A stretch of DNA of 64,000 nucleotides from Terriglobia bacterium (GTDB lineage Bacteria > Acidobacteriota > Terriglobia > Bryobacterales > UBA6623). Position numbers and translations under genes: made by a program. Below, in pieces: positions 1 through 64,000 of this stretch (position 1 is the stretch's first letter; every line of letters begins with the position of its first letter). The notes under the pieces are model-generated. The model worked only from the letters and a program-made list of their open reading frames with translations. It was not told where the DNA came from and did not search any database. Location: the NCBI GenBank assembly GCA_009841225.1, contig VXMF01000022.1:124001-188000 (forward strand), in the 5' to 3' direction.

Positions 1-492
1 CTGCTGCCGAATGCATTCCCGCCGCCTTGGACGATTCCGTCGGGCATGGACTTCCGGCGAGTCGCAAAACACTCGTCAGCCATCAGTTGCAAGCTGTACA
101 CCATGCATTGGCCGATGATGCTGCGCTTCTACGGAGACCAGATCTTGGCTGCGAATCCCGGCCTGTCCAGCAGGCTGCTTGCCCGCGCATTGGTGCGCTG
201 GCTCGACATCGCCGATGACGATGGCCTCCCGACCGTTGAGGATTACTCGTATCCACCGCCGGATGTTCCGCACCCGGTCGGCCCGGCCGCGCAAACCCGC
301 AAGATCCACCAAGCCCAGAGGGATGCAGGCGATACTCCGGTTTACGTTCTGGCCCACGGCTACGGGCCAGTGGAAGACTTTCGCAAGCGCCTTGTGGTGG
401 CGCGCGAAGCGGGCCAACATGGTTATTGGGTGAACCGCTACGGCTACCTGAGTGACGAGAAGTTGGAAGTGATTCGGGAGGTGGGAGTATGA
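1..492 (+). CDS. C-terminal part of a large uncharacterised protein (5' end outside window)
   Basis: The reading frame is open from the first base, so this is the 3' end of a longer gene; the first Met at position 46 need not be the start. The visible part contains an aromatic stretch (TMHWPMMLRFYGDQ) and ends in a segment VYVLAHGYGPVEDF...VNRYGYLSDEKL. That ending resembles the last strands of a TIM-barrel glycosidase-like hypothetical protein, but this is an impression and no catalytic residue can be assigned. The stop overlaps the start of the next small gene (ATGA), so the two are probably translationally coupled. Function unknown. Confidence 0.75.
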   Translation: MLPNAFPPPWTIPSGMDFRRVAKHSSAISCKLYTMHWPMMLRFYGDQILAANPGLSSRLLARALVRWLDIADDDGLPTVEDYSYPPPDVPHPVGPAAQTRKIHQAQRDAGDTPVYVLAHGYGPVEDFRKRLVVAREAGQHGYWVNRYGYLSDEKLEVIREVGV

Positions 493-692
493 ACCGCGAA
501 CAGGGCGACAGGAGACTGCTGTCCCGCGAACGGGCGGACCCGCCGCGCCCTGCGCCAAATACCCCCGTGACAAATACGGCGCAGAACGTGATGCTCTACT
601 GCCCGAACTGCTCCCAACGCTTGGAGAGCCGCAGTTGCAAGTTGCGCTGCGATCGCTGCGGCTACTTCATGGACTGCTCGGACTACTACTAG
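489..692 (+). CDS. Small zinc-ribbon protein
   Basis: A 67-residue protein starting inside the stop codon of the upstream gene (ATGA overlap). The C-terminal half holds two CxxC knuckles, CPNC and CDRC, separated by about 13 residues, which is a zinc-ribbon signature. The N-terminal 34 residues are rich in Arg and Pro and look unstructured. An internal ATG at 591 would give a compact 33-residue protein (MLYCPNC...) that is only the ribbon, and that may be the true start. The role is unknown; such ribbons often bind nucleic acid or act as small adaptor modules. It ends in TAG. Confidence 0.6.
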   Translation: MNREQGDRRLLSRERADPPRPAPNTPVTNTAQNVMLYCPNCSQRLESRSCKLRCDRCGYFMDCSDYY

Positions 693-783
693 CTCCTCGA
701 CGTCCCCCTGAACCCTGCCATGCTGTCTAGGACTGCGCTCCTACAATAAGAGTTCCGGCCCTGGCCGGGGTCGAATTCTCCCC

Positions 784-2355
784 GTGTCTCCCGAAGATCG
801 CATTCTCCAGCAGCGTTTCGAGAAGATCGCGCGGATCTCCGAACTGGGCTTCGAGCGCTACCCGCACAAATACGAAGCGACTCACACAGTCACCGCACTG
901 CGGGACCTCTTCGACTCATACGACGGAGACAAGCTCGAGGCCGAGCAGCCTAGCACCCGCATCTGCGGCCGCTTGGTCACCAAACGACGCCAAGGCAAAG
1001 CGGGTTTCGCAAACCTGAAGCAGGGCGGTGTTCAAATCCAGGTCTACGTGCGCCGGGACGAGGTCTCGGAGCGCGACTTCGAACTTTACAAACTGCTTGA
1101 CGCGGGAGACGTAATCGGCGTGTCGGGCCGGGTCTTTCGCACGCGGACTGGAGAACTCACGGTCCGAGCGGCAGAACTGGCGTTCCTTTCAAAGAGCGTG
1201 CTGCCGCCGCCCGAGAAGTTCCATGGCCTGCAGGATGTCGAAATCCGCTACCGGCAGCGGTCGCTCGACCTGATCAGCAACGACTCGGTGCGGCAGACGT
1301 TCGTGACTAGGGATCGGATCATCCGACAGCTACGAACAAGCCTCGAGCAGCGCGGATACATCGAGGTCGAGACCCCGATGATGCAACCGGTCTACGGCGG
1401 CGCCCTGGCACGGCCCTTCCAAACGCATCACAACACGCTGGACGTCGACCTGTTCCTGCGGGTGGCGCCGGAGCTGTACTTGAAGCGCCTGACGATCGGC
1501 GGGCTGGACCGGGTGTACGAGATCAATCGCAACTTCCGCAACGAGGGGCTGTCCAAACAGCACAATCCCGAGTTCACGATGCTGGAGTTCTACGAGGCGT
1601 ACAGCGACTACCGCGGCCTAATAGAGTTCAGTGCACAACTATTGAAGGCGAGCGCGGAGGCGGCTCTGGATGGCGGAACTGTCGCGGAGTTCGGCGACCA
1701 CAGAATCGATTTCAGCTCGCTGGAACGGCTGACATTTCCCGAGGTGATCGCGGAGTACTGGCCCTACAAGGATTCGCGGCCAGACATCGGCGATCTAGCT
1801 GACGTGGGCAAGATTCGCGAGCTCGCGGCGATCCACGAACGCACGGCGGGCGGAGGCATTGCGTTGCCCGAGGGGATATCGGCCGGCAAGGCCCTGCTCG
1901 ATCTGTTTGAGGCCGCTTGCGAGCACCTCCTCATCCAGCCGACCGTGATCTATGACTACCCGGTCGAAGCGTCTCCGCTCTCGAAGCAGAAGCCTGACGA
2001 TCCGGCCTGGGTCGAGCGGTTTGAAATCTTCTGCGGCGGGATGGAGATCGCCAACGGCTACTCCGAGCTGAACGACCCGCTGGAGCAACTGGGGCGCTTT
2101 GAGGAGCAGGCGCAGGCACGGGCGGCCGGGGATCACGAAGCCCACGGAATCGACGAAGACTATATCCGGGCGCTGTGCTACGGCATGCCACCAGCTGCCG
2201 GCGAGGGAATCGGCATAGACCGCCTCACCATGCTGCTGACAAACTCGCCGACCATCCGCGATGTGATCCTCTTCCCCCTGCTGCGACCCGAGCGCGACAT
2301 CGGCATCGCGGAGCGCTTGCACAGGGCCTCCGGGACAGAGGCCCCTAGCACCTGA
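784..2355 (+). CDS. lysS: Lysyl-tRNA synthetase, class II
   Basis: Attaches lysine to tRNA-Lys in the cytoplasm. The start is GTG. At 523 residues it matches class II LysRS: an N-terminal OB-fold tRNA-binding domain (about residues 55-150), then the catalytic core. Motif 2 (RNFRNEGLS followed by [11 protein letters not shown]) and motif 3 ([12 protein letters not shown], ending in FPLLRP) are easily read. A TACAAT hexamer at 742-747 could be the -10 box, but no good -35 is visible. The next gene, recJ, follows 54 bases later on the same strand and may be co-transcribed. Confidence 0.95.
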
Positions 2356-2409
2356 CCGGGCAGACCGGAAAGATTCCCGCATCGTGTCAGCACTTGAGGA
2401 ATTCCAACG

Positions 2410-4200
2410 TTGAGGAACCTACCCTGGCGCTGGCCCGATGATTCCCCTGCCCGGTCGCGACGCGCGGCAGAGCTCGCGAGCGCCCTGGGTGTCCCCGACG
2501 CAATCGGCGAAGCGCTGGCCAGCCGCAAGCCGGACGCCTTCGATCCGCAGGCTCTGGCGCAGCGATCCCTGGGTGATTGCACCGCCGGAATAGGCGAGCC
2601 CCGCAACACAGACGAGGCGGCTGAGAAACTGCTTCGTGCAGCCCGCACGGGTCGCGTGGGAATCCTGTGCGACTTCGACGTCGACGGAGCGACGGCCCAA
2701 GCGATTCTAGTCGAAACGCTCCGGCTCGCCGGCGGTGCAAACGGCCAAGAGCCGGCCGTCGCTGTTCCGGAGCGCAACACCGAGGGATTCGGCCCAAACG
2801 AACGCTGCCTTGATTCGCTCGCCAGTGCCGGCGTCACCTGCATCGCCGTACTGGACTGCGGCACGGCGGCAGGGGACCTGCTGGACGGATTTCATCAGGC
2901 TACGGGAATCGATGTGGTGGTGATCGATCACCACCCCGCACACGGCGCTCAAGCACCGACCGCCGGAGTGCTGCTCAATCCTTGGGCCACCTCACCGGCA
3001 TCCCCTGGCGAGCAAGGCACGCTTTGCACAGCGGCCTTGACATGGTTCGTGGCGCGCTCGATTCTGCGCCAAGCGGGCCTGTCCAAGGCCCAAACCAAGG
3101 CCATCCGGCAGCGCATCACGCTATATGCAGCCCTCGGCACTTCCTGCGACCTGATGCCGCTCGATGTGCCGTTCAACCGCTCGCTGATCCGCCACGGCGT
3201 CCGTTTGCTCAGCGACACCGCCTCTCGCAGCAATGGCTTGGCCGAGATCTGTGAGATCGCCAACATGGGATCGACCTGCTCCGCAGACGACTTCGGCTGG
3301 AGGATCGGTCCCAGGTTGAACGCCGGCTCGCGCATGGGAGAGTCCGACCTGGCGGCGCGCTGCTTGCGCGAATCGGACCGGGAGGCCGCACGGAACTTTG
3401 CGCAGCGGCTTGACCAGCACAACCGAGACCGCAAGGAACTCGGCCGCAAGGCTCGGGCTGAGCTGGCTTCCCATTCAGACTTGGAAGCGTTCGATCGCGG
3501 GCCGGTAAACGTGTTTATAGCTTCGTCCGCAACGCCGGGAACGGTCGGCCTGGTGGCGTCAGAACTCGTTAGGCTGGCCGGATGGCCGGCCATCGCGCTC
3601 TCCCAGCGCGACAGCGGCGCCCTGGCGGGCTCGGGGCGATCGGCATTGGAGTTCAACATCGGAGCGGCAGTCGTCGCTGCCGTCAGGAGCGGCATCGCGC
3701 GAAAGGGCGGCGGGCACGCGTCGGCATGCGGCGTAGAGATCGATCCCCAGCGACTCGAGGACCTGCGGGACTTTCTCGCAGAGCGATTCAAGCGGCACGC
3801 GGCGAATGCAGCGATTCCATGCGAGCCAAGCCGCGTCATCGATGCCGTCCTGAGGCCAAACCACCTGGCCGCGGATGCGTTGTTGGAGCTCGCGCAAGCC
3901 CAGCAACGACTCGACCCGTGGGGTCCGGGGCTGGAGTCTCCGCAGTTCGGTGTGCGAGAGTGCTCGGTCGCGCGCCACAAGCTAACGGCCAACGGGCACT
4001 TGTTCGCGACACTGGAGTGCGCGGGGAGTCAATTCGAGGCCGTCTGGTGGGGCGCTCCGGACGACTGGCAAGACCGTCTCGCCGCGAACGCTACGAGCGA
4101 GAACCGGGCCGAAGTGGTCGGAACGGTCGAGCTCGACGCGTGGAACGGTCGCTATAAGGGGCGTTTCGTGATTGCTGATGCGCGGGTGCCGCAGGGCTGA
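2410..4200 (+). CDS. recJ: Single-stranded-DNA-specific exonuclease, RecJ family (DHH)
   Basis: Degrades single-stranded DNA 5' to 3' in recombination and mismatch repair. The start is TTG. The DHH-family manganese-binding motifs are present: CDFDVDGAT at residues 87-95 (RecJ usually has GDYDVDG) and IDHH at 172-175. A DHHA1-type region follows with a glycine-rich GGGHASACG segment near residue 438, then the OB-like C-terminal domain. The length of 596 residues fits RecJ. The stop codon lies inside a hairpin shared with convergent hemL. The first motif starts with Cys-Asp-Phe rather than Gly-Asp-Tyr, so this may be a divergent RecJ-like nuclease rather than the main RecJ. Confidence 0.88.
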   Translation: MRNLPWRWPDDSPARSRRAAELASALGVPDAIGEALASRKPDAFDPQALAQRSLGDCTAGIGEPRNTDEAAEKLLRAARTGRVGILCDFDVDGATAQAILVETLRLAGGANGQEPAVAVPERNTEGFGPNERCLDSLASAGVTCIAVLDCGTAAGDLLDGFHQATGIDVVVIDHHPAHGAQAPTAGVLLNPWATSPASPGEQGTLCTAALTWFVARSILRQAGLSKAQTKAIRQRITLYAALGTSCDLMPLDVPFNRSLIRHGVRLLSDTASRSNGLAEICEIANMGSTCSADDFGWRIGPRLNAGSRMGESDLAARCLRESDREAARNFAQRLDQHNRDRKELGRKARAELASHSDLEAFDRGPVNVFIASSATPGTVGLVASELVRLAGWPAIALSQRDSGALAGSGRSALEFNIGAAVVAAVRSGIARKGGGHASACGVEIDPQRLEDLRDFLAERFKRHAANAAIPCEPSRVIDAVLRPNHLAADALLELAQAQQRLDPWGPGLESPQFGVRECSVARHKLTANGHLFATLECAGSQFEAVWWGAPDDWQDRLAANATSENRAEVVGTVELDAWNGRYKGRFVIADARVPQG

Positions 4201-4213
4201 ACTCATCCCTGCG
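4190..4213. terminator. Shared hairpin between convergent recJ and hemL
   Basis: CGCAGGG at 4190-4196 pairs perfectly with CCCTGCG at 4207-4213 across a 10-base loop. The loop contains the last base of the recJ stop region and the hemL stop codon; the two genes end only two bases apart. A GC-rich hairpin here could block read-through in both directions. There is no U-tract, so intrinsic termination is not proven. Confidence 0.45.
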
Positions 4214-5522
4214 ATGGGCCCGCCAGCTCCGTCTCGCCGATGCCTGCAAGCACGTCGGCCGCAGCGCTGATCGCCAGATCGATCTCGGTCTCGCTGTGGG
4301 CGTCGGAGACGAACAGCGCTTCGAACTGCGAGCACGGCAGGTAAATCCCTCGCGCCAGCATCTCGCGGAAGTAACGCCCGAACAGTTCGGTGTCGCAACT
4401 GGCTGCACCGTCCCAGTCGTACACGGCCCGATCGGTGAAGAAGAAAGTCACCATCGAGCCGACCCGATTGCTGGTCAGCTTGACTCCCGCGGCTTCGGCG
4501 GCGGACATGACACCGGCCTGCAAGCGGGCAGCCGAGGCTTCGACGCGATCGTAGATTCCGGGGTCGTCACGCAGCGTGCGCAGCATCGCGAGACCCCCGG
4601 CAACAGCTAGCGGATTCCCGGAAAGCGTCCCCCCTTGGTAGACGCCCCCGAGCGGGGCGACGTGCTGCATGATCTCGCTCCGCCCGCCGAACGCGCCGAT
4701 CGGCAGGCCGCCCCCGATGACCTTGCCCAGCGTGGTCATGTCGGGGGTGACCCCATACAGAGACTGTGCCCCACCCAGCGCAACTCGGAACCCGGTCATC
4801 ACCTCGTCGAAGATCAGCACCGTCCCGTTCTCGCTACACAGATCGCGCAAGGCTTGCAAGAAGCCGGGCCGAGGCGGCACGCAGCCCATGTTGCCAGCGA
4901 CCGGCTCGAGGATCACGGCCGCGAGCCTGTCGCCGTAGGTCGAGAATGCCTCCCGAACGGCGTCTGCATCGTTGTACGGCAGCGGCAGCGTGGTCGCGGC
5001 AAAGCCTGCCGGCACACCTCCGGAATCGGAGATGCCCAAGGTAGCCAACCCGGAGCCGGCCTTGACAAGCAAGGAATCGACGTGCCCGTGGTAGTTGCCC
5101 ACAAACTTGATCGCCAACTCGCGACCCGTGTAGCCGCGTGCCACCCGCAGAGCGCTCATGGTGGCCTCGGTGCCCGAATTCACCAGTCGCACCATCTCGA
5201 TGGACGGCACGATCTCGCAGATCAATTCGGCCATCTTGACTTCGGCCACGGTCGGGGCTCCGAAGCTCGTACCTGTGCGGAGGGCCCCTTCCAGGGCGGC
5301 GATCACCCCGGGGTGGCGATGACCGAGAAACAGCGGCCCCCAGGACCCCACGAAGTCGACGTATTCGTTCCCATCCACGTCGCACAGGCGACATCCATCG
5401 CCGCGCGCGATAAAGACGGGCTCGCGGCCAACGGCGCGAAACGCCCGGGCGGGCGAATTCACGCCGCCGGGAATAACCTGCTGAGCCTCTTCGAACAAGG
5501 CGCTGGAGAGATCATGCTGCAT
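4203..5522 (-). CDS. hemL: Glutamate-1-semialdehyde 2,1-aminomutase
   Basis: Converts glutamate-1-semialdehyde to 5-aminolevulinate, the C5 entry to tetrapyrrole (haem) synthesis. The protein begins MQHDLSSALFEEA and reaches the family landmark VIPGGVNSP within about 20 residues; longer in-frame upstream sequence is low-complexity and is unlikely to be translated. The PLP region shows NSGTEATMSA, the aspartate in FDEVMTGFR and the Schiff-base lysine in TLGKVIGGG. The length of 439 residues is typical. It is the last gene of a minus-strand run fabV-moaB-lipoprotein-hemL and starts 25 bases after the lipoprotein stop. Haem supply fits the cytochrome oxidase operon in this window. Confidence 0.96.
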   Translation of the reverse strand: MQHDLSSALFEEAQQVIPGGVNSPARAFRAVGREPVFIARGDGCRLCDVDGNEYVDFVGSWGPLFLGHRHPGVIAALEGALRTGTSFGAPTVAEVKMAELICEIVPSIEMVRLVNSGTEATMSALRVARGYTGRELAIKFVGNYHGHVDSLLVKAGSGLATLGISDSGGVPAGFAATTLPLPYNDADAVREAFSTYGDRLAAVILEPVAGNMGCVPPRPGFLQALRDLCSENGTVLIFDEVMTGFRVALGGAQSLYGVTPDMTTLGKVIGGGLPIGAFGGRSEIMQHVAPLGGVYQGGTLSGNPLAVAGGLAMLRTLRDDPGIYDRVEASAARLQAGVMSAAEAAGVKLTSNRVGSMVTFFFTDRAVYDWDGAASCDTELFGRYFREMLARGIYLPCSQFEALFVSDAHSETEIDLAISAAADVLAGIGETELAGPSQG

Positions 5523-5547
5523 AAGTCCGTCCCGTTTCGAATCCTGC

Positions 5548-5982
5548 CTACTGCTGCCCGCTGTCCAATGGCGGGTGCCCCGGAGGAAGTCCCGGGCTGG
5601 TTTGGTCAGTAGGTGGATGTCCCGGTGGCAGCCCTGATGTGGGCGGATGGTTCGGCGGCAGCGGTGCAGAGGAACTGCTGGCGGCTTCCGGCGGCAGGAC
5701 CTTCCAGCCATCCGGATCGCGTCGCAGCTGATACAGCATCTTCATGGCCGCCTTGGGATCGTCCGAAGCCACGATGGAAACCGAGACGGTGGCATGGTCC
5801 CCGTCGTAGCGGATGCGATCCGCCTTGACCCGCATTTGGTCGAGTCGCAAGTCCGTGCGCTCGGCAAGGTAGCTCTCAACGGCCGCTTCGATCTCGGCGG
5901 CCGAGCGGGGCGCTTCGTCAGAGCAGGCCAGCCCCAGCAACAGCAACAGCGTGACGAACACACGAAGATGCACGGACCTCAC
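5548..5982 (-). CDS. Small lipoprotein with GHPP-type C-terminal repeats
   Basis: I chose the GTG at 5982 (MRSVHLRVFV...), which gives a short positively charged n-region, a Leu-rich core and a lipobox LGLAC; a GTG at 5973 is equally possible. The mature part begins with an acidic helical segment and a region that reads like a small ligand- or membrane-associated domain. The tail is Pro/His-rich with three related units (PPNHPP, PPGHPP, PPGHPP). His-Pro tails like this can bind metal, but that is inference. It lies between moaB (35-base gap) and hemL (25-base gap), so it is probably co-transcribed. Family not recognised. Confidence 0.7.
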   Translation of the reverse strand: MRSVHLRVFVTLLLLLGLACSDEAPRSAAEIEAAVESYLAERTDLRLDQMRVKADRIRYDGDHATVSVSIVASDDPKAAMKMLYQLRRDPDGWKVLPPEAASSSSAPLPPNHPPTSGLPPGHPPTDQTSPGLPPGHPPLDSGQQ

Positions 5983-6017
5983 GCTGCCTCCGGCACTAGC
6001 CCGAGTATAGCCGCTTG

Positions 6018-6536
6018 CTAGCGGACGATTTCCCAAGCTAGGTGGGCCAGTTCCGGCTGAATCAGCTTCTCCCAGGCGAGCCGCACGGCGGCCGGAGAGC
6101 CGGGCACGGAAATCACCGCGGTGTCTCGGTACACGCCGGCCGTGGCCCTCGAGAGCATCGCCGCGGCGCCAACCTGGTCATAGCTGAGCATCCGAAACAG
6201 CTCGCCAAACCCGGTCAATTCCTTGTCCATAGCACGGCTGAGAACGTCATAGGTTCGATCCCGGCGCGAAACGCCGGTGCCGCCGTTGAAGAGCACGACC
6301 TGTACCTGTTCCTCGGCTGCCAGCTCATCCAGCGCTTCCGCTACTTGATCGGGCTCGTCCGGTACGATGCGGATTGAGTGCAGCAGATTCCCGGACTGCT
6401 CGACAGCTTCTGTGAGGAACGCCGCGTTTGCATCCGTCTTGGGCGTGCGGCTATCGCTGACGGTCACAACCGCAAGCGTGACGGGCCCGCGCTGCGCGGC
6501 GAGCATGCGATGCTGCACGTTACTCTCCGAAGCCAT
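6018..6536 (-). CDS. moaB: Molybdenum cofactor biosynthesis protein, MoaB/MogA family
   Basis: Belongs to the MoaB/MogA family that adenylylates molybdopterin before metal insertion. The signature [13 protein letters not shown] is followed by the segment [17 protein letters not shown] and [10 protein letters not shown], all typical of the fold. The length of 172 residues is normal. It starts 17 bases downstream of fabV on the same strand. No other molybdopterin genes are in the window. An internal Met at residue 11 is a possible alternative start. Confidence 0.92.
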
Positions 6537-6553
6537 CGTAAAGATCCCCCTGT

Positions 6554-7756
6554 CTAGCGCAAGAACACCTCGGTCTCCACCGGCAGGTCATAGTCGACAC
6601 CGTCCACGTCAAAGCCGAAGAGGTTGTTGAAATCCCTGCGAAAGCCCGCGAAGTCCGCCAACTCCGCCAAGTTGTCGGTTTCCACCCTAGGCCACAGGCC
6701 GGCAATCTCGTTCTGGACATCCGCGCGCATTTCGAGGTCATCGAGGCGAATCAGGCCATCTGCGTCACATTGGGGCCCGCCTTCCGCTGCAAGGTGGTCC
6801 CTGACCAAGCGCGTCATCTGCTCGATACAGCCTTCGTGGATCCCCTTGGCCTTCATCACTCGAAACAGCAAGCTCACATATAGGGGCACGACGGGAATCG
6901 CCGCCGACGCTTGCGTCACGACGGCCTTGTTGACCGCCACCCAAGCGGCTCCGCCAACTTCTTGCTCCAACTTGGCGTTCAGGCTGTCGGCAGTCGCCTT
7001 GAGATCCTGCTTGGCCGCTCCGATGGTGCCGTCCTTGTAGATCTGCCACGTCACCTCAGGTCCGTAGTAGCTATAGGCCAGCGTCTGCGCGCCCTGCGCA
7101 AGCAAGCCCTTGTCGGCAAGCCCCTCGATCCACCAGCGCCAGTCCTCGCCCCCCATGACCGCCACGGTCTCGTCGATCTCTGCTTGTGCGGCTGCCTCGA
7201 CCGATGCAGTGCCCACCGTTCCGTTTCCAAGGTCGATTGTCTTTCCAGTGAACGGTGACCCAATGGCCTTCAGGCTGGAAGTGTGCGTGAGACCTGTTCT
7301 GGGATTCGTGCGCTTGGGCGATGCGAGGCTGTATACGACCAAATCCAGCTTGCCCATCGACTGTTCAATGATGTGCGCGACCTCTTGCTTGATCTCGTCG
7401 GAGAAAGCATCGCCGTTGACGCTGCGCGCCCACAACCCGTCGCGCTCAGCAGCCTGATGCAGGGCAACGCAGTTGTAATAGCCGGCGCTTGCGGTGCGCC
7501 GCCCAGCAGGCGGCTTCTCGAAAAACACGCCCAGCGTTCGGCACCCCAAGCCCCAGCCTGCCGCGATGCGCGTAGCCAGGCCGTAGCCGGTCGACGCGCC
7601 TAGGACCAAGACATTGCGCAAGCCAGTCGCCGGCCTCGAAGGCATGCCGCTCTGCACATGCGAGATCTGCTGTTCCACGTTCCGGGCGCACCCTGCGGGA
7701 TGGGCGTTCACGCAAATGAAGCCCCGTGACCGCTGCTTGACGACTTGTTCCGGCAT
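6554..7756 (-). CDS. fabV: Trans-2-enoyl-ACP/CoA reductase, FabV family
   Basis: NADH-dependent enoyl reductase that completes the fatty-acid elongation cycle. The N-terminal Rossmann segment reads [15 protein letters not shown] (about residues 49-63). The FabV catalytic Y-x8-K signature is present in [12 protein letters not shown], and the conserved [10 protein letters not shown] loop is visible. The length of 400 residues matches FabV. It is the first gene of the minus-strand run with moaB, the lipoprotein and hemL. FabV enzymes are usually insensitive to triclosan, but this one cannot be judged from sequence alone. About 240 bases upstream, to 7999, hold nothing I recognise. Confidence 0.94.
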
Positions 7757-7998
7757 GGACTGGCTCTCCCATCTTACGGCGGGCTGGGTGCCGAGTCTTC
7801 GAAGCTGAAATCGCGCGCCGTTCCAGCAGCTACGTCGCGTGTCAGCCCCAGCAGTTGTCCCCCGGATGACTTCGGACCGTCGTCAACACGTCTTGGGTGG
7901 GGCTAAGCCCGACAGTGGTTGAGCCGCTGGCGGGGAGCCACTTCTGCCTGGACGGGTCGCGCTCGCAGCTCTTCAGACGAGTGGTCGCTGCGTGGCAG

Positions 7999-9162
7999 TC
8001 ACGCGAGGAGTTCGCCGTCCCAAAGGCGCTCAAGAAAGTCCTTGATCGGCAGGATCTGGATAGGGCCAATGAGCCGAGGGACAGATTCCCGGCAGACCAG
8101 GAACTGCCGCTTCAGTGTTGTTTCGGCTGCGAGGCGCCGTAATCCAGTCAGGTCACGCCGGGTCACGGAACTGGTCGCCTTGACCTCGATCGCAACCTCG
8201 TCGCCGATCACGAAATCCACCTCCGAGCCGTCCTCTGTCCTCCAATAGGCAAGCGTCCGCTGGTCGCGCGTGTAGGCGAGCCAGGCACTCAACTCACAGA
8301 AGACGAGTTGCTCCAGGGCGGGACCGAACATCGGGCTACCTGGGAGAATCTCGCCCATCGACGCCAGTGCATTTGCGATCCCGACATCGAAGAAGAACAG
8401 CTTGGCACGGGAAACCGGCTTGCGGTGCGCCTTGTGGGGAGCAAACGGCCGCAGCAGAGTCCCCAGCAGGGTGTCCTCGATCACTTGGAAGTACTCGCGG
8501 ACCGTGCGCGCCGGGACGGCTGCGTCGGACCCCAACCGCTCAAAGACGATGGGCTGCGCGTAGCTCGCACCCGCGGCCGCGAGAAAGCGCGAGAAGGGCT
8601 CGATCCCCCGCACCAGCCCCTCGGCCTGAATCTCCAACCGCAGATAGTTGCCACAGTAGGCTCGCAGGTCCTCCATGGGCTCGTCCGAGAAATAGATGGA
8701 GGGAATCCCGCCGACGTTGATTGCCCGCTGCAGGTCCCAACCGGGCACCTCCGCGGAGACGAACGGAAACATCCGTCTGGTGCGGGCGCGGCCTCCCAGT
8801 AGGTTCACGCCGCCGCGGCGCAGCTTGACCGGGCTGCTTGCCGCCAAGACGAACCGGAAGCCGCGATCCTCGATCAGGCCGTGCACCTCATCGAGCAAGC
8901 TGGGCAGTTTCTGGATCTCGTCGATCAACACCGGGCCGGAGGCGGGGTTCACGGTCGCGAGTTCCTGGCGCAGCCGCCCGGGCTCACGCGACAGGCGCAG
9001 AAAGACCTCGCCGTGCAGCAGGTCGAACAACGGAGAGCTGGGAAAGCGCTGATGCATCCAAGTGGTCTTCCCGGTCTGTCGCGGCCCAAACAGGAATACG
9101 GAACGGCTGTTCAGATCCCGACCAAGGTCGAGACGGCGCGGCAGCGAGTCCACTTGATTCAC
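7999..9162 (-). CDS. AAA-family ATPase with DUF4143 domain
   Basis: The start is GTG. The N-terminal AAA_14 module has a Walker A GPRQTGKTT (about residues 26-34) and a Walker B-like region VLIDEIQKLP. The DUF4143 region follows and ends with a PD-(D/E)xK-like stretch: GSEVDFVIGDEVAIEVKAT. These proteins are widespread, often solitary accessory genes; their role is not settled. A perfect 9-bp inverted repeat lies 15 bases upstream and probably controls the gene. The locus is AT-rich only in that short upstream region, which suggests a mobile or accessory origin. Confidence 0.88.
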   Translation of the reverse strand: MNQVDSLPRRLDLGRDLNSRSVFLFGPRQTGKTTWMHQRFPSSPLFDLLHGEVFLRLSREPGRLRQELATVNPASGPVLIDEIQKLPSLLDEVHGLIEDRGFRFVLAASSPVKLRRGGVNLLGGRARTRRMFPFVSAEVPGWDLQRAINVGGIPSIYFSDEPMEDLRAYCGNYLRLEIQAEGLVRGIEPFSRFLAAAGASYAQPIVFERLGSDAAVPARTVREYFQVIEDTLLGTLLRPFAPHKAHRKPVSRAKLFFFDVGIANALASMGEILPGSPMFGPALEQLVFCELSAWLAYTRDQRTLAYWRTEDGSEVDFVIGDEVAIEVKATSSVTRRDLTGLRRLAAETTLKRQFLVCRESVPRLIGPIQILPIKDFLERLWDGELLA

Positions 9163-9176
9163 ATTTACAGCATATC

Positions 9177-9207
9177 ATATGCGGATAATTGTATTTTCTC
9201 CGCATAT
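9177..9207. promoter_or_regulatory. Inverted-repeat operator upstream of the DUF4143 ATPase gene
   Basis: ATATGCGGA at 9177-9185 is perfectly repeated in inverted form as TCCGCATAT at 9199-9207, with a 13-base AT-rich spacer. Read on the minus strand, a TACAAT -10-like hexamer (9188-9193) sits in the spacer. A partial third copy, CTGCGGA, follows at 9211. The layout suits a dimeric repressor that covers the promoter. The 9-13-9 geometry equals the operator at 26001-26031. Confidence 0.55.
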
Positions 9208-9395
9208 CTTCTGCGGAATCCACCACATGCGGCGGTTGTGGGCAAGTCGAGACTCGACGCGCGAGCCGGTTCCGACCTTTCCAACGCTTGCTTCGTGGTG
9301 CTATGTTTGAAGTCAGTTCGCCGCTCGGTGATGTGACAGCCTGACTCGGCCCGCCACTCTCTTCTCCCCAAGCCGCAGCGGACCCTCGGATTGCC

Positions 9396-9905
9396 ATGAC
9401 GCGAAGCTTTCGTGGCGCTCGGCCAGCGGTCGCGCCTAGCGCCTACATCGACCCGAGCGCCGTGCTGATCGGGGATGTCAGCGTCGGCACCCAGTCCAGC
9501 GTCTGGTGCAACGTTACCGTGCGGGCGGACACGTCGAGGGTCTCCATCGGCGAAGACACGAGCATCCAGGACAACAGCTGCCTGCACGAGGACGCAGACG
9601 CGCCGCTGACGATCGGCGACCGCGTCGTCGTCGGACATTCCTGCACGGTCCACGGATGCGTGGTCGAAGACGACTGCCTGATCGGCATGGGAGCGACCAT
9701 CTTGAGCAAGGCACACATCGGAGCGGGTTCCATCGTCGCCGCCGGAGCAGTGGTTCTGGGCGGCACGATCGTGCCGCCCCGCAGCCTAGTCGCAGGGGTG
9801 CCCGCCAAGGTCAAGCGCAGCGTGAGTGACGAGGAGCTGGAGCGCACGCGCACGAATGCTGAGCACTACGTCGAGCTGTCGCGCGAGTACCTAGACGAGA
9901 CCTGA
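9396..9905 (+). CDS. Gamma-class carbonic anhydrase family protein
   Basis: A left-handed beta-helix protein with hexapeptide repeats (for example [11 protein letters not shown] and [15 protein letters not shown]). The three metal-binding histidines can be placed in CLHEDAD, VGHS and VHGC. The length of 169 residues fits the YrdA/CaiE-like group, whose members are carbonic anhydrases or acyltransferase-like proteins. The stop overlaps the aspS start (TGATG), so the two are translationally coupled. Activity cannot be inferred for certain, since many family members are inactive as anhydrases. Confidence 0.88.
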
Positions 9906-11713
9906 TGCCGGACCAAGAGCCAGCCGCCCTCCAGACCCAGCCCCTAGGCTCGCTGGAGCGGACCCACTATTGCGGCGAGATCCGCGACTCCGACATCGGG
10001 ACAAGCGCGGTCTTGATGGGCTGGGTTCACCGCAAGCGCGACCTTGGGGGCTTGCTCTTCCTGCACTTGCGCGACCGCAGCGGAATCTCGCAGGTCGTGT
10101 TCAACGCCGAGACCCACCCGGAGGCCCACGCGCTCGCCGAGGCCCTGCGCAGCGAGTACGTGATCGCGGTGGAGGGACCCATCATTCGCCGCTCCGAAGA
10201 CACCTACAACCCGAATCTGGACACCGGCACGGTCGAGCTGGTCGCCGACAAGCTGACGGTCCTAAGCACCTCCAAGACGCCGCCGTTTCAGCTCGACGAG
10301 GAGGATCGCACGAGCGTTGGCGAGGACACGCGCCTCAAGTACCGCTACATCGACTTGCGCAGCCCTCGGATGCAGCGCAACATCCAGCTGCGCCACGAAA
10401 TCAACGCCGCAGTTCGCAAGTCACTCAGTGAAAAGGGTTTCTTAGAGATCGAGACGCCCTTCATGACCCGTTCGACGCCAGAGGGCGCCCGGGATTTCCT
10501 AGTACCTAGCCGCATCCAGCTCGGCTCGATGTACGCCCTGCCCCAGTCCCCGCAACTGTTCAAGCAGCTGCTGATGGTCGGAGGCTACGACCGCTACTTC
10601 CAGATCGTGCGCTGCTTCCGCGACGAGGACCTGCGCGCCGACCGCCAGCCCGAGTTCACCCAGATCGACCTCGAGATGTCGTTCGTCAACGAGGACGGCG
10701 TGCTGGCCGTCGTCGAGGGGCTGATGGCAAGCGTGTGCGCGGCGTCCGGGGCCCGCGAGCCGGACTTGCCCCTGCCGCGGCTGACCTACGCCGAAGCGAT
10801 GGAAGGCTATGGCAGCGACAAGCCCGACCTGCGCCTGCCGCCGATGGCCGTGGTGACGGACCTGCTCTCGCCAGACGACCTGCCGATGCAGGGCCCCTTG
10901 GTCGCAATCCGCACTCCCGCGGTGGGGCAGCTGACGCGGCGCGAGCGCGAGCAGTTCCGGGAATTCGCCGCGGAGCAGAACCTGAGAGTCTTCGACGACT
11001 TCCGGGGCCTGTCGAAGAAGATGCCGGGCCAGATGCAGGCGGTCAGGGACCGCCTGGAAGCCGACGAGCAGGACTTTCTCCTGCTTGTCACCGGCGCGAA
11101 ACCCCTTTCCGGGCCGCGTCCGTACCAATCGGTCTTGGCCGCAGCGGGCAATCTCAAGCAACGCATCGCGGCGGCCTTCGCGGATCGCCACGGCCTGCTC
11201 AGGGACGATGACCTGCGTTTCCTCTGGGTCACCGACTTTCCGATGTTCGAGTGGGACGCCAACGAGGGCGATTGGACTCCGGCCCATCATCCGTTCACGT
11301 CACCCCACGATGAGGACATCGACAAGTTGATCTCCGATCCGGAAGCGTGCCGCTCCAAGGCCTACGACCTAGTCCTGAATGGAATCGAGCTCGGCTCGGG
11401 CTCGATCCGTATCCACCGCCAGGACGTGCAATCGAAGGTCTTCGAAGCCCTGGGGCTGGCTGCCGAGGAAGCGAGCCATCGGTTCGGCTTCTTCTTGGAG
11501 GCGCTGCAGTACGGCACGCCTCCGCACGGAGGCATAGCGCTGGGACTGGACCGCCTGGTCATGCTGCTCGCCGGAGAGGCCACGATCCGCGACGTGATTC
11601 CCTTCCCCAAGACTGCCAAGGGCACAGATCTGATGTGCGAAGCGCCGAACACAGTGCCAGATCGAAACCTGGCCGAAGTGGGCATCGCACTGCGTGTCCG
11701 TACCAAGGCCTAG
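9905..11713 (+). CDS. aspS: Aspartyl-tRNA synthetase, bacterial type
   Basis: Charges tRNA with aspartate. The 602-residue length matches the bacterial enzyme with its GAD insertion domain. The N-terminal OB-fold contains [20 protein letters not shown]. Class II motif 2 is seen in [22 protein letters not shown], spread over residues 230-257, and motif 3 in [11 protein letters not shown], followed by IPFPKT. It starts within the stop codon of the carbonic anhydrase gene. Whether it also charges tRNA-Asn cannot be decided here. It ends in TAG. Confidence 0.96.
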
Positions 11714-11745
11714 CAGCGCCTCAAAGCAAATCCTAGGATCCGAGC

Positions 11746-12729
11746 ATGGACCGGGTGTTGGTGATCGGCGGCACGCTGTTCATCGGCCAAGCACTCGTCA
11801 CGCGCTTGCTCGAGCGCGGCGACGATGTCACCATCCTGCATCGCGGCCGACACAATCCGTTCGCCGGCCATGCGCGGGAGATCCACTGCGACCGCAACGA
11901 CACAGTTGCCGTGGCACAAGCGGTCAAGGGCGGCTACGACTTGGTGTTCGACAACGTCTACGACTGGCAGCGCGGCACGACTGGGGGCCAAGTCCTCGCT
12001 GCGGCCGCGGCGTGCGGGGACAACCTGCGCCGGTACGTTTTCGTCTCCAGCTGCGCAGCCTACGGGGACGGCCTCGACCGTGACGAGGGTGCACTGCTGG
12101 CACCGCCGGACTGTCCTGATATCTATTGCCGCAACAAGGCGGACTCCGAACGGGCTCTGCTGGGGCTATATGCCGAGCGGGGCGTGCCGACCGCAACCCT
12201 CCGCCCGCCGTTTGTGTACGGCCCGCGCAATCCGTTCTATCGCGAAGCGTTCTTCTGGGACCGCCTGACTGCGGGACGCCCGATCTTGGTGCCGGGGGAC
12301 GGTAGCCGCTTGATGCACTTCGTGCTTGTCGGAGACCTGGTCGATGCCGCCCTGCTGGCCGCTGAGGCCGCGGTGGCGGCCGGTCGAGCGTACAACGTCG
12401 CGCACGTCCGGCCCGTGCGGCAAGACGAGTTCGTGCGGATGCTCGGCGCAGCGGCTGACATCGAACCCGACTTGCGCTACATCCCGCGCGAGATGGTTCA
12501 GGAGCTGGGCGGCCAAGTCTTCCAGCCGCCCTACTATTTCGGGCAATACTTCGACATGCCGCCCATCACCCTGAACGTGGCGCGTGCACGCGCAGAACTA
12601 GGCTTCGAACCGGTGTCGCTGGCCGAGGGATTGCGCCAGACATGGCAGTGGTACAGCGGTTCCGACGGCACGCTTCGGGACCAGCCGGATTTCTCGTTCG
12701 ACGATATCGCGCTGGCAGCGCTTGCCTGA
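11746..12729 (+). CDS. NAD-dependent epimerase/dehydratase family protein (extended SDR)
   Basis: The N-terminal nucleotide-binding motif GGTLFIG (residues 8-14) is the atypical SDR form. The active-site pair is readable as Tyr and Lys of YCRNK (about residues 126-130), preceded by SSCAAYG. A typical YGPRNPF loop follows. The length is 327 residues. Members act on nucleotide-sugars or bind RNA or cofactors; the substrate cannot be inferred. It lies 32 bases after aspS on the same strand. Confidence 0.85.
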   Translation: MDRVLVIGGTLFIGQALVTRLLERGDDVTILHRGRHNPFAGHAREIHCDRNDTVAVAQAVKGGYDLVFDNVYDWQRGTTGGQVLAAAAACGDNLRRYVFVSSCAAYGDGLDRDEGALLAPPDCPDIYCRNKADSERALLGLYAERGVPTATLRPPFVYGPRNPFYREAFFWDRLTAGRPILVPGDGSRLMHFVLVGDLVDAALLAAEAAVAAGRAYNVAHVRPVRQDEFVRMLGAAADIEPDLRYIPREMVQELGGQVFQPPYYFGQYFDMPPITLNVARARAELGFEPVSLAEGLRQTWQWYSGSDGTLRDQPDFSFDDIALAALA

Positions 12730-12756
12730 GCCTAGCGCGCCGACGCAGCTGGGCGC

Positions 12757-13911
12757 TCAGCGCGTGAGATTCTCGAACAGGAAGACGCCGCCCTTGCCGC
12801 CGACGACGATGTCCAAGTCGCCGTCCTTGTCGATGTCAACCACCGGAATCTGCATGCCGGTGCCAACGCGGCCACCGTAGTGGATCGTGTGGCGGAGCCA
12901 TTGCCATTGCTTGCCGTTGTTCGCGTACTCGTACCAATACAGCCCGAGGGGCTCGCGCCCGCCCTTGTCGTGGCCGTTGTGCGCGAAGAATCGCTTGCCG
13001 GTGATCAGTTCCGGACGCCCGTCGCCGGTCAGGTCGGCCATGGTCGAGGCGTGCGCCTGCGACCAGGAGTCGTCGATCACTTGCCGCTCCCAGGCGCGCT
13101 GGCCTGACTCGCCGCGAACCTGTTTGAGCCAGTAGATGCCATAGCTGTGGGCATGCGGCGCGATGATGTCGTTGAGGCCGTCGCCATCGATGTCCAACAC
13201 GTGCAGGAAGCCCGCGTGCTCTTCGACTTCGAACTCGGCATGCATCTTCCACGGCGTCTTGCGCGGGTCCGAGGGGCCTTCCAGCCAGCCTTTCGGCGTG
13301 AGAATGTCCATGCGCCCGTCGCCGTTCACGTCGCCGGCCCCGATCCCGTGCCCGTCGGCAGCGAGCTTCACCGTGTGCTCGACCCACTTGCCATCAGGCC
13401 CGGGCGACTCAAACCACGAGGTCTTGCCGGCCGTCCTGCCTCCGAACTGCGGCAGCACCTCCCGGGCCACTCCATCGCCGTCCAAGTCCACCAGCAACGC
13501 GAACTCGACTGAAAGCCCTTCGTGGATGCGCTGCTCGACCCACTCGCCGATGGCTCGGCCTGGGTTTCGCCACCATGCGATCTTGCGCTCGCCCCAAGAG
13601 ACGCTCACCACGTCAACGTGGCCGTCCCTGTCAACATCGAACGGCATGTCGGAGAAGTCGTCGATGTAGTTGTTGAAGAAATAGAACGAGCGGAACTTGT
13701 TGGGCAGGAACTCCGGCCCGCGGAACCAGTTCTCGCCAGAGACGATGTCCAGATAGCCATCGCCATTGAGATCCACCACTGCGCAAGGCTCATTCCTGCC
13801 CAGATCGATCACCCGCTTCTTGAACGGAATCTCCGGGGAAGGTCCCCCAGCAAGAACGGGGACAAAAAAGACGGCGACCAAGGAGCCAAACACTAGTGCC
13901 AACGCGCGCAT
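12757..13911 (-). CDS. Secreted FG-GAP/VCBS-repeat protein
   Basis: The ATG at 13911 starts a clear signal peptide (MRALALVFGSLVAVFF). The mature part carries at least five calcium-type loops of the FG-GAP kind: DLNGDGYLD, DVDRDGHVD, DVNGDGRMD, DIDGDGLND and DIDKDGDLD. Such repeats form a beta-propeller and suggest an extracellular or periplasmic binding role. The WRNPG and WFESPG phrases between blades are typical of propeller repeats in Acidobacteria and Planctomycetes. A related protein is encoded at 29943-31133. No catalytic domain is seen. Confidence 0.82.
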   Translation of the reverse strand: MRALALVFGSLVAVFFVPVLAGGPSPEIPFKKRVIDLGRNEPCAVVDLNGDGYLDIVSGENWFRGPEFLPNKFRSFYFFNNYIDDFSDMPFDVDRDGHVDVVSVSWGERKIAWWRNPGRAIGEWVEQRIHEGLSVEFALLVDLDGDGVAREVLPQFGGRTAGKTSWFESPGPDGKWVEHTVKLAADGHGIGAGDVNGDGRMDILTPKGWLEGPSDPRKTPWKMHAEFEVEEHAGFLHVLDIDGDGLNDIIAPHAHSYGIYWLKQVRGESGQRAWERQVIDDSWSQAHASTMADLTGDGRPELITGKRFFAHNGHDKGGREPLGLYWYEYANNGKQWQWLRHTIHYGGRVGTGMQIPVVDIDKDGDLDIVVGGKGGVFLFENLTR

Positions 13912-13981
13912 GACGGCTACATCATCCCACAGCTCCGGACAGCGAGAGTACCGGCCGTTCGCACGCCGCCAGAGGGTGCGC

Positions 13982-14200
13982 TCAGCGACGTCCCGCGAAG
14001 TAGAACAGCGCGGTGAGAATCGCGCTGATGGCAAGGCAGGTGGCAAGCGGGAAGTACAGCGTGAAGCGCGGGCCCTTGTAGACAAAGTCGCCGGGCAGCT
14101 TTCCGGGCGCGGGCAGGCCCAGCCTCGGCGCTAGCAAAATCGTCGCGCCCAGCACCAGCAGCGCCAGACCGGCGACTACCAGCAACTTGCCAAGCGCCAT
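13982..14200 (-). CDS. DUF2905 family small membrane protein
   Basis: A 72-residue protein with two hydrophobic helices (about residues 5-25 and 50-68). Between them lies the family segment LPAPGKLPGDF. The ATG overlaps the stop of the upstream DapA-like gene (ATGA). Longer upstream reading of this frame is antisense-like noise within that gene. Function unknown. Confidence 0.8.
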   Translation of the reverse strand: MALGKLLVVAGLALLVLGATILLAPRLGLPAPGKLPGDFVYKGPRFTLYFPLATCLAISAILTALFYFAGRR

Positions 14201-15207
14201 CAGGCGGTCAGGTGAGGTCGCACGAACTCCAGCGTGGCCTCGAGCTGCTCGCGAGCGTGCCGGTCCAACTCGCGGGCGCTGGTGGTGCGCACTTTCCAGT
14301 TGGGGAATACTCCCCGCAGGTGCAGCACGTAGGCCAGCGCGGGGAGCCCGTGAGCACTGGCCCTGGTGATCAGTAGCAGCGCCTTGGAGAACATCTCCAT
14401 TGCATCGCTGCGCTGCCCCGCGTGCCACAGGTCCCAGACCTTGACGTACAGGTCTACCCAAGATGCGGCGGGCATCGTGCCCGCCGACCCGCGTGCCATC
14501 TCTTCGATCAGAGTGCGGCCATGCCCTCCCGTGAAGGCCACCGGGCGATCTGTGCCTTCTAGCTCGGCGAACTCGGTGAGGCGGGTGAGGGTGTGGCCAG
14601 CCTCGTCCTTGACAAAGTGCAGGTTTGGGATTTCCCGCACCATGCGCGCCACGAACTCGACGCTCATGTTGCCGATGGCCTGCATGAACATCGGCAGCCC
14701 GCCGGCTTCGGCCACTGCCCCGTAGTAGCGGGCCACGGCGTCCAGGTCGAATTCCGTCTGGCGGCCCTTCCTAGGCGGCAGGGCGATGATGGCATCCGGA
14801 CCGATCGACTTGGCGTGCTCGGCGTAACGCACCGCAGTCTCGGTGTCGGCGGCTTGCACGCCGATCACGACCTTGGGTCGCAGCCCCTCGGACGCCTTGA
14901 TGATCGCCTCGGCACCCGCGATGCGCTCCTCGAAGGTCAGCAGCGCATACTCGCTCGCCAATTGCGGCCAGACGATGCCGTGAACTCCCGCCCGGTCCAG
15001 AAAGCGAACCTCCTTGGCGAGGGTCTGCAAGTCCACCTTGCCATCGTCACGGTAGGGCGTGGCCACGATCGGGTAGATCCCACGAAACTCATCCGGCTCC
15101 GCAGCCAGCGCCCGCAACCCGGGCGCGAGCGCGAGCGCAGCCAGCAACTGGCGGCGCGAGAGTCCGGGCTGGCCGACTGCCAGACTAGAGCGCGCTGCTC
15201 CCCGCAT
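14200..15207 (-). CDS. Exported DapA-family aldolase/lyase-like protein
   Basis: A (beta/alpha)8 protein of the dihydrodipicolinate synthase family. The ATG at 15207 gives an N-terminus with a twin-arginine segment (SRRQLLAAL) and a cleavable hydrophobic stretch, so export is likely. The Schiff-base lysine is present in HFVKDEAGH. The catalytic tyrosine usually found in a LYN motif is replaced: the matching segment reads MFMQAIGN. The gene overlaps the 3' end of the enolase-superfamily gene by 23 bases and ends in the start of the DUF2905 gene. Together with the dehydratase it could cleave a 2-keto-3-deoxy sugar acid, but the missing Tyr makes the reaction uncertain. Confidence 0.82.
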   Translation of the reverse strand: MRGAARSSLAVGQPGLSRRQLLAALALAPGLRALAAEPDEFRGIYPIVATPYRDDGKVDLQTLAKEVRFLDRAGVHGIVWPQLASEYALLTFEERIAGAEAIIKASEGLRPKVVIGVQAADTETAVRYAEHAKSIGPDAIIALPPRKGRQTEFDLDAVARYYGAVAEAGGLPMFMQAIGNMSVEFVARMVREIPNLHFVKDEAGHTLTRLTEFAELEGTDRPVAFTGGHGRTLIEEMARGSAGTMPAASWVDLYVKVWDLWHAGQRSDAMEMFSKALLLITRASAHGLPALAYVLHLRGVFPNWKVRTTSARELDRHAREQLEATLEFVRPHLTA

Positions 15208-16399
15208 GGTCGCGGACCATCTTGTCTGTGAGTTCAGTGCCGAATCCAGGCTTGTCCTTCGCATAGTAGTAACCACCCTCAAACGGCGATGACATCGCCA
15301 GCATTAGGTCCGTCGCATCATCTCCTGTGCCGAAGCTTTCCGCCAGCGGAGCATTCGCAGTCAGGACGATGGCCATGCCATACAGGCTGCTGCCGCGATG
15401 CGGAATGATCGGCAGACCGCGCTCTGCGCCCATGACAGCGATCTTGCGCAGCGCGGTGAGACCGCCGCACCAGCTGATGTCCGGCTGCAGGATCTCGGTG
15501 CCGCCATGGTGCAGCAGCATCTGGTAGCCGTACTGCGTGTATTCGTGCTCGCCGCTGACGATCAGCGTGCTGTCGATCTCGTCGACCAGCCGCTTGTAGC
15601 CGAGAATGTTGTCGGGCGAGAGCGGCTCCTCGATGAAGTACAGGCCCAGCGGCTCCAGCCGCCTAGCCATTTCCAGCGTGTAGCCGATGTCGTTCCAGCG
15701 GCAGCCGCAGTCGATCATCAACGTGCGCTCCGGCCCGATAGCGTCGCGCGCACGCTTGACCCTGGCTTCGATCCGATCCATGCCGGCGGTGCCGTCCAAG
15801 ACCCCGTCCGGAATCCCCAGCTTGAAATTCTCAAAGCCCAAGCCTAGGCCCACGCTAGGATCGGAGTTCGTGATGTAGCCAGGCACCTTCTCTTGGGTCG
15901 CGCCGCCGATGAGCTTGTAGACCGGCGTCTCTGCGTACTTGCCTACGATGTCCCAGAGCGCGTTGTCGATTCCGCTCAATGCCATCACGAAGACGCCGCG
16001 CCGGCCGTAGTAGATGCCGGAATGGTACATCTGGTCCCAGAGCAACTCGACGTTGAGCGGGTCGCTGCCAACCAAGAGGTGCCGGAGGTGGCCGTGGATG
16101 ATCTCGGCGGCGGCCCCGCCGCCGGCGCCGAATCCGTAGCCGGTGATGCCCTGGTCGGTCTTGATGACGACCACGATCGCGCTGGCGAGCTGGGAATACG
16201 GTCCGCTGTAGCGCCACCGGGCCGGATCGTACGGTCCCTTGAATTCTGGCAAGCGTCCTTGGGAGGAGCGCGACCACAGGCGCACCGGTACCGCTTCGAC
16301 CGAGGTGATCTTTAGTTTTCCCTTGGTTTGGGGCAGAGCTAATTGGGGCACGAGTGATGCGCCGCCAAGCATAGTTAGAAACGATCGCCGAGACCGCAT
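15185..16399 (-). CDS. Tat-exported enolase-superfamily dehydratase, rhamnonate-dehydratase-like
   Basis: A mandelate racemase/muconate lactonizing enzyme family protein. The ATG at 16399 opens a strong Tat signal (SRRSFLTML). Metal ligands can be assigned in MIDCG, FIEEPL and SGEHEY, and the C-terminal capping strand IPHRGSSLYG is present. The SGEHEYTQYG segment and the following ILQPDISWCGGLT resemble L-rhamnonate dehydratase more than mandelate racemase or galactonate dehydratase. It probably dehydrates an acid sugar to a 2-keto-3-deoxy acid for the adjacent DapA-like protein. Periplasmic location is unusual for this pathway. It ends in TAG. Confidence 0.85.
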   Translation of the reverse strand: MRSRRSFLTMLGGASLVPQLALPQTKGKLKITSVEAVPVRLWSRSSQGRLPEFKGPYDPARWRYSGPYSQLASAIVVVIKTDQGITGYGFGAGGGAAAEIIHGHLRHLLVGSDPLNVELLWDQMYHSGIYYGRRGVFVMALSGIDNALWDIVGKYAETPVYKLIGGATQEKVPGYITNSDPSVGLGLGFENFKLGIPDGVLDGTAGMDRIEARVKRARDAIGPERTLMIDCGCRWNDIGYTLEMARRLEPLGLYFIEEPLSPDNILGYKRLVDEIDSTLIVSGEHEYTQYGYQMLLHHGGTEILQPDISWCGGLTALRKIAVMGAERGLPIIPHRGSSLYGMAIVLTANAPLAESFGTGDDATDLMLAMSSPFEGGYYYAKDKPGFGTELTDKMVRDHAGSSAL

Positions 16400-16577
16400 T
16401 GCGAGCAACAGTCTAGCAAGGGCACACGTACGAGAGCGTCCGCCTTCGGATCGGGCAACGTGGCCTGAACAGGACCGCACCGCGACTCCGACATTGCAGG
16501 GCGGGGATGCCCCCCACAAGCGCCCGCGCGAGCACCCTACCAGAAAGGATGGGCTCTGAGCAGCCGCCTGTCTTCAG

Positions 16578-16997
16578 TCATCGGGCCTCAACCCCCACCG
16601 GGCTGGGCAGACCTTCGATACCTGCGGCTCGGGCGAGTGCCTTGTCGAAGGTTGCGATCGGCGCACTGTGCCGCTTGGCCAGTTCCAAATAAACGGCATC
16701 GTAGAACGACAAGCCGTGTTTCTGGGCCAAGACGAATGCGATGTTCAGGTCAAGCCCTGAATCCGTGCGGATGGGCAAGTCGCGCAAAGCGTCAAGGCGC
16801 TCCGTCGGAGCGTCAAGGGAAATCCGTCCACGACGCGACGCAACGAGAAGACTGTTGCGCACCTCCAAATGCCACAGCTGGGGAACCAAGGCTTCATCGG
16901 ATTCCAGACGCAGCAACACCAGTTCTGCTGTCGAAGCGTCTTGCTCACTCAGCAGCCAAGCAAGGGCGACCGATGCATCGAGAACGAGTGCGCTCAC
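16578..16997 (-). CDS. vapC: PIN-domain ribonuclease toxin (VapC-like)
   Basis: The start is GTG, overlapping the antitoxin stop (GTGA). At 139 residues it has the PIN acidic residues: Asp in VLDASVALAW, Glu in LWHLEVRNSL, Asp in FYDAVYLELA, and the final acidic residue in IATFDKAL. PIN toxins cleave tRNA or other RNA. The partner antitoxin is encoded directly upstream at 16994-17245, and the pair looks intact. Confidence 0.88.
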   Translation of the reverse strand: MSALVLDASVALAWLLSEQDASTAELVLLRLESDEALVPQLWHLEVRNSLLVASRRGRISLDAPTERLDALRDLPIRTDSGLDLNIAFVLAQKHGLSFYDAVYLELAKRHSAPIATFDKALARAAGIEGLPSPVGVEAR

Positions 16998-17245
16998 AGG
17001 CGATGGCCCTCATGGCGTGCGAGCAAAATATCTTCAATCGACATCGAAGCGGGCTGCCATTCCTCACGTCGACGGCGAAAGCGGGCCACACCCTGCTTGC
17101 GGTCAGCTCGCTCACCCGCTCGTGCGGGGATCACATGCGCGATCGCTTCCCCATGCCTGGTGATCACCACGGTCTCACCACGCTCGACCTTCCGGAGGAG
17201 CTCCGCTAACCGTGCCTTGGCTTCTGTAGCTTGCATCGTATGCAT
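16994..17245 (-). CDS. Antitoxin, Phd/YefM-like, partner of the PIN toxin
   Basis: An 83-residue protein beginning MHTMQATEAKARLAELL; the Met at residue 4 is an alternative start. The phrase ETVVITRHGEAIAHVIP is the hallmark of the Phd/YefM fold that binds DNA as a dimer. The acidic-basic C-terminal tail would wrap the toxin. The stop overlaps the toxin start. An operator-like repeat lies 9-28 bases upstream, in agreement with autoregulation. Confidence 0.86.
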   Translation of the reverse strand: MHTMQATEAKARLAELLRKVERGETVVITRHGEAIAHVIPARAGERADRKQGVARFRRRREEWQPASMSIEDILLARHEGHRL

Positions 17246-17253
17246 TGAAGATT

Positions 17254-17273
17254 CTAACCGGTTAAACTAACCG
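17254..17273. promoter_or_regulatory. Operator-like repeat upstream of the Phd-type antitoxin
   Basis: CTAACCG occurs at 17254-17260 and again at 17267-17273, a period of 13 bases. The first copy is also part of a 10-bp palindrome TAACCGGTTA (17255-17264). It is the only AT-rich patch nearby and lies just upstream of the antitoxin start. Phd-type antitoxins bind such short palindromes, so autoregulation is likely. Confidence 0.45.
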
Positions 17274-17295
17274 AACATAATTGTACCACGCACGC

Positions 17296-17535
17296 TCAAG
17301 CCACAGTCCTTGGTCCAACGTACATGCGTCCGGGAAGATAGCGTGCGAGCTCCTCGGGCGGTTCTTGCCGTTCGGCAGCCAGCTGCAGCTCGATCTGACG
17401 TATGTCCTTTAGGTTCATTGCCGTCGCGGCGATGTGGTCGAGGTTGAAGGAGCTCTTGGTAGGATGCCGGAGTGCTGCCACATCCGCTTCGGTGAAATCG
17501 AGCATATCGACCTCACGGAGTGGTTTCGTGTCCAT
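17296..17535 (-). CDS. Small hypothetical protein
   Basis: A 79-residue frame from the ATG at 17535 (MDTKPLREVDMLDF); a TTG at 17553 could extend it by six residues. The composition is normal for a soluble acidic protein, with predicted helices around residues 15-30 and 45-62. No motif is recognised. It sits alone between the toxin-antitoxin pair and the VWA gene. It may be a real orphan gene or a remnant. Confidence 0.35.
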   Translation of the reverse strand: MDTKPLREVDMLDFTEADVAALRHPTKSSFNLDHIAATAMNLKDIRQIELQLAAERQEPPEELARYLPGRMYVGPRTVA

Positions 17536-17726
17536 CTTGTTCTGTTCGCTCAAGTCCGAGAAAAAGAGACAGGTCGCCCCATCCGTCCAAGGTGCCGGCT
17601 TCTCCGTGCCACACCTCTAACGGAGAACTTGAAAGCCGACATGCTAGCGCGAGCCTTGCTGCAACGGGATCCATGTCTTACAGCTCGGCCGGAGAAGGCT
17701 CTCGCCGAGCGCGAGTCGCTGCGGCC

Positions 17727-19307
17727 CTATTCCGCAAAGTAACCCGGCCGCGCCCGGACCTTGGCGCCGGGCGCATCGACCTTGATCGTCACGCGCCTCC
17801 AACTGCCGTCAAACTCTTGGTCCGCCGGATAGTAGGCGATCTCATAAACGCTGCGCATTTCTCGCGCAAGGTGCGGCAGGACCGGCTCGATGTCCGCCAC
17901 GGAGCGGGCCGTGAACAGCCTCCCGCCCGTCTTCTGCGCCAACGATTCCATTCGCTTGCGTGCCCTGTTAGACCAGTTGCGCCCGAAACGCTCGCCAGAC
18001 AGCAAGAAGATCGGATAAATGCGGGCGTCCATTTCGCCGGCCGTCTGAATCAACCGCGAGGCGCTCAGCACCGAAGGGGAGTCGTGCCCGCTGATGCGAT
18101 TGTCGATGCCGTCACTGATCACCACCAGCGCGTTGCGCTCCCCGGACAGAGCGGCAAGCTCGTTGTCGTAGGCCAGCAAGATCGTGTCCCACAGTGGCGA
18201 CCCGCCGATCGGATACGGCAGCCTGCGAAGGCGCTCTACGAGCACCTCTCGATCCGAAGTCAGCGGCGTGAGCCGATGGAACATGCCCTCGGTCATGGCG
18301 TACAGAGCCACCCTGTCGTGTGGCCGGGCCAATGCGATCAGGCGCCGCGTTGCTTGGCGCATGTGCTCTAGGTCGCGTGCCGTGCTGCCGCTAAGGTCCA
18401 AGAGCACCGCTAGGTTGAAAGGCGACTCTTCCGGGTCAGCCACGCGGATATCCTGCCGCTGGCCCCGCTCCTCGACGACAAAGTTGTTCTTGGCCAAGCC
18501 AAGCATGGGCCGGCCGCCGCTGTCACTGACAGCCACGCTCATGCTCACCATGCGCACTTCCGACCGGAATACAGACCCAGCGCCGCCGTTATCGGATCGA
18601 GCGTCGCTGGAGGGAACGGGCCGCCTGTCAGGCGGCGCGGCTGGCCGGGCCCGCTGGCGTCGCTCGGACTGTGCCAGCAGCCGGTCCACCACTTCTCTCG
18701 ATTCGGTGTGTGGCCTGAGCGGCCACTCGCGGGGAATCTCCCAATCGCGGACGCGCAGGACCGGGGGCGCGTGGAGCTGCGCGTCGACGACTCCATAGGA
18801 CAGGCCGGGAGAGCGCCCTCTCTTCGCCAGCCTCCATGACCGCAAGTTCCGACCGATCTGGTACGAGAGCAGGGGCAACGCGCGCTCAGGGGGTGTGTCT
18901 ACTGCCTCTGGACGCCGGCTGGACTCCAAGTTCAAGATCGTCACGTCCAGCGGTACAGCCAGCGAGAGCGAGCCCCGCGCCGACTGCACATCGGCCCGCT
19001 TGACCATCCCGACGATGCTGATGTCGCCGGCATCGGTGGTGACCGTGAACGGCAGAGCCAGAGGCACGCGGACTTCGATATGCGGGCTCTCGTCCTCGGG
19101 AGGCAGGGCCTCGACCAACAGCCGAGCGGGAGAGCGGCTGACGGCAATGCCCTGCGAATCGCGCGATTGCGATCCAGAGCGCCACATTTGGAGGCGGTTT
19201 CCGAGGACAACCTCCACGTGGATATCACCGTGGAGATTGACGATCTCCAAGGGCTGGGAGGCGGCGGCCGGAACTAGCAGGAGCGCCCAGAGGACTCGCG
19301 CACGCAT
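17727..19307 (-). CDS. Secreted protein with VWA domain
   Basis: The ATG at 19307 (MRARVLWALLLVP) gives a short signal peptide. Residues 25-140 look like a beta-rich domain with the phrases VNLHGDIHV and DAGDISIVG, as in DUF4097-like adhesin folds. A low-complexity linker follows. The C-terminal half is a von Willebrand factor A domain with a good MIDAS motif, DLSGST, and a later SDGIDNR. VWA proteins of this type are common in Acidobacteria; the ligand is unknown. It is divergent from selB, with about 85 bases between the starts. Confidence 0.82.
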   Translation of the reverse strand: MRARVLWALLLVPAAASQPLEIVNLHGDIHVEVVLGNRLQMWRSGSQSRDSQGIAVSRSPARLLVEALPPEDESPHIEVRVPLALPFTVTTDAGDISIVGMVKRADVQSARGSLSLAVPLDVTILNLESSRRPEAVDTPPERALPLLSYQIGRNLRSWRLAKRGRSPGLSYGVVDAQLHAPPVLRVRDWEIPREWPLRPHTESREVVDRLLAQSERRQRARPAAPPDRRPVPSSDARSDNGGAGSVFRSEVRMVSMSVAVSDSGGRPMLGLAKNNFVVEERGQRQDIRVADPEESPFNLAVLLDLSGSTARDLEHMRQATRRLIALARPHDRVALYAMTEGMFHRLTPLTSDREVLVERLRRLPYPIGGSPLWDTILLAYDNELAALSGERNALVVISDGIDNRISGHDSPSVLSASRLIQTAGEMDARIYPIFLLSGERFGRNWSNRARKRMESLAQKTGGRLFTARSVADIEPVLPHLAREMRSVYEIAYYPADQEFDGSWRRVTIKVDAPGAKVRARPGYFAE

Positions 19308-19393
19308 GGAAGGCGGACTGCATTCATTCTGAACTACTCGGCCGACAAAGGGTGACTGGCCGAGCCTCAGGGTACAGTGGAGCAAGCGCCTCA

Positions 19394-21298
19394 ATGGCTA
19401 GCGTCAGGCAAAACGTCATCGTCGGAACCAGCGGGCACATCGACCACGGCAAGACATCGCTGGTCCGAGTCCTGACCGGGACAGATACGGACCGGTGGGA
19501 AGAGGAAAAGCGGCGCGGTATCACCATTGATCTCGGCTTCGCCAGCTTGGACCTGGGCGAGGATCTGCGCATTGGCTTCGTGGACGTGCCCGGCCACGAG
19601 CGCTTCGTCAAGAACATGCTGGCCGGTGTTGGCGGGATCGACATCGTCCTGTTGGTCGTGGCCGCCGACGAGTCCGTGATGCCGCAGACCCGAGAGCACT
19701 TCGAAATCTGCCGCTTGCTGGGAATCCGGCACGGCCTGATCGCGCTGACCAAGGCTGATGCGGTGGATGAGGAAATCCTCGAACTGGTCAAGCTGGAGGT
19801 CGAGGAATTCGTGGCGGGCTCGTTCCTCGACGGCGCGCCGCTAGTCCCGGTCAGCAGCGTGACCGGCGCGGGCACGAAAGATCTGTGCCAGGCACTGCGC
19901 CAAGTCGCCGACGACGTCGAAGAACGCGGCTACAGCGAACCGTTGCGCCTGCCTGTAGACCGAGTGTTCACCATGAAGGGCTTCGGCACGGTGGTGACGG
20001 GAACGCTAGCCAGCGGCCAGCTGCGGATCGAGGATGCCGTGGAGATCTTGCCCGGCAGGCAACAGGCCCGGGTCCGCAATCTGGAGGTGCATGGAGAGTC
20101 CGTCGAGACGGCACGGGCCGGGCAGCGTACGGCGATCAATCTAGGCGGCACAGCCAAGGCTGATCTGGCACGCGGCATGTGTCTCGCCGAGCCGCGCCTC
20201 TTCGCGCCAACAGAGCGCTTCGACGCTCACATAGAATTGCTGCCGTCAGCCAAGCCGCTCAAGCATGCAGCCCCGGTGCACGTGCATCTGGGCACTGCCG
20301 AGACTGTGGGCAAGGCGCACCTACTCGAGGCATCCGGACGCCAGTCCAGCCTCAAGCCGGGCGAGTCGGCTTTTGTCCAACTGCGCCTGGATCATCCGCT
20401 CGTGGCGGTCGCGGGGGACCGCTTCATCTTGCGGCAGTTCTCCCCGCTGACCACCATCGCGGGCGGCACAGTGCTGCACCCGCACGCCGGTCGGCACCGC
20501 AAGAAGGACGACTGGCAGCCCGCTCTGGAGGCTCTGCGGGAGCGAGACCCGACCAGGATCCTGGAAGCGCTTTGCGCGGGAGAGGCGTTCGGCATGGCCG
20601 GTGCCGACCTGACCGCGATCACAGGCCGCCGGGAACCGGCGTGGTATTCCACCGCGCAGTCCTGCAAGTCGATCCGAGTGCTCCGCGACGAGCCGCTGTG
20701 GGTCTGCGCCGACAGCCGCGCGAAGGCAGCTGAAGACCGCTTGCTGAAAGCCTTGGCTCAGTTTCACAGGGCCAACCCGCTGGAGTCGGGCATCCCCGTC
20801 GAGGCGCTGCGAAGCAGCGAGTTCGGCGATGCGCCGGAGTTCTTCGCGGATCACATCCTGCAGCGTCTGCAGGCCGAGCGCAAGGTGGAGCTGGATGGCG
20901 AGCTAGTCAAGTCGGCCGATCACGAGATACGCCTGGGCCGAGACGAGCGCGAAGCCAAGGAAAGGCTCATAGCCGCCTTCGCACAGGCCGGCTTGCAGGT
21001 TCCGCTGCTCAAGGATCTGCTGCCCACGCTCCCGATCGACTCCGGTCGCGCAAAGCGCATTCTGGCGGCGCTGCTGCGGGAGGGCGTGTTGGTCCGAATC
21101 AACGCAGACCTGGTGTTCCACAGCGCGGCGGTCGATGCGCTGCTGGCTCGGCTGGCCCCGTTGCGCGGCCAGCTCGTCGACGTCGGTGAGTTCAAGGCGA
21201 TTGCCAACGTCAGCCGCAAGTACGCGATCCCGTTGCTGGAACACTTCGACAAGCAGAAGGTGACGCTGCGCGACGGCAACAAGCGCCGTGTCCTGTAA
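19394..21298 (+). CDS. selB: Selenocysteine-specific elongation factor
   Basis: Delivers selenocysteinyl-tRNA to in-frame UGA codons followed by a SECIS hairpin. The ATG at 19394 is the likely start. The GTPase domain has the P-loop GHIDHGKTS, the effector region RRGITIDLGFA, DVPGHERF and the G4 motif TKAD. Domains 2 and 3 follow, with KGFGTVVTGT. The last 250 residues form the winged-helix array that binds SECIS RNA. The length is 634 residues. No selA, selD or tRNA-Sec is present in the window. Its presence means UGA in this genome can be recoded at some genes. Confidence 0.94.
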   Translation: MASVRQNVIVGTSGHIDHGKTSLVRVLTGTDTDRWEEEKRRGITIDLGFASLDLGEDLRIGFVDVPGHERFVKNMLAGVGGIDIVLLVVAADESVMPQTREHFEICRLLGIRHGLIALTKADAVDEEILELVKLEVEEFVAGSFLDGAPLVPVSSVTGAGTKDLCQALRQVADDVEERGYSEPLRLPVDRVFTMKGFGTVVTGTLASGQLRIEDAVEILPGRQQARVRNLEVHGESVETARAGQRTAINLGGTAKADLARGMCLAEPRLFAPTERFDAHIELLPSAKPLKHAAPVHVHLGTAETVGKAHLLEASGRQSSLKPGESAFVQLRLDHPLVAVAGDRFILRQFSPLTTIAGGTVLHPHAGRHRKKDDWQPALEALRERDPTRILEALCAGEAFGMAGADLTAITGRREPAWYSTAQSCKSIRVLRDEPLWVCADSRAKAAEDRLLKALAQFHRANPLESGIPVEALRSSEFGDAPEFFADHILQRLQAERKVELDGELVKSADHEIRLGRDEREAKERLIAAFAQAGLQVPLLKDLLPTLPIDSGRAKRILAALLREGVLVRINADLVFHSAAVDALLARLAPLRGQLVDVGEFKAIANVSRKYAIPLLEHFDKQKVTLRDGNKRRVL

Positions 21299-21364
21299 AG
21301 GCGGCTCGCAGTCTGGCGCACCTGTTACGATTGCAGCACAGCGCCGAGCGCGCGGAGTCGGCAC

Positions 21365-21922
21365 ATGTCCAGCTTGGTGTGCAGTTTGGCCGGCGGCAGC
21401 GTCGGATCCACCAGCGACGGCTCGTGGAAGGCCCTGGCAGCGGGTCCGCAGGAACGGCTCGCCATCCTGCGCCGCTACCGCCGAGTCGCCTTGGTCGGGG
21501 TCTCGGCCAACCCCTTGCGGCCAAGCCATTTCGTGGCGGTCTATCTAGCCAATCGCGGCTATGACATCGTGCCCGTCAACCCGCGCGCCAAGACCGTCCT
21601 AGGGAGGCCATCCTTCCCCAGCCTGAGCGCGATTCCGGAGCCGGTCGACGTGGTCGATATCTTCCGGCCCCCGCAATTCGTGCCGGCCATCGTCGAGGAA
21701 GCGATCGAGATCGGTGCCAAGGTCATCTGGATGCAGTTCGACATCGTGCATGAGGAAGCGGCGCAGCGAGCCCGCGACGCCGGACTGGAAGTCGTCATGG
21801 ACCAGTGCATGAAGGTCGAGCACGCCCGCTTCTTCGGCGGGCTGTCCGCGCTGGGCCTCAACGGCGGCGTGGTCTCAGCCCGCAGCTGGGCGCCCAAGGA
21901 AGGCAACCACGGTCTGAGATAA
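21365..21922 (+). CDS. CoA-binding domain protein
   Basis: A 185-residue protein; the likely domain begins near residue 40 at the Rossmann-type segment VALVGVSANPLRPSH. The phrase YDIVPVNPRA and the later MDQCMKVEHAR are typical of the CoA_binding_2 (YccU-like) group, in which a cysteine lies near the ligand. The first 30 residues are poorly conserved in type and a later start is possible. The role in the cell is unknown. It follows selB by 66 bases. Confidence 0.82.
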   Translation: MSSLVCSLAGGSVGSTSDGSWKALAAGPQERLAILRRYRRVALVGVSANPLRPSHFVAVYLANRGYDIVPVNPRAKTVLGRPSFPSLSAIPEPVDVVDIFRPPQFVPAIVEEAIEIGAKVIWMQFDIVHEEAAQRARDAGLEVVMDQCMKVEHARFFGGLSALGLNGGVVSARSWAPKEGNHGLR

Positions 21923-21956
21923 TGGCGGCTCACGCCGTTAGGAGTATGCGCAAGCC

Positions 21957-22799
21957 ATGAAATTCGGAGTCAACACGCTCATCTGGTCCGGCTCGTTCGA
22001 GCCCGACAAGTACCCGCTGGACGAGTTGAAAGAGGTCGGCGTCGATGGCATCGAGATCCCGGTCTTCGTGCCCTCTGAACTCGACACCGCGGCGGTGCGC
22101 AAGACCTGCTCGGAACACGCGCTCAACGTCCACTTCTGCTCGGTAAACCCGGAAGGCATGAATCCAATCAGCGACGACGCGACCGTGCGCGCCAAGACCG
22201 TCGAGCACTGGAAGAACGTGATCCGGACCGCTGCCGAAGCGGGCGCGGACCAGATCGCCGGCCCGACCCATTCGCCGGTCGGCTATCTGCCCGGGCGGCG
22301 GCGCAACGAGGACGAGTGGAGGTGGGGCGTGGAGTTTCACCAGGCGCTGGCCGACGACCTTGCCGACGCCAACGTGATGATGGCGGTCGAGCCGCTCAAT
22401 CGCTTCGAGACGTACTTCCTCAACACCGCGGCGGACGCCTACCGCTTCGTCGACGAAATCAATTGCGAGCGCATCGGCATCCTGCTGGACACGTTCCACC
22501 AGAACATAGAGGACAAGCAGGTGGGAGACGCCTACCGCACCTGCGGCAAGCATCTGATGCACGTCCACACTTGCGAGAACGACCGCGGCACGCCGGGCTC
22601 CGGACACGTGGACTGGCCCGGCGTCCTGCAGGCGATCAAGGAGCTGGGCTACGACCGCTGGCTGACCATCGAGTCGTTCAACTCGCACATTCCCGAATTG
22701 TCCGCCGCGACCGCGATCTGGCGCGACCTCGCGGCATCCATGGACGACATTGCCATCGACGGGACACGGTTCCTGCGCGACCTCTGGGGGCGCACCTAG
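21957..22799 (+). CDS. Sugar phosphate isomerase/epimerase, D-tagatose 3-epimerase-like
   Basis: An AP-endonuclease-2-type TIM barrel of 280 residues. Metal ligands fit the ketose 3-epimerase pattern: Glu in VEPLNRFE, Asp in LLDTFHQNIE, His in VHTCENDRG and Glu in TIESFNS. It probably epimerises a free keto-sugar or sugar acid derivative. It is preceded by a weak GATAAT box (21918-21923) overlapping the previous stop. The EamA transporter gene follows after 46 bases, suggesting a sugar uptake or export unit. It ends in TAG. Confidence 0.87.
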   Translation: MKFGVNTLIWSGSFEPDKYPLDELKEVGVDGIEIPVFVPSELDTAAVRKTCSEHALNVHFCSVNPEGMNPISDDATVRAKTVEHWKNVIRTAAEAGADQIAGPTHSPVGYLPGRRRNEDEWRWGVEFHQALADDLADANVMMAVEPLNRFETYFLNTAADAYRFVDEINCERIGILLDTFHQNIEDKQVGDAYRTCGKHLMHVHTCENDRGTPGSGHVDWPGVLQAIKELGYDRWLTIESFNSHIPELSAATAIWRDLAASMDDIAIDGTRFLRDLWGRT

Positions 22800-22845
22800 G
22801 CATCAGGCCGGCGAACCTTGCTGTCGCCGGACGGACCGGCCCGAG

Positions 22846-23805
22846 ATGGCAGCTAGGCACCTCGAGAATTCCCAGCCTCTGGGACTGGCCTCGATTCTGG
22901 CCTGCGTTTCGATCGCCACGATCCGCGGCTTGAACCCGGTAGCGATCAAGGTCGTGCTGCTGTCGATGCCGCCGCTGCTGGGAGCCTTCCTGCGCGTCGC
23001 GATCGCCAGCGCCGGCATCTGGGCGTTCGCCGCAGTGCAAGGGATCAGCCTCCGGCCGCGGCGCGGGGAATTGATACCGCTCGCATTGCTCAGCGTGATC
23101 TTCGCGGTGCAGATCAGCGCCAACCAGACCGGGGCAGACTTCACCTCGCCGGTCCTGCTGGCCATTCTGTTCAACACGTATCCCATCACCACCAATCTGC
23201 TCTCGGCCTTGGTCGTGCCCGAGGACCGGCTCAATCTCCTCCGCGCGGCCGGACTCGTGATCGCGTTCTGCGGCGTGGGGTGGGTGTTGACGGCGCGCAC
23301 CGAGAGCCCGCTTGCCCCCAATCCCATGCTGGGAAACGCTTTCGTGCTGACGGCGGCCACGCTGCTGGCAATCCGCATGGTCTACACCCGGCAGCTCGCG
23401 CTGCGCATCGACTACGTCAAGGCGGTCTTCTGGCCGCTGGTGGGGGCACTGCCGATTTTCTTGCTGGGCTGGCAGGCGATCCCCGATTACATGCCCCGTG
23501 CAGACCACGACTGGCGGACTTGGGCTGCCTTGCTGTTTCAAGGGCTGATCGTCGGAGGCGCGGGCCAGCTCGCTTGGGTCTATCTGATCCGCAGGCATAC
23601 TCCGGGCACGGTGATCGCGTTCTCGTTCATCACCCCGGTCAGCGGAGTGACTCTGAGTTCCGCCTATTTCGGCGAGGCGTTGCCCACCCGACTGGTTGCG
23701 GGCTTCTGCGCAGTATTGCTGGGCATCGGCCTTGCGGCGCGCAGGGCCCGCCCGCAAAAGCCCCCGCCACCGAGCCCGCCACCCGGATTCGGCGGCACGG
23801 CCTGA
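22846..23805 (+). CDS. EamA-family (DMT) membrane transporter
   Basis: The ATG at 22846 fits the start of the conserved sequence; upstream in-frame codons belong to the previous gene's end. About ten transmembrane helices in two EamA repeats can be read, the first starting ILACVSIATIRG and the second around residue 165. Family members export amino acids, nucleosides or sugars; the substrate is unknown. The C-terminal tail is Pro-rich and probably cytoplasmic. It is convergent with the PCMT gene, which ends 14 bases away. Confidence 0.87.
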   Translation: MAARHLENSQPLGLASILACVSIATIRGLNPVAIKVVLLSMPPLLGAFLRVAIASAGIWAFAAVQGISLRPRRGELIPLALLSVIFAVQISANQTGADFTSPVLLAILFNTYPITTNLLSALVVPEDRLNLLRAAGLVIAFCGVGWVLTARTESPLAPNPMLGNAFVLTAATLLAIRMVYTRQLALRIDYVKAVFWPLVGALPIFLLGWQAIPDYMPRADHDWRTWAALLFQGLIVGGAGQLAWVYLIRRHTPGTVIAFSFITPVSGVTLSSAYFGEALPTRLVAGFCAVLLGIGLAARRARPQKPPPPSPPPGFGGTA

Positions 23806-23819
23806 GACCGACTTCGCAG

Positions 23820-24569
23820 TCAGTTCCTGTCAGCTGCGCGAACCATCGGCACGAACCGAACGTCCAGCCGCCGCTGGCGGCGCAGCCTGCCCGCAGCATC
23901 CTTCGTCACCAAGGTCAAGGCCTGTGTGCCGAGAGTCGGTCCGACCGGCACCACCAAGCGTCCGCCCGCCGCCAACTGATCGACCAGCGCTTGCGGGATT
24001 TCTCGCGGCGCTGCCGTGACGATGATGCGGTCGAACGGTGCGTGTTCCGCCCAGCCTTGGTAGCCATCGCCCTGCTCGACCGTGGCGTGTGCGTACCCCA
24101 GCTCGGCCAGGGCGCTGGCAGCTCTGGCAGCTAGTTCGGGAACGATCTCGATGCTGTGCACCGAATCGCACAGGCTCGCCAGGACGGCAGTCTGGTAGCC
24201 CGAGCCCGTGCCGATCTCCAGCACCCTGTGATGCCGCTCGAGTTCGAGCAGCTCTGTCATGAACGCCACGATGTACGGCTGTGAGATGGTCTGATCGAAG
24301 CCAATCGGCAGGGCCGTGTCGTCCGTTGCAAGCTCGCGAACCTCGGCCGGAACAAAGCACTCGCGGGGCACGCTGCGGAGGGCATCCAGCACCGCCGCCG
24401 ACTGGACGCCGCGGGCCTCGATCTGCCGCCGTACCATGCGCCTGCGCATCTGTTCCCAGCGATCTTCCGCGGGTTGGGCGGAAGCGCCCGGGAATAAGGC
24501 TAGCAGTGCGGACGCCGCCACGGTGATCAGTACCGCGGCCCGAGCTATCGCCGGCCAACATCGTAGCAA
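23820..24569 (-). CDS. pcm: Protein-L-isoaspartate O-methyltransferase, exported form
   Basis: Repairs isoaspartyl residues using S-adenosylmethionine. The SAM-binding motif VLEIGTGSGYQTAVLA and the family segment IGFDQTISQPYIVAFM are both clear. Unlike the usual cytoplasmic enzyme it carries an N-terminal signal peptide (about residues 1-31, ending near GASA), so it would act in the periplasm or be membrane-attached. A SAM source outside the cytoplasm is not obvious. It lies 93 bases downstream of the aminotransferase gene. Confidence 0.92.
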   Translation of the reverse strand: MLRCWPAIARAAVLITVAASALLALFPGASAQPAEDRWEQMRRRMVRRQIEARGVQSAAVLDALRSVPRECFVPAEVRELATDDTALPIGFDQTISQPYIVAFMTELLELERHHRVLEIGTGSGYQTAVLASLCDSVHSIEIVPELAARAASALAELGYAHATVEQGDGYQGWAEHAPFDRIIVTAAPREIPQALVDQLAAGGRLVVPVGPTLGTQALTLVTKDAAGRLRRQRRLDVRFVPMVRAADRN

Positions 24570-24662
24570 CCCGCCCGGCGCATAGGAGCTCGTCCCGGCG
24601 CCCGCTCACGGACCCGGTCAAGACAGGCCGCGGCCGCTGTGTCCAGCCCGGCCCAGCCGAAA

Positions 24663-25820
24663 TCAGCTCAGCAGATCGCGGATGCGCTCCAGCGCAACTT
24701 CGATGCGGTCGAGCGCTGCCGCATAGCTGAATCGCAGGTAGCCCTCACCGTACGACCCAAAGGAGTTGCCGGCCAGGCAGGCCACGCCTGCCTCTTGCAG
24801 GATCCTTCCTGCCAGCTCGGTCGCGTCGATCCCGGTCTCGGTGATGTTCGGAAAGGCATAGAACGCCCCGCCGGGCTTCGCACAGCGAACCCCTGGGATC
24901 GCATTGAGGCCGGCGACGATCACGTCGCGCCGCCGCTTGAACTCGTTCACCATCACACCCACGCTGTCCTGCGGCCCGCGCAGCGCTTCGATGGCAGCGC
25001 GCTGGGTGAAGCTGGCAGTGTGCGAATTCGAGTTGACTTGCAGCATGCAGACCGCATCCACCATCCATTGGGGGTAGACGCCGTAGCCGATGCGCCAGCC
25101 GGTCATCGAGTAGGCCTTCGAGAATCCGTCCAGGATGATCGTCTTTTCCGCCATCCCCTCCAGCGAAGCAATCGACGTGGGCCGCTCGTCGAACGCGATG
25201 AGGTTGTAGATCTCGTCCGACAGGACGAGCAGGTCGCGATCACGGACCATGTCGGCTATGGCTTGCAGATCCTCCGGGGGGATGGTGCCGCCGGTCGGGT
25301 TCTGGGGCGAGTTGAGAATGATCAATCGGGTGCGGTCCGAGAGCAGGCTCGAGAACCGGTCCAAGTCGAGGGAAAACCCGCGGCTCTCCAAGAGCGGCAA
25401 GGGCACCGGCGTGGCACCGCTGGCACCGATCACTGACTCATACATGGGGAATCCCGGATTCGGGTACATCGCCTCGTCGCCAGGCTCGAGCAGCGCCAGC
25501 ATTGAGAAGAACAGGATCGGCTTGGCGCCCGGCGTGACCACGACTTGCGACTCGGATACCGGGATGCCGCGGGTCGACGAAATGTAATCGGCAATGGTCT
25601 GCCGCAGCTCCGGATCACCCTGGGTCGGGCCATACTTTGTGTAGCCGTCGGCAAGGGCCTTCTGGCCGGCGGCGACTATGTTCGGAGGCGTTGGGAAGTC
25701 AGGCTCGCCGATCTCCATATGGACAACATCCTTGCCGGTGGCCTCCAATGCCCGGGCCTGGACCAAGACCTCGAATGCGCCCTCACCCCGCATGCGTCCG
25801 ATTCGATTTGCTATCTGCAT
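24663..25820 (-). CDS. Pyridoxal-phosphate aminotransferase, class I/II
   Basis: Fold-type I aminotransferase of 385 residues from the ATG at 25820 (MQIANRIGRM). The motif EIGEPDFPTPP is seen early, NSPQNPTGG supplies the substrate contact, and the Schiff-base lysine is in DGFSKAYSMTGWRIGY. These features fit the AspC/Ib group acting on aspartate or aromatic amino acids. The exact substrate is not determinable. The frame is open for 16 codons upstream, without a convincing start. Confidence 0.9.
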   Translation of the reverse strand: MQIANRIGRMRGEGAFEVLVQARALEATGKDVVHMEIGEPDFPTPPNIVAAGQKALADGYTKYGPTQGDPELRQTIADYISSTRGIPVSESQVVVTPGAKPILFFSMLALLEPGDEAMYPNPGFPMYESVIGASGATPVPLPLLESRGFSLDLDRFSSLLSDRTRLIILNSPQNPTGGTIPPEDLQAIADMVRDRDLLVLSDEIYNLIAFDERPTSIASLEGMAEKTIILDGFSKAYSMTGWRIGYGVYPQWMVDAVCMLQVNSNSHTASFTQRAAIEALRGPQDSVGVMVNEFKRRRDVIVAGLNAIPGVRCAKPGGAFYAFPNITETGIDATELAGRILQEAGVACLAGNSFGSYGEGYLRFSYAAALDRIEVALERIRDLLS

Positions 25821-26000
25821 GACCAAAACGCCGAGTGTAGCAAGGCAGTCATTGGTGTCCGGGAGCAACCCGCCCGACGCTCACCGAGGCCGTCACCTGA
25901 CACCGCCCTTCCATCACGACGAGGGCCAGCGCCCACTCTCCGAACACTTGGGGACCACGGCGATCTCGAGCGCCGCGACGATCTAAGCGGAATGCCCTTG

Positions 26001-26031
26001 ATGATAACAAGCAGTTGTAGAATGTTATCAT
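26001..26031. promoter_or_regulatory. Inverted-repeat operator overlapping the start of a VapB-type antitoxin
   Basis: ATGATAACA at 26001-26009 and TGTTATCAT at 26023-26031 form a perfect 9-bp inverted repeat with a 13-base spacer. The right arm includes the first two bases of the antitoxin ATG. A TAGAAT -10-like hexamer (26018-26023) lies in the spacer, so the message may be leaderless or nearly so. Binding of the ribbon-helix-helix antitoxin here would block both transcription and initiation. Confidence 0.6.
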
Positions 26032-26254
26032 GATTCGGACGCAAATCAGTCTTTCTGTAGAGGACTACAACGCAGCCAAGCAGGAAGCCGCCCGACTCGG
26101 CATTTCATTGGCCGAGCTGTTTCGTCGCTCGCTCCGCGCAATGATTCCGCCGGACAACTCGAAACCGTGGATGCGCTACGCCGGCATGGTCGAGACAGGA
26201 GATCCCAATTCGAGCCGGCGCGTTGACGAAATCGTTTATGCCACAAAGGCCTGA
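26030..26254 (+). CDS. Ribbon-helix-helix antitoxin (VapB-like)
   Basis: A 74-residue protein. The N-terminus MIRTQISLSVEDYNAAKQEA followed by LGISLAELFRRSLR is a standard ribbon-helix-helix DNA-binding domain: a beta strand and two helices. The C-terminal tail (MVETGDPNSSRRVDEIVY) would bind the toxin. No Shine-Dalgarno is visible and the start is inside the operator. The toxin start overlaps its last 17 bases. Confidence 0.82.
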   Translation: MIRTQISLSVEDYNAAKQEAARLGISLAELFRRSLRAMIPPDNSKPWMRYAGMVETGDPNSSRRVDEIVYATKA

Positions 26255-26651
26255 AGCGTACGTGGATACGTCAGCGCTGATCGCATTTGCCGATCGGTCG
26301 GACACTTGGCACGCGCTCTTTTGCAGGCTCTTTTCCGATCCCCCGCGGCTGATCACGAGTCCGCTTGTCATAGCGGAAGGACACGGCTGGTTCCTGAAGC
26401 GCTATGACCCCACGAAGGCGCTGCAGTTCCTTGCGATGGTTGAATCCATCGACACCTTACGTGTGATCCCAACAGACGCACGCGACGTCGAAGCAGCGAC
26501 CGAATTGATGCGTCGTTTCTCGGATCAAGACCTGACGCTTGTCGACGCGGTCGGCCTGCAGGCAATGGACACACGAAAGACGAGGGTGTGCTGGTCGACC
26601 GATCGCCGTCTCGAGATCACCGGAGCGAAACTGGCGATTCACGTCCGGTGA
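26238..26651 (+). CDS. PIN-domain toxin (VapC-like)
   Basis: The ATG at 26238 overlaps the antitoxin end; a TTG at 26223 is a weaker option. The PIN-domain acidic residues are Asp in YVDTSALIAFAD, Glu in IAEGHGWF, and Asp in LTLVDAVGLQAM and STDRRLE. At 137 residues it matches VapC-type RNases. With the upstream antitoxin and operator it forms a complete type II module. Confidence 0.84.
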   Translation: MPQRPEAYVDTSALIAFADRSDTWHALFCRLFSDPPRLITSPLVIAEGHGWFLKRYDPTKALQFLAMVESIDTLRVIPTDARDVEAATELMRRFSDQDLTLVDAVGLQAMDTRKTRVCWSTDRRLEITGAKLAIHVR

Positions 26652-26816
26652 GCTGATCGCTAACCGGAACTTCACAGGGGTCGATTGGCCGGCAATCCGT
26701 TGGAGGTGCCATGCTGAAAGGGCTCTCCTGGCGCTTTCGGCAGCGCCGCAGCCGACAAAGCAGCACTGCACGGATTGACGGAGAACTGCGTCCTATGTTG
26801 AGGGGCCAGCGAACCC

Positions 26817-27395
26817 ATGGACACACGAGCCATGCCATGCTTCGGGCCGGGGCTGATGGCGGTTGAACGACACGATCGCTCCACCCCGGGAACGGAAGCG
26901 GAGGCAGCTCCTGGCGGCGACGCCCTCGAAGCGCACATGCGGCGGATGTTCCGGTTGATCTACCGGATCGTGGGCAACGTGCCCGATGCGCAAGACCTCA
27001 CCCAGGATGCATTGCTCAAGGCGCTCGGACGCCGCGAGCAGCTCAAGGACGACCGCAAGGCAGTCCAGTGGCTGAACCGCATCGCGGTTAACACGGCGCT
27101 AGACTTCGTGCGGAAACGGAGTCGCGTTGCATTCGAAGAGATCGAAGCCGCGCCCCCGGCCGCTGTGGCCAGTCCCGAGCAAGAGACCCTGCGGGCCGAG
27201 ACGCGGACGTGGATCGAGGCCGGGCTGAAGTTGTTGTCCGAGCGCGAGCGCACCGCACTGCTGCTGCGGGATGTCGAACAGATGCCGGCCGCGGAGGTCG
27301 CCCAAGTGATGGGCTGCTCCACGGCCACCGTGCGCTCTCACATCGCGAACGCGCGCGTCAAGTTCAGGCGCTACCGGGAGGAAACTGGGCAATGA
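26817..27395 (+). CDS. ECF-type RNA polymerase sigma factor
   Basis: Region 2 includes IYRIVGNVPDAQDLTQDALLK (split over residues 44-64) and WLNRIAVNTALDF. Region 4 includes LLLRDVEQMPAAEVAQVMG and the recognition helix STATVRSHIANAR. The length is 192 residues from the first ATG; a Met at residue 14 (26856) is possible. The stop overlaps the anti-sigma start (ATGA). Together with the zinc-finger anti-sigma factor it should respond to an envelope signal. Its target promoters are unknown. Confidence 0.9.
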   Translation: MDTRAMPCFGPGLMAVERHDRSTPGTEAEAAPGGDALEAHMRRMFRLIYRIVGNVPDAQDLTQDALLKALGRREQLKDDRKAVQWLNRIAVNTALDFVRKRSRVAFEEIEAAPPAAVASPEQETLRAETRTWIEAGLKLLSERERTALLLRDVEQMPAAEVAQVMGCSTATVRSHIANARVKFRRYREETGQ

Positions 27396-27901
27396 GCGAT
27401 TCTCCGTGTCGTCTCGACGAGCACACCATAGCCCTGCATGCGGGGGGCGATCTGGGGCGTCTGCGACGATGGCTAGTCGATCGCCATCTGGCGCGCTGCC
27501 CGCAGTGCAAGGCCGCAGTCAGCGAATACTCTAAGGTGCTGGACGACCTTGCACAGGTGCGCCCGGTGCCTGAGATCGATTTCGATGCACTGGCCCATAA
27601 CGTGCGGGTCGCCGCCGCGCAATCGCGACCGATCCGCGGCACACAGACCGGCTGGCGCTGGCGGGCCGCGGCCGGAGTTGGCCTCGCCGCGGTTGTAGTT
27701 GGAATGCTCGTGCTGATTCCGAATTCCGACGACTCCGAGGCGGATCCCACCCTGGTCGCCACTTCGATCCCAGCCGTGCCCGAACAGATCGGCCCCTGGG
27801 ACGGTGACGACGTGCAACTGACCAGCACTGGCAGCTTGCGCGTGCAGGCCTTTCACTCAGGCTCGGGTGCGCTGACAATCACCGACTACTACGCGCCATG
27901 A
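27392..27901 (+). CDS. Membrane anti-sigma factor with zinc-finger
   Basis: The N-terminal 60 residues hold an anti-sigma zinc-finger pattern, HLARCPQC, preceded by a His-containing helix. One transmembrane helix follows at about residues 90-110 (AAAGVGLAAVVVGMLVLI). The remaining 60 residues are extracytoplasmic. It would hold the sigma factor at the membrane until a signal arrives. Overlaps of 4 bases link it with the sigma gene and the following gene. Confidence 0.82.
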   Translation: MSDSPCRLDEHTIALHAGGDLGRLRRWLVDRHLARCPQCKAAVSEYSKVLDDLAQVRPVPEIDFDALAHNVRVAAAQSRPIRGTQTGWRWRAAAGVGLAAVVVGMLVLIPNSDDSEADPTLVATSIPAVPEQIGPWDGDDVQLTSTGSLRVQAFHSGSGALTITDYYAP

Positions 27902-29058
27902 GATTCCTTAAGCTCCATCACGCATTGGCCTTCGCGGCATTGGCGGCTGTGTTCGCAGCCCAATCCGCGCGGGCACAGGTGCCGCAGGTCGCGGTCGACA
28001 TCCCAGACGGAGTGCCCCTGCGGGTCGCCGCGCAGGACTTCTCCGCCAGCGAGTTCGAGGTGCGGGGCGGAGCGATCGTGATCCACCTAGCCGGCTCGGT
28101 CCACTTCAGGCACCACGGCGCGGAACCGGTGCGCGCAGTCGCCCTGCGCGTCGCGGCCGGCGAGGAGACGCTCGGCGGCCGCGCTGCGGTGACAATGCCG
28201 AGCTTGCATGCGGCCAGAGACGAGAGCTTCGAGGTGCCGCTGAACCTGCGCTTGGTGCGCCCCCTGTCGGCGGGCCAAGGTCCCGCAGTTCGAATCGAGC
28301 CTGATGCGGTGCTGTTCGCCTCGCTGGCCGCCGTCGGGCCGGACCGGCTTGATTCGATTCGCAAGCTGACAGTGCTCGAGATGGAGGCGCGGCGCGACCG
28401 GGAGCACTTCCTGGCCCTGTGGCAGGGCGGGGGCAGGCCGGCCTTGACTGCGGCCATGCAGGCCAGCCTGCGGCGCCAGGCCGCGCGACCCCGTCTTGAA
28501 GTTCGCTTGGCGGGCCAAGGACCCGCCACGGTCCCGGCCTCCGCGCCCGTCCGCGAGATGGAGGTTGCAGTCGTAAACCATCCCGACGCCCCGCTGATCT
28601 TGGAGTCGGGGTCTGCTAGCGTGCGCGGATCGATCTCTGACGCCCCGCGATTTCTCCTGCGTAGCCGGGGCGGACGGGCGGTGCGGCACTTCGACATCGG
28701 CTGGCTCGTGCGCGACGGCGCCGGATCGCTCTATTCGGTCGGGTCTGCGCCGATCGCCGGGCGGGCTGGCTTGGCCGGATCGCGGGCTCAAGAAGCCACG
28801 GGCGAGGGCCGGTTCCTGATCCGACCCGCGTTCGGCGGCGAGCCATCCATCGATGCCATGCTGGCCTACGTGCGCAGCGCCCAATTCGACGACGGCACCG
28901 TCTGGGTGCCGAGCCGCGCAGCGTTGGAAGTGTCGCGGCTGGCCGAGGCCGTGCCGGTTTCGGCAGAGGAGCAGCGACTGAGCCAGCTCTATCGCGAGCG
29001 CGGAGCGGACGCGACCGCCGAGGAATTGCGGAAATTCACCGAATCCGACCAGCAATGA
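27898..29058 (+). CDS. Secreted protein of unknown function in the sigma operon
   Basis: A 386-residue protein with a signal peptide (LAFAALAAVFAAQSARAQ). No catalytic motif or known domain is recognised. The mature part reads as two beta-rich domains (about residues 35-140 and 190-300) separated by a helical segment with many Arg and Glu. The last 40 residues are helical, with SAEEQRLSQLYRERGADAT. It overlaps the anti-sigma gene and the next gene by ATGA junctions, so it is likely made with them and may be the effector or sensor of this envelope response. Confidence 0.7.
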   Translation: MRFLKLHHALAFAALAAVFAAQSARAQVPQVAVDIPDGVPLRVAAQDFSASEFEVRGGAIVIHLAGSVHFRHHGAEPVRAVALRVAAGEETLGGRAAVTMPSLHAARDESFEVPLNLRLVRPLSAGQGPAVRIEPDAVLFASLAAVGPDRLDSIRKLTVLEMEARRDREHFLALWQGGGRPALTAAMQASLRRQAARPRLEVRLAGQGPATVPASAPVREMEVAVVNHPDAPLILESGSASVRGSISDAPRFLLRSRGGRAVRHFDIGWLVRDGAGSLYSVGSAPIAGRAGLAGSRAQEATGEGRFLIRPAFGGEPSIDAMLAYVRSAQFDDGTVWVPSRAALEVSRLAEAVPVSAEEQRLSQLYRERGADATAEELRKFTESDQQ

Positions 29059-29837
29059 CCGTGGGGCCTGGCCAAGCCCCCGGAACCTCGGACTGGCGTG
29101 GACGGATCATGATCGCTTGGAGCCGTCCGCGCTGCCGCGCCGCCGTTGCGTCGTTGCTGGGCCTTCACTTGCTGGCTCATTGCGGCGCGGTTCCGGACGA
29201 AGCGAGCTTCGTTCCCATATTCGACGGCAAGACATTGACTCACTGGCGCGCCGTTCCCGAAGACCTCGGGGCGGCTTGGTCGGTCCAAGAAGGAGCCATC
29301 TAGGGAGCTGGCCTCGAGAACCGCCTTTCCTATCTCGTGTATTCCGCCGACGAGCACCTAAGCGACTTTGAGCTCAGGTTCCGCTACCGGATGCTGACCG
29401 ACGGGAACACCGGTGTCGAGCTCAGGGCGCGAGCGGACACAACGGGCAAGCGTCCGTTCGAGGGCTACCACGCCGACCTCGGCCATGTCGGAATCGGCCC
29501 GCAGATCCTCGGCGCGTGGGACTTCCACTTCGCAACGCGGACGGAGTTTCCGTGCCAGCGCGGCACACGCCTGGTCATCGACGAGGCGGGCAACGCCCTT
29601 CACGAGAGGATCAAAGACCCGGTCCGGATCGAAGACATCAGGGAGCGAGACTGGAATCACTGCCGAATTCGCGCGCGGGGCGACCATTTCGAGTTCTTTA
29701 TCAACCGGAAGCTGTCCTCGGAATTCACGGACGGCATCGGCAAGGGGCGGCTCGATAGCGGGTCCATCGCACTCCAACTGCACGACGACCGCACGATCGT
29801 CCAGTTCAAGGACATCCTGCTGCAGCGCTTGCGCTGA
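29055..29837 (+). pseudogene. DUF1080 (3-keto-disaccharide hydrolase-type) protein interrupted by an in-frame TAG
   Basis: The frame is continuous except for TAG at 29301-29303 (codon 83). Upstream, IFDGKTLTHWRAV and WSVQEGAI are the usual DUF1080 opening; downstream, FELRFRYRMLTDGNTG and GYHADLGHVGIG continue the domain in the same frame, with no shift. The N-terminus carries a signal-like stretch starting at either 29055 or 29109. The usual residue after GAI is often Val, Ile or Leu, so a TTG-to-TAG or similar change is a simple explanation. TAG ends many genes here, so read-through is unlikely. It may be a recent pseudogene or an assembly error. Confidence 0.75.
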
Positions 29838-29942
29838 GTGACGGAGCAAGCCGCCGCTGTTGTCGGATCCTAGCCGGCACGCTAGGGTGGCATCCATCGC
29901 GACCGATGTCGACTACACGCTCATTCCGCCGTTACGATCTGG

Positions 29943-31133
29943 TTACTTGCCTAGATTCTCGTACCACTTGATGTTCTTGGTGGCACCGCCGATCTGAACG
30001 ATGTCCAAGTGGCCGTCGCCATTGATGTCTGCTACCGCGCAACCCGAAGCCGACATGCCGAGGTGGTCCAGGTCTTGGTGACGCCATTCGGCGCCGGCGT
30101 CATCTTGGGCGTAGAAGACGTGGGATCCCGCTATCTCGCCTCGCGCCCGGTCACCGGCGACGATGTCGTCGCGACCGTCGCCGTTGAAATCGCCGACGCA
30201 CACTTCGTGTCCCTCGATGAGCTGCTCATAGATGATCTGGCGCTCCCAGGCCCCTGACGGATCCTGGGTGTAAACGACAACCTCGTTTCCGTGCCATGGC
30301 TCGACCGAGGTAATGAATCGCCTGTCTCCGAGGCTACCGACCGCCACGTCGCTCGCGCCCGCAGTTTTCGGCTCCTCCTTGTGGCCTCGTGAGAGGAGCG
30401 TGTTCTTCCAGCTCACCGAGTCCCCTTCCCCGGCGGGATCATGGAGCGTGATCCCGTCGAATCCGGCCGTTAGCAGCTCCTCGCGCCCGTCGTCGTCCCA
30501 CTGAACCACGCGCACGCGGTGCAGCACTCCGCTGAGCTGGTCGTCGATGAGCAGCCGCTCCCACTCACCATCCAGGTCTTCCGGCACGTGATAGTAGACC
30601 AGCGGCACGTTGTCCTCATACTTGGGCGCGAGTGCGTCCGCACCGATCAGCGGCGCGTTGACCAGCTCTTTCGTGCCGTCGCCGTCCACATCGGCCCACG
30701 CGACATGGTGGGAAGTCGTGAGTTCATCGACGAGTATGGACTTCCAAGGCTTCCGCGGGTCTCCTTGATGCTGCAGCAGCCAGACCAATCCCCTGCTCTT
30801 CGCGGCAACCATGCTGAATTCGTTCTCGATAGAAATCTCCGGGATGCCGTCGCCATCGATGTCGTGGGCGGCCATGTTGACCAGCCCCACCACATCTTGG
30901 ATCAGGACGTGCCTGTCCCAAGTCGGGTTCTCGTACCAAGGCAGTTCCCTGACCCGCGAGGTCATGCCGAGGATATCGGGACGGCCGTCCTTGTTCATGT
31001 CGGTGACCATGACCGCGTAGCCGCCTGGGATGTCCGCTTCGACGACATGCGTGCGGAACTGGACCGGTTCGGAGGAATGGGCAGTGGTGCAGAGCAATCC
31101 GCCGCCAATGAGAAGAGGTAGAAGGGATCGCAC
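29943..31133 (-). CDS. Secreted FG-GAP/VCBS-repeat protein
   Basis: The GTG at 31133 gives a good signal peptide (MRSLLPLLIGGGLL); upstream in-frame sequence lacks a start context. FG-GAP loops are visible: DMNKDGRPD, DIDGDGIPE, DVDGDGTKE, DFNGDGRDD and DINGDGHLD. The last blade repeats the KWYENLG phrase that also closes the related protein at 12757-13911. It is divergent from the cytochrome oxidase operon. The role is unknown; it is predicted to be extracytoplasmic. Confidence 0.82.
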   Translation of the reverse strand: MRSLLPLLIGGGLLCTTAHSSEPVQFRTHVVEADIPGGYAVMVTDMNKDGRPDILGMTSRVRELPWYENPTWDRHVLIQDVVGLVNMAAHDIDGDGIPEISIENEFSMVAAKSRGLVWLLQHQGDPRKPWKSILVDELTTSHHVAWADVDGDGTKELVNAPLIGADALAPKYEDNVPLVYYHVPEDLDGEWERLLIDDQLSGVLHRVRVVQWDDDGREELLTAGFDGITLHDPAGEGDSVSWKNTLLSRGHKEEPKTAGASDVAVGSLGDRRFITSVEPWHGNEVVVYTQDPSGAWERQIIYEQLIEGHEVCVGDFNGDGRDDIVAGDRARGEIAGSHVFYAQDDAGAEWRHQDLDHLGMSASGCAVADINGDGHLDIVQIGGATKNIKWYENLGK

Positions 31134-31264
31134 GCAGGAATGGTAGCACCAAAAGCCTATCTGTTTCCTTGCCAAAGCGGCGATTCCCGGACCTATTGCC
31201 CGTTCCACTCCTGAACAGCCGCCAGCGGGCGCGAGATCCGTTCCGGCGAAGGCAGTGAGCGAGA

Positions 31265-31293
31265 TTGTCACGCTAGCGCGGGCTTGGTACAAT
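31265..31293 (+). promoter_or_regulatory. Sigma-70-type promoter of the cytochrome oxidase operon
   Basis: TTGTCA (31265-31270), a 17-base spacer and TACAAT (31288-31293) match the housekeeping consensus closely. The predicted start of transcription is near 31300, giving an untranslated leader of about 90 bases before coxB. No other comparable pair lies between the FG-GAP gene and coxB. Confidence 0.7.
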
Positions 31294-31390
31294 ACGAGTT
31301 TCTAGGGGGGGCGCAGCAATCGCGGGTGCAAGCTCTGCGAGTCCGCGTGTAGTCTTCTCCGCTCCACCAACCTCGAGTACTGAACCACCT

Positions 31391-32203
31391 ATGGGTCTTC
31401 TGATCGCTATCGCCGTCTGGGCCATCACCTTAGCTATGGCCGTTCCTTTCGTTACTCAGACATGGTGGATGCCCGAATCGATCACCGCGCTGGGTGACGA
31501 GATCGATGCCGCGTTCAACTGGACCCTGATTGGCACCGGAATCATCTTCCTGCTGGCACAGGCGGCGCTCGGCTACACGGTCTGGCAGTTCAGCCGGCCC
31601 ACCGACAAGCCGGCCTCCGATTCGCACGGCAACAACAAGCTCGAGATTCTCTGGACGACGGCCGCGGCGGTGATCTTCGTCGGCCTGACGTTCGTCACTT
31701 ACTCCGTCTGGGCCGAGACGCGCTTCATCGAACAGAAGTCGATGGTGCCGACCGCGGACCGGCTCGTCGTGGAAGTCACCGGCCAACAATTCGTGTGGAA
31801 CATGCGCTACGCCGGGGAGGACAACCAGTTCGGGCCGACCGATATCGCCCTGATCGATGACGCCGCGGGCAATCCGGTGGGCTTGGATCGCAGCGCTCCG
31901 GGCGGTGCCGACGACATCATGGTGCCGGAAATGCAGGTCCCGGTGAACAAGGAGGTCGAGGTGGTGCTCAAGTCCAAGGACGTGCTGCACAACTTCTTCG
32001 TCCCGGAACTGCGCATCAAGCTGGACACGGTCCCCGGCTTGGTCGGCAAGCTCCGCTTCACGGCCACCAAAGAGGGCAAGTACGAGATCGTGTGCTCGGA
32101 GCTATGCGGCCTAGGACACTACAAGATGCGGAGTTTCCTGCACGTGGTCACCCAGGAGGAGTACGACGCGTGGATCGCCGAGCAGGCTTCGTACCTGTTC
32201 TGA
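31391..32203 (+). CDS. coxB: Cytochrome c oxidase subunit II
   Basis: Accepts electrons from cytochrome c at the dinuclear CuA centre. The CuA ligands are present in CSELCGLGHYKM near the C-terminus, with an upstream ligand His in VLHNFFVPE. Two transmembrane helices (about residues 2-22 and 45-67, with a further hydrophobic stretch near 90) anchor it. The aromatic patch QQFVWNMRY is the electron entry region. There is no fused cytochrome c domain, so this is an aa3-type rather than caa3-type arrangement. It is the first gene of the operon. Confidence 0.95.
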   Translation: MGLLIAIAVWAITLAMAVPFVTQTWWMPESITALGDEIDAAFNWTLIGTGIIFLLAQAALGYTVWQFSRPTDKPASDSHGNNKLEILWTTAAAVIFVGLTFVTYSVWAETRFIEQKSMVPTADRLVVEVTGQQFVWNMRYAGEDNQFGPTDIALIDDAAGNPVGLDRSAPGGADDIMVPEMQVPVNKEVEVVLKSKDVLHNFFVPELRIKLDTVPGLVGKLRFTATKEGKYEIVCSELCGLGHYKMRSFLHVVTQEEYDAWIAEQASYLF

Positions 32204-32242
32204 TGTCTCGTAAAGGCGCGGCGTTGAGGGACTAACCAAGTT

Positions 32243-34069
32243 ATGACCGAAGTTCAGCCATCCAAGGAAGTCGCCGAATACACAGAGGTGCATCGGCATC
32301 CCGAGCCGAAGAGCTTTCTCTGGAAGTACATCTTCTCGGTCGATCACAAGGTGATCGGCATCCAGTACCTGTTGCTGGCGGTGGTCGCGGTCTTCGTGGG
32401 CATGGCGCTGAGCCTGCTGGTGCGGCTGCGCTTGGTCTGCCCGGAATGCTCCTACCCGCTGCTCGGTCAGTTCTTCCCCGTCGGCGCGCCCGAAGGCGTG
32501 ATGACCCCGGAATTCTACCTGGCCATGCTGACCATGCACGGCACGGTGATGGTCTTCATGGTGCTGACCACGGCGCCGCAGGGCGGCTTCGGGAACTACT
32601 TCCTGCCAATCCAGATCGGCGCTGCGGACATGGCCTTCCCGCGCCTGAACATGCTCTCGTTCTGGACGACCTTCGTGTCGTTCCTGCTGCTGATGGCCGC
32701 GTTCGTGGTCGAAGGCGGGGCGCCGATGTCCGGCTGGACAGGCTATCCGCCGCTCAGCGCCTTGCCGGAGGCGACGCTTCCGGGCATCGGCCAAGACCTG
32801 TGGCTGGCATCGATCGCGGTCTTTTGCATCGCCTCGCTGCTGGGGGCGCTGAACTTCATCGTCACCACGCTCGACCTGCGCGCCAAGGGCCTGACCATGA
32901 TGCGGATGCCGCTGACCTGCTGGACCTGGTTCGTGACCGCGATCCTGGGCCTGCTGGCGTTCGGCGTGCTGCTGGCGGCCGGCGTGCTGCTGCTGATGGA
33001 CCGCAACGTGGGCACGAGCTTCTTCGTGCCCGCCGGGCTAGTCGTCAGCGACAAGGTCATCGACCACTCGGGCGGCTCCCCGATCCTGTGGCAGCACCTG
33101 TTCTGGTTCTTCGGACACCCCGAGGTCTACATCGCGATCCTGCCCGGCATGGGAGTCACCTCGCACGTGCTGTCGACCTTCGCCCGCAAGACGGTGTTCG
33201 GCTACCGCGCCATGGTCTACGCCATCGCCGCCATCGGCGGGCTGGGCTTCGTGGTCTGGGGCCACCACATGTTCGTCAGCGGAATGAGCCCGTACTCGGC
33301 CTTCGTCTTCTCGGTGCTGACGATGTGCATCGGCGTGCCGTCGGCCATCAAGACCTTCAACTGGATCGGCACGATGTGGGGAGGCAAGATCCGATTCACC
33401 TCGCCGATGCTGTACTCGATCGGGTTCGTCTCCCTGTTCGTCTCGGGCGGGCTGTCGGGAATCTTCCTCGGGCAGCCGACCGTTGACCTGTACTTCCACG
33501 ACACATACTTCGTCGTGGCGCACTTCCACCTGATCATGGGAGTGGCCGCGATCTTCGGGATGTTCGCCGGGCTCACGTTCTGGTTCCCGAAGATGTTCGG
33601 CAAGATGATGAACGAGCCGCTGAGCAAGATCCACTTCTGGATCACGTTTGTCGGCGTCTACGCGATCTTCGGCCCGATGCACTATCTCGGCATGCTGCCG
33701 CACCCGCGCCGCTACGCCGAGATCACCAGCGTGGACTACCTAGGGGCTACCGGTGCCGCGGAACTGCACATGTTCATCACGGTCGCGGCGGTGCTGACGG
33801 TGCTGGCGCAATTCATATTCCTGTACAACTTCGTCAAGAGCATCTTCGCGGGCAAGGAGTGCCGCGAGGAGAATCCGTGGGAAGCCACGACGCTGGAATG
33901 GACCATCCCCTCGCCGCCGCCGCACGACAACTTCGCCGGCAAGGTGCCGCATGTGTACCGCGGGGCTTACGACTTCGCCCTGAGGGGCGCCAAACGCGAC
34001 TTCGCGATGCAGTGCAACGACGACAAGGCAGTATACGGGGAGCCCGCGCCGCAGGCGTCGGGCGATTGA
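32243..34069 (+). CDS. coxA: Cytochrome c oxidase subunit I
   Basis: The catalytic haem-copper subunit that reduces oxygen and pumps protons. The low-spin haem ligand lies in MLTMHGT (His about residue 99). The CuB ligands and cross-linked tyrosine are in WFFGHPEVYIAIL, with HH in WGHHMF. Further haem ligands are in VVAHFHLIMG. About twelve helices are expected from the 608 residues. The glutamate of the GHPEV motif identifies the A-family proton channel. It lies 39 bases after coxB. Confidence 0.96.
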   Translation: MTEVQPSKEVAEYTEVHRHPEPKSFLWKYIFSVDHKVIGIQYLLLAVVAVFVGMALSLLVRLRLVCPECSYPLLGQFFPVGAPEGVMTPEFYLAMLTMHGTVMVFMVLTTAPQGGFGNYFLPIQIGAADMAFPRLNMLSFWTTFVSFLLLMAAFVVEGGAPMSGWTGYPPLSALPEATLPGIGQDLWLASIAVFCIASLLGALNFIVTTLDLRAKGLTMMRMPLTCWTWFVTAILGLLAFGVLLAAGVLLLMDRNVGTSFFVPAGLVVSDKVIDHSGGSPILWQHLFWFFGHPEVYIAILPGMGVTSHVLSTFARKTVFGYRAMVYAIAAIGGLGFVVWGHHMFVSGMSPYSAFVFSVLTMCIGVPSAIKTFNWIGTMWGGKIRFTSPMLYSIGFVSLFVSGGLSGIFLGQPTVDLYFHDTYFVVAHFHLIMGVAAIFGMFAGLTFWFPKMFGKMMNEPLSKIHFWITFVGVYAIFGPMHYLGMLPHPRRYAEITSVDYLGATGAAELHMFITVAAVLTVLAQFIFLYNFVKSIFAGKECREENPWEATTLEWTIPSPPPHDNFAGKVPHVYRGAYDFALRGAKRDFAMQCNDDKAVYGEPAPQASGD

Positions 34070-34078
34070 TAGACGACG

Positions 34079-34735
34079 ATGCCTGCGACCCTCAGTCCAA
34101 GCGAAGCGCCGCCTGTAACCTCGACCGGTGGCGGCGACTTCGTGACCCTGCCGCCAGTGCAGGGCGGCGACTGGCACAATCCTGGCGGCGACCGAGTGGT
34201 CCAGCGCTACAAGCTCGGCGTCTGGATCGGCATGGGCGGCATCCTGATGTTCTTCGCCGCCCTGACCAGCGCGATGATCGTTCGGCAGGGCCTGTCCGGC
34301 GACTGGGTGCCGGTCGCTGTGCCACCCGTGCTGTACGTCAGCACACTGGTGCTGCTGGTATCGAGCTTCACGGTCGAGCGCGCTCGCCGGGAAGCCGTTG
34401 CGGGAAACATGGAAGGGCTGCGCCGCTGGATGAACCTCTCAGCGGGTGTCGGCTTGGCGTTTCTAGCAGGCCAGCTGATGGGCTGGCAGGAGTTGGCGGA
34501 GCGGGGCCTGTACGTGGCGTCAAATCCGGCCAACTCGTTCTACTACCTGCTCACGGCCGGCCACGCGCTGCACCTGCTGGGCGGAATCGCGGTGATGGGC
34601 TACGTCTGGGTGCGGATCCGCGCGAGCCGGCCCTGGCCGACGCGCCTGGCGGTCGTGGAGGCGACCGCACTGTATTGGCATTTTCTCGATGTCCTGTGGA
34701 TCTACATCCTGGGACTGCTGGTGTTTTGGAGGTAA
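34079..34735 (+). CDS. Cytochrome c oxidase subunit III-type protein (first copy)
   Basis: A 218-residue protein with five predicted helices and the heme-copper oxidase subunit III signature: ALTSAMIVRQGL, then LLTAGHALHLLGGIAVMGY and LYWHFLDVLWIYILGLL near the end. It follows coxA by nine bases. A second, different subunit III gene follows immediately. Two subunit III genes in tandem are seen in some Acidobacteria and related oxidases; how they share the complex is not known. Confidence 0.9.
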   Translation: MPATLSPSEAPPVTSTGGGDFVTLPPVQGGDWHNPGGDRVVQRYKLGVWIGMGGILMFFAALTSAMIVRQGLSGDWVPVAVPPVLYVSTLVLLVSSFTVERARREAVAGNMEGLRRWMNLSAGVGLAFLAGQLMGWQELAERGLYVASNPANSFYYLLTAGHALHLLGGIAVMGYVWVRIRASRPWPTRLAVVEATALYWHFLDVLWIYILGLLVFWR

Positions 34736-34739
34736 GCGG

Positions 34740-35372
34740 ATGTCGGAAGGACACGCGGCCACGATGGCGGCACCGACATGGCGGGGCGGTGGCTCGCCGG
34801 TCGCAGTCGGCCACAAGAAGCTCGGGATGTGGCTGTTCATCGTCTCGGACTCGCTGACGTTCTCAGCGTTGCTGTTGACCTATAGCTACGTGCGCGTGGC
34901 CAACGACTGGCCCACGCCGTTTCACTTCTTTCCGTCGATCGTCTTCTCCACGATCATGACGTTGGTGCTGCTGACCAGCAGCCTGACCATGGTCTACGCG
35001 GTCTCGGCCGCCCACCACGGCGCGCGGCGCAAGGCCGCGAAATGGATCTGGGCAACGGCCTTTTTCGGCACTGCGTTCGTGGTGCTGCACGGGTACGAGT
35101 GGATGCACCTGATGGTCGACGAAGGCATGTACCCGTGGGCCAACGAGTACGGCACGCCGCTGTTCGGGGGAACCTTCTTCCTGATCACCGGCCTGCACAT
35201 GTTCCACGTCATCACTGGCGTGGCGTACTTGGGAATCGTCGCGCTCGGCTACCGCCGCGGCAAGTGGCTACCCGAAGACGTCGAAGTGGCCGGGCTCTAC
35301 TGGCACTTCGTGGACTTGGTCTGGATGTTCGTCTTCCCCCTGATCTACCTGCTCTCCACGAGCGTCGATTGA
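34740..35372 (+). CDS. Cytochrome c oxidase subunit III-type protein (second copy)
   Basis: The ATG at 34740 starts MSEGHAATMAAPTW, four bases after the first copy. The 210 residues include LGMWLFIVSDSLTFSALLLTY (split over about residues 28-48), FLITGLHMFHVITGVAY and the closing LYWHFVDLVWMFVFPLIYLL, all subunit III marks. The similarity to the upstream gene is mainly in these motifs, so this is an old duplication rather than a recent one. Confidence 0.9.
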   Translation: MSEGHAATMAAPTWRGGGSPVAVGHKKLGMWLFIVSDSLTFSALLLTYSYVRVANDWPTPFHFFPSIVFSTIMTLVLLTSSLTMVYAVSAAHHGARRKAAKWIWATAFFGTAFVVLHGYEWMHLMVDEGMYPWANEYGTPLFGGTFFLITGLHMFHVITGVAYLGIVALGYRRGKWLPEDVEVAGLYWHFVDLVWMFVFPLIYLLSTSVD

Positions 35373-35388
35373 AGCGAGCGAGATCGTC

Positions 35389-35922
35389 ATGCTGCTATCC
35401 CTGATCGGCTATCTTTTCTGCCTTGCCTTGGGCGTCTGGGGCTTCGTCACGACCGGCCAGCTGCTGGCCTCCGGCAACATCATAGCCACCTTGGACAACC
35501 TGTTCCTCGCGCTGTTCGCAGCCCTTATGGGCGTGACCTGCTTCGGCTACCTAGCCTGGCGATTCTATCCGGCACTGGCCAGCGGCGGCGCGGGCGCGCC
35601 AGCATTTGCCCTCCCGGAGGATCCGCCCTACACGGACGCCCACCTGCCGCTATTCAACAAGATCTGGATCGGACTGCTCGTCCTGACGGCCATCGAGGTG
35701 GTGCTGGCATACGTCCAGGTCGCGGGACTGCTGGTCATGCTCGCGATCCTGCTGCTGCTGTCGGTGATCAAGGCCGGCATGATCATGTCGACCTTTATGC
35801 ACCTGCAGTTCGACAACAAGCTGCTGGCACTGATCGTGGTCATCCCGGCCATAGGCTGCATACTGATCATGTGCGGCTACTTCTTCCCGGACGGCTTCCG
35901 TCTCGTCGACCTGCGGCCGTGA
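35389..35922 (+). CDS. Cytochrome oxidase subunit IV-type protein
   Basis: A 177-residue membrane protein. The C-terminal part has three helices with the subunit IV phrase MSTFMHLQFDNKLL. The N-terminal half adds two further helices (about residues 1-20 and 35-55), making it longer than the usual 90-110-residue CyoD/CtaF form, so it may be a fusion with a small helix pair. It starts 16 bases after the second subunit III gene. It probably stabilises the oxidase. Confidence 0.85.
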   Translation: MLLSLIGYLFCLALGVWGFVTTGQLLASGNIIATLDNLFLALFAALMGVTCFGYLAWRFYPALASGGAGAPAFALPEDPPYTDAHLPLFNKIWIGLLVLTAIEVVLAYVQVAGLLVMLAILLLLSVIKAGMIMSTFMHLQFDNKLLALIVVIPAIGCILIMCGYFFPDGFRLVDLRP

Positions 35923-36182
35923 CCGAATCGAGCAGCCCGAAGGCGCGGCAAGCGAGCCTGCTTGCATGCGCGATTCTGGCTGCCACGCTGCTCTTAGCGG
36001 CACCCTCCCGAGCCCCGGCCCAGGGCTGCACGATGTGCCGCGAGACCGCGGCCATGCAGAAGGACCGGGCGTTGACGGCGCTTCAGCGCGGGATCGGGGT
36101 GCTGGCAGTGCCGCCGCTCGCCATCGCTACCGGCGTCGTCTGGCTGGTCTGGAAGCGCAGGAACCGATTCGCGAACGACTAA
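35919..36182 (+). CDS. Small membrane protein with CxxC at the end of the oxidase operon
   Basis: The start is GTG, overlapping the subunit IV stop (GTGA). The 87 residues include a signal or anchor helix (about residues 13-33), then CTMC in GCTMCRETAA, a helical stretch with ALTALQRGIG, and a second helix (AVPPLAIATGVVWLVW) ending in basic residues. The CxxC faces the periplasm in this topology. It could help copper delivery or redox maturation of the oxidase, but this is inference from position alone. Confidence 0.72.
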   Translation: MTESSSPKARQASLLACAILAATLLLAAPSRAPAQGCTMCRETAAMQKDRALTALQRGIGVLAVPPLAIATGVVWLVWKRRNRFAND

Positions 36183-36408
36183 CGGTCGACTGGATCGGCC
36201 GGCACTTGGCCGGCAGGCCATGAACTCGCCCTACGCGGCAGCTCTAGATCGCGCTGGCTAGCCTCGGGGTCCGAGCGGTTTCGGGACCGCGAACGCTCCG
36301 GCACTCGACATCGGGTGCCACAAGCATGCCGTCCCGCCTCGGCCACGCACACAACGCGCGGACAGGTGCGGGCGCCGCGGCCCCGCCGCTAAGAGATCTC
36401 CCCAATAC

Positions 36409-36437
36409 TTGACATGCACCAAGAAGTGTTGCAATAT
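36409..36437 (+). promoter_or_regulatory. Sigma-70-type promoter of the HExxH protein gene
   Basis: TTGACA at 36409-36414, a 17-base spacer and CAATAT at 36432-36437 form a near-consensus promoter. The predicted transcription start is close to 36444, only about 12 bases before the ATG, so the leader would be very short. An AAGGA stretch lies directly against the start codon, too near for normal Shine-Dalgarno spacing. The 226 bases further upstream (36183-36408) hold a GC-rich region without a recognised feature. Confidence 0.6.
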
Positions 36438-36455
36438 CATTAAGAAGATTAAGGA

Positions 36456-37022
36456 ATGGTTAAGCACGGATCCATTTTGATCGCCCTGGTGATGGCCCCG
36501 ACGGCCTTCGGCGGCTCGTGGAATGTCTGCGTGACCGACACCTCACGGCTGCTGACTCCTCCAGTTCGCGGCGCGGTTACCCGAGAGTTCGGATCCTTGA
36601 TGGGGGGGCATGGAGCGGGGCTGGCGTTCGACAAGTGCGCCAAGGGCGGGTCCAGAATCCACCTGGTGATCAAGGACGAGCCGCCCAACGGGATGGAGGG
36701 CGTACTGGGCCTGGCTCGCCGCAAGCGCGACCGCATCGAGCCACAGCTGCAAGTCTTTTACGGATCGCTGGTCCGCTACCTGGGCGAGCCGAACAACTCG
36801 GAGGCAGTCGGGAGGGCCGTGGCGCGAGTCGCGGCGCACGAGGCGGCACACTTCCTCGAGCAACAGCCCCACCACTGCCAGCGAGGCCTGCTGCAGGCCA
36901 TGATGTCCGCCTACGAACTACTTGCCGCGGACCCGGCACCATTTCACTTCGACCCGCAGTGTGCGCCTGACGCGTCCGAAGGACATGCCACAGAGACGCT
37001 GGCAAACGCCGCAACGCCGTAG
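36456..37022 (+). CDS. Small secreted putative metallopeptidase with HExxH motif
   Basis: A 188-residue protein with a signal peptide (ILIALVMAPTAFGG). The segment RVAAHEAAHFLEQ contains HExxH, the zinc-binding and catalytic motif of gluzincins and metzincins, followed by His-rich QPHHC. The third ligand is not clear; a downstream glutamate or aspartate would be needed. Six cysteines in the mature part suggest disulphides. It is monocistronic with its own promoter and convergent with the hydrolase gene. No family is recognised. It ends in TAG. Confidence 0.7.
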   Translation: MVKHGSILIALVMAPTAFGGSWNVCVTDTSRLLTPPVRGAVTREFGSLMGGHGAGLAFDKCAKGGSRIHLVIKDEPPNGMEGVLGLARRKRDRIEPQLQVFYGSLVRYLGEPNNSEAVGRAVARVAAHEAAHFLEQQPHHCQRGLLQAMMSAYELLAADPAPFHFDPQCAPDASEGHATETLANAATP

Positions 37023-37037
37023 GGCAGCCCCGCGCGA

Positions 37038-39080
37038 TCAGCGGTCGGAGGTGCCCGCAGCCTCATCCTTCATGAGATAGTCCCAATGCTTGGCCGCATT
37101 GGCGATGACGACGGGCAGATCTCGCGACAGCATTAGGCCGTCCTCGATCAGGCCTAGGCCAGCCTGCGCCACTCGGCCGAGATACTCGTCCCGCCCCGAA
37201 TACCGTTCCATGATCGAGGTCCGCGGGTCGTTGCGCGCATCGCGCTCGGCTCGGGTGCGCGGAAACGGGATGTACGAGCCGACCATGCTCGAGATCTCGT
37301 GGGTCGGCCCGGACTTGGCGTTGAACAGGTTCCACCCGGTATAGGTGGCGAGGGGGACCTGCAACTCCGGCACGCGCACTCCCGGAATCTCGTTGCCGTC
37401 GGCATCGACCGCGGGCACCAGCGTCGGGAAGGCTTTGCCGATCCGTGGCGGCTCTTGTGTCACCACGCCGTGTTCGATGAAGTCGGGGCCGTAGTCCGCT
37501 CGGTACGCCCGATGGACGCGGCTGGAAGTCTCCACGCCGGGAATGTCTGGAAAACCCAGATCCTCGGCCGCGACCAAGCTCTTTTCGGCGAGCAGCGGGT
37601 AGCGGCTGGCCGGGGGGGAGCCGCGGCCTGCAGACCACTCGCTCATGGCGAGCAGCAATGCCCGCATCGGCCACCGGAAGGTCAGCGGGTTGGCCGGTTG
37701 CTGGCCGATCGTGACGCTCGGCGGGAACCCGGCCGGCCCGTGTTGCGTGCCGGCAAAGAGGAACACCCGCACGTTGTCGAGCAGGCCGATGTCCTTGGCG
37801 CCGTCGAGATCGGTGTGGATCAGGGAGGCCGCACGCCCCCAGTACTCGTAGGAGGAGTTGGTGTAGAAGATCTTCGGCCAGAACTTTCGGTCAAGCGCGT
37901 GCGCTAGGATGCCGTCCTCGCGCCCGGTCTCGGGATCATGCTGGGCAACGTCGGTGAACGGATAGATGTCGGTCGGGTAGAAGAAGTTGAGATAGGGGTG
38001 GGCATCGCGGGACGGCTGGGCGAAGCGGTGGTTGAAGCTTCCCCGCCCGCCTCCGGCGACATGCGACATGATGCCGTCAAAGGCCATGCGCCCCTGCTCG
38101 TCCTGGTTGAAGCCGTAGTACAGGAACGTTCGCAGGAAGCGGCCGCTCTGAGAAATGCCGAAGGCAATAGCGCGGTCGATGGCATCGACGGTGATTCCGA
38201 GCGGCTCCGAGCCCTCGTACTTCAGCCGCGAAACTGCATCACGCACGGCCGCCGGGCCCAAGCCGACAAGGGACGGGTTCTGCGAGACGTAGACCACCTC
38301 GTAGATGCGCCCTGGCTCGAACCCTCCTTCGAGATAGACCGAGCCACGATCCGGCACAGGTTTGCCGTTCTCCATGCGCGCGAAGCGCCACCGATCGCGC
38401 GGAATCGGCCGGCGCTGGCCGTTGGCGGCGTCCCGCACGGTCATGCGGTTCTCCGCGGCCAGCGGGTCGGCCACTTCGTAGGGGATGTGGTTGCGGTCAG
38501 CCAGCGAATGCGAGAGCAGCCGGTCCTTGACCACGAAGTCGCTCCGCACCAAGCCCCGGATGGCCGACCCATCACGGCTAGCGACCGGAGTGGTGAGCCG
38601 TATCAGTCCGGGGGACCGCGGCGGATCGAACTGCCAGCCGAGCCACAGCAGCGTGAAGCCCTCTTCGAGCAAGAACCCGTCGCCGAAGTGCCGTTTCTGG
38701 CTCGGATCGAGGCTGCTGGCTGCCCCGTTGAAAAAGCCCAGCATGCCCTTGCGGCCGCGATTCGAGACTTCATACAGCAACGCGCCGTTGCCGCGGCGCG
38801 GATCTTGTGGTCGCAGCAGGAAGAACTCCGACGAGTACTCGACCTCGCCATCGGCGTTGCGCGGCGCGAGGGCGATGTCCGTGATGATCTTGTTCGCCGG
38901 GTTGTCCGGCTCGGCTGCGAAACGGATGGTGCCCCGGATGCGCTCATACGGCCCGGCCAGCCCGAACGGCTGACCGTCCAGCACCGGTTCTCGGCTAGTC
39001 ACCTCCACGCTCACCACGCGGGCTTGAAGCGTGCCCAACAGGAGTGTGCCGAAGAGAGCCAGGGAGATCGTGCGAAGCAT
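37038..39080 (-). CDS. Large secreted alpha/beta-hydrolase-domain protein
   Basis: The ATG at 39080 (MLRTISLALFGTLLLGT) gives a signal peptide. At 680 residues it matches the Abhydrolase_10-type secreted proteins common in Acidobacteria. The nucleophile elbow is GISQSGRF (about residue 330), fitting GxSxG. Conserved phrases include LYEVSNRGRKG, LLWLGWQFD and ADYGPDFIEHGVV. The substrate is unknown; an esterase or amidase activity is expected. It is divergent from the PSD1 gene, with 66 bases between starts, and a TGTAAT box precedes it. Confidence 0.85.
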   Translation of the reverse strand: MLRTISLALFGTLLLGTLQARVVSVEVTSREPVLDGQPFGLAGPYERIRGTIRFAAEPDNPANKIITDIALAPRNADGEVEYSSEFFLLRPQDPRRGNGALLYEVSNRGRKGMLGFFNGAASSLDPSQKRHFGDGFLLEEGFTLLWLGWQFDPPRSPGLIRLTTPVASRDGSAIRGLVRSDFVVKDRLLSHSLADRNHIPYEVADPLAAENRMTVRDAANGQRRPIPRDRWRFARMENGKPVPDRGSVYLEGGFEPGRIYEVVYVSQNPSLVGLGPAAVRDAVSRLKYEGSEPLGITVDAIDRAIAFGISQSGRFLRTFLYYGFNQDEQGRMAFDGIMSHVAGGGRGSFNHRFAQPSRDAHPYLNFFYPTDIYPFTDVAQHDPETGREDGILAHALDRKFWPKIFYTNSSYEYWGRAASLIHTDLDGAKDIGLLDNVRVFLFAGTQHGPAGFPPSVTIGQQPANPLTFRWPMRALLLAMSEWSAGRGSPPASRYPLLAEKSLVAAEDLGFPDIPGVETSSRVHRAYRADYGPDFIEHGVVTQEPPRIGKAFPTLVPAVDADGNEIPGVRVPELQVPLATYTGWNLFNAKSGPTHEISSMVGSYIPFPRTRAERDARNDPRTSIMERYSGRDEYLGRVAQAGLGLIEDGLMLSRDLPVVIANAAKHWDYLMKDEAAGTSDR

Positions 39081-39146
39081 AGATACATTACAGGTCGGCG
39101 AATCCAAGACTGCAACCCCCGCCATGGCTGGGCCTGTCGATATACT

Positions 39147-42100
39147 GTGAGCGGATTGCCGCGCTCCGCCTTGAGTTGGCTCCTGCTGCTAGCTGCCGTC
39201 CCCGCGCTTGCGGTCGATTTCGACCGCGATGTCCGTCCCATCCTTTCCGACAACTGCTACGCATGCCACGGACCTGACGCCTCGAAGAGGCAAGCGAACC
39301 TAAGGCTCGACGTGGAGGAGGAAGTGCGCCGGGTGGCGAGCGAGGCACTGCGGCGCGTAGCGAGCGACGATGTATCGACGCGTATGCCCCCCGCCTACTT
39401 GGGGCATGACCAGCTTCCGGCCGGCGAAATAGCGGTTCTTCAAGACTGGGTAGAAGCCGGAGCGCCGTGGAGCGCGCATTGGGCATTCGCGGCGCCAGCC
39501 CGCCCCGCGCCACCATCTGTGAGGTGGGACGAGCGCATACACAACGAGATTGATCGCTTCGTGTTCAAGCGCCTCGAGCAAGAGGGGCTGGAGCCTTCCC
39601 AAGAGGCTGATCGCAGGACGCTGGTCCGGAGGCTGAGTCTGGACCTGACGGGCCTGCCCCCCGATGTCGAAGACGTGCGTGCGTTCTTGGACGATCGCTC
39701 CTCGGACGCCTACGAACGTCTCGTTGACCGGCTGCTCGACTCGCCGAGGTACGGAGAAAGAATGGCAAGCCGCTGGCTCGACGCGGCGCGCTACGCGGAC
39801 ACGCAGGGATATCAGAACGACGCACCCGTGCAGATGTGGCGCTGGAGGGACTGGGTCATCGAGGCGTTCAACTCGAACAAGCCCTTCGACGAGTTCACGG
39901 TCGAGCAGATCGCTGGAGACATGCTCGGCGATCCCACCCTGGACCAGCTGATCGCAACGGGGTTTAACCGGAACCATCGCAGCAACAGCGAATTGGGAAT
40001 CGTTGATGAAGAGTACAGGGTCGAGTACGTCGTTGACCGGGTGGAAACCATGTCAACGGTTTTCCTGGGCCTGACGGTAGGCTGCGCGCGCTGCCACGAC
40101 CACAAGTACGACCCCATCTCGCAGAAGGAGTTCTACCAGCTCTTCGCATACTTCAACAACGTCCCCGAACGTGGCAGGGTGTTGCGCCCCTTCAACTCTC
40201 CACCGAAGATTCCAGCTCCCACCAGGGAGGAAGCTCGCGAGCTCGAGGGCCTTGCGGACGAGATTTCTCTTGCCGAGGAGTCATTCCGCACAATTCGCGA
40301 GTCAGCCTCGGAGGATTTCGCAAGGTGGGAGCAAGAGCTAGCCCAATCGGAAAAGCCATCGAATTGGCTTCCCCCCTATGGGCTCGCGGCCCGGTTCGAC
40401 TTCGAGAGCGACCAGCGTGATGCCGTGCAATCCGGCGAGATCGAGCGTGTCAATGGCCGGGTCGGTCGCGCAATCCGGCTTCGGCGCAGCGGTCATATCG
40501 AAGCGAAAGAGCTGGCGGATTACGACTACAACGACTCGTTCAGCCTTGCCGCCTGGATCCAGCCAGAGTCGCCCGAGGGCATCATCCTGAGTCGCTCGCA
40601 GACGTTCAATGCCCAGGACGAGAACTCCGGCAAGGGGGTCACCTTCGCACTTGAGGAAGGGCGGCTGAAACTCAAGCTGATCGGCAGGATGGACGACTGG
40701 ATCATCGTCAGTTCCCGCCAGACTCTTCCACTGAATCGCTGGACGCACGTGGCCGCGACCTACGACGGATCGCGCTTGGCTGGCGGCATCACCTTCTACG
40801 TCGACGGGCGCAGGGTCGGCACAGTTGCCGAACTGGACTACTCCAACGGCGGAATCAAGACCAAGGAGCCATTTCGGATTGGCGCGGGCGCTGACAAAGA
40901 CAGCGGACTACTCGGCAGCATCGACGACGTCGCCGTCTACGACCGAGAGCTGACAGCAGACGAAGCGTCAATGCTCGCCGTAGCTGAAAACCTGAACGAA
41001 ATCGCACGGACCCAGCGCAATGATCGGACCGACGGCCAAAGGTACAAGCTCGACTATGCCTTCGCCGACGAATTCGGCACCGAGGCCGTGAAGTCTAGCT
41101 GGGCGGCCCTGGACCGATTGCGGCGCGCGAAAGAAGCACTCATGAAGCGGGTCTCCAGCGTGATGATCATGGCCGAGATGGACCCCCCTCGTGAAACCTT
41201 CATACTCGAGCGCGGCGCCTACGACCAACCGGGGACCAAAGTGTCGCCCGGTGTCTTGTCCGCTCTGCCATCTCTACCCGACTCAGTGCCGAACAATCGG
41301 CTCGGCCTTGCGCAGTGGCTGGTCGATCCGGCGAATCCGCTAACGGCTCGAGTGACGGTGAACCGCTTGTGGCAGATGCTGTTCGGCGAGGGACTTGTGC
41401 GGACACCGGAAAACCTTGGCACCCAAGGCGAGCGGCCGACTCATCCGGAACTGTTGGATTGGCTGGCGGTCGAGTTCGTCGAGAGCGGCTGGGATCTCAA
41501 GTCGTTCTTGAAGACGATCGCGATGAGCGCGACATACAGACAGGAATCGAAGCGAGCGCCCGACGGGATGCGCGAGGATCCGACGAACGAGCTCCTCTCC
41601 CGCGGGCCGCGTTTCCGGCTCTCTGCGGAGGCTGTTCGAGACCAAGCACTGCTACTGGCGGGACTCTTGAGGGAACGCGTGGGCGGGCCGTCGGTAAAGA
41701 CGTACCAACCGGATGGGCTTTGGTTCGACATCGCCGCTGGCGGCGGCTACACCCGTGACACGGGAGAGAATCTATACCGCAGGAGCCTGTATACCTACTG
41801 GCGCAGAACGATCGGACCGCCATCCATGCTCAACTTCGACTCGGCTACGCGAGAGACTTGCACGGTGCGGACCGAGCGAACGAACACACCCCTGCAGGCG
41901 TTGAACTTGATGAACGACGTGACCTTTGTCGAGGCGTCGCGGAAGTTCGGCGAGCGGATGTATCTGGAAGGGGGTCAAACCACACAGGAGCGACTGGCGC
42001 ACGGCTTCGAGATGGCGACGGGAAGGATTCCCAGCTCCCGGGAGTCGGAGATCCTCGACCGGGCGTTCGCCAACCAGCTACAGAGCTTCGAGGTCGACCC

Positions 42101-42233
42101 GAACGCGGCCGAGGAACTGCTGGCGCAGGGAGACAGCCCGGCGGATGAGCGCATGACACGAGGCGAGCTCGCCGCTTACGCGATGACAGCGGGCATGATC
42201 CTAAACCTTGACGAGACGGTGACAAAGCAATGA
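39147..42233 (+). CDS. Planctomycete-type cytochrome C/PSD1 (DUF1549-LamG-DUF1553) protein
   Basis: The GTG at 39147 starts a signal-like helix ([15 protein letters not shown]). Domains in order: PSCyt1 with a CxxCH haem site (CYACHGPD, about residue 36), DUF1549 (PSCyt2; [15 protein letters not shown] and later [12 protein letters not shown] with a second CxxCH), a LamG/concanavalin-like module (about residues 410-620) and DUF1553 at the end ([33 protein letters not shown]). The length is 1028 residues. It couples by ATGA overlap to the DUF1501 gene; the pair is thought to act on sulfated or complex polysaccharide in the periplasm. A longer in-frame extension upstream lies antisense to the hydrolase and is rejected. 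Confidence 0.9.
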
Positions 42234-43663
42234 CGCTTCCTGATTGGTCGACTGATCTGACACGGCGCCACTTCTTTGGGCGGAACGCGACCGGCCTGGG
42301 CATCGCCGCACTGGCTCACTTGATGGGAAGAGACGCTGCGGCAGGCAGCGGCCTGCCCGGGCTGCCGCATTTCGCGCCCAAGGCCAAGCACGTCATTTAT
42401 CTCTTCCAGAGCGGCGGGCCTTCTCAGATCGACTTGTTCGATCACAAGCCGAAGCTGGAGCAGCTGCACGGCACGGAACTGCCTGACTCAGTTCGCCGCG
42501 GCCAGCGACTGACCGGCATGACCGCCTCGCAGACATCGTTTCCGGTCCATGAGACTTGGTACGACTTCAAGCAGCATGGCGAGTCCGGCGCATGGATCAG
42601 CGAGTTGCTGCCCCATACAGCTCAGATCGCCGACAAGCTCTCGTTCATTCGAACGATGCATACCGAGGCGATCAATCACGACCCGGCGGTGACGTTCCTC
42701 CAGACCGGAGCGCAGCTTGCCGGGCGCCCGAGCATCGGAGCGTGGCTCTCCTACGGCCTGGGAACCGAAAACGAAGACCTGCCGGCGTTCGTCGTGATGA
42801 CGTCGCGGGGATCGGGGCGAGTCGGCCAGGCGCTCTACACGAGACTGTGGGGCAGCGGCTTCCTTCCAAGTCGCTACCAAGGCGTCAAGTTCCGCTCGCA
42901 AGGAGACCCGGTGCTCTACCTGTCGAACCCGGCGGGCGTGAATCGCGATCGGCGGCGGATGTTCCTTGACGACCTTTCGGCCCTGAACCGGATCCAACAG
43001 GACGAGTTCGCCGACCCGGAGATCGAGACTCGAATCGCCCAGTACGAGATGGCGTACCGGATGCAGACGTCTGTTCCGGAGTTGATGGATCTCTCGAACG
43101 AGCCGGAATCGACGTTCGATCTATATGGCGAGGCTGCGCGCGAGCCGGGAACCTATGCGCGTCACTGCTTGGTCGCACGGCGGCTGGTGGAGCGCGGCGT
43201 GCGATTCGTTCAACTCTTTCATCGCGGATGGGATCAGCACCGCTCATTGCCGCAGCAACTCCCCAAGCAGTGCGCCGATACCGACCAAGCCTCCGCAGCG
43301 CTGATCGAGGACCTTGACCGGCGCGGACTGCTCGACGAAACGCTAGTGGTGTGGGGCGGCGAGTTCGGGCGCACCGTCTACTGCCAAGGCCTCATGACCG
43401 ACAAGAGCTATGGCCGTGACCACCACCCCCGTTGTTTCACGATTTGGCTCGCCGGAGGGGGCGTGAAGCCGGCGGTAACTTACGGCGAAACCGACGACTT
43501 CTGCTACAACGTTGTCGACAAGCCAGTTCACGTTCACGACCTGCACGCGACCCTGCTGCGCCAGCTAGGGATCGACCACACGAAACTGACTTACTCGTAT
43601 CAAGGGCGTCAGTTCCGCCTTACCGACGTGGGCGGCGAAATCATCCGCGATTTGGTCGCTTAG
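42230..43663 (+). CDS. Tat-exported DUF1501 protein
   Basis: A 477-residue member of DUF1501, an alkaline-phosphatase-fold family. The N-terminus has a Tat signal ([15 protein letters not shown]). Characteristic segments are [40 protein letters not shown] and [10 protein letters not shown]. The metal-site residues Asp, Gly-Gly-Glu and the His pair are in these motifs. It is translationally coupled with the PSD1 gene. Catalytic role unproven. It ends in TAG. Confidence 0.9.
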
Positions 43664-43682
43664 CGGCCCTGTCCCGGTCGCG

Positions 43683-44120
43683 CTAGCGCACAGCATTCGC
43701 TCGGCCCTCGATCACGAGGCCCCGCCCGACCGCCTGCAAGGCCCAGGCCACCAAGCCGATATGGGAGCGGCGGCCCGGATCGGTCAGGCGGCCTACGGTG
43801 GTGTCGGACAGCCCGAGGCGTTCCGCTAGGGCGCTCTTGGTGACGGCCTAGTCCCGCATGGCGGAATGCAGATCCAGCTTGGCGGCCGTCACCGGGTCGA
43901 CCGCCACGATCTCCTGCCCGTCTAGCGCAGGGCTCGGGACCGGGATGCTCTTGCAGTCCTTGACGTATCCCGCCAGCATGACCGACAGCGCGTCCGCGGC
44001 CAGTTCCAGCGCCTCGGCGCGGTCGTTCGCACCGGTCAGCGCCCCCGGGACGTCCGGGAAGGACACCACGAACTCGCCCCCCTCGTGGAGGGTGATTTGA
44101 CACGGATATGCGTACCTCAT
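43683..44120 (-). pseudogene. hicB: hicB-like antitoxin gene with an in-frame TAG at codon 91
   Basis: The frame reads MRYAYPCQITLHEGG... to a stop at 43683 with one interruption, TAG at 43848-43850. The 90 codons before it hold the HicB beta domain (FVVSFPDVPGALTG, ALELAADALS), and the 54 codons after it hold the Cro/C1-type helix-turn-helix (RLGLSDTTVGRL). The whole is colinear with the intact hicB at 58507-58950, where the same site is Arg. The TAG lies exactly between the toxin-binding and DNA-binding domains. The partner hicA is only a remnant. Confidence 0.82.
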
Positions 44121-44122
44121 GA

Positions 44123-44282
44123 CTAGAATTCCCCCCCTTCTTAATCTTCAGCTCCTTCAGCATTGCGTGCAGCAGGGGCCTGCTGATCTTGGTGCATAAG
44201 TCACCTTCATTGCGCCCGGGTCTTTCATCCGCCGCCCGCCAACCGCGTACCCGACTCCGATGGCGGGGAAGCGCATTCTGGT
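44123..44282 (-). pseudogene. hicA remnant, frameshifted
   Basis: Just upstream of the decayed hicB, one frame gives ISRPLLHAMLKELKIKK, which is the HicA C-terminus; the stop TAG at 44123-44125 is in a different frame because of the seven-G run that follows. Further upstream a GGRRMKDPG segment in yet another frame recalls the HicA beta strand. The N-terminal part, including the catalytic histidine, is absent. Only short pieces survive, so the boundaries are approximate. Confidence 0.55.
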
Positions 44283-44318
44283 TCAAACGTCTCCTTCCGC
44301 CGACGGATCGACGACCAT
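44283..44318 (-). pseudogene. vapC stub directly after the orphan vapB
   Basis: The ATG overlaps the vapB stop (TGATG), as in intact vapBC operons. Eleven codons read MVVDPSAEGDV before TGA at 44283. The first seven resemble the VapC start (MVVDTSA), then the sequence passes into unrelated DNA that leads into the hicA remnant. A deletion joining the two TA loci would explain it. Confidence 0.5.
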
Positions 44319-44572
44319 CAGCGGACCCCCCCTCTTTCGTCGTATCCGAGAATCTCGTCGGCCGGTCTCGTGTCGATGTCGGGTAGCGCCGCGCAACGGT
44401 CCGAGATCTCCGAGATGGCTTCCCGAATCGAAGGTGCCACTTTCCGGCCGCGCGTGCGTCGTAGAGCGTCTTCGAGAGCGCCGATGATCGCGCCCGTCAC
44501 GGTGGTGCCAAGTTCCTTCGCGAGTTCCTTGGCGAGCCGCTCTGCTTTGGCGTTCTTGATGCTCAGTGCCAT
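44318..44572 (-). CDS. vapB: Orphan VapB-type antitoxin
   Basis: An 84-residue protein from the ATG at 44572 (MALSIKNAKAERLAKELAKE). The N-terminal sequence and the GTTVTGAIIGALEDALRR segment match the VapB family with a ribbon-helix-helix fold (Rv0623-type). The toxin gene that should follow is reduced to a stub. A Met five codons upstream (44587) is an alternative start. As an orphan it could still bind DNA or neutralise another VapC. Confidence 0.8.
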   Translation of the reverse strand: MALSIKNAKAERLAKELAKELGTTVTGAIIGALEDALRRTRGRKVAPSIREAISEISDRCAALPDIDTRPADEILGYDERGGVR

Positions 44573-44677
44573 GTGTGCATCTTTCAACCTAATTGGTATA
44601 GATGACGGCCGCGCCCGGGAGTTACCAAGTGCCGATTCGCGACCGCATCGGCAAGGCGAGCTCTACGGCACTGGAGG

Positions 44678-45643
44678 TCAGTAGATCGCGACCGGTGCGA
44701 CGGTGGATCCCGTGCCGCCCTGGATCTTGAGAGGCTGGACGACGAAGGCGAACTCGTAGACGCCGGCCGCGGCTAGTTCGTCCAGCCTCATCCGCTCCAC
44801 TAGATGGATGCCGTTGACCACCAGCATGATCTGGTGGATCGGCAACGACACTTGTGGATCCGGGTTGGGCGAGACTTCGACCGGTTGGTTGTCAGCCCCC
44901 AGCAGCATGGGATCCTGTTCCACAAGCCACTGCGCGGCTGCGACGCCAATTCCCGGGTTGGTCGCCATGAAGCGCTCCGCGTCGGTGTCCCAGAGCACGC
45001 CCCAACCAGTGTGAATCAGCACCGCGTCGCCCGATTCCAGAGTTACTCCCTGCCGGTTGAGCGCCTGCTGCAGGTCGTCGACCGTGATCTCGTAAGTGTC
45101 GGGAAGCATTTCAACACCCTTGAGGGCGGCCACATCGATGAGCACGCCCCGGGTCATGAGCGTGCCGACGTTCTCGACGCCGAGCCGAGTGAACCCGTCT
45201 CGTGTCATGACCTCGTTCTGGTCGACGCAGTTGTACAGGCTGCTGCCGATCGTCTGGTGGGCGAAGCCGTCGAACTGCGTACCCACTTGACCCATCTCGG
45301 CGACAACCAGCTCCTCGTTCGAGCCACGCCGGTTCGAACCCACGTTCGGGCCGGTCGGCTTCATATAGAGGTCGAAATGGCGCGCACCGAGCGGCATCGA
45401 GCCCCTCAGTACCTGTCCGAGCTCGATCACCCGTCCCTCACGTATCAGACGCGCCGACTTGAGCACCGTCTCGGGACCCATGTGGTTGGCGGCGCCGCGC
45501 TCGTCGTCGGTTCCCCACCGGCTCGGACAGCGCTCATCGGCCGACGGCGGGGTCCACGACTGGCCGGCGGCGGGTGCAGCGGCACCCGCGACCAGAACGG
45601 TGAACGCCACTACGGCGGGGGCAGCAACGCTGGCGAATCGCAT
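44678..45643 (-). CDS. Secreted cyclase-family protein (kynurenine formamidase-like fold)
   Basis: A 321-residue protein with a signal peptide (about residues 1-27, ending near AAGQ). The metal motif HxGTHxDxPxH of the cyclase family is seen in altered form, GQVGTQFDGFAH. Later segments LIDVAALKGVE and DAVLIHTGWG are standard. The change of the second His to Gln may alter metal binding. Substrate unknown. It lies in an accessory stretch beside the TA island. Confidence 0.86.
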   Translation of the reverse strand: MRFASVAAPAVVAFTVLVAGAAAPAAGQSWTPPSADERCPSRWGTDDERGAANHMGPETVLKSARLIREGRVIELGQVLRGSMPLGARHFDLYMKPTGPNVGSNRRGSNEELVVAEMGQVGTQFDGFAHQTIGSSLYNCVDQNEVMTRDGFTRLGVENVGTLMTRGVLIDVAALKGVEMLPDTYEITVDDLQQALNRQGVTLESGDAVLIHTGWGVLWDTDAERFMATNPGIGVAAAQWLVEQDPMLLGADNQPVEVSPNPDPQVSLPIHQIMLVVNGIHLVERMRLDELAAAGVYEFAFVVQPLKIQGGTGSTVAPVAIY

Positions 45644-45776
45644 GACTTTCCTCCCAGGGCGGTAGCTACCGCTCCCGCAGATTCTACCGGAACGCGTAAC
45701 CCGGCCGATCCGGCGGCCAACGCGCCCGATCCAATGGAGGGCGGCGATGCGGCACGGATCCGAAACTTTCGCAACG

Positions 45777-47045
45777 TTAGCCTGACGGCGAAGCTGATCT
45801 CACCGACAGCCGCTGCAGGGCACCGATGCGCTGGAGTACGGGCGGGTGCGAATAGTGTAGGAAGACGTCCATCGGGTGCGGCGTCAGGTTGCTTAGGTTG
45901 TCGGCCGACAGCTTCTTCAGAGCGCTAACCAGAGGCACGGCGCTACCGGTAGTCTCTGCGGCGAAACGGTCGGCCTCGAACTCGTGCCGCCGCGAGAAGA
46001 CTTGCACGAGGACCGACAGGACCAACTCGACAGGCCTGAAAAGGAGACCGAAGAAGACGAGGCCGGCGTAGACCGACGGTTCGGCGACGTGGAACGCCGC
46101 GTAAAGGCCCTCCTGCCCTAGGAAGAGTGACAGGATCCACAGCATCGCGCCGACGTGGCCAATCGACAGCGCCGTCTGCAGCCAGACATGGCGCTTCTTG
46201 TAGTGGCCGATCTCGTGGGCCACGACTGCCACCAGCTCGGCGACGGAGTACCCTTCGACAAGGGTGTCGAACAGCCCGATGCGCTTGTGTCTGCCGAAGC
46301 CCGTGAAGAAGGCGTTCGCCTTTGACGACCTCCGCGAGCCGTCGACCACAAAGATGCCCTCGAGCGGGAAGCCCGCTGAGCGGGCGCATCCCAGAATGGC
46401 GTCGTGCAGCTCGCCGTCATCGAGCGGGGTGAAGGTGTTGAACAGGGGCATGATCCACGTCGGGCCGATGAACTGCACGGCGAGCATGAACGCGGTTACC
46501 GCGATCCAGCACCAAATCCAGGCCAGCGGTCCCGCCGCCTCGAAGAATAGTAGGACGACTGCGAGTAGTGGACCGCCCAGAAGGACTGTGAGGGCCGCGC
46601 CTTTCAATAGGTCGGCGCCGAAGGTTCCCGGCGTGGTGCGGTTGAAGCCATAACGGCCCTCGATCACGAACGTTGACCACGCCCTGAATGGGAGCTGGAT
46701 AACGGTGCTGGCGAGCATGAGGGCCCCAATGAAGACCAGGCCGGTGACTACCGGACCCTTGCCGAGTCCGCGAACCACGGTATCGAGCCACGCGAAGCCT
46801 CCCGCGAACCAGAAGACGAGTGTCACCGCGAGACCAAGTGCCCCGCGGACGAGGCCGAACCGGGTACGTGTCGCGGTGTAGCTCCGTGCCCGGGCGTACT
46901 TCTCGTCGTTGAACACGCCGATGAACTCGGCTGGCACTCTGGGGCCGAACGAGCGCGAGCTGAGCAGTCCCGACACCGCGCCCAGCAGGTACTCGCCGAC
47001 GAGGGCGACCAGGATGATGACGGCGAAGGAGTTCACAGCTCCCAC
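45777..47045 (-). CDS. M48 family membrane metallopeptidase (Ste24/CAAX-protease type)
   Basis: A 422-residue protein with about seven hydrophobic segments. The zinc motif is VVAHEIGHYKKRH and the third ligand is in HEFEADRFAAE. The family phrases FVVDGSRRSSKANAFFTGFG and LFDTLVEGYSVAEL are present. It should cleave membrane or prenyl-like substrates from the inner membrane. It runs convergent to none of its neighbours and has a long AT-rich upstream region. Confidence 0.9.
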   Translation of the reverse strand: MGAVNSFAVIILVALVGEYLLGAVSGLLSSRSFGPRVPAEFIGVFNDEKYARARSYTATRTRFGLVRGALGLAVTLVFWFAGGFAWLDTVVRGLGKGPVVTGLVFIGALMLASTVIQLPFRAWSTFVIEGRYGFNRTTPGTFGADLLKGAALTVLLGGPLLAVVLLFFEAAGPLAWIWCWIAVTAFMLAVQFIGPTWIMPLFNTFTPLDDGELHDAILGCARSAGFPLEGIFVVDGSRRSSKANAFFTGFGRHKRIGLFDTLVEGYSVAELVAVVAHEIGHYKKRHVWLQTALSIGHVGAMLWILSLFLGQEGLYAAFHVAEPSVYAGLVFFGLLFRPVELVLSVLVQVFSRRHEFEADRFAAETTGSAVPLVSALKKLSADNLSNLTPHPMDVFLHYSHPPVLQRIGALQRLSVRSASPSG

Positions 47046-47469
47046 AAGAATCCCTGCGAGGGATCCCCTACCTTACCGCCAGCCGGGCTCTCGGGACGCT
47101 AGACAAGAGAGTCCCACAGCGAGTCTTTGTTGTTGTAGTTGCGATATTCAGGAATATTCTGCCATTTACCATGCAAATCGAAATTTGCATTTTCGATATG
47201 CACAGTTCTGAGATGTACGCCAACCCCCTCGGTCGCCGGTTCTCGAGCGTTCCTGTCCTCCCGCTGGCTCTGGCCATCCGACCACGTATCGGTCTGAACA
47301 GGATCCCGACATCTTTGGGGCCGAACAGGGAAATCCATCTCATGGGCCGCTTTGGTCTGCCGCTTCGCACCATCGGCGTTGGAAGCGGGAAATGCGGGCT
47401 AGCTTCCCCCTCCGTTGGGAATCATGACGCCCAATTGACAATCTAGGCGTCACGGGGCGGGCCGTCGCC
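47046..47469. other. Non-coding stretch between the M48 and prfB genes, with a palindrome
   Basis: No convincing gene lies in these 424 bases; short frames on both strands lack motifs. Bases 47115-47215 are much more AT-rich than the surroundings. Within it ATGCAAAT (47171-47178) and ATTTGCAT (47183-47190) form a perfect 8-bp inverted repeat around a CGAA loop. A GATATTC/AATATTC pair lies at about 47144-47159. Such a patch could be a regulatory region of the M48 gene or an old insertion scar. Confidence 0.4.
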
Positions 47470-48601
47470 CTATGCGGGGACCGCAGTCTCGTCGTTCGCG
47501 CTCCGGCCCGTCTTGGAGTAGACCAGATAAGCGTGCATGAAGCGATCCAAGTCTCCGTCCAGCACCCGGTCAACATCGCCCATTTCCACCTGGCTGCGCA
47601 GATCCTTGACCAATCGATACGGAGCCAGCACGTAGTTGCGAATCTGGCTGCCGAAGTCGATGTCCAACTTGGCCGCCTCGATCTTCTGCGCCTCGGAGCG
47701 CTTCTTGCGCAACTCGAGATCGTACAGCCTCGACCGAAGCTGCTTCATCGCAGTCGCTTTGTTCTTGTGCTGCGAGCGCTCGTTCTGGCACTGCACGACG
47801 ATGTTCGTCGGCAGGTGCGTGATGCGCACGGCAGAATCGGTCATGTTGACGTGCTGGCCACCGGCCCCGCTGGCTCGGTAGGTGTCAATGCGCAGCTCGT
47901 CGGGCCGAATGTCGATCTCGATCGTGTCGTCGATTTCGGGATAAGCCGAGACCGACGCGAACGAGGTGTGCCTGCGGGCATTGGAATCGAACGGCGAGAT
48001 CCGCACCAAGCGATGCACGCCCACTTCCGATCGAATCAGTCCATAGGCGTTCTCGCCCTTGATGACCAGCGAAGCTGACTTGATGCCGGCTTCTTCGCCC
48101 GCCTGTTCGTCAGTGATCTCACACCCGAAGCCCTTGCGCTCAGCCCACCGCAAGTACATGCGCTGCAGCATTTGCGCCCAATCCTGAGCCTCGGTGCCAC
48201 CCGCACCGGCGTTTAGGGTAACGATTGCGTTGGAGCCGTCGTGCTCTCCGCTGAGCAGCGATTCGGTCTCGATCTCGTCCAAGCGCGTAGCCAGCGCCTT
48301 CAAGTCCGCGGCGCATTCGTCTTCGACGGGCTCGCCTTCGCCGGCCAGTTCCAAGAACGCCTCTAAGTCTCCGACCGCGGCCGCGATCTCCTTGTCGGTC
48401 TCTACGACGCGGGCCACGCGCTTGCGCTCGCGCAGCACCCGCTGGTTGTTGGCCGGGTCGGTCCAGAAGGCCGGGTCTGCGATCCGTTTCTCGATCTCGG
48501 CTAGCTCGCGCTCGCCAGCCGCGGCGTCAAAGATACCCCCGGACAACCCGCGCGCGGGCGCGCACGGCCTCAAATTCACGCTGTAGCTCGTCTAGGATCA
48601 T
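47470..48601 (-). CDS. prfB: Peptide chain release factor 2, with programmed +1 frameshift
   Basis: The ATG at 48601 opens a 24-codon frame (MILDELQREFEAVRARARVV...) that ends at TGA 48527-48529 in the context GGG TAT CTT TGA C. This is the classic RF2 autoregulatory slip site: ribosomes shift +1 at CTT and continue into the 350-codon main frame (DAAAGERELAEIE...). The GGGGG preceding it can act as the internal Shine-Dalgarno. The main frame contains the stop-recognition region and the GGQ motif (SGAGGQHVNMTDSAVR). High RF2 would terminate at UGA and low RF2 favours the shift. A start in the main frame would miss the N-terminus. Confidence 0.95.
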
Positions 48602-48623
48602 GGTTCCAGAGGGATATCTCCCA

Positions 48624-50144
48624 TTATTGCAGACGGTTGCGACGGCTCGTGGCGTAGTCGCGCGCGAGCTTGACAGCCGTGCCCAGCAGGCAGATCCACC
48701 ACAGCCATTCGCCGTGCCGGACGAAGCCCGTCAACTCCGACCGATAGTCAAAACCTACATCTAGCGTGTCCTGCACATAGGAAGGCAGGGCCGCAACGAC
48801 CCTGCCGGCGGGATCAATCGCGGTGGTGATTCCATCGTTGGTGGCGCGCAGGATCCAGCGCCCGTTCTCGACTGCCCGCATGCGAGCCACCAGCAGGTGC
48901 TGGTCCCGGGCGGCGCTGCGAGCGTACCAGCTGTCGTTCGAGATGTTCACCAGCAGCTCGGCTCCGTTGCGGGTGAACTTGCGAATCGAGTTGGCGAAGA
49001 CCGACTCGTAGCAGATGAACGTACCGATCCCATGAGCGTCCACGGTCGCGACTGAGATCTGATTGCCAGGACGGAACATGCCCGCCTCCATCGTGATCTT
49101 CTCCACGAACAGGTGGAACGGCCAAGGCACGAATTCTCCAAACGGGACCAAGTGGATCTTGGAGTAAGACGACAACCGCTCGCCATCGCGATCCAGCGTG
49201 ACGCTGGAGTTCTGCGGTCGTGCGCGGTCGCCGTCCTCAAACGAGATGGTGTTGAAGATGAACGCCGCCCCGGACTCGCGAGCCACTCGCTCGAGAAACG
49301 CCCTCGAGGCCCGGTCGTCGAAGTAATACGCGGATACCGGGTACTCGGGCCACACCAGCAGGGTGGGCGGTGCACCCGCCGAGGGCGCCCTGGACATCTC
49401 GAGCATCTTGGCCAGGTGTGCGGTACCGTTCTCGGCCAGCCAGCCAGCCTTGATCAGATCCGGGTGGACGTTCGGCTGGACGAGACGCGCGACGTCCCGC
49501 TGCGGGCCCAGTGCCGGCAGGGCCGGCAGCAGGACAAGCCCAGCCAGTGGCAGGAGGCCCAACAGCGGCCGCGCCGAACGCTGCAAGACCGCGACCGCAA
49601 GCGCCGCATTCGCAGCGGCAAAGACCAGCGACGGACCGTAGACGCCCGTCCAAGGCGCGAGGCGCAACGCGTGAGGCAGCGGAAAGTCGACCGCGGCGTT
49701 TCCCAGCTGCAGCCATGTGAAGAAAAAGTGCTGGTAGGAACCCTCGAGCGCAACCCACAGCGCGGCCACCGCAAGCACGGCCCAAGGCGATCCCAGAAAC
49801 GGGCCCGCCAGCACACCGAACACCCCCGGTTGGATCGCCATGACGAGAAAGAACGCGATGTACAGCAGTCCGGCGACAAACGGCGTGATGCCGGCATAGT
49901 CCCGCATCACCGCATAGATCCAGTAGCCGACGCCGGCCCAGAAAACGGCGCCGGAGAGCCAGCCGACGACAAGCCTCTCCCGCCAGGCAAGGCCCTTCAG
50001 CGCAACCAGCAACGGCACCAAGCAGACCGGGGCAAGCCAGTCCCACGAAAAGCGCGGGAAAACCAGCACCTGCAGTAGGCCGCTGAGCGCCGCCGCGGCC
50101 AGCGCGATCGCAAGCCTGGGAGAGGGCGGCGCGAAGCGGCTCAT
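48624..50144 (-). CDS. lnt: Apolipoprotein N-acyltransferase
   Basis: Adds the third acyl chain to lipoproteins at the periplasmic face of the inner membrane. The first half has about six to seven hydrophobic helices. The nitrilase-like domain follows, with the catalytic triad placed in WPEYPVSAYY (Glu), SKIHLVPFGE (Lys) and FICYESVFA (Cys). The length of 506 residues is typical. The start overlaps the lipA stop (ATGA). The lipoprotein at 5548-5982 is one likely substrate. Confidence 0.94.
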   Translation of the reverse strand: MSRFAPPSPRLAIALAAAALSGLLQVLVFPRFSWDWLAPVCLVPLLVALKGLAWRERLVVGWLSGAVFWAGVGYWIYAVMRDYAGITPFVAGLLYIAFFLVMAIQPGVFGVLAGPFLGSPWAVLAVAALWVALEGSYQHFFFTWLQLGNAAVDFPLPHALRLAPWTGVYGPSLVFAAANAALAVAVLQRSARPLLGLLPLAGLVLLPALPALGPQRDVARLVQPNVHPDLIKAGWLAENGTAHLAKMLEMSRAPSAGAPPTLLVWPEYPVSAYYFDDRASRAFLERVARESGAAFIFNTISFEDGDRARPQNSSVTLDRDGERLSSYSKIHLVPFGEFVPWPFHLFVEKITMEAGMFRPGNQISVATVDAHGIGTFICYESVFANSIRKFTRNGAELLVNISNDSWYARSAARDQHLLVARMRAVENGRWILRATNDGITTAIDPAGRVVAALPSYVQDTLDVGFDYRSELTGFVRHGEWLWWICLLGTAVKLARDYATSRRNRLQ

Positions 50145-51046
50145 TGCCCCGCAGCGACCTCTGCGTGTACCGCTTCGGCCATGTAGGAACTGCGAACGAA
50201 AGGCCCGCTGAACACCGCGCGGAACCCAATGGACATGCCAAAGTCCCGATATCGGTCAAACACCTCGGGACGAACGTACTCGACAACCGGCAGTCTCCGC
50301 CGTTTGGGCTGCAGATACTGCCCGATGGTGGCCACGTCAGCGCCCACCGAACGCAGATCGCGGAGCAAGTCCCTGACCTCGGCCTCAGCCTCTCCGAGAC
50401 CAACCATCAGGCCCGACTTTGTCAGGACTTCCGGCGCGCGCGAGCGGGCGAACTGCAGCACCTCCAACGAGCGGGCGTAATCGGCCTGCGGCCTCACGCG
50501 CCGGTAGAGGCGGGCCACCGTCTCCATGTTGTGGTTGAAAACATCGCAACCGGATTCCAAGACCCTGGCGACAGCGTCGAGATCGCCGAGGAAGTCCGGC
50601 ACCAGCACTTCGACGCGTGCCTGGGGCAGCGCGCCCTTGACCGCTCGCACGGTAGCGGCAAAATGGACCGAACCGCCATCGGGCAGGTCGTCGCGATTCA
50701 CGCTCGTGATCACGACCTGGCTCAGATCCATGGCGCGTGCCATAGCGGCCACCTGCGCAGGTTCCCGCGGATCCAGCGCTCCCGGCATGCCCTGCGGAAC
50801 CGCGCAGAAGCCGCATGTGCGAGTGCAGGTGTTGCCCAAGATCATGAAGGTCGCTGTCCCGCGCGAGAAGCACTCGTGCATGTTGGGGCAGCGCGCGGAT
50901 TCGCAAACCGTGTGCAGGCTGCGCCGCCGAAGTTCGGCCTTCAGGTCATGGACGGCGCCGAAGTCCGTCGCGGGCTTGCGCAGCCAAGGCGGCAGGCGTC
51001 CGGCGCTGTCGCGACCCGGCTCCGCCTCGATCTGGATCAGGTCCAC
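50141..51046 (-). CDS. lipA: Lipoyl synthase
   Basis: Inserts sulfur into octanoyl groups to make lipoate for the 2-oxoacid dehydrogenases. The radical-SAM motif CTRTCGFC and the auxiliary cluster cysteines CESARCPNMHEC are clear, and the conserved TSVNRDDL is present. The GTG at 51046 (MDLIQIEAEPG) comes just after the cysK stop and gives the usual length of about 300 residues; an ATG at 51103 inside cysK is possible. Its position in the cysK operon links sulfur supply to cofactor making. Confidence 0.93.
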   Translation of the reverse strand: MDLIQIEAEPGRDSAGRLPPWLRKPATDFGAVHDLKAELRRRSLHTVCESARCPNMHECFSRGTATFMILGNTCTRTCGFCAVPQGMPGALDPREPAQVAAMARAMDLSQVVITSVNRDDLPDGGSVHFAATVRAVKGALPQARVEVLVPDFLGDLDAVARVLESGCDVFNHNMETVARLYRRVRPQADYARSLEVLQFARSRAPEVLTKSGLMVGLGEAEAEVRDLLRDLRSVGADVATIGQYLQPKRRRLPVVEYVRPEVFDRYRDFGMSIGFRAVFSGPFVRSSYMAEAVHAEVAAGQ

Positions 51047-51053
51047 CGCAAGG

Positions 51054-52010
51054 TCACGAAATTCCGCTGAAAAGAGCGCTGGTGAGATAGCGCTCGCCGG
51101 CATCGGGCAGAATCGTCACGATCGTCTTGCCTTCGAATTCCGGCTGGTTCGCCAAGCGACACGCAACCGCCACCGCCGCCCCGCACGAGATGCCGCTGAG
51201 CAGGCCCTCCTCGCGGGCGAGGCGCTGGGCATACTCGACTGCCTCGTCGTCGGAGACTGCCTCGATACGATCCAGCAGATCCAGGTCTAGGGTCTTCGGG
51301 ATGAACCCTGCACCGATCCCCTGGATCGCGGTTATGCCCGGATCAAGAGACTCGCCGGAGAGATGCTGTCGGATGACTTGGCTGCATTCGGGCTCCACGC
51401 CCACGCTGAGGATCGGACGGTTCCGCTTCTGCTTGAAGTAGCGCGAGATCCCGCTAATGGTGCCGCCAGTGCCTACCCCGGACACGAGCACGTCCACTTC
51501 GCCGTCAGTGTCGTCCCAAATCTCGGGGCCGGTCGTCTCGTAGTGGATGCGCGGATTGGCGGGATTCTCGAATTGCTGCAGCATCAGGTAGCGGCCGGGG
51601 TTGTCGCGCACCAGTGCGCGCGCGTGCTCGACCGCTCCATACATGCCGTCTTCCTCCGGTGTCAGTTCCAGGTCGGCGCCGAGCAACTTGAGCACACGGC
51701 GCCTCTCGGCGCTGTAGTTGGATGGCATGGCGATCATCAGCTTATAGCCGCGCGCGGCCGCCACGAACGCCAAGGCGATGCCCGTATTTCCGCTGGTGGC
51801 CTCGACCAGTTCCATCCCTGGCTTGAGCGCGCCGCTCCGCTCTGCGTCCCAGATCATGGACGCCCCGATGCGGCACTTGACCGAGTAGGCTGGGTTGCGG
51901 CCCTCGACCTTGGCCAACACGGTGGCCTTGGCCTGGCCAGCAACGCGTCGCAGTCGGACCAGCGGAGTGCCGCCGATGGCCAAGGAGTTGTCAGCGAAGA
52001 TACGAGCCAT
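51054..52010 (-). CDS. cysK: Cysteine synthase A-type O-acetylserine sulfhydrylase
   Basis: Makes cysteine from O-acetylserine and sulfide. The PLP lysine lies in YSVKCRIG, the substrate loop in ATSGNTGIALA and the phosphate loop in GVGTGGTISG. The length is 318 residues. It begins two bases after the rrf2 stop, and an upstream palindrome suggests regulation by that protein. Rrf2-type regulators such as CymR control cysteine genes in other bacteria. Confidence 0.95.
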   Translation of the reverse strand: MARIFADNSLAIGGTPLVRLRRVAGQAKATVLAKVEGRNPAYSVKCRIGASMIWDAERSGALKPGMELVEATSGNTGIALAFVAAARGYKLMIAMPSNYSAERRRVLKLLGADLELTPEEDGMYGAVEHARALVRDNPGRYLMLQQFENPANPRIHYETTGPEIWDDTDGEVDVLVSGVGTGGTISGISRYFKQKRNRPILSVGVEPECSQVIRQHLSGESLDPGITAIQGIGAGFIPKTLDLDLLDRIEAVSDDEAVEYAQRLAREEGLLSGISCGAAVAVACRLANQPEFEGKTIVTILPDAGERYLTSALFSGIS

Positions 52011-52012
52011 GG

Positions 52013-52444
52013 CTAAATCTGCCAGTTGGGAACGCCCTTGACTCGCCTCTGCCGCCAGCGCTCCACCAAGTCGGCAAAGGTCGTTCGGTCAATCACGCAC
52101 GACAGCGCGCGCTCGACGCGATCCCACATCTCAGGAAACGGCGAGTCCGTTGGCTCGTCCGCGAACGGGCGCTTGGCAGGCTGGAACGGACCGTCGATCT
52201 GGCGCAGGATGTCGCCCACAGTGATCTGATCGGGAGGCCGGGCCAAGAAGTAGCCCCCATCGACGCCGCGACGCGATCCGAGGTAGCCGCCCTGTTTGAG
52301 CTGGGCAAGGATCATTTCCAAGAACTTCTGCGGAATCTTCTGCCGCTCTGCAATCCTGGCGATCTTGACCGGTTCGGGTCGGCCGTGGCGTGACAGTTCG
52401 AACACCGCTCGGAGGGCATATTCGCCTTTCACGGAAACGTCCAT
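52013..52444 (-). CDS. Rrf2-family transcriptional regulator
   Basis: A 143-residue winged-helix protein. The N-terminal phrase MDVSVKGEYALRAVFELSRHG and the wing segment GSRRGVDGGYFLARP are Rrf2 hallmarks. It lacks the three closely spaced cysteines used by IscR to hold an iron-sulfur cluster, having just one cysteine near residue 116. A CymR-like role in cysteine metabolism fits its cysK neighbour. It is preceded by a palindrome at 52448-52474. Confidence 0.9.
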   Translation of the reverse strand: MDVSVKGEYALRAVFELSRHGRPEPVKIARIAERQKIPQKFLEMILAQLKQGGYLGSRRGVDGGYFLARPPDQITVGDILRQIDGPFQPAKRPFADEPTDSPFPEMWDRVERALSCVIDRTTFADLVERWRQRRVKGVPNWQI

Positions 52445-52447
52445 GCC

Positions 52448-52474
52448 GAATCCCTACTAGTTTACTAGGGATTC
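52448..52474. promoter_or_regulatory. Palindrome upstream of rrf2-cysK
   Basis: GAATCCCT at 52448-52455 is repeated inverted as AGGGATTC at 52467-52474, and the core ACTAGTTTACT adds partial symmetry. It lies four bases upstream of the rrf2 start codon. Position and symmetry match an autoregulatory Rrf2 operator that would also control cysK. Confidence 0.55.
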
Positions 52475-52501
52475 AAGCCAAGGCCCGGTTCGAGGACCGC
52501 A

Positions 52502-52669
52502 TCAAGCGATGAGGGCGGAGCACTTGCGGCACTCGCTGCGCCGCTTGGCGTTCATGGCACCGCAGGCGGGGCAGCGGTTGTAGGCGATCTGGCAGTAGAT
52601 GTTGGTTGCAAACACGCCGCTACCGAGAATCAGCACCATGAATCCGGCAAGGATCAGCAGGTCAAGCAC
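52502..52669 (-). CDS. Small membrane-anchored zinc-ribbon protein
   Basis: A 55-residue gene. The GTG at 52669 opens MLDLLILAGFMVLILGSGVF, a single transmembrane helix. It continues with CPACGAM and ECRKCS, two CxxC pairs that form a zinc ribbon. The stop is TGA at 52502. It lies between fabH and rrf2 on the same strand, 73 bases after the fabH stop. The role is unknown; similar short anchored ribbons are often overlooked. Confidence 0.65.
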   Translation of the reverse strand: MLDLLILAGFMVLILGSGVFATNIYCQIAYNRCPACGAMNAKRRSECRKCSALIA

Positions 52670-52742
52670 GGTATCTCAGCATGGCATATCCAATCAGGTC
52701 CGGCCGGGTTCCGGCCCGGTGCGCTCGCCGATATGCAGAGCG

Positions 52743-53729
52743 CTAATACGTCCAGCGCCACAGCGAGACGCCCGCCGTGAAGCCCGCCCCGACAGCCGCC
52801 ATGAGGACCAAGTCGCCCTTCTTGAGCTTGCCCGAGTCAATCGCGTCACGCGTGGCCAGCGGAATCGTCCCGCCGGTCGTGTTGCCGTAGCGATCAATGT
52901 TGATCAGCGTTCGCTCCAGGGGCAAGCCCATGCGCTCGGCCACCGACGTGATGATGCGCCGATTGGCCTGGTGCGGGATCATCAGATCCACATCTTTTGC
53001 CGTATATCCGTTGCGCTCGAGCACGTTGACGCACAACTCGTACATCTTGCCCACTGCGTAGCGGTAGACCTGGCGGCCGTCTTGATGCACGAAGTGCAGC
53101 CGGGCATCGACCGTTTCGTGCGTCGCAGGCTGAGCGCTGCCGCCGGCAGGCATGCTCAAGTACTTGCCCCCGGAACCGTCAACCTCGTTGATGAAGTCGA
53201 TCAAGCCGCCCTCTCCGTCACGGGCAGGCTCGACTAGGAAGGCGCCGGCTCCGTCGCCGAACAACACGCAGGTCGCGCGATCCTCGTAATCGATAATGCG
53301 CGACATCGTGTCCGCTCCGATCACCAGCACCCGCCCGTGGCTGCCGGACGCCACAAGCTGCGCGGCGGTCGAAAGACCGTACAACAGACCCGAGCACGCC
53401 GCCACCAAGTCGAAGCCCCACGCACCCTTGGCTCCGATGCGATCCTGCACCAGGCAGGCTGTCGCCGGGAAGAGCATGTCGGGCGTGACCGTGCAAACGA
53501 TGATGGCGTCGATGTCCTCCGCCCCCACCCCGGTCTTGACCAGCACCTCCAAGGCCGCCTTTGTGGCCAAGTCTGACGTGGCCACGCCGGCTTCGGCAAT
53601 GTGGCGTTCGTCGATCCCAGTCCGAGTGCGGATCCAATCTTCGGAGGTGTCGACGATTTTCTCCAGATCCTTGTTGCTGAGGACCTTGGGCGGCACGTAG
53701 CAACCGACGCCGGATATGGTGGCAGGCAT
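52743..53729 (-). CDS. fabH: 3-oxoacyl-ACP synthase III
   Basis: Starts fatty-acid synthesis by condensing acetyl-CoA with malonyl-ACP. The ATG at 53729 (MPATISGVGCYVPP) is the true start; upstream frame is noise. The catalytic Cys lies in VAACSGLLYG, His in IPHQANRRI, and Asn in NIDRYGNTTGGT. The 328-residue length is typical. It stands upstream of the small zinc-ribbon gene. Confidence 0.95.
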   Translation of the reverse strand: MPATISGVGCYVPPKVLSNKDLEKIVDTSEDWIRTRTGIDERHIAEAGVATSDLATKAALEVLVKTGVGAEDIDAIIVCTVTPDMLFPATACLVQDRIGAKGAWGFDLVAACSGLLYGLSTAAQLVASGSHGRVLVIGADTMSRIIDYEDRATCVLFGDGAGAFLVEPARDGEGGLIDFINEVDGSGGKYLSMPAGGSAQPATHETVDARLHFVHQDGRQVYRYAVGKMYELCVNVLERNGYTAKDVDLMIPHQANRRIITSVAERMGLPLERTLINIDRYGNTTGGTIPLATRDAIDSGKLKKGDLVLMAAVGAGFTAGVSLWRWTY

Positions 53730-53889
53730 AGGGAAGTGCGGCGCGGATATGTGGTCAGTCGCTGAAGTTAACGAAGCCCAGCCGCAGACACTAGCAGATA
53801 CTATGATACTTGCACCGGATCCGGGATCTCCGGGCGCGCGCCGCTCCATCCACGGGCTGCGCGGAGGATGACGAGCAGTTCTTCGACCC

Positions 53890-55431
53890 ATGTGGGTGCC
53901 GAAGTGGCAGCGTGACCGCGCCAAGGGCGTGGATTCTCCGATCCCGACCCAAGTGGTCTCCAACGAGGAGATCTGGCCCAGGCCCCAGAACCGGGCCCAA
54001 GCGCAGTGGGAACACCGCCTCGGCGAATTGGCCACTGCCAACGCCAAGCGCACCGGCATGGAGCGGCGTGCGTTCCTGCGCAGCCCTCTGGGCCTAGCGA
54101 CTGCCTTCTGGGCGGCCAATGAGGCCTTCGGCCAGCGGTATTGGGACGTCGACGCTGAAGAGATGTTCGAGTTGGCGGCGCACGCGGAGAAATGGCCGCG
54201 CGGCGAATACTTCGTGTTCGACGTGCAGGCGCACTTCACCAACGGTTTCGCGCTGAACTTCCGCCAGTCAGAGTTCATGCGCGGCATGGGCTTCGATCTC
54301 ACCGGAGATGCCGAGGCCTACAGTTTCAACACTTTCTTCAAGGAGATGTTCCTAGACTCGGAGACCGACATGCTGGTCATTTCCGGCGTGCCCGGCCGCG
54401 AAAAGAGCCCTACCGAGGAACGCGCGGCGCTGGTCGCCAACGCCGCCAGCGGCAATCCCGTCGACCCGCTGCTAGTGCGCGGCGGAGGCATCTTGCCAAG
54501 TTGGCTGATGGCAAAGCGCCGCGAGGACATCAACCAGCTCGCCGGCGGCCGGCGCGCGCTGTCGCAGAGCAACTGCGCTCCGAACCACTATTGGGACCCC
54601 GTCACGAACCGTCAGGATCGCGTGGCCCTCAAGGAGCAGATGACCCGCGAGGTGCAGGAATACGGCAGCGCGTCGTGGAAGCTGTACTGCCATTTCGACC
54701 CGGCGCGGACCGGCCGCGGCTTCCAGTTAGACGACGACGCCACCGCCTACTTCTACGAGGTGGCGCGGGAACTCGGCCAGACGACCGTGAGCGTGCACAA
54801 GGGCTTCGCGTCGCAATCGCGCCGCTTCGGCCACCTGGCCAATCCCAAGGACGTGGAGCGGGCGGCGCTGCAGAACCCGGACTTCACCTTCGTCATCTAC
54901 CACTCGGCCCTCAAGCACGGCCCGACCGAGCCGGCGTTCTCGGAACCAGGCTTCTTCGACCCGAGCACGGGAGACTTCGCCTGGCACGAGATTCTGATGG
55001 ACATCAAGCGACGCAATCCGGGCCTAGACAACGTCTACTGCGAGATCGGCAGCGCCTTTGCCACGCTGGCGGTCTCCCATCCGGTGATGTGCATGCACCT
55101 GATGGGCAAGAACGTCAAGCACTACGGGGCCGACAAGGTGCTGTGGGGCACCGACTGCATCTGGTGGGGCTCGCCCCAGTGGTGCATCGAAGCGTTCAAG
55201 CGGTTCCAGATCAGCGACGAGATCTGCGAGAAGTTCGGCTATGCCAAGCTCACCAAGCAGGACAAGGCGCGCATCTTCGGCCTCAATGCCGCCGAGATCT
55301 ACGGCGTAGACCCGACACTTGCCAAAAGGGCGATCCGCGCCGACGCGCTCAGCACCATGAAGGCCAGCTACCTAGCCCGCAAGCTGGAACCCGACAACGC
55401 CGCGCACGGGTGGGTGCGCTCCGACGCCTGA
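53890..55431 (+). CDS. Tat-type amidohydrolase-family protein
   Basis: A 513-residue member of the amidohydrolase-2 (TIM-barrel) group. A twin-arginine segment ([14 protein letters not shown]) occurs at about residue 57; the 56 residues before it are probably either not translated or cleaved, so the ATG near 54058 is an alternative start. The N-terminal metal motif is [10 protein letters not shown], a variant of DxHxH, and further residues are [11 protein letters not shown] and [13 protein letters not shown]. Substrate unknown. Confidence 0.85.
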
Positions 55432-55469
55432 CAGGTCCGAACAGGCCGGTACTGCAGCGGCGCGTGCTG

Positions 55470-56750
55470 CTATTCGGAAGCTTGGATCACGCCGAGCATC
55501 TGCCACTCGTGCAGCTTGCGCTTCACGCTTTGCACGTTTTGCGACTCGGGCTCGTTCGTGGCTCCAATAAACGAGCGGTACTGGCCCGCCGCCTTCTCGA
55601 ACTCGGCGCGCTGCTCGTGGATCATTCCCATGATCTGGTAGCTCTGGGGATACCTCTTGGAGTCTTCGCCAGCCTGCATCGCCAGCACCATCTCCTCGGC
55701 CTTCTCCGGCTTGCCAGAGTTGAGGGCGGCCACAGCCGTGAGGAAGCGAACGTTGCCCGCGTTTGGATTCAACTCGAGATACGCACTACCCCATGTCTCC
55801 AAACCCGTCCAATCGCTTTGGTCCACCGCCATCTTGATCAGCGGCTCGTACGGCTTTAGGTACTTCGGATCGGCGTCAACAGCCTTGGAATACGCTTCCT
55901 TCGCTCCGGCAGCATCCTCCACGGCCAGCTTGGCGTCGCCCATGGCCGCCCATGCGGCCGCGAATTCGGGATATTCGCCGACCGCCTTGGTGTATTGCGT
56001 TACCGCTTTCTTGTAGTTCGGCTTCCTCTTGCGCATCTCGCGCAGGCCGTTCTGGTAGGCTTTGAGCGCGGCCTTCGGCGCCTGGAGGGTCAGTGCGCTG
56101 ACCACGTCACCGAGCAAGCCCTCGAGCCGATGCAGCACGATCGTGCCGACATCGTTGTTCTCCATGACGCTGTACATTCCGAGCTGCAGGTCATCGGAGC
56201 GATAGCCGGACAATTCCGCTCGCAACACGCAGGCGCTGAGATCGAAGCGCCCCATACCGACTTGGCGAACGCCGACGGCAGTATAGGCGCCGCCGCTCAT
56301 CAGCGAACCCTGGCTGATCCCCGCGCCCGAGACGCTGGCATCCCTGGTCAGCAAGGTCGCATCGCCACCCACCCGGAAGCTGAATCTGCCCTTGCTGTCG
56401 GTATAGCCCTCGGGGAAAGTGTTGCCAACGCAGACCCGCTGCACGACCACCGGCTCGCTAGGCGGCAACCCGTCGTTGGTCACGACCCGCCCGTTCAGAT
56501 ACAAGGGCCTCGCTTGAGCGCCGAACGGATCGTTCTGCTGCCCGCCGAACGGATCGTTCTGCCGGGTGTTGTTGTTCAAACCACCTTGGTTCTGCTGCGA
56601 TTGCCCGGTATTGCCGCGACCGCCGCCTGTGTTGCCGGTGTTGCCGCTGTTGCCGCCACCGGTGTCGCCACCGCGCTGTCCTTGCCCCGACAGCGCTACA
56701 GCGGTAGCGAGAGCCAGGGTTATCACTGGAATCAATCTGGGAACGCGCAT
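55470..56750 (-). CDS. Secreted TPR protein with a Gly/Asn-rich N-terminus
   Basis: A 426-residue protein with a signal peptide (MRVPRLIPVITLALATA). Residues 24-80 are a Gly/Asn/Gln-rich linker with two NDPFG units. A carboxypeptidase-regulatory-like domain follows (PLYLNGRVVTNDGLPP). The rest consists of about four tetratricopeptide repeats (for example EFAAAWAAMGDAKLAVED and AKEAYSKAVDADPKYLK). It may scaffold envelope protein assemblies. Function unknown. Confidence 0.82.
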   Translation of the reverse strand: MRVPRLIPVITLALATAVALSGQGQRGGDTGGGNSGNTGNTGGGRGNTGQSQQNQGGLNNNTRQNDPFGGQQNDPFGAQARPLYLNGRVVTNDGLPPSEPVVVQRVCVGNTFPEGYTDSKGRFSFRVGGDATLLTRDASVSGAGISQGSLMSGGAYTAVGVRQVGMGRFDLSACVLRAELSGYRSDDLQLGMYSVMENNDVGTIVLHRLEGLLGDVVSALTLQAPKAALKAYQNGLREMRKRKPNYKKAVTQYTKAVGEYPEFAAAWAAMGDAKLAVEDAAGAKEAYSKAVDADPKYLKPYEPLIKMAVDQSDWTGLETWGSAYLELNPNAGNVRFLTAVAALNSGKPEKAEEMVLAMQAGEDSKRYPQSYQIMGMIHEQRAEFEKAAGQYRSFIGATNEPESQNVQSVKRKLHEWQMLGVIQASE

Positions 56751-56951
56751 TACACCGACTCCTCACTCAGCCTATAGAAGGCACCTGCTGCATGAAGGCT
56801 AGCACACGCCTAGCCGTTATGGCACCGCGGCATGCTACCCGCGAGCGAAATCGACGAAATCTGCCCTCAGACCGGGCCGCCGCGCTGGCTGCGAGCCGCG
56901 CATCTAAATGGGCACTTGATTGCCCGACGCTAGAATGGTTTTCTTGCGCGC

Positions 56952-57827
56952 ATGCGGTTCCGCGGCATTTACGCCCCGCTAGTCACTCCGTTCGACCATC
57001 GAGGGAACATCTACTGGTCCAAGGTCGAGCACAACCTCGCACAGCTCCGCCGAACCCAGCTGTCGGGTTTCCTGGTCTGCGACCGCTGGGGTGAAGGACC
57101 GCTGCTCTCGGCCTCAGAACGGGCCGAGATCTGGCAGCGAGTTGCTACCCTCGCGGGTGCCGACGTGCAAGTGCTGGCCGCGGTCTCCGGATACGGCGTC
57201 ACGCAAGCTCGCGAGGCAGTCGCGGCGGCGGAGGCGGCAGGTTGCGCATGTGCAGTGCTGGATGCCCCGGATGTGAGCGGGATGGCGCCGCACGCCGATG
57301 CTGCGGAACTGTTCTTTCGCGCCGTCGCTGACAAGTCGGCCCTGCCCGTGGTGGTCGAGGCAAGGCTGGGCGGCGCCTCTGGCGCGGCGGCGCAGCAGTT
57401 GGCTTCGCTGGCAGCTCACCCGGCGATTGTCGGAGCGTTGGTAGAGGGCGGCACCGGGGAGGAGATCGAAACCGCCGCGACCATGTGCGGCCCGGACTTT
57501 TCGATCCTTGTGCGCGATCTGGGAGCGACGGTGCGGGGCCTCTCGAGCGGTGCCCGCGCGGCGGTGCTTGCGATTGCCGCCGCCGTGCCGTTCTACGCCC
57601 TGTCGATTGAAGAGGCGATCCGCACGCGCGAGCACGACGCGGCCGCCGACCTAGTCGCGCGCGCACTCGAGCTCGACAGGCTGCTGCACGCGCACGGGGT
57701 ACCGGCTCTCAAGTGCGCCTTGGACTTGCGCAGCTGCTACGGCGGCATCCCGCGGCTGCCCTTGCTGACTGCCCCGCCAGCCACTGTGGCAGCGGTCTCG
57801 GGGGCTCTGGGCGAGCTAGCCAGCTAA
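56952..57827 (+). CDS. DapA-family protein lacking the catalytic lysine
   Basis: A 291-residue member of the dihydrodipicolinate synthase fold; the opening YAPLVTPFDHRGNIYW is diagnostic. The Schiff-base lysine normally found in a VGIKDxSG motif is not present: the matching region reads IVGALVEGGTG. The usual LYN tyrosine is replaced by VEAR. The fold may be kept for binding rather than catalysis. Compare the two other DapA-like proteins in this window, which keep the lysine. Confidence 0.8.
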   Translation: MRFRGIYAPLVTPFDHRGNIYWSKVEHNLAQLRRTQLSGFLVCDRWGEGPLLSASERAEIWQRVATLAGADVQVLAAVSGYGVTQAREAVAAAEAAGCACAVLDAPDVSGMAPHADAAELFFRAVADKSALPVVVEARLGGASGAAAQQLASLAAHPAIVGALVEGGTGEEIETAATMCGPDFSILVRDLGATVRGLSSGARAAVLAIAAAVPFYALSIEEAIRTREHDAAADLVARALELDRLLHAHGVPALKCALDLRSCYGGIPRLPLLTAPPATVAAVSGALGELAS

Positions 57828-58149
57828 GCGGCACAGCGGCGACTACCGAAAGGAAATTATCAAGCTGACTTGACAAGGCTGCCGGATTCCGCTTCCAACG
57901 CAGGGGGCAAATCATGGCAGGTAAAGCACTTAACTGGCCCGGTAAGGCGCACAGAACGGGTATCATAACGTGCGCGACTCCGGGACCCTTGCGAAGATGA
58001 CGGTGCTGTTTGCCGGTCTTGTCGCGAGGAGGCTGATGTGCCGCGACCTGATCGCCGAGAACGGCTGTCGTCCAGGGCGCGTTCCTAGGCGGCATCAGGG
58101 CGCGGGCGAGGTCCTCGGGCGTGGCGTCGGCGTAGTCGGGGCGTCTCAT
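57709..58149 (-). CDS. Hypothetical protein, possibly shorter than shown
   Basis: The frame starts at an ATG (58149) with a fair GGAG ribosome site nine bases upstream. The N-terminus MRRPDYADATPEDLARAL looks like a conserved opening of small hypothetical proteins. The C-terminal half overlaps the DapA-like gene on the other strand and is of poor composition, so only about 60-70 residues may be real. Function unknown. Confidence 0.3.
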   Translation of the reverse strand: MRRPDYADATPEDLARALMPPRNAPWTTAVLGDQVAAHQPPRDKTGKQHRHLRKGPGVAHVMIPVLCALPGQLSALPAMICPLRWKRNPAALSSQLDNFLSVVAAVPLSWLARPEPPRPLPQWLAGQSARAAAGCRRSSCASPRRT

Positions 58150-58191
58150 CGCGTTTTCTCCGCTTGGACTGACGCCTCTCTCGTACGGAAT

Positions 58192-58216
58192 CTGGCAAGA
58201 TCGTGCAAACTGGCAA
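58192..58216. repeat. Direct repeat CTGGCAA in the divergent region before hicAB
   Basis: CTGGCAA occurs at 58192-58198 and 58210-58216, with 18 bases from start to start. A related TGCAAAC lies between them. The region 58200-58298 is AT-rich and lies between a minus-strand small frame and hicA, so the copies may be operator half-sites. The rest of 57828-58191 holds only the small frame described separately. Confidence 0.3.
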
Positions 58217-58298
58217 AAATAGCTTTATTAGGCGAGTTTTACTGATTTTTTCTCCTTAAATACTTTCTTTCCGCGATTCTATCCGCTATGCTATAGAT

Positions 58299-58475
58299 AT
58301 GAACGGCAGGGAGTTCATGAGACGGGCCAAGCGGTACGCAGCAAGGAACGGCCTGGACTTCCGGTTCGAGCAGGCCAAGGGCAAGGGGAGCCACGGCCAG
58401 TTGTACGTCGGCCGCAGGCGGACCATGGTCAAGCGCACCGAGCTCAGCATGGGCCTGCTGCGGAACATGCTCTGA
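58299..58475 (+). CDS. hicA: HicA-type mRNA interferase, truncated by TGA at codon 59
   Basis: A 58-residue protein, MNGREFMRRAKRYAARNG..., with the catalytic His in GKGSHGQLYV (His32). The frame meets TGA at 58473-58475 and would continue for ten more codons (DLGIQKEDF) to TAA at 58503-58505. HicA proteins usually end with this stretch, where an Arg is normally at the TGA site. A CGA-to-TGA change is the simplest cause. The last helix and strand are therefore lost, so activity is uncertain. Selenocysteine is unlikely since the site is not a Cys or Sec position in the family. Confidence 0.72.
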   Translation: MNGREFMRRAKRYAARNGLDFRFEQAKGKGSHGQLYVGRRRTMVKRTELSMGLLRNML

Positions 58476-58490
58476 GACCTCGGGATCCAG

Positions 58491-58497
58491 AAGGAGG
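58491..58497 (+). promoter_or_regulatory. Strong hicB ribosome-binding site inside the hicA tail
   Basis: AAGGAGG lies nine bases before the hicB ATG at 58507. It is encoded by hicA codons after the premature TGA, so hicB translation does not depend on hicA reading to its natural stop. Confidence 0.75.
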
Positions 58498-58506
58498 ACT
58501 TCTAAA

Positions 58507-58950
58507 ATGCGATATGCCTATCCATGCAGGATCGAGCGGGACGAGGACGGCGCGTTCGTCGTTTCCTTCCCGGACGTGGTCGGCGCCAACACCGGCGCTG
58601 ACGACCGTGCCGACGCGTTGGAGCTGGCCGAGGAGGCGCTCTCCGGGGCGCTCGGGATGTACGTCGAAATGCGGGAACCCATCCCTGTTCCGAGCCCCGT
58701 CATGGACGGTCAGGAGGTCGTCGCGGTGGACCCGGTGACGGCGGCCAAGCTGGAACTGTACACCGCGATGCGGGACCGGGGCGTGACCAAGCGCGCGCTA
58801 GCGAAACGGCTGGGGCTGTCTGATACCACCGTGGGTCGCCTGATCGCCCCGAACCGCCGTTCCCGCATCGACCGTATTGGCAAGGCGCTTCGGGCGGTGG
58901 GCCGGGGCCTCGTGGTCGAGGGCCGGACAGACCCCGCTAGCGCGGAATGA
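58507..58950 (+). CDS. hicB: HicB-type antitoxin with helix-turn-helix domain
   Basis: A 147-residue antitoxin. The N-terminal partial-RNase-H-like fold includes FVVSFPDVVGANTG and ALELAEEALS. The C-terminal part has a Cro/C1-type helix-turn-helix (TKRALAKRLGLSDTTVGRL). It follows hicA at once. It is homologous along the whole length to the decayed copy at 43683-44120. It should bind HicA and its own promoter. Confidence 0.86.
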   Translation: MRYAYPCRIERDEDGAFVVSFPDVVGANTGADDRADALELAEEALSGALGMYVEMREPIPVPSPVMDGQEVVAVDPVTAAKLELYTAMRDRGVTKRALAKRLGLSDTTVGRLIAPNRRSRIDRIGKALRAVGRGLVVEGRTDPASAE

Positions 58951-58961
58951 CCCGACTACGC

Positions 58962-59123
58962 TCAAGGGCGGTCGCTATCGAAGTAGTCCGGCTTGACCTT
59001 GATTGCTTCGCGCGTCCACAGGCAGGTATACCGGAGCGCGAAAACCACTGCGACTACGGGCGAGCCGACGGCGATTCCCCCGCCGATTGACATGGCGTCG
59101 GGGAGCATCATGAAGGTCCACAT
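58962..59123 (-). CDS. Small membrane protein, possibly truncated by an upstream TAG
   Basis: The ATG at 59123 gives 53 residues (MWTFMMLPDAMSIGGG...) with one long hydrophobic segment and a basic-acidic tail ending FDSDRP. The frame is open upstream through TAG at 59142-59144 and continues as FHFATQFKRPKTLYA, which looks coding. It may thus be the end of a longer membrane protein broken by an amber codon. The remaining bases to 59290 hold no gene. Evidence is modest. Confidence 0.3.
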   Translation of the reverse strand: MWTFMMLPDAMSIGGGIAVGSPVVAVVFALRYTCLWTREAIKVKPDYFDSDRP

Positions 59124-59290
59124 CGTGACGAACCCTGTGATCTAGGCGTAGAGCGTCTTCGGGCGCTTGAACTGCGTCGCGAAGTGGAACGCTGTTGCAA
59201 TCCTGCCACGCGGCGTGTCATTACCGTCACTCAGATGACGGTAGAGGAAGCTGGCAGGCTTGTCGGCTTGTCAACTCAGATTGATAATTC

Positions 59291-60892
59291 CTACGGAAAT
59301 AGCACCTTGTGGTCTGCAGTTTCGGGTTCGATCTCGGCGCGGATTTCGTCGACGAACCGAGGTCCGAACTTCGCGACGAGCGAGAGCACGCAATGGACAC
59401 GCTCCTGTAGGTTCTCGTTCGGGTAGATCCAGTCGGCCAGTCTTGCCGCATGGCGCCCCGCCGTCGAGGCCCGTCGCATGGCTTCTCGCGCCACCTTGCC
59501 GTTAGCCCTCTCCAGCTGGTACTCGATCTTCTTTCGCGACCGCCCGAAGCTCGCCGCCAGCGTAGGATCGAACTCGTGAAGGGCTGCCTCCATCTCTTGG
59601 AGCCGTCCTCCGATCGCAGCTCGGCTCGCCGCAAGCTTGTCATGCAGTGGCGGCGGCACGAGCGAATTCGCGATCAAGCTCTCGAACTCGTGCCTCGGAG
59701 CGATACACTGGGCCACCGTCAGGCCGTACTTCTCCAACAGTTTCCGGCTTGCCGCATCCAGCACCGTAAACGAAGCCCTAGGCAACACGACCGGCATACG
59801 CTCCAGCAATCTGTCGTACAGCACTGCAGATTGCGCGAGGTAAGCCGCTTCGGACGGCCCCGCGATCAGCGCTGCGGTGGGGAGCATGGAGTCCTGCATC
59901 ACGGGTCGCAGCAGCGCGCTCGGCGAGACCTGGAGCGGAGACCCCTCCAGCCGGTGCACGAGATCGTCGGCGCTGTAAGCCCGGGACTCGGACAAGAACG
60001 AGCTGTTCTTGCGCTTGAGGGCGATGCGCTCGGCGCCTTCGAAGAGCATCAGTAGCGATGTCGATTCTTGGACGTAGACCTGCTCGTGGTAGCCGGCGGA
60101 TTTCAGCCCTCCGCCCCTGCGGATCAACGCATCGGCGAGCTCTGGCGCGCGCTTGATCGCGTTGCGCAGCACGGGAACGGTCAGTTGGCGGATCCCCGCC
60201 TCCATCGGCGAGAGAAACAGGATTCCAGTGCGCTCCAGCAATTTGCTGTAGAGCCGCTGAAACCCGCGTCCGAACCCAGCGCCGTCGCCATAGGCGCTCC
60301 GGGCCAGCGCGACCGCCTCGGCTGCGTGCGGCAAGCCCTCGCAGCAGGCCTCGAACTCGCTCAGGCGCGGGTCGGTGATCTTGACCGAACCGACGGCTGT
60401 GCCAGGCGTCCCGGCACTTTGCGCCTCGATTCTCTGCGGGCCGTCCGCAAGCGAGTGCGCCCACGCATGGTTCACTTCCGCGAGGTCGTGGTCTTCGGTC
60501 GCAAGCCAGAAGACCGGCGTGGCGGGAGTGCCGCGGCGCGTCAGCTCTTCGGCGCAACGTACCGCCGTGAGCGCCTTGTAGAGCGTAAACGCCGGGCCGC
60601 CCAGCAAGCCCACTTGCTGGCCCGTGGCCACGACCACCGTGCCAGGTTGGGCCAGCCGATCCAAGCTGGCTTGCACCTCGCCGTCACCATCCCGATTCTG
60701 GCTGGCGAGCGCATCCACCAACGCCTTGCGGTGGTCCGGCTCCAGACGGGCCGTGCTCGCCGCAGCTTGCGCGGCGGCCAGCGACGGCGGGTGGCGGTAG
60801 AACTGGCCAACGCGGGAAAAACTGGAGAGCAAGTCCGCGAACAGCGGCCGGATGCCCGGCAGTTCAGCCTGAGGGAGGGAAACGCTGCGCAT
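59291..60892 (-). CDS. bshC: Bacillithiol biosynthesis cysteine-adding enzyme
   Basis: Catalyses the last step of bacillithiol synthesis, adding cysteine to GlcN-malate. The family marks VVATGQQVGLLGGPAFTLYK and FWLATEDHDLAEV are clear. The length of 533 residues is normal. BshC is known from Firmicutes, Bacteroidetes, Deinococcus and Acidobacteria. It starts five bases after the stop of the upstream D-threonine-aldolase-like gene. The window has no bshA or bshB. Confidence 0.93.
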   Translation of the reverse strand: MRSVSLPQAELPGIRPLFADLLSSFSRVGQFYRHPPSLAAAQAAASTARLEPDHRKALVDALASQNRDGDGEVQASLDRLAQPGTVVVATGQQVGLLGGPAFTLYKALTAVRCAEELTRRGTPATPVFWLATEDHDLAEVNHAWAHSLADGPQRIEAQSAGTPGTAVGSVKITDPRLSEFEACCEGLPHAAEAVALARSAYGDGAGFGRGFQRLYSKLLERTGILFLSPMEAGIRQLTVPVLRNAIKRAPELADALIRRGGGLKSAGYHEQVYVQESTSLLMLFEGAERIALKRKNSSFLSESRAYSADDLVHRLEGSPLQVSPSALLRPVMQDSMLPTAALIAGPSEAAYLAQSAVLYDRLLERMPVVLPRASFTVLDAASRKLLEKYGLTVAQCIAPRHEFESLIANSLVPPPLHDKLAASRAAIGGRLQEMEAALHEFDPTLAASFGRSRKKIEYQLERANGKVAREAMRRASTAGRHAARLADWIYPNENLQERVHCVLSLVAKFGPRFVDEIRAEIEPETADHKVLFP

Positions 60893-60897
60893 CTCGC

Positions 60898-62133
60898 TCA
60901 GATATGGCCTCTGGCGTCAATCTTCCAGACTTCCTGCACGGAGTCGCCCCGCACGCAGTACATCCGGTCATAGAGGTTGACGTTCGGGTCGCAGTGGGGC
61001 ACGACCAGCTCGATCTTGTCCCCCAGAACGATCTCTCGCTCGGCATCAGCCAGCGTCAGCGCACCGTGCTCGTCGCCGCGAAACGCGTAGGTCAGGCCGC
61101 CTGGGCGGGCGACCTCCGGGCCAAAGTCGCGGTCGGTCGCGAACGCCTTCAGGCCCGCGTCGACCGTGGCGATGTCGTCATGATTCTTGCTGACTACCGT
61201 GGCCAAGACATGCAGCGCGTTGTGGAAGTCATCGTAGACCTCGCCGCCCCTGCCGCCGATGATCCGATAGTCGACGTCCATCAGGGCATAGGAGCCGACT
61301 TGCAGTTCGGTCATGCCGTCAAGGGCGGAATCAATGTTGTACGTGCCAGTGCTGGCGCCCGACATGATCTCGGCGGGCAGCCCCTTGCGCCGCATCGCTG
61401 CGAAGCTCTCGAGAACCGGCCCCATGTAGCGCTCCGAATGCTCCTTGCGCGCCTGGAATCCCTTCACGTGGGAGGAGGCGCCGCAGTAGCCGTGAACCCC
61501 CCTCAGGCGCAGATTGGGCAATCGATCGATGGTCTCGGCAAGCTGCACGGCCGCCGGTCCGGGCGGAATGCCGGTCCGCCGGCCGAGCGGGTCGATATCG
61601 ACCAGCGTGTTGAGCCGGATCTTGGCCGCGCCGGCCGCCTCGTCCAGTTCCGCGGCATTGTCCGGATGGTCGACCACGACCATCGTGTCGGGCCGCCGCC
61701 CAGCCAGGCGCACCACTCGGTGAACCTTGTTCGGACCGACAGCCTCAGAAGTCAACAGCAAGCCGCCGATCCCGGCCGCCGCCATTGCCTCCGCTTCGCG
61801 GATTGTCGCGACGCACACCCCCAGCGCGCCCCGACTGACCTGACGCTTGGCAATTTCGGAGCACTTGTGGGTCTTGGCGTGCGGTCGCAGGTCGACGCCA
61901 GCGGTCTTGGCGTGCTCGGTCATACGCAGCAGATTCGCCTCGAACGCATCAAGGTCCAACAACAACGATGGCGTTGGCAGGTCTTGCTTGGTCACACCCT
62001 CGATTTGCGAGCCGCGCGCCAAGCGCTCCTCGATCTCGTCAATGGAATAGGCGCGAGCGTTTGGAGTCATGATGATCGGGGCTGCCAAGGCATGCATGCC
62101 CGTGCGGAGCCAATCTCGGCGGGACGGTCTCAT
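60898..62133 (-). CDS. Tat-exported D-threonine aldolase/alanine racemase-fold protein
   Basis: A PLP-dependent fold-type III protein. The ATG at 62133 gives a twin-arginine N-terminus (SRRDWLRTGM); ATG 62163 is possible. The Schiff-base lysine lies in RPHAKTHKCSEIA. The later segments IMSGASTGTYNI and VPHCDPNVNLYDR are typical of the DSD1-like group (D-serine dehydratase/D-threonine aldolase). The metal site His-x-Cys is likely in PHCDPN. Substrate unknown. It is coupled to bshC by a five-base gap. Confidence 0.87.
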   Translation of the reverse strand: MRPSRRDWLRTGMHALAAPIIMTPNARAYSIDEIEERLARGSQIEGVTKQDLPTPSLLLDLDAFEANLLRMTEHAKTAGVDLRPHAKTHKCSEIAKRQVSRGALGVCVATIREAEAMAAAGIGGLLLTSEAVGPNKVHRVVRLAGRRPDTMVVVDHPDNAAELDEAAGAAKIRLNTLVDIDPLGRRTGIPPGPAAVQLAETIDRLPNLRLRGVHGYCGASSHVKGFQARKEHSERYMGPVLESFAAMRRKGLPAEIMSGASTGTYNIDSALDGMTELQVGSYALMDVDYRIIGGRGGEVYDDFHNALHVLATVVSKNHDDIATVDAGLKAFATDRDFGPEVARPGGLTYAFRGDEHGALTLADAEREIVLGDKIELVVPHCDPNVNLYDRMYCVRGDSVQEVWKIDARGHI

Positions 62134-62418
62134 CAGCGGATTTGCCCCCTGAATATTGATCATAGTCCGACGCGGGACCACGGCACTAGCGCGACCAAGC
62201 CCTCGCCAGTCCTGCCAGCGTTCGATCAAGCAAAAGCACCACATAGGCCGATCAAAATCGATGGCTCACTTCGTGAAACGACAGCTCGGGCTGGCGACGT
62301 CAGCGTCGAGTGCCAAGCCGGCTCAAGCGGCGGAAGCTCGCTGAGCGCGGTGCCGGCCTGCATCCGCCAGGAAGCCTCGGGGCATCGCAAGCGACCGGAT
62401 CAGATAAAATCTCGGTTC

Positions 62419-63330
62419 ATGTCGGCAAAACTGGGCGGATTCGCGGCAGCGTTGCACACGCCGCGTCGAGAGGACGGCTCGATCGACTTTGCGGCGCTCG
62501 CGCGCAATACCGATTGGGTTATTTCACAAGGCGCCAGCGCAGTCGTGCCGTGCGGCGGGACCGGCGAGTACTCCGACCTCACGCTCGGGCAACGGAAAGA
62601 GATCGTCGATCAACTGGCCTGGGTGCCCAAAGCAAAGGCGAAATTGGTGGTCGGCGTCGGCTCGGGCTCGCTGCGGGACTCGGTGGACTTGGCGCGACAC
62701 GCACTGGACAGGGGGTCGGACGCGGTCCTGCTGCCGCCGCCGCACTTCTATCGCTACGAAGCCCGCGACCTGCTGCCCTTCTTCCGCGCCGCGGCCCGGG
62801 CGATCGGCGGCCCGACCATGCTCTACAACCTTGCCGGCTTCGTCAGCCCGCTCGATGCCGAGATCGTCGCCGAGCTGATCAGCACCGAGACGCACCTCAT
62901 CGGCATCAAGGATTCGAGCGGGGGCTTGGAGATCCTGCGGCGACTGACCCAAGCCGGCATTGCCAGCGTGCGAGTGCAAGGCCACGACGCGTGGCTGGCG
63001 GAGTCCTTGCGCCAAGGCTTGGCCGATGCTGCCATCTCCGGCCCGGCCAGCGTGGTGCCAGAAGCCATCCGGGCCGTTTTCGAGACCTTCGGCGACGAGG
63101 ATGCTTTCTCCGCCGCCGCGACGCATTTCGAGCAGTTCTTGCAGCAGCTGATGCGCTTCCCCTACCCTTGGGTGATCAAGTGGGCGGCGCAGTACAGGGG
63201 CCTGGACCCGGTGACTTTCGCAGTCCCGTTGAGCGCCGAGCGAGACCAGGACAGGCAAGCGTTTCTGTCTTGGTTCGAGACATGGCTTGAGAACGGCCCG
63301 CCGACGAGCCCGGACTTTCGCAGGCCTTGA
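62419..63330 (+). CDS. DapA-family aldolase/dehydratase with intact catalytic residues
   Basis: A 303-residue cytoplasmic protein (MSAKLGGFAAALHTP). The catalytic Tyr lies in MLYNLAG, and the Schiff-base Lys in IGIKDSSGG. The GTGE motif (CGGTGEYSDL) is present. It resembles 5-dehydro-4-deoxyglucarate dehydratase more than DapA itself, judging by the phrase GGTGEYSDLT. It lies upstream of an acyl-CoA ligase gene. About 285 bases before it hold nothing recognised. Confidence 0.88.
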   Translation: MSAKLGGFAAALHTPRREDGSIDFAALARNTDWVISQGASAVVPCGGTGEYSDLTLGQRKEIVDQLAWVPKAKAKLVVGVGSGSLRDSVDLARHALDRGSDAVLLPPPHFYRYEARDLLPFFRAAARAIGGPTMLYNLAGFVSPLDAEIVAELISTETHLIGIKDSSGGLEILRRLTQAGIASVRVQGHDAWLAESLRQGLADAAISGPASVVPEAIRAVFETFGDEDAFSAAATHFEQFLQQLMRFPYPWVIKWAAQYRGLDPVTFAVPLSAERDQDRQAFLSWFETWLENGPPTSPDFRRP

Positions 63331-63334
63331 TCGG

Positions 63335-64000
63335 ATGGCGTTGGCAAGGTACGGGCGGCCGTCCACCGTTACGCAGATCGCGGGAGAGGGGGCTACAGTG
63401 CCCTCGATCGTGCGTGACGCGGCAACCGCGTACGGCAAGCGGGCCTTCATCGTCGGCGAGAGCGGCGAGATCCTGACCTTTGAAGAGAACTACCGCCGTG
63501 CCAACCGCTTCTCGAACGCACTGCGAGCCCGAGGCATCGGCAAGGGCTCCGTGGTTGGCGTGTTCAGCCGGAACTCGTTCGACTTTGTGACCGCTGGCTA
63601 CGGGATTCTCGCGAGCGGGGCGGTCTTCACACCGTTCAACTCGAGCTACAAGCGTCGCGAACTGGTCCACCAGATCACGAACTCGGGCGCATCTGTGGTC
63701 TTCGCCGAGAAGAGCCTGCTTCCGCAGCTTCAAGAATGCCGCGACCAGATCCAGGGCTGCCAGATCATCGAGCTGGAGCCCGAGTTCTGGCATTCCGCGC
63801 CGGATTCGGAGCCGGAGCAAGCGACGGACCGCGACCGGGATGTGGTCTTCCTGCCGTATTCGAGCGGCACGACAGGATTCTCCAAGGGCATCGAGCTTAC
63901 CCAAGGCAATCTCGCCGCAGCCATCCGGCAACTGGTGTTCTCGCGAGCTGCGATGTTCGAGGAGCAGGGGCGCAGCTATGTCTTCCTGCCGCTCTATCAC
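63335..64000 (+). CDS. AMP-dependent acyl-CoA synthetase/ligase (3' end outside window)
   Basis: The first 222 codons of an ANL-superfamily adenylating enzyme. The ATG at 63335 follows the DapA-like stop by four bases. The P-loop-like adenylate motif YSSGTTGFSKGIELT is present near residue 180. The region VVGVFSRNSFDFVTAGYG is also typical. It would activate a carboxylic acid, perhaps an aryl or short-chain acid. The frame runs off the window end. Confidence 0.9.
   Translation, partial: MALARYGRPSTVTQIAGEGATVPSIVRDAATAYGKRAFIVGESGEILTFEENYRRANRFSNALRARGIGKGSVVGVFSRNSFDFVTAGYGILASGAVFTPFNSSYKRRELVHQITNSGASVVFAEKSLLPQLQECRDQIQGCQIIELEPEFWHSAPDSEPEQATDRDRDVVFLPYSSGTTGFSKGIELTQGNLAAAIRQLVFSRAAMFEEQGRSYVFLPLYH

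Follow-up and report, generated by a model that had tools for sequence, protein, structure and literature searches.

A conserved HOGA/DapA-fold protein without the Schiff-base lysine in a family of Bryobacterales

The closest described relatives of the gene presented here have the DHDPS (DapA) fold. In the excerpts of PMC3188589 that deal with human HOGA1, Lys196 and Tyr168 are essential, roles are given to Ser77, Asn78 and Ser198, and Tyr140, Tyr168 and Lys196 are equated with Tyr107, Tyr133 and Lys161 of E. coli DHDPS. N-acetylneuraminate lyase (NAL) and the KDG-type aldolases and dehydratases share the fold of our protein, which differs from them in having no Schiff-base lysine. A search of the open-licence PMC literature (full text, titles and starts of abstracts) found no description of a DHDPS-family member without this lysine. 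We analysed a 64,000-nucleotide stretch of a Bryobacterales genome (the window) that carries such a gene, referred to below as the Lys-less gene:

56952..57827, + strand: HOGA/DapA-fold protein without the Schiff-base lysine (ORF with a Pfam DHDPS match, in 18/18 family genomes, dN/dS about 0.20)

The DapA fold and the altered active site

The ORF runs from an ATG at 56952 to a stop at 57827 and codes for 291 amino acids. Residues 3-273 match Pfam DHDPS (E 1.7e-18, 66.8 bits against a cut-off of 22.1), which places the protein in the superfamily, whereas the cut-off of the NCBIfam dapA equivalog is missed (60.6 bits against 206.15) and the NAL and KDG-type aldolase/dehydratase models of NCBIfam that match it all score far under their own cut-offs. 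Its best sequence match in the PDB is human HOGA1 (3s5n/3s5o; 81.7 bits, residues 4-280). An AlphaFold model, computed with ten genus relatives alongside the window protein, reaches a mean pLDDT of 72.9; confidence is fair to good in the N-terminal 190 residues but poor at the C-terminal end (below 50 at 252-271 and 281-291). The top Foldseek match of this model is again HOGA1 (E 5.8e-14, TM 0.68, overall rmsd 10.8), which VIA-align superposes with a Z of 22.6 and an rmsd of 3.3 over 227 residues; the top row of VIA-align is NAL 5zjm (Z 24.3, rmsd 5.7, 239 aligned), with two further rows tied within 1. The predicted structure is a DapA-type barrel that matches DapA-fold chains. With the Pfam score, it puts the protein in the DHDPS (DapA) fold family, as a preliminary description made from the letters alone had proposed, and the ORF is a real gene that is conserved among relatives.

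The positions at which the active site is altered, and the C-terminal stretch that is kept, are the following:

57438..57440, + strand: Leu163 codon, in the column of the Schiff-base lysine (HOGA1 Lys196, E. coli DHDPS Lys161), by alignment
57357..57359, + strand: Glu136 codon, in the column of the catalytic tyrosine (HOGA1 Tyr168, E. coli DHDPS Tyr133), by alignment
57084..57089, + strand: Arg45-Trp46 codons, in the GxxGE loop (HOGA1 Ser77-Asn78), where 68/68 Lys-bearing rows have Ser-Thr
57276..57278, + strand: Ser109 codon, at the second tyrosine of the PHYY loop (matched to HOGA1 Tyr140 by motif)
57696..57764, + strand: C-terminal motif G249-L271 (GVPALKCALDLRSCYGGIPRLPL), among the best-kept stretches and common to Lys-bearing orthologues and HOGA1

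Alignment with Lys-bearing orthologues bears out the two losses first claimed for this protein: the lysine column is Leu163, within V-G-A-L-V-E-G-G, and the tyrosine column is Glu136, within V-E-A-R. The losses exceed these two residues, since the middle of the GxxGE loop and the PHYY loop are altered as well, from GSTGE to DRWGE and from PHYY to PDVS. Set against the residues of HOGA1 treated in the excerpted source, Lys196, Tyr168, Ser77, Asn78 and Ser198 are matched by motif to Leu163, Glu136, Arg45, Trp46 and Glu165. Like DHDPS, the window protein retains the GE of the carboxylate-binding GxxGE loop (found in 18/18 family rows), although it differs at the first glycine and the two middle residues, and the Lys, Tyr and Thr columns of the DHDPS active site are all altered. 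The likeness to HOGA1 lies in the C-terminal LK...YGG..R.PL motif and in the lysines at the K24 and K254 columns.

The preliminary description had left room for another lysine placed in the active site, and sequence alignment offers none. The protein has only three lysines, K24, K128 and K254. Both K24 and K254 align with HOGA1 lysines other than the nucleophile and occur in Lys-bearing rows (54/68 and 68/68, respectively) alongside the true one, while K128 is unconserved, so that none of the three is a probable nucleophile. That description had also considered the rest of the barrel well kept, which is overstated. Counting positions conserved in at least 90% of 68 Lys-bearing orthologues, and taking as kept those whose residue is shared by 70% or more of 11 diverse family rows, 38/78 are kept overall (49/78 in 12 rows of the Lys-less genus g8 introduced below), with 24/56 in residues 1-200 and 14/22 in residues 201-291. 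Across the family, the old conserved positions survive best in the C-terminal third (14/22, against 15/30 and 9/26).

Distribution, orthologues and gene order

The gene is present in 11/11 genomes of the genus and 18/18 of the family, and both hallmarks of a class I aldolase, the Schiff-base lysine (0/18) and the proton-relay tyrosine (0/18), are missing from every family row. An identical loss in 18/18 genomes excludes a frameshift, an assembly or sequencing error, or chance. We searched the 18 family genomes for an active copy with a profile built from 12 Lys-bearing orthologues. Each genome gave a single match at 175-267 bits, which was the Lys-less gene, and all other matches scored 140 bits or less; in g13, a genus with no row in the profile, five full-length orthologues with the lysine reached 488-495 bits. 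At the sensitivity of this search no Lys-bearing copy of this orthologue was found in the 18 genomes, two of which are below 90% completeness (G004, 87; G017, 74). The Lys-less gene therefore replaces the active orthologue in the family, at that sensitivity, and is not a paralogue beside a retained active copy.

Outside the family the lysine is the rule. (Here g8, f2, G063, L132 and the like are working codes for genera, families, genomes and loci.) It is present in 68 of the 82 orthologues read, all 68 of which also have the tyrosine, and the retention of both in 16/16 class rows compares with a lysine in 52 of the 66 order rows of the tree set (46 + 20). The 14 Lys-less order rows are 12 of g8, one of g21 (G089) and one of g13 (G063). 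Matches were obtained in 254/257 order genomes and 333/399 class genomes, and residues were read in part of these, mostly at the best-scoring places, so the rows are not a random sample; two class families, f6 and f11, were matched and stand outside the residue counts. The Lys-bearing orthologues resemble 4-hydroxy-2-oxoglutarate aldolase: the profile built from 12 of them scores 263 bits on HOGA1 and 159 on the distinct protein that ranks next, which supports a HOGA-like ancestor.

The genus g8, from another family of the order, belongs to the same orthologous group and is likewise Lys-less: 18/19 genomes have a full-length copy (G034 has a C-terminal piece only) and the lysine is found in 0/18. 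Its 12 tree rows differ from the window protein in retaining Asn137, Pro139, the second tyrosine of PHYY and 21/22 conserved C-terminal positions, and they have in common a pocket pattern of their own, with His in place of the tyrosine in 16/18 copies, Asn after it in 18/18 and Glu after the lysine column in 18/18. As judged from these residues, the g8 pocket looks rebuilt and may be the more promising one in which to look for new chemistry.

The gene order in the genus of the window is FabH, amidohydrolase, TPR protein, the Lys-less gene, BshC and a D-serine-dehydratase-like gene. It is complete in 8/10 loci; of the other two, L038 begins at the Lys-less gene and L042 is without the upstream part. 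In the window, the downstream features are:

59291..60892, − strand: BshC-like gene (Pfam BshC), downstream of the Lys-less gene and convergent to it, a synteny marker
58507-58950: HicB-like antitoxin gene, between the Lys-less gene and BshC
62383-63330: Lys-bearing DapA-family paralogue, downstream with three genes between

BshC is downstream and convergent in 11/11 genus genomes and in 4/7 other family genomes, where it lies behind a small zinc-ribbon gene; it was not found beside the Lys-less gene in the remaining three (G012, G014 and G017), and nothing matched it in the flanks read around Lys-bearing orthologues (1.5 kb; longer for 11 loci). Since the two genes are convergent and BshC was not seen next to the gene in 3/7 genomes or in the flanks read at Lys-bearing loci, we rejected a functional link to bacillithiol and take the association as synteny. 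Flanked by divergent and convergent neighbours, the Lys-less gene is on its own, with no evident partner gene, and the neighbouring genes gave no pathway hint at the loci read.

Several smaller features of these loci were recorded. Among the genus loci, the HicB-like gene occupies its spot in the window and L037 only, and in L036 and L039 the Lys-less gene and BshC are about 25 bases apart. Two loci from other family genera (L075 and L080) have a response regulator with a GGDEF domain just upstream on the same strand and, as in L077 and L079, a zinc-ribbon DUF4870-like gene between the Lys-less gene and BshC. Lys-bearing HOGA-like orthologues (L084-L090, L094) are often beside atpB-atpE (ATP synthase subunits a and c), with atpB-/atpE-like genes, mostly adjoining, at 8/11 Lys-bearing loci with longer flanks (supported by Pfam for one pair).

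Selection and possible roles of the protein

Purifying selection maintains the Lys-less gene, which has a mean dN/dS of about 0.20 over 15 close genus pairs and no stops. The values for its neighbours are 0.13 for BshC (15 pairs), 0.08 for the amidohydrolase (10) and 0.14 for the TPR protein (10), and the Lys-bearing paralogue at 62383-63330 has 0.20 (10 pairs). A dN/dS above that of three neighbours would suit a relic under relaxed selection, heading for loss, as would the long branches of the tree. However, the gene is present and open in 18/18 genomes, its dN/dS is far under 1 and the same as for the Lys-bearing paralogue, and we consider a relic very improbable.

The distribution of constraint along the protein bears on whether the old cavity has been rebuilt, with new residues binding or converting a small molecule, either as a sensor or as an enzyme working without a Schiff base. 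Constraint is indicated to be stronger outside the pocket loops (by a single definition, residues 44-50, 105-111, 134-143, 160-169 and 186-190) than within them: in the Lys-less family, pocket-loop dN is 1.43 times that of the rest, with a bootstrap interval that touches 1 (1.00-2.02; 47/55 pairs, dS <2). The corresponding ratios for Lys-bearing sets are 0.53 (g13), 0.80 (g70; 0.52-1.10), 0.51 (g9), 0.34 (g54/g68) and 0.32 (f7), and g8 has 1.17 (0.80-1.68). The direction of the contrast is clear, not each single set, given the overlapping interval of g70, sets of 4 to 20 pairs and shared branches. Faster loops argue against a rebuilt pocket, as does the variation of the new pocket residues from genus to genus within the family. 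On the other hand, G47-E48 are found throughout the family, and D44, W46, G47 and E48 are invariant in 11/11 own-genus rows, which could mark a new ligand site and weakens a non-catalytic reading. Moreover, dN/dS by thirds in the close genus set is 0.10, 0.31 and 0.19, so that constraint within the genus is strongest in residues 1-100 and the C-terminus is not singled out, and the reshaped pocket of g8 is itself conserved. A rebuilt ligand pocket is possible, more so for g8; for the family of the window, the sensor or other chemistry that the preliminary description had entertained is disfavoured by the loops and the residue differences, and we rate it as unlikely. Less probable again, though a little ahead of the relic, is a regulatory subunit assembling with a Lys-bearing DapA-family paralogue such as that at 62383-63330. 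The excerpts of PMC3188589 describe HOGA1 and DHDPS as tetramers, with a tyrosine from one subunit extending into the site of its neighbour, and a homologue of the paralogue is near the Lys-less gene in 9/10 genus loci. But the paralogue is just 21% identical to the window protein by alignment, the flanks read in other family genera did not show it, and the PHYY tyrosine that would be donated is gone.

The reading we prefer, with about even confidence, is that of a pseudoenzyme: a descendant of a HOGA-like class I aldolase, now non-catalytic, that would work through surface or oligomer contacts outside the old pocket. The Schiff-base residues are absent in 18/18 family genomes with no rescuing lysine in the alignment, and the kept fold, lost catalytic residues and selection on the gene together support the pseudoenzyme that the preliminary description had offered among its options. 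Since the lysine nucleophile and the tyrosine of the proton relay are gone, together with further residues of the pocket, the protein should be unable to make a Schiff base with a keto acid. A job outside the old active site is probable, since the catalytic residues are lost yet the gene is under selection in the family; the protein may act as a scaffold or as a regulatory partner of another protein. Annotation from the DHDPS fold alone would give a label of lysine-biosynthesis or aldolase enzyme, which is unlikely to be right for the window gene.

Number of losses within the order

Phylogenetic trees were built with the pocket motifs left out. The 18 family rows and the 13 Lys-less rows from g8 and g21 form one group (SH-aLRT 91) nested within the Lys-bearing orthologues, a topology that needs two changes of lysine state overall; with a smaller row set and a simpler model, the family and g8/g21 join at an SH-aLRT of 97. 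A tree uniting the other family (f2) without the family of the window is not rejected by the AU test (p 0.39; with f3, 0.44). Grouping by family would favour separate losses, while the long branches present in the tree could favour the join with g8/g21. At least two losses are needed, because that of G063 sits among Lys-bearing rows of its own genus, and from these alignments and trees there were perhaps three.

A tentative extension, somewhat doubtful in our estimate, is that the HOGA-like aldolase of the order had a second, non-catalytic role before the active site was lost. An earlier role of this kind would explain how the lysine and tyrosine could be lost more than once (in the family, in g8 and g21, and in one g13 genome) with the protein kept each time. 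The order offers a natural series, from a Lys-bearing enzyme through a Lys-less protein with a conserved, reshaped pocket to one with a loosely constrained pocket, and it makes testable whether a second role of an aldolase of the DHDPS fold can outlive catalysis.

Two further observations concern the Lys-less orthologues outside the family. The g8 copies (L155-L172) have a G-x-x-E motif at the lysine site as part of their new conserved pocket pattern. The orthologue of G063 (L132/L191), from a genome of 4 contigs, has pocket loops shortened by deletions and groups with Lys-bearing relatives from its own genus.
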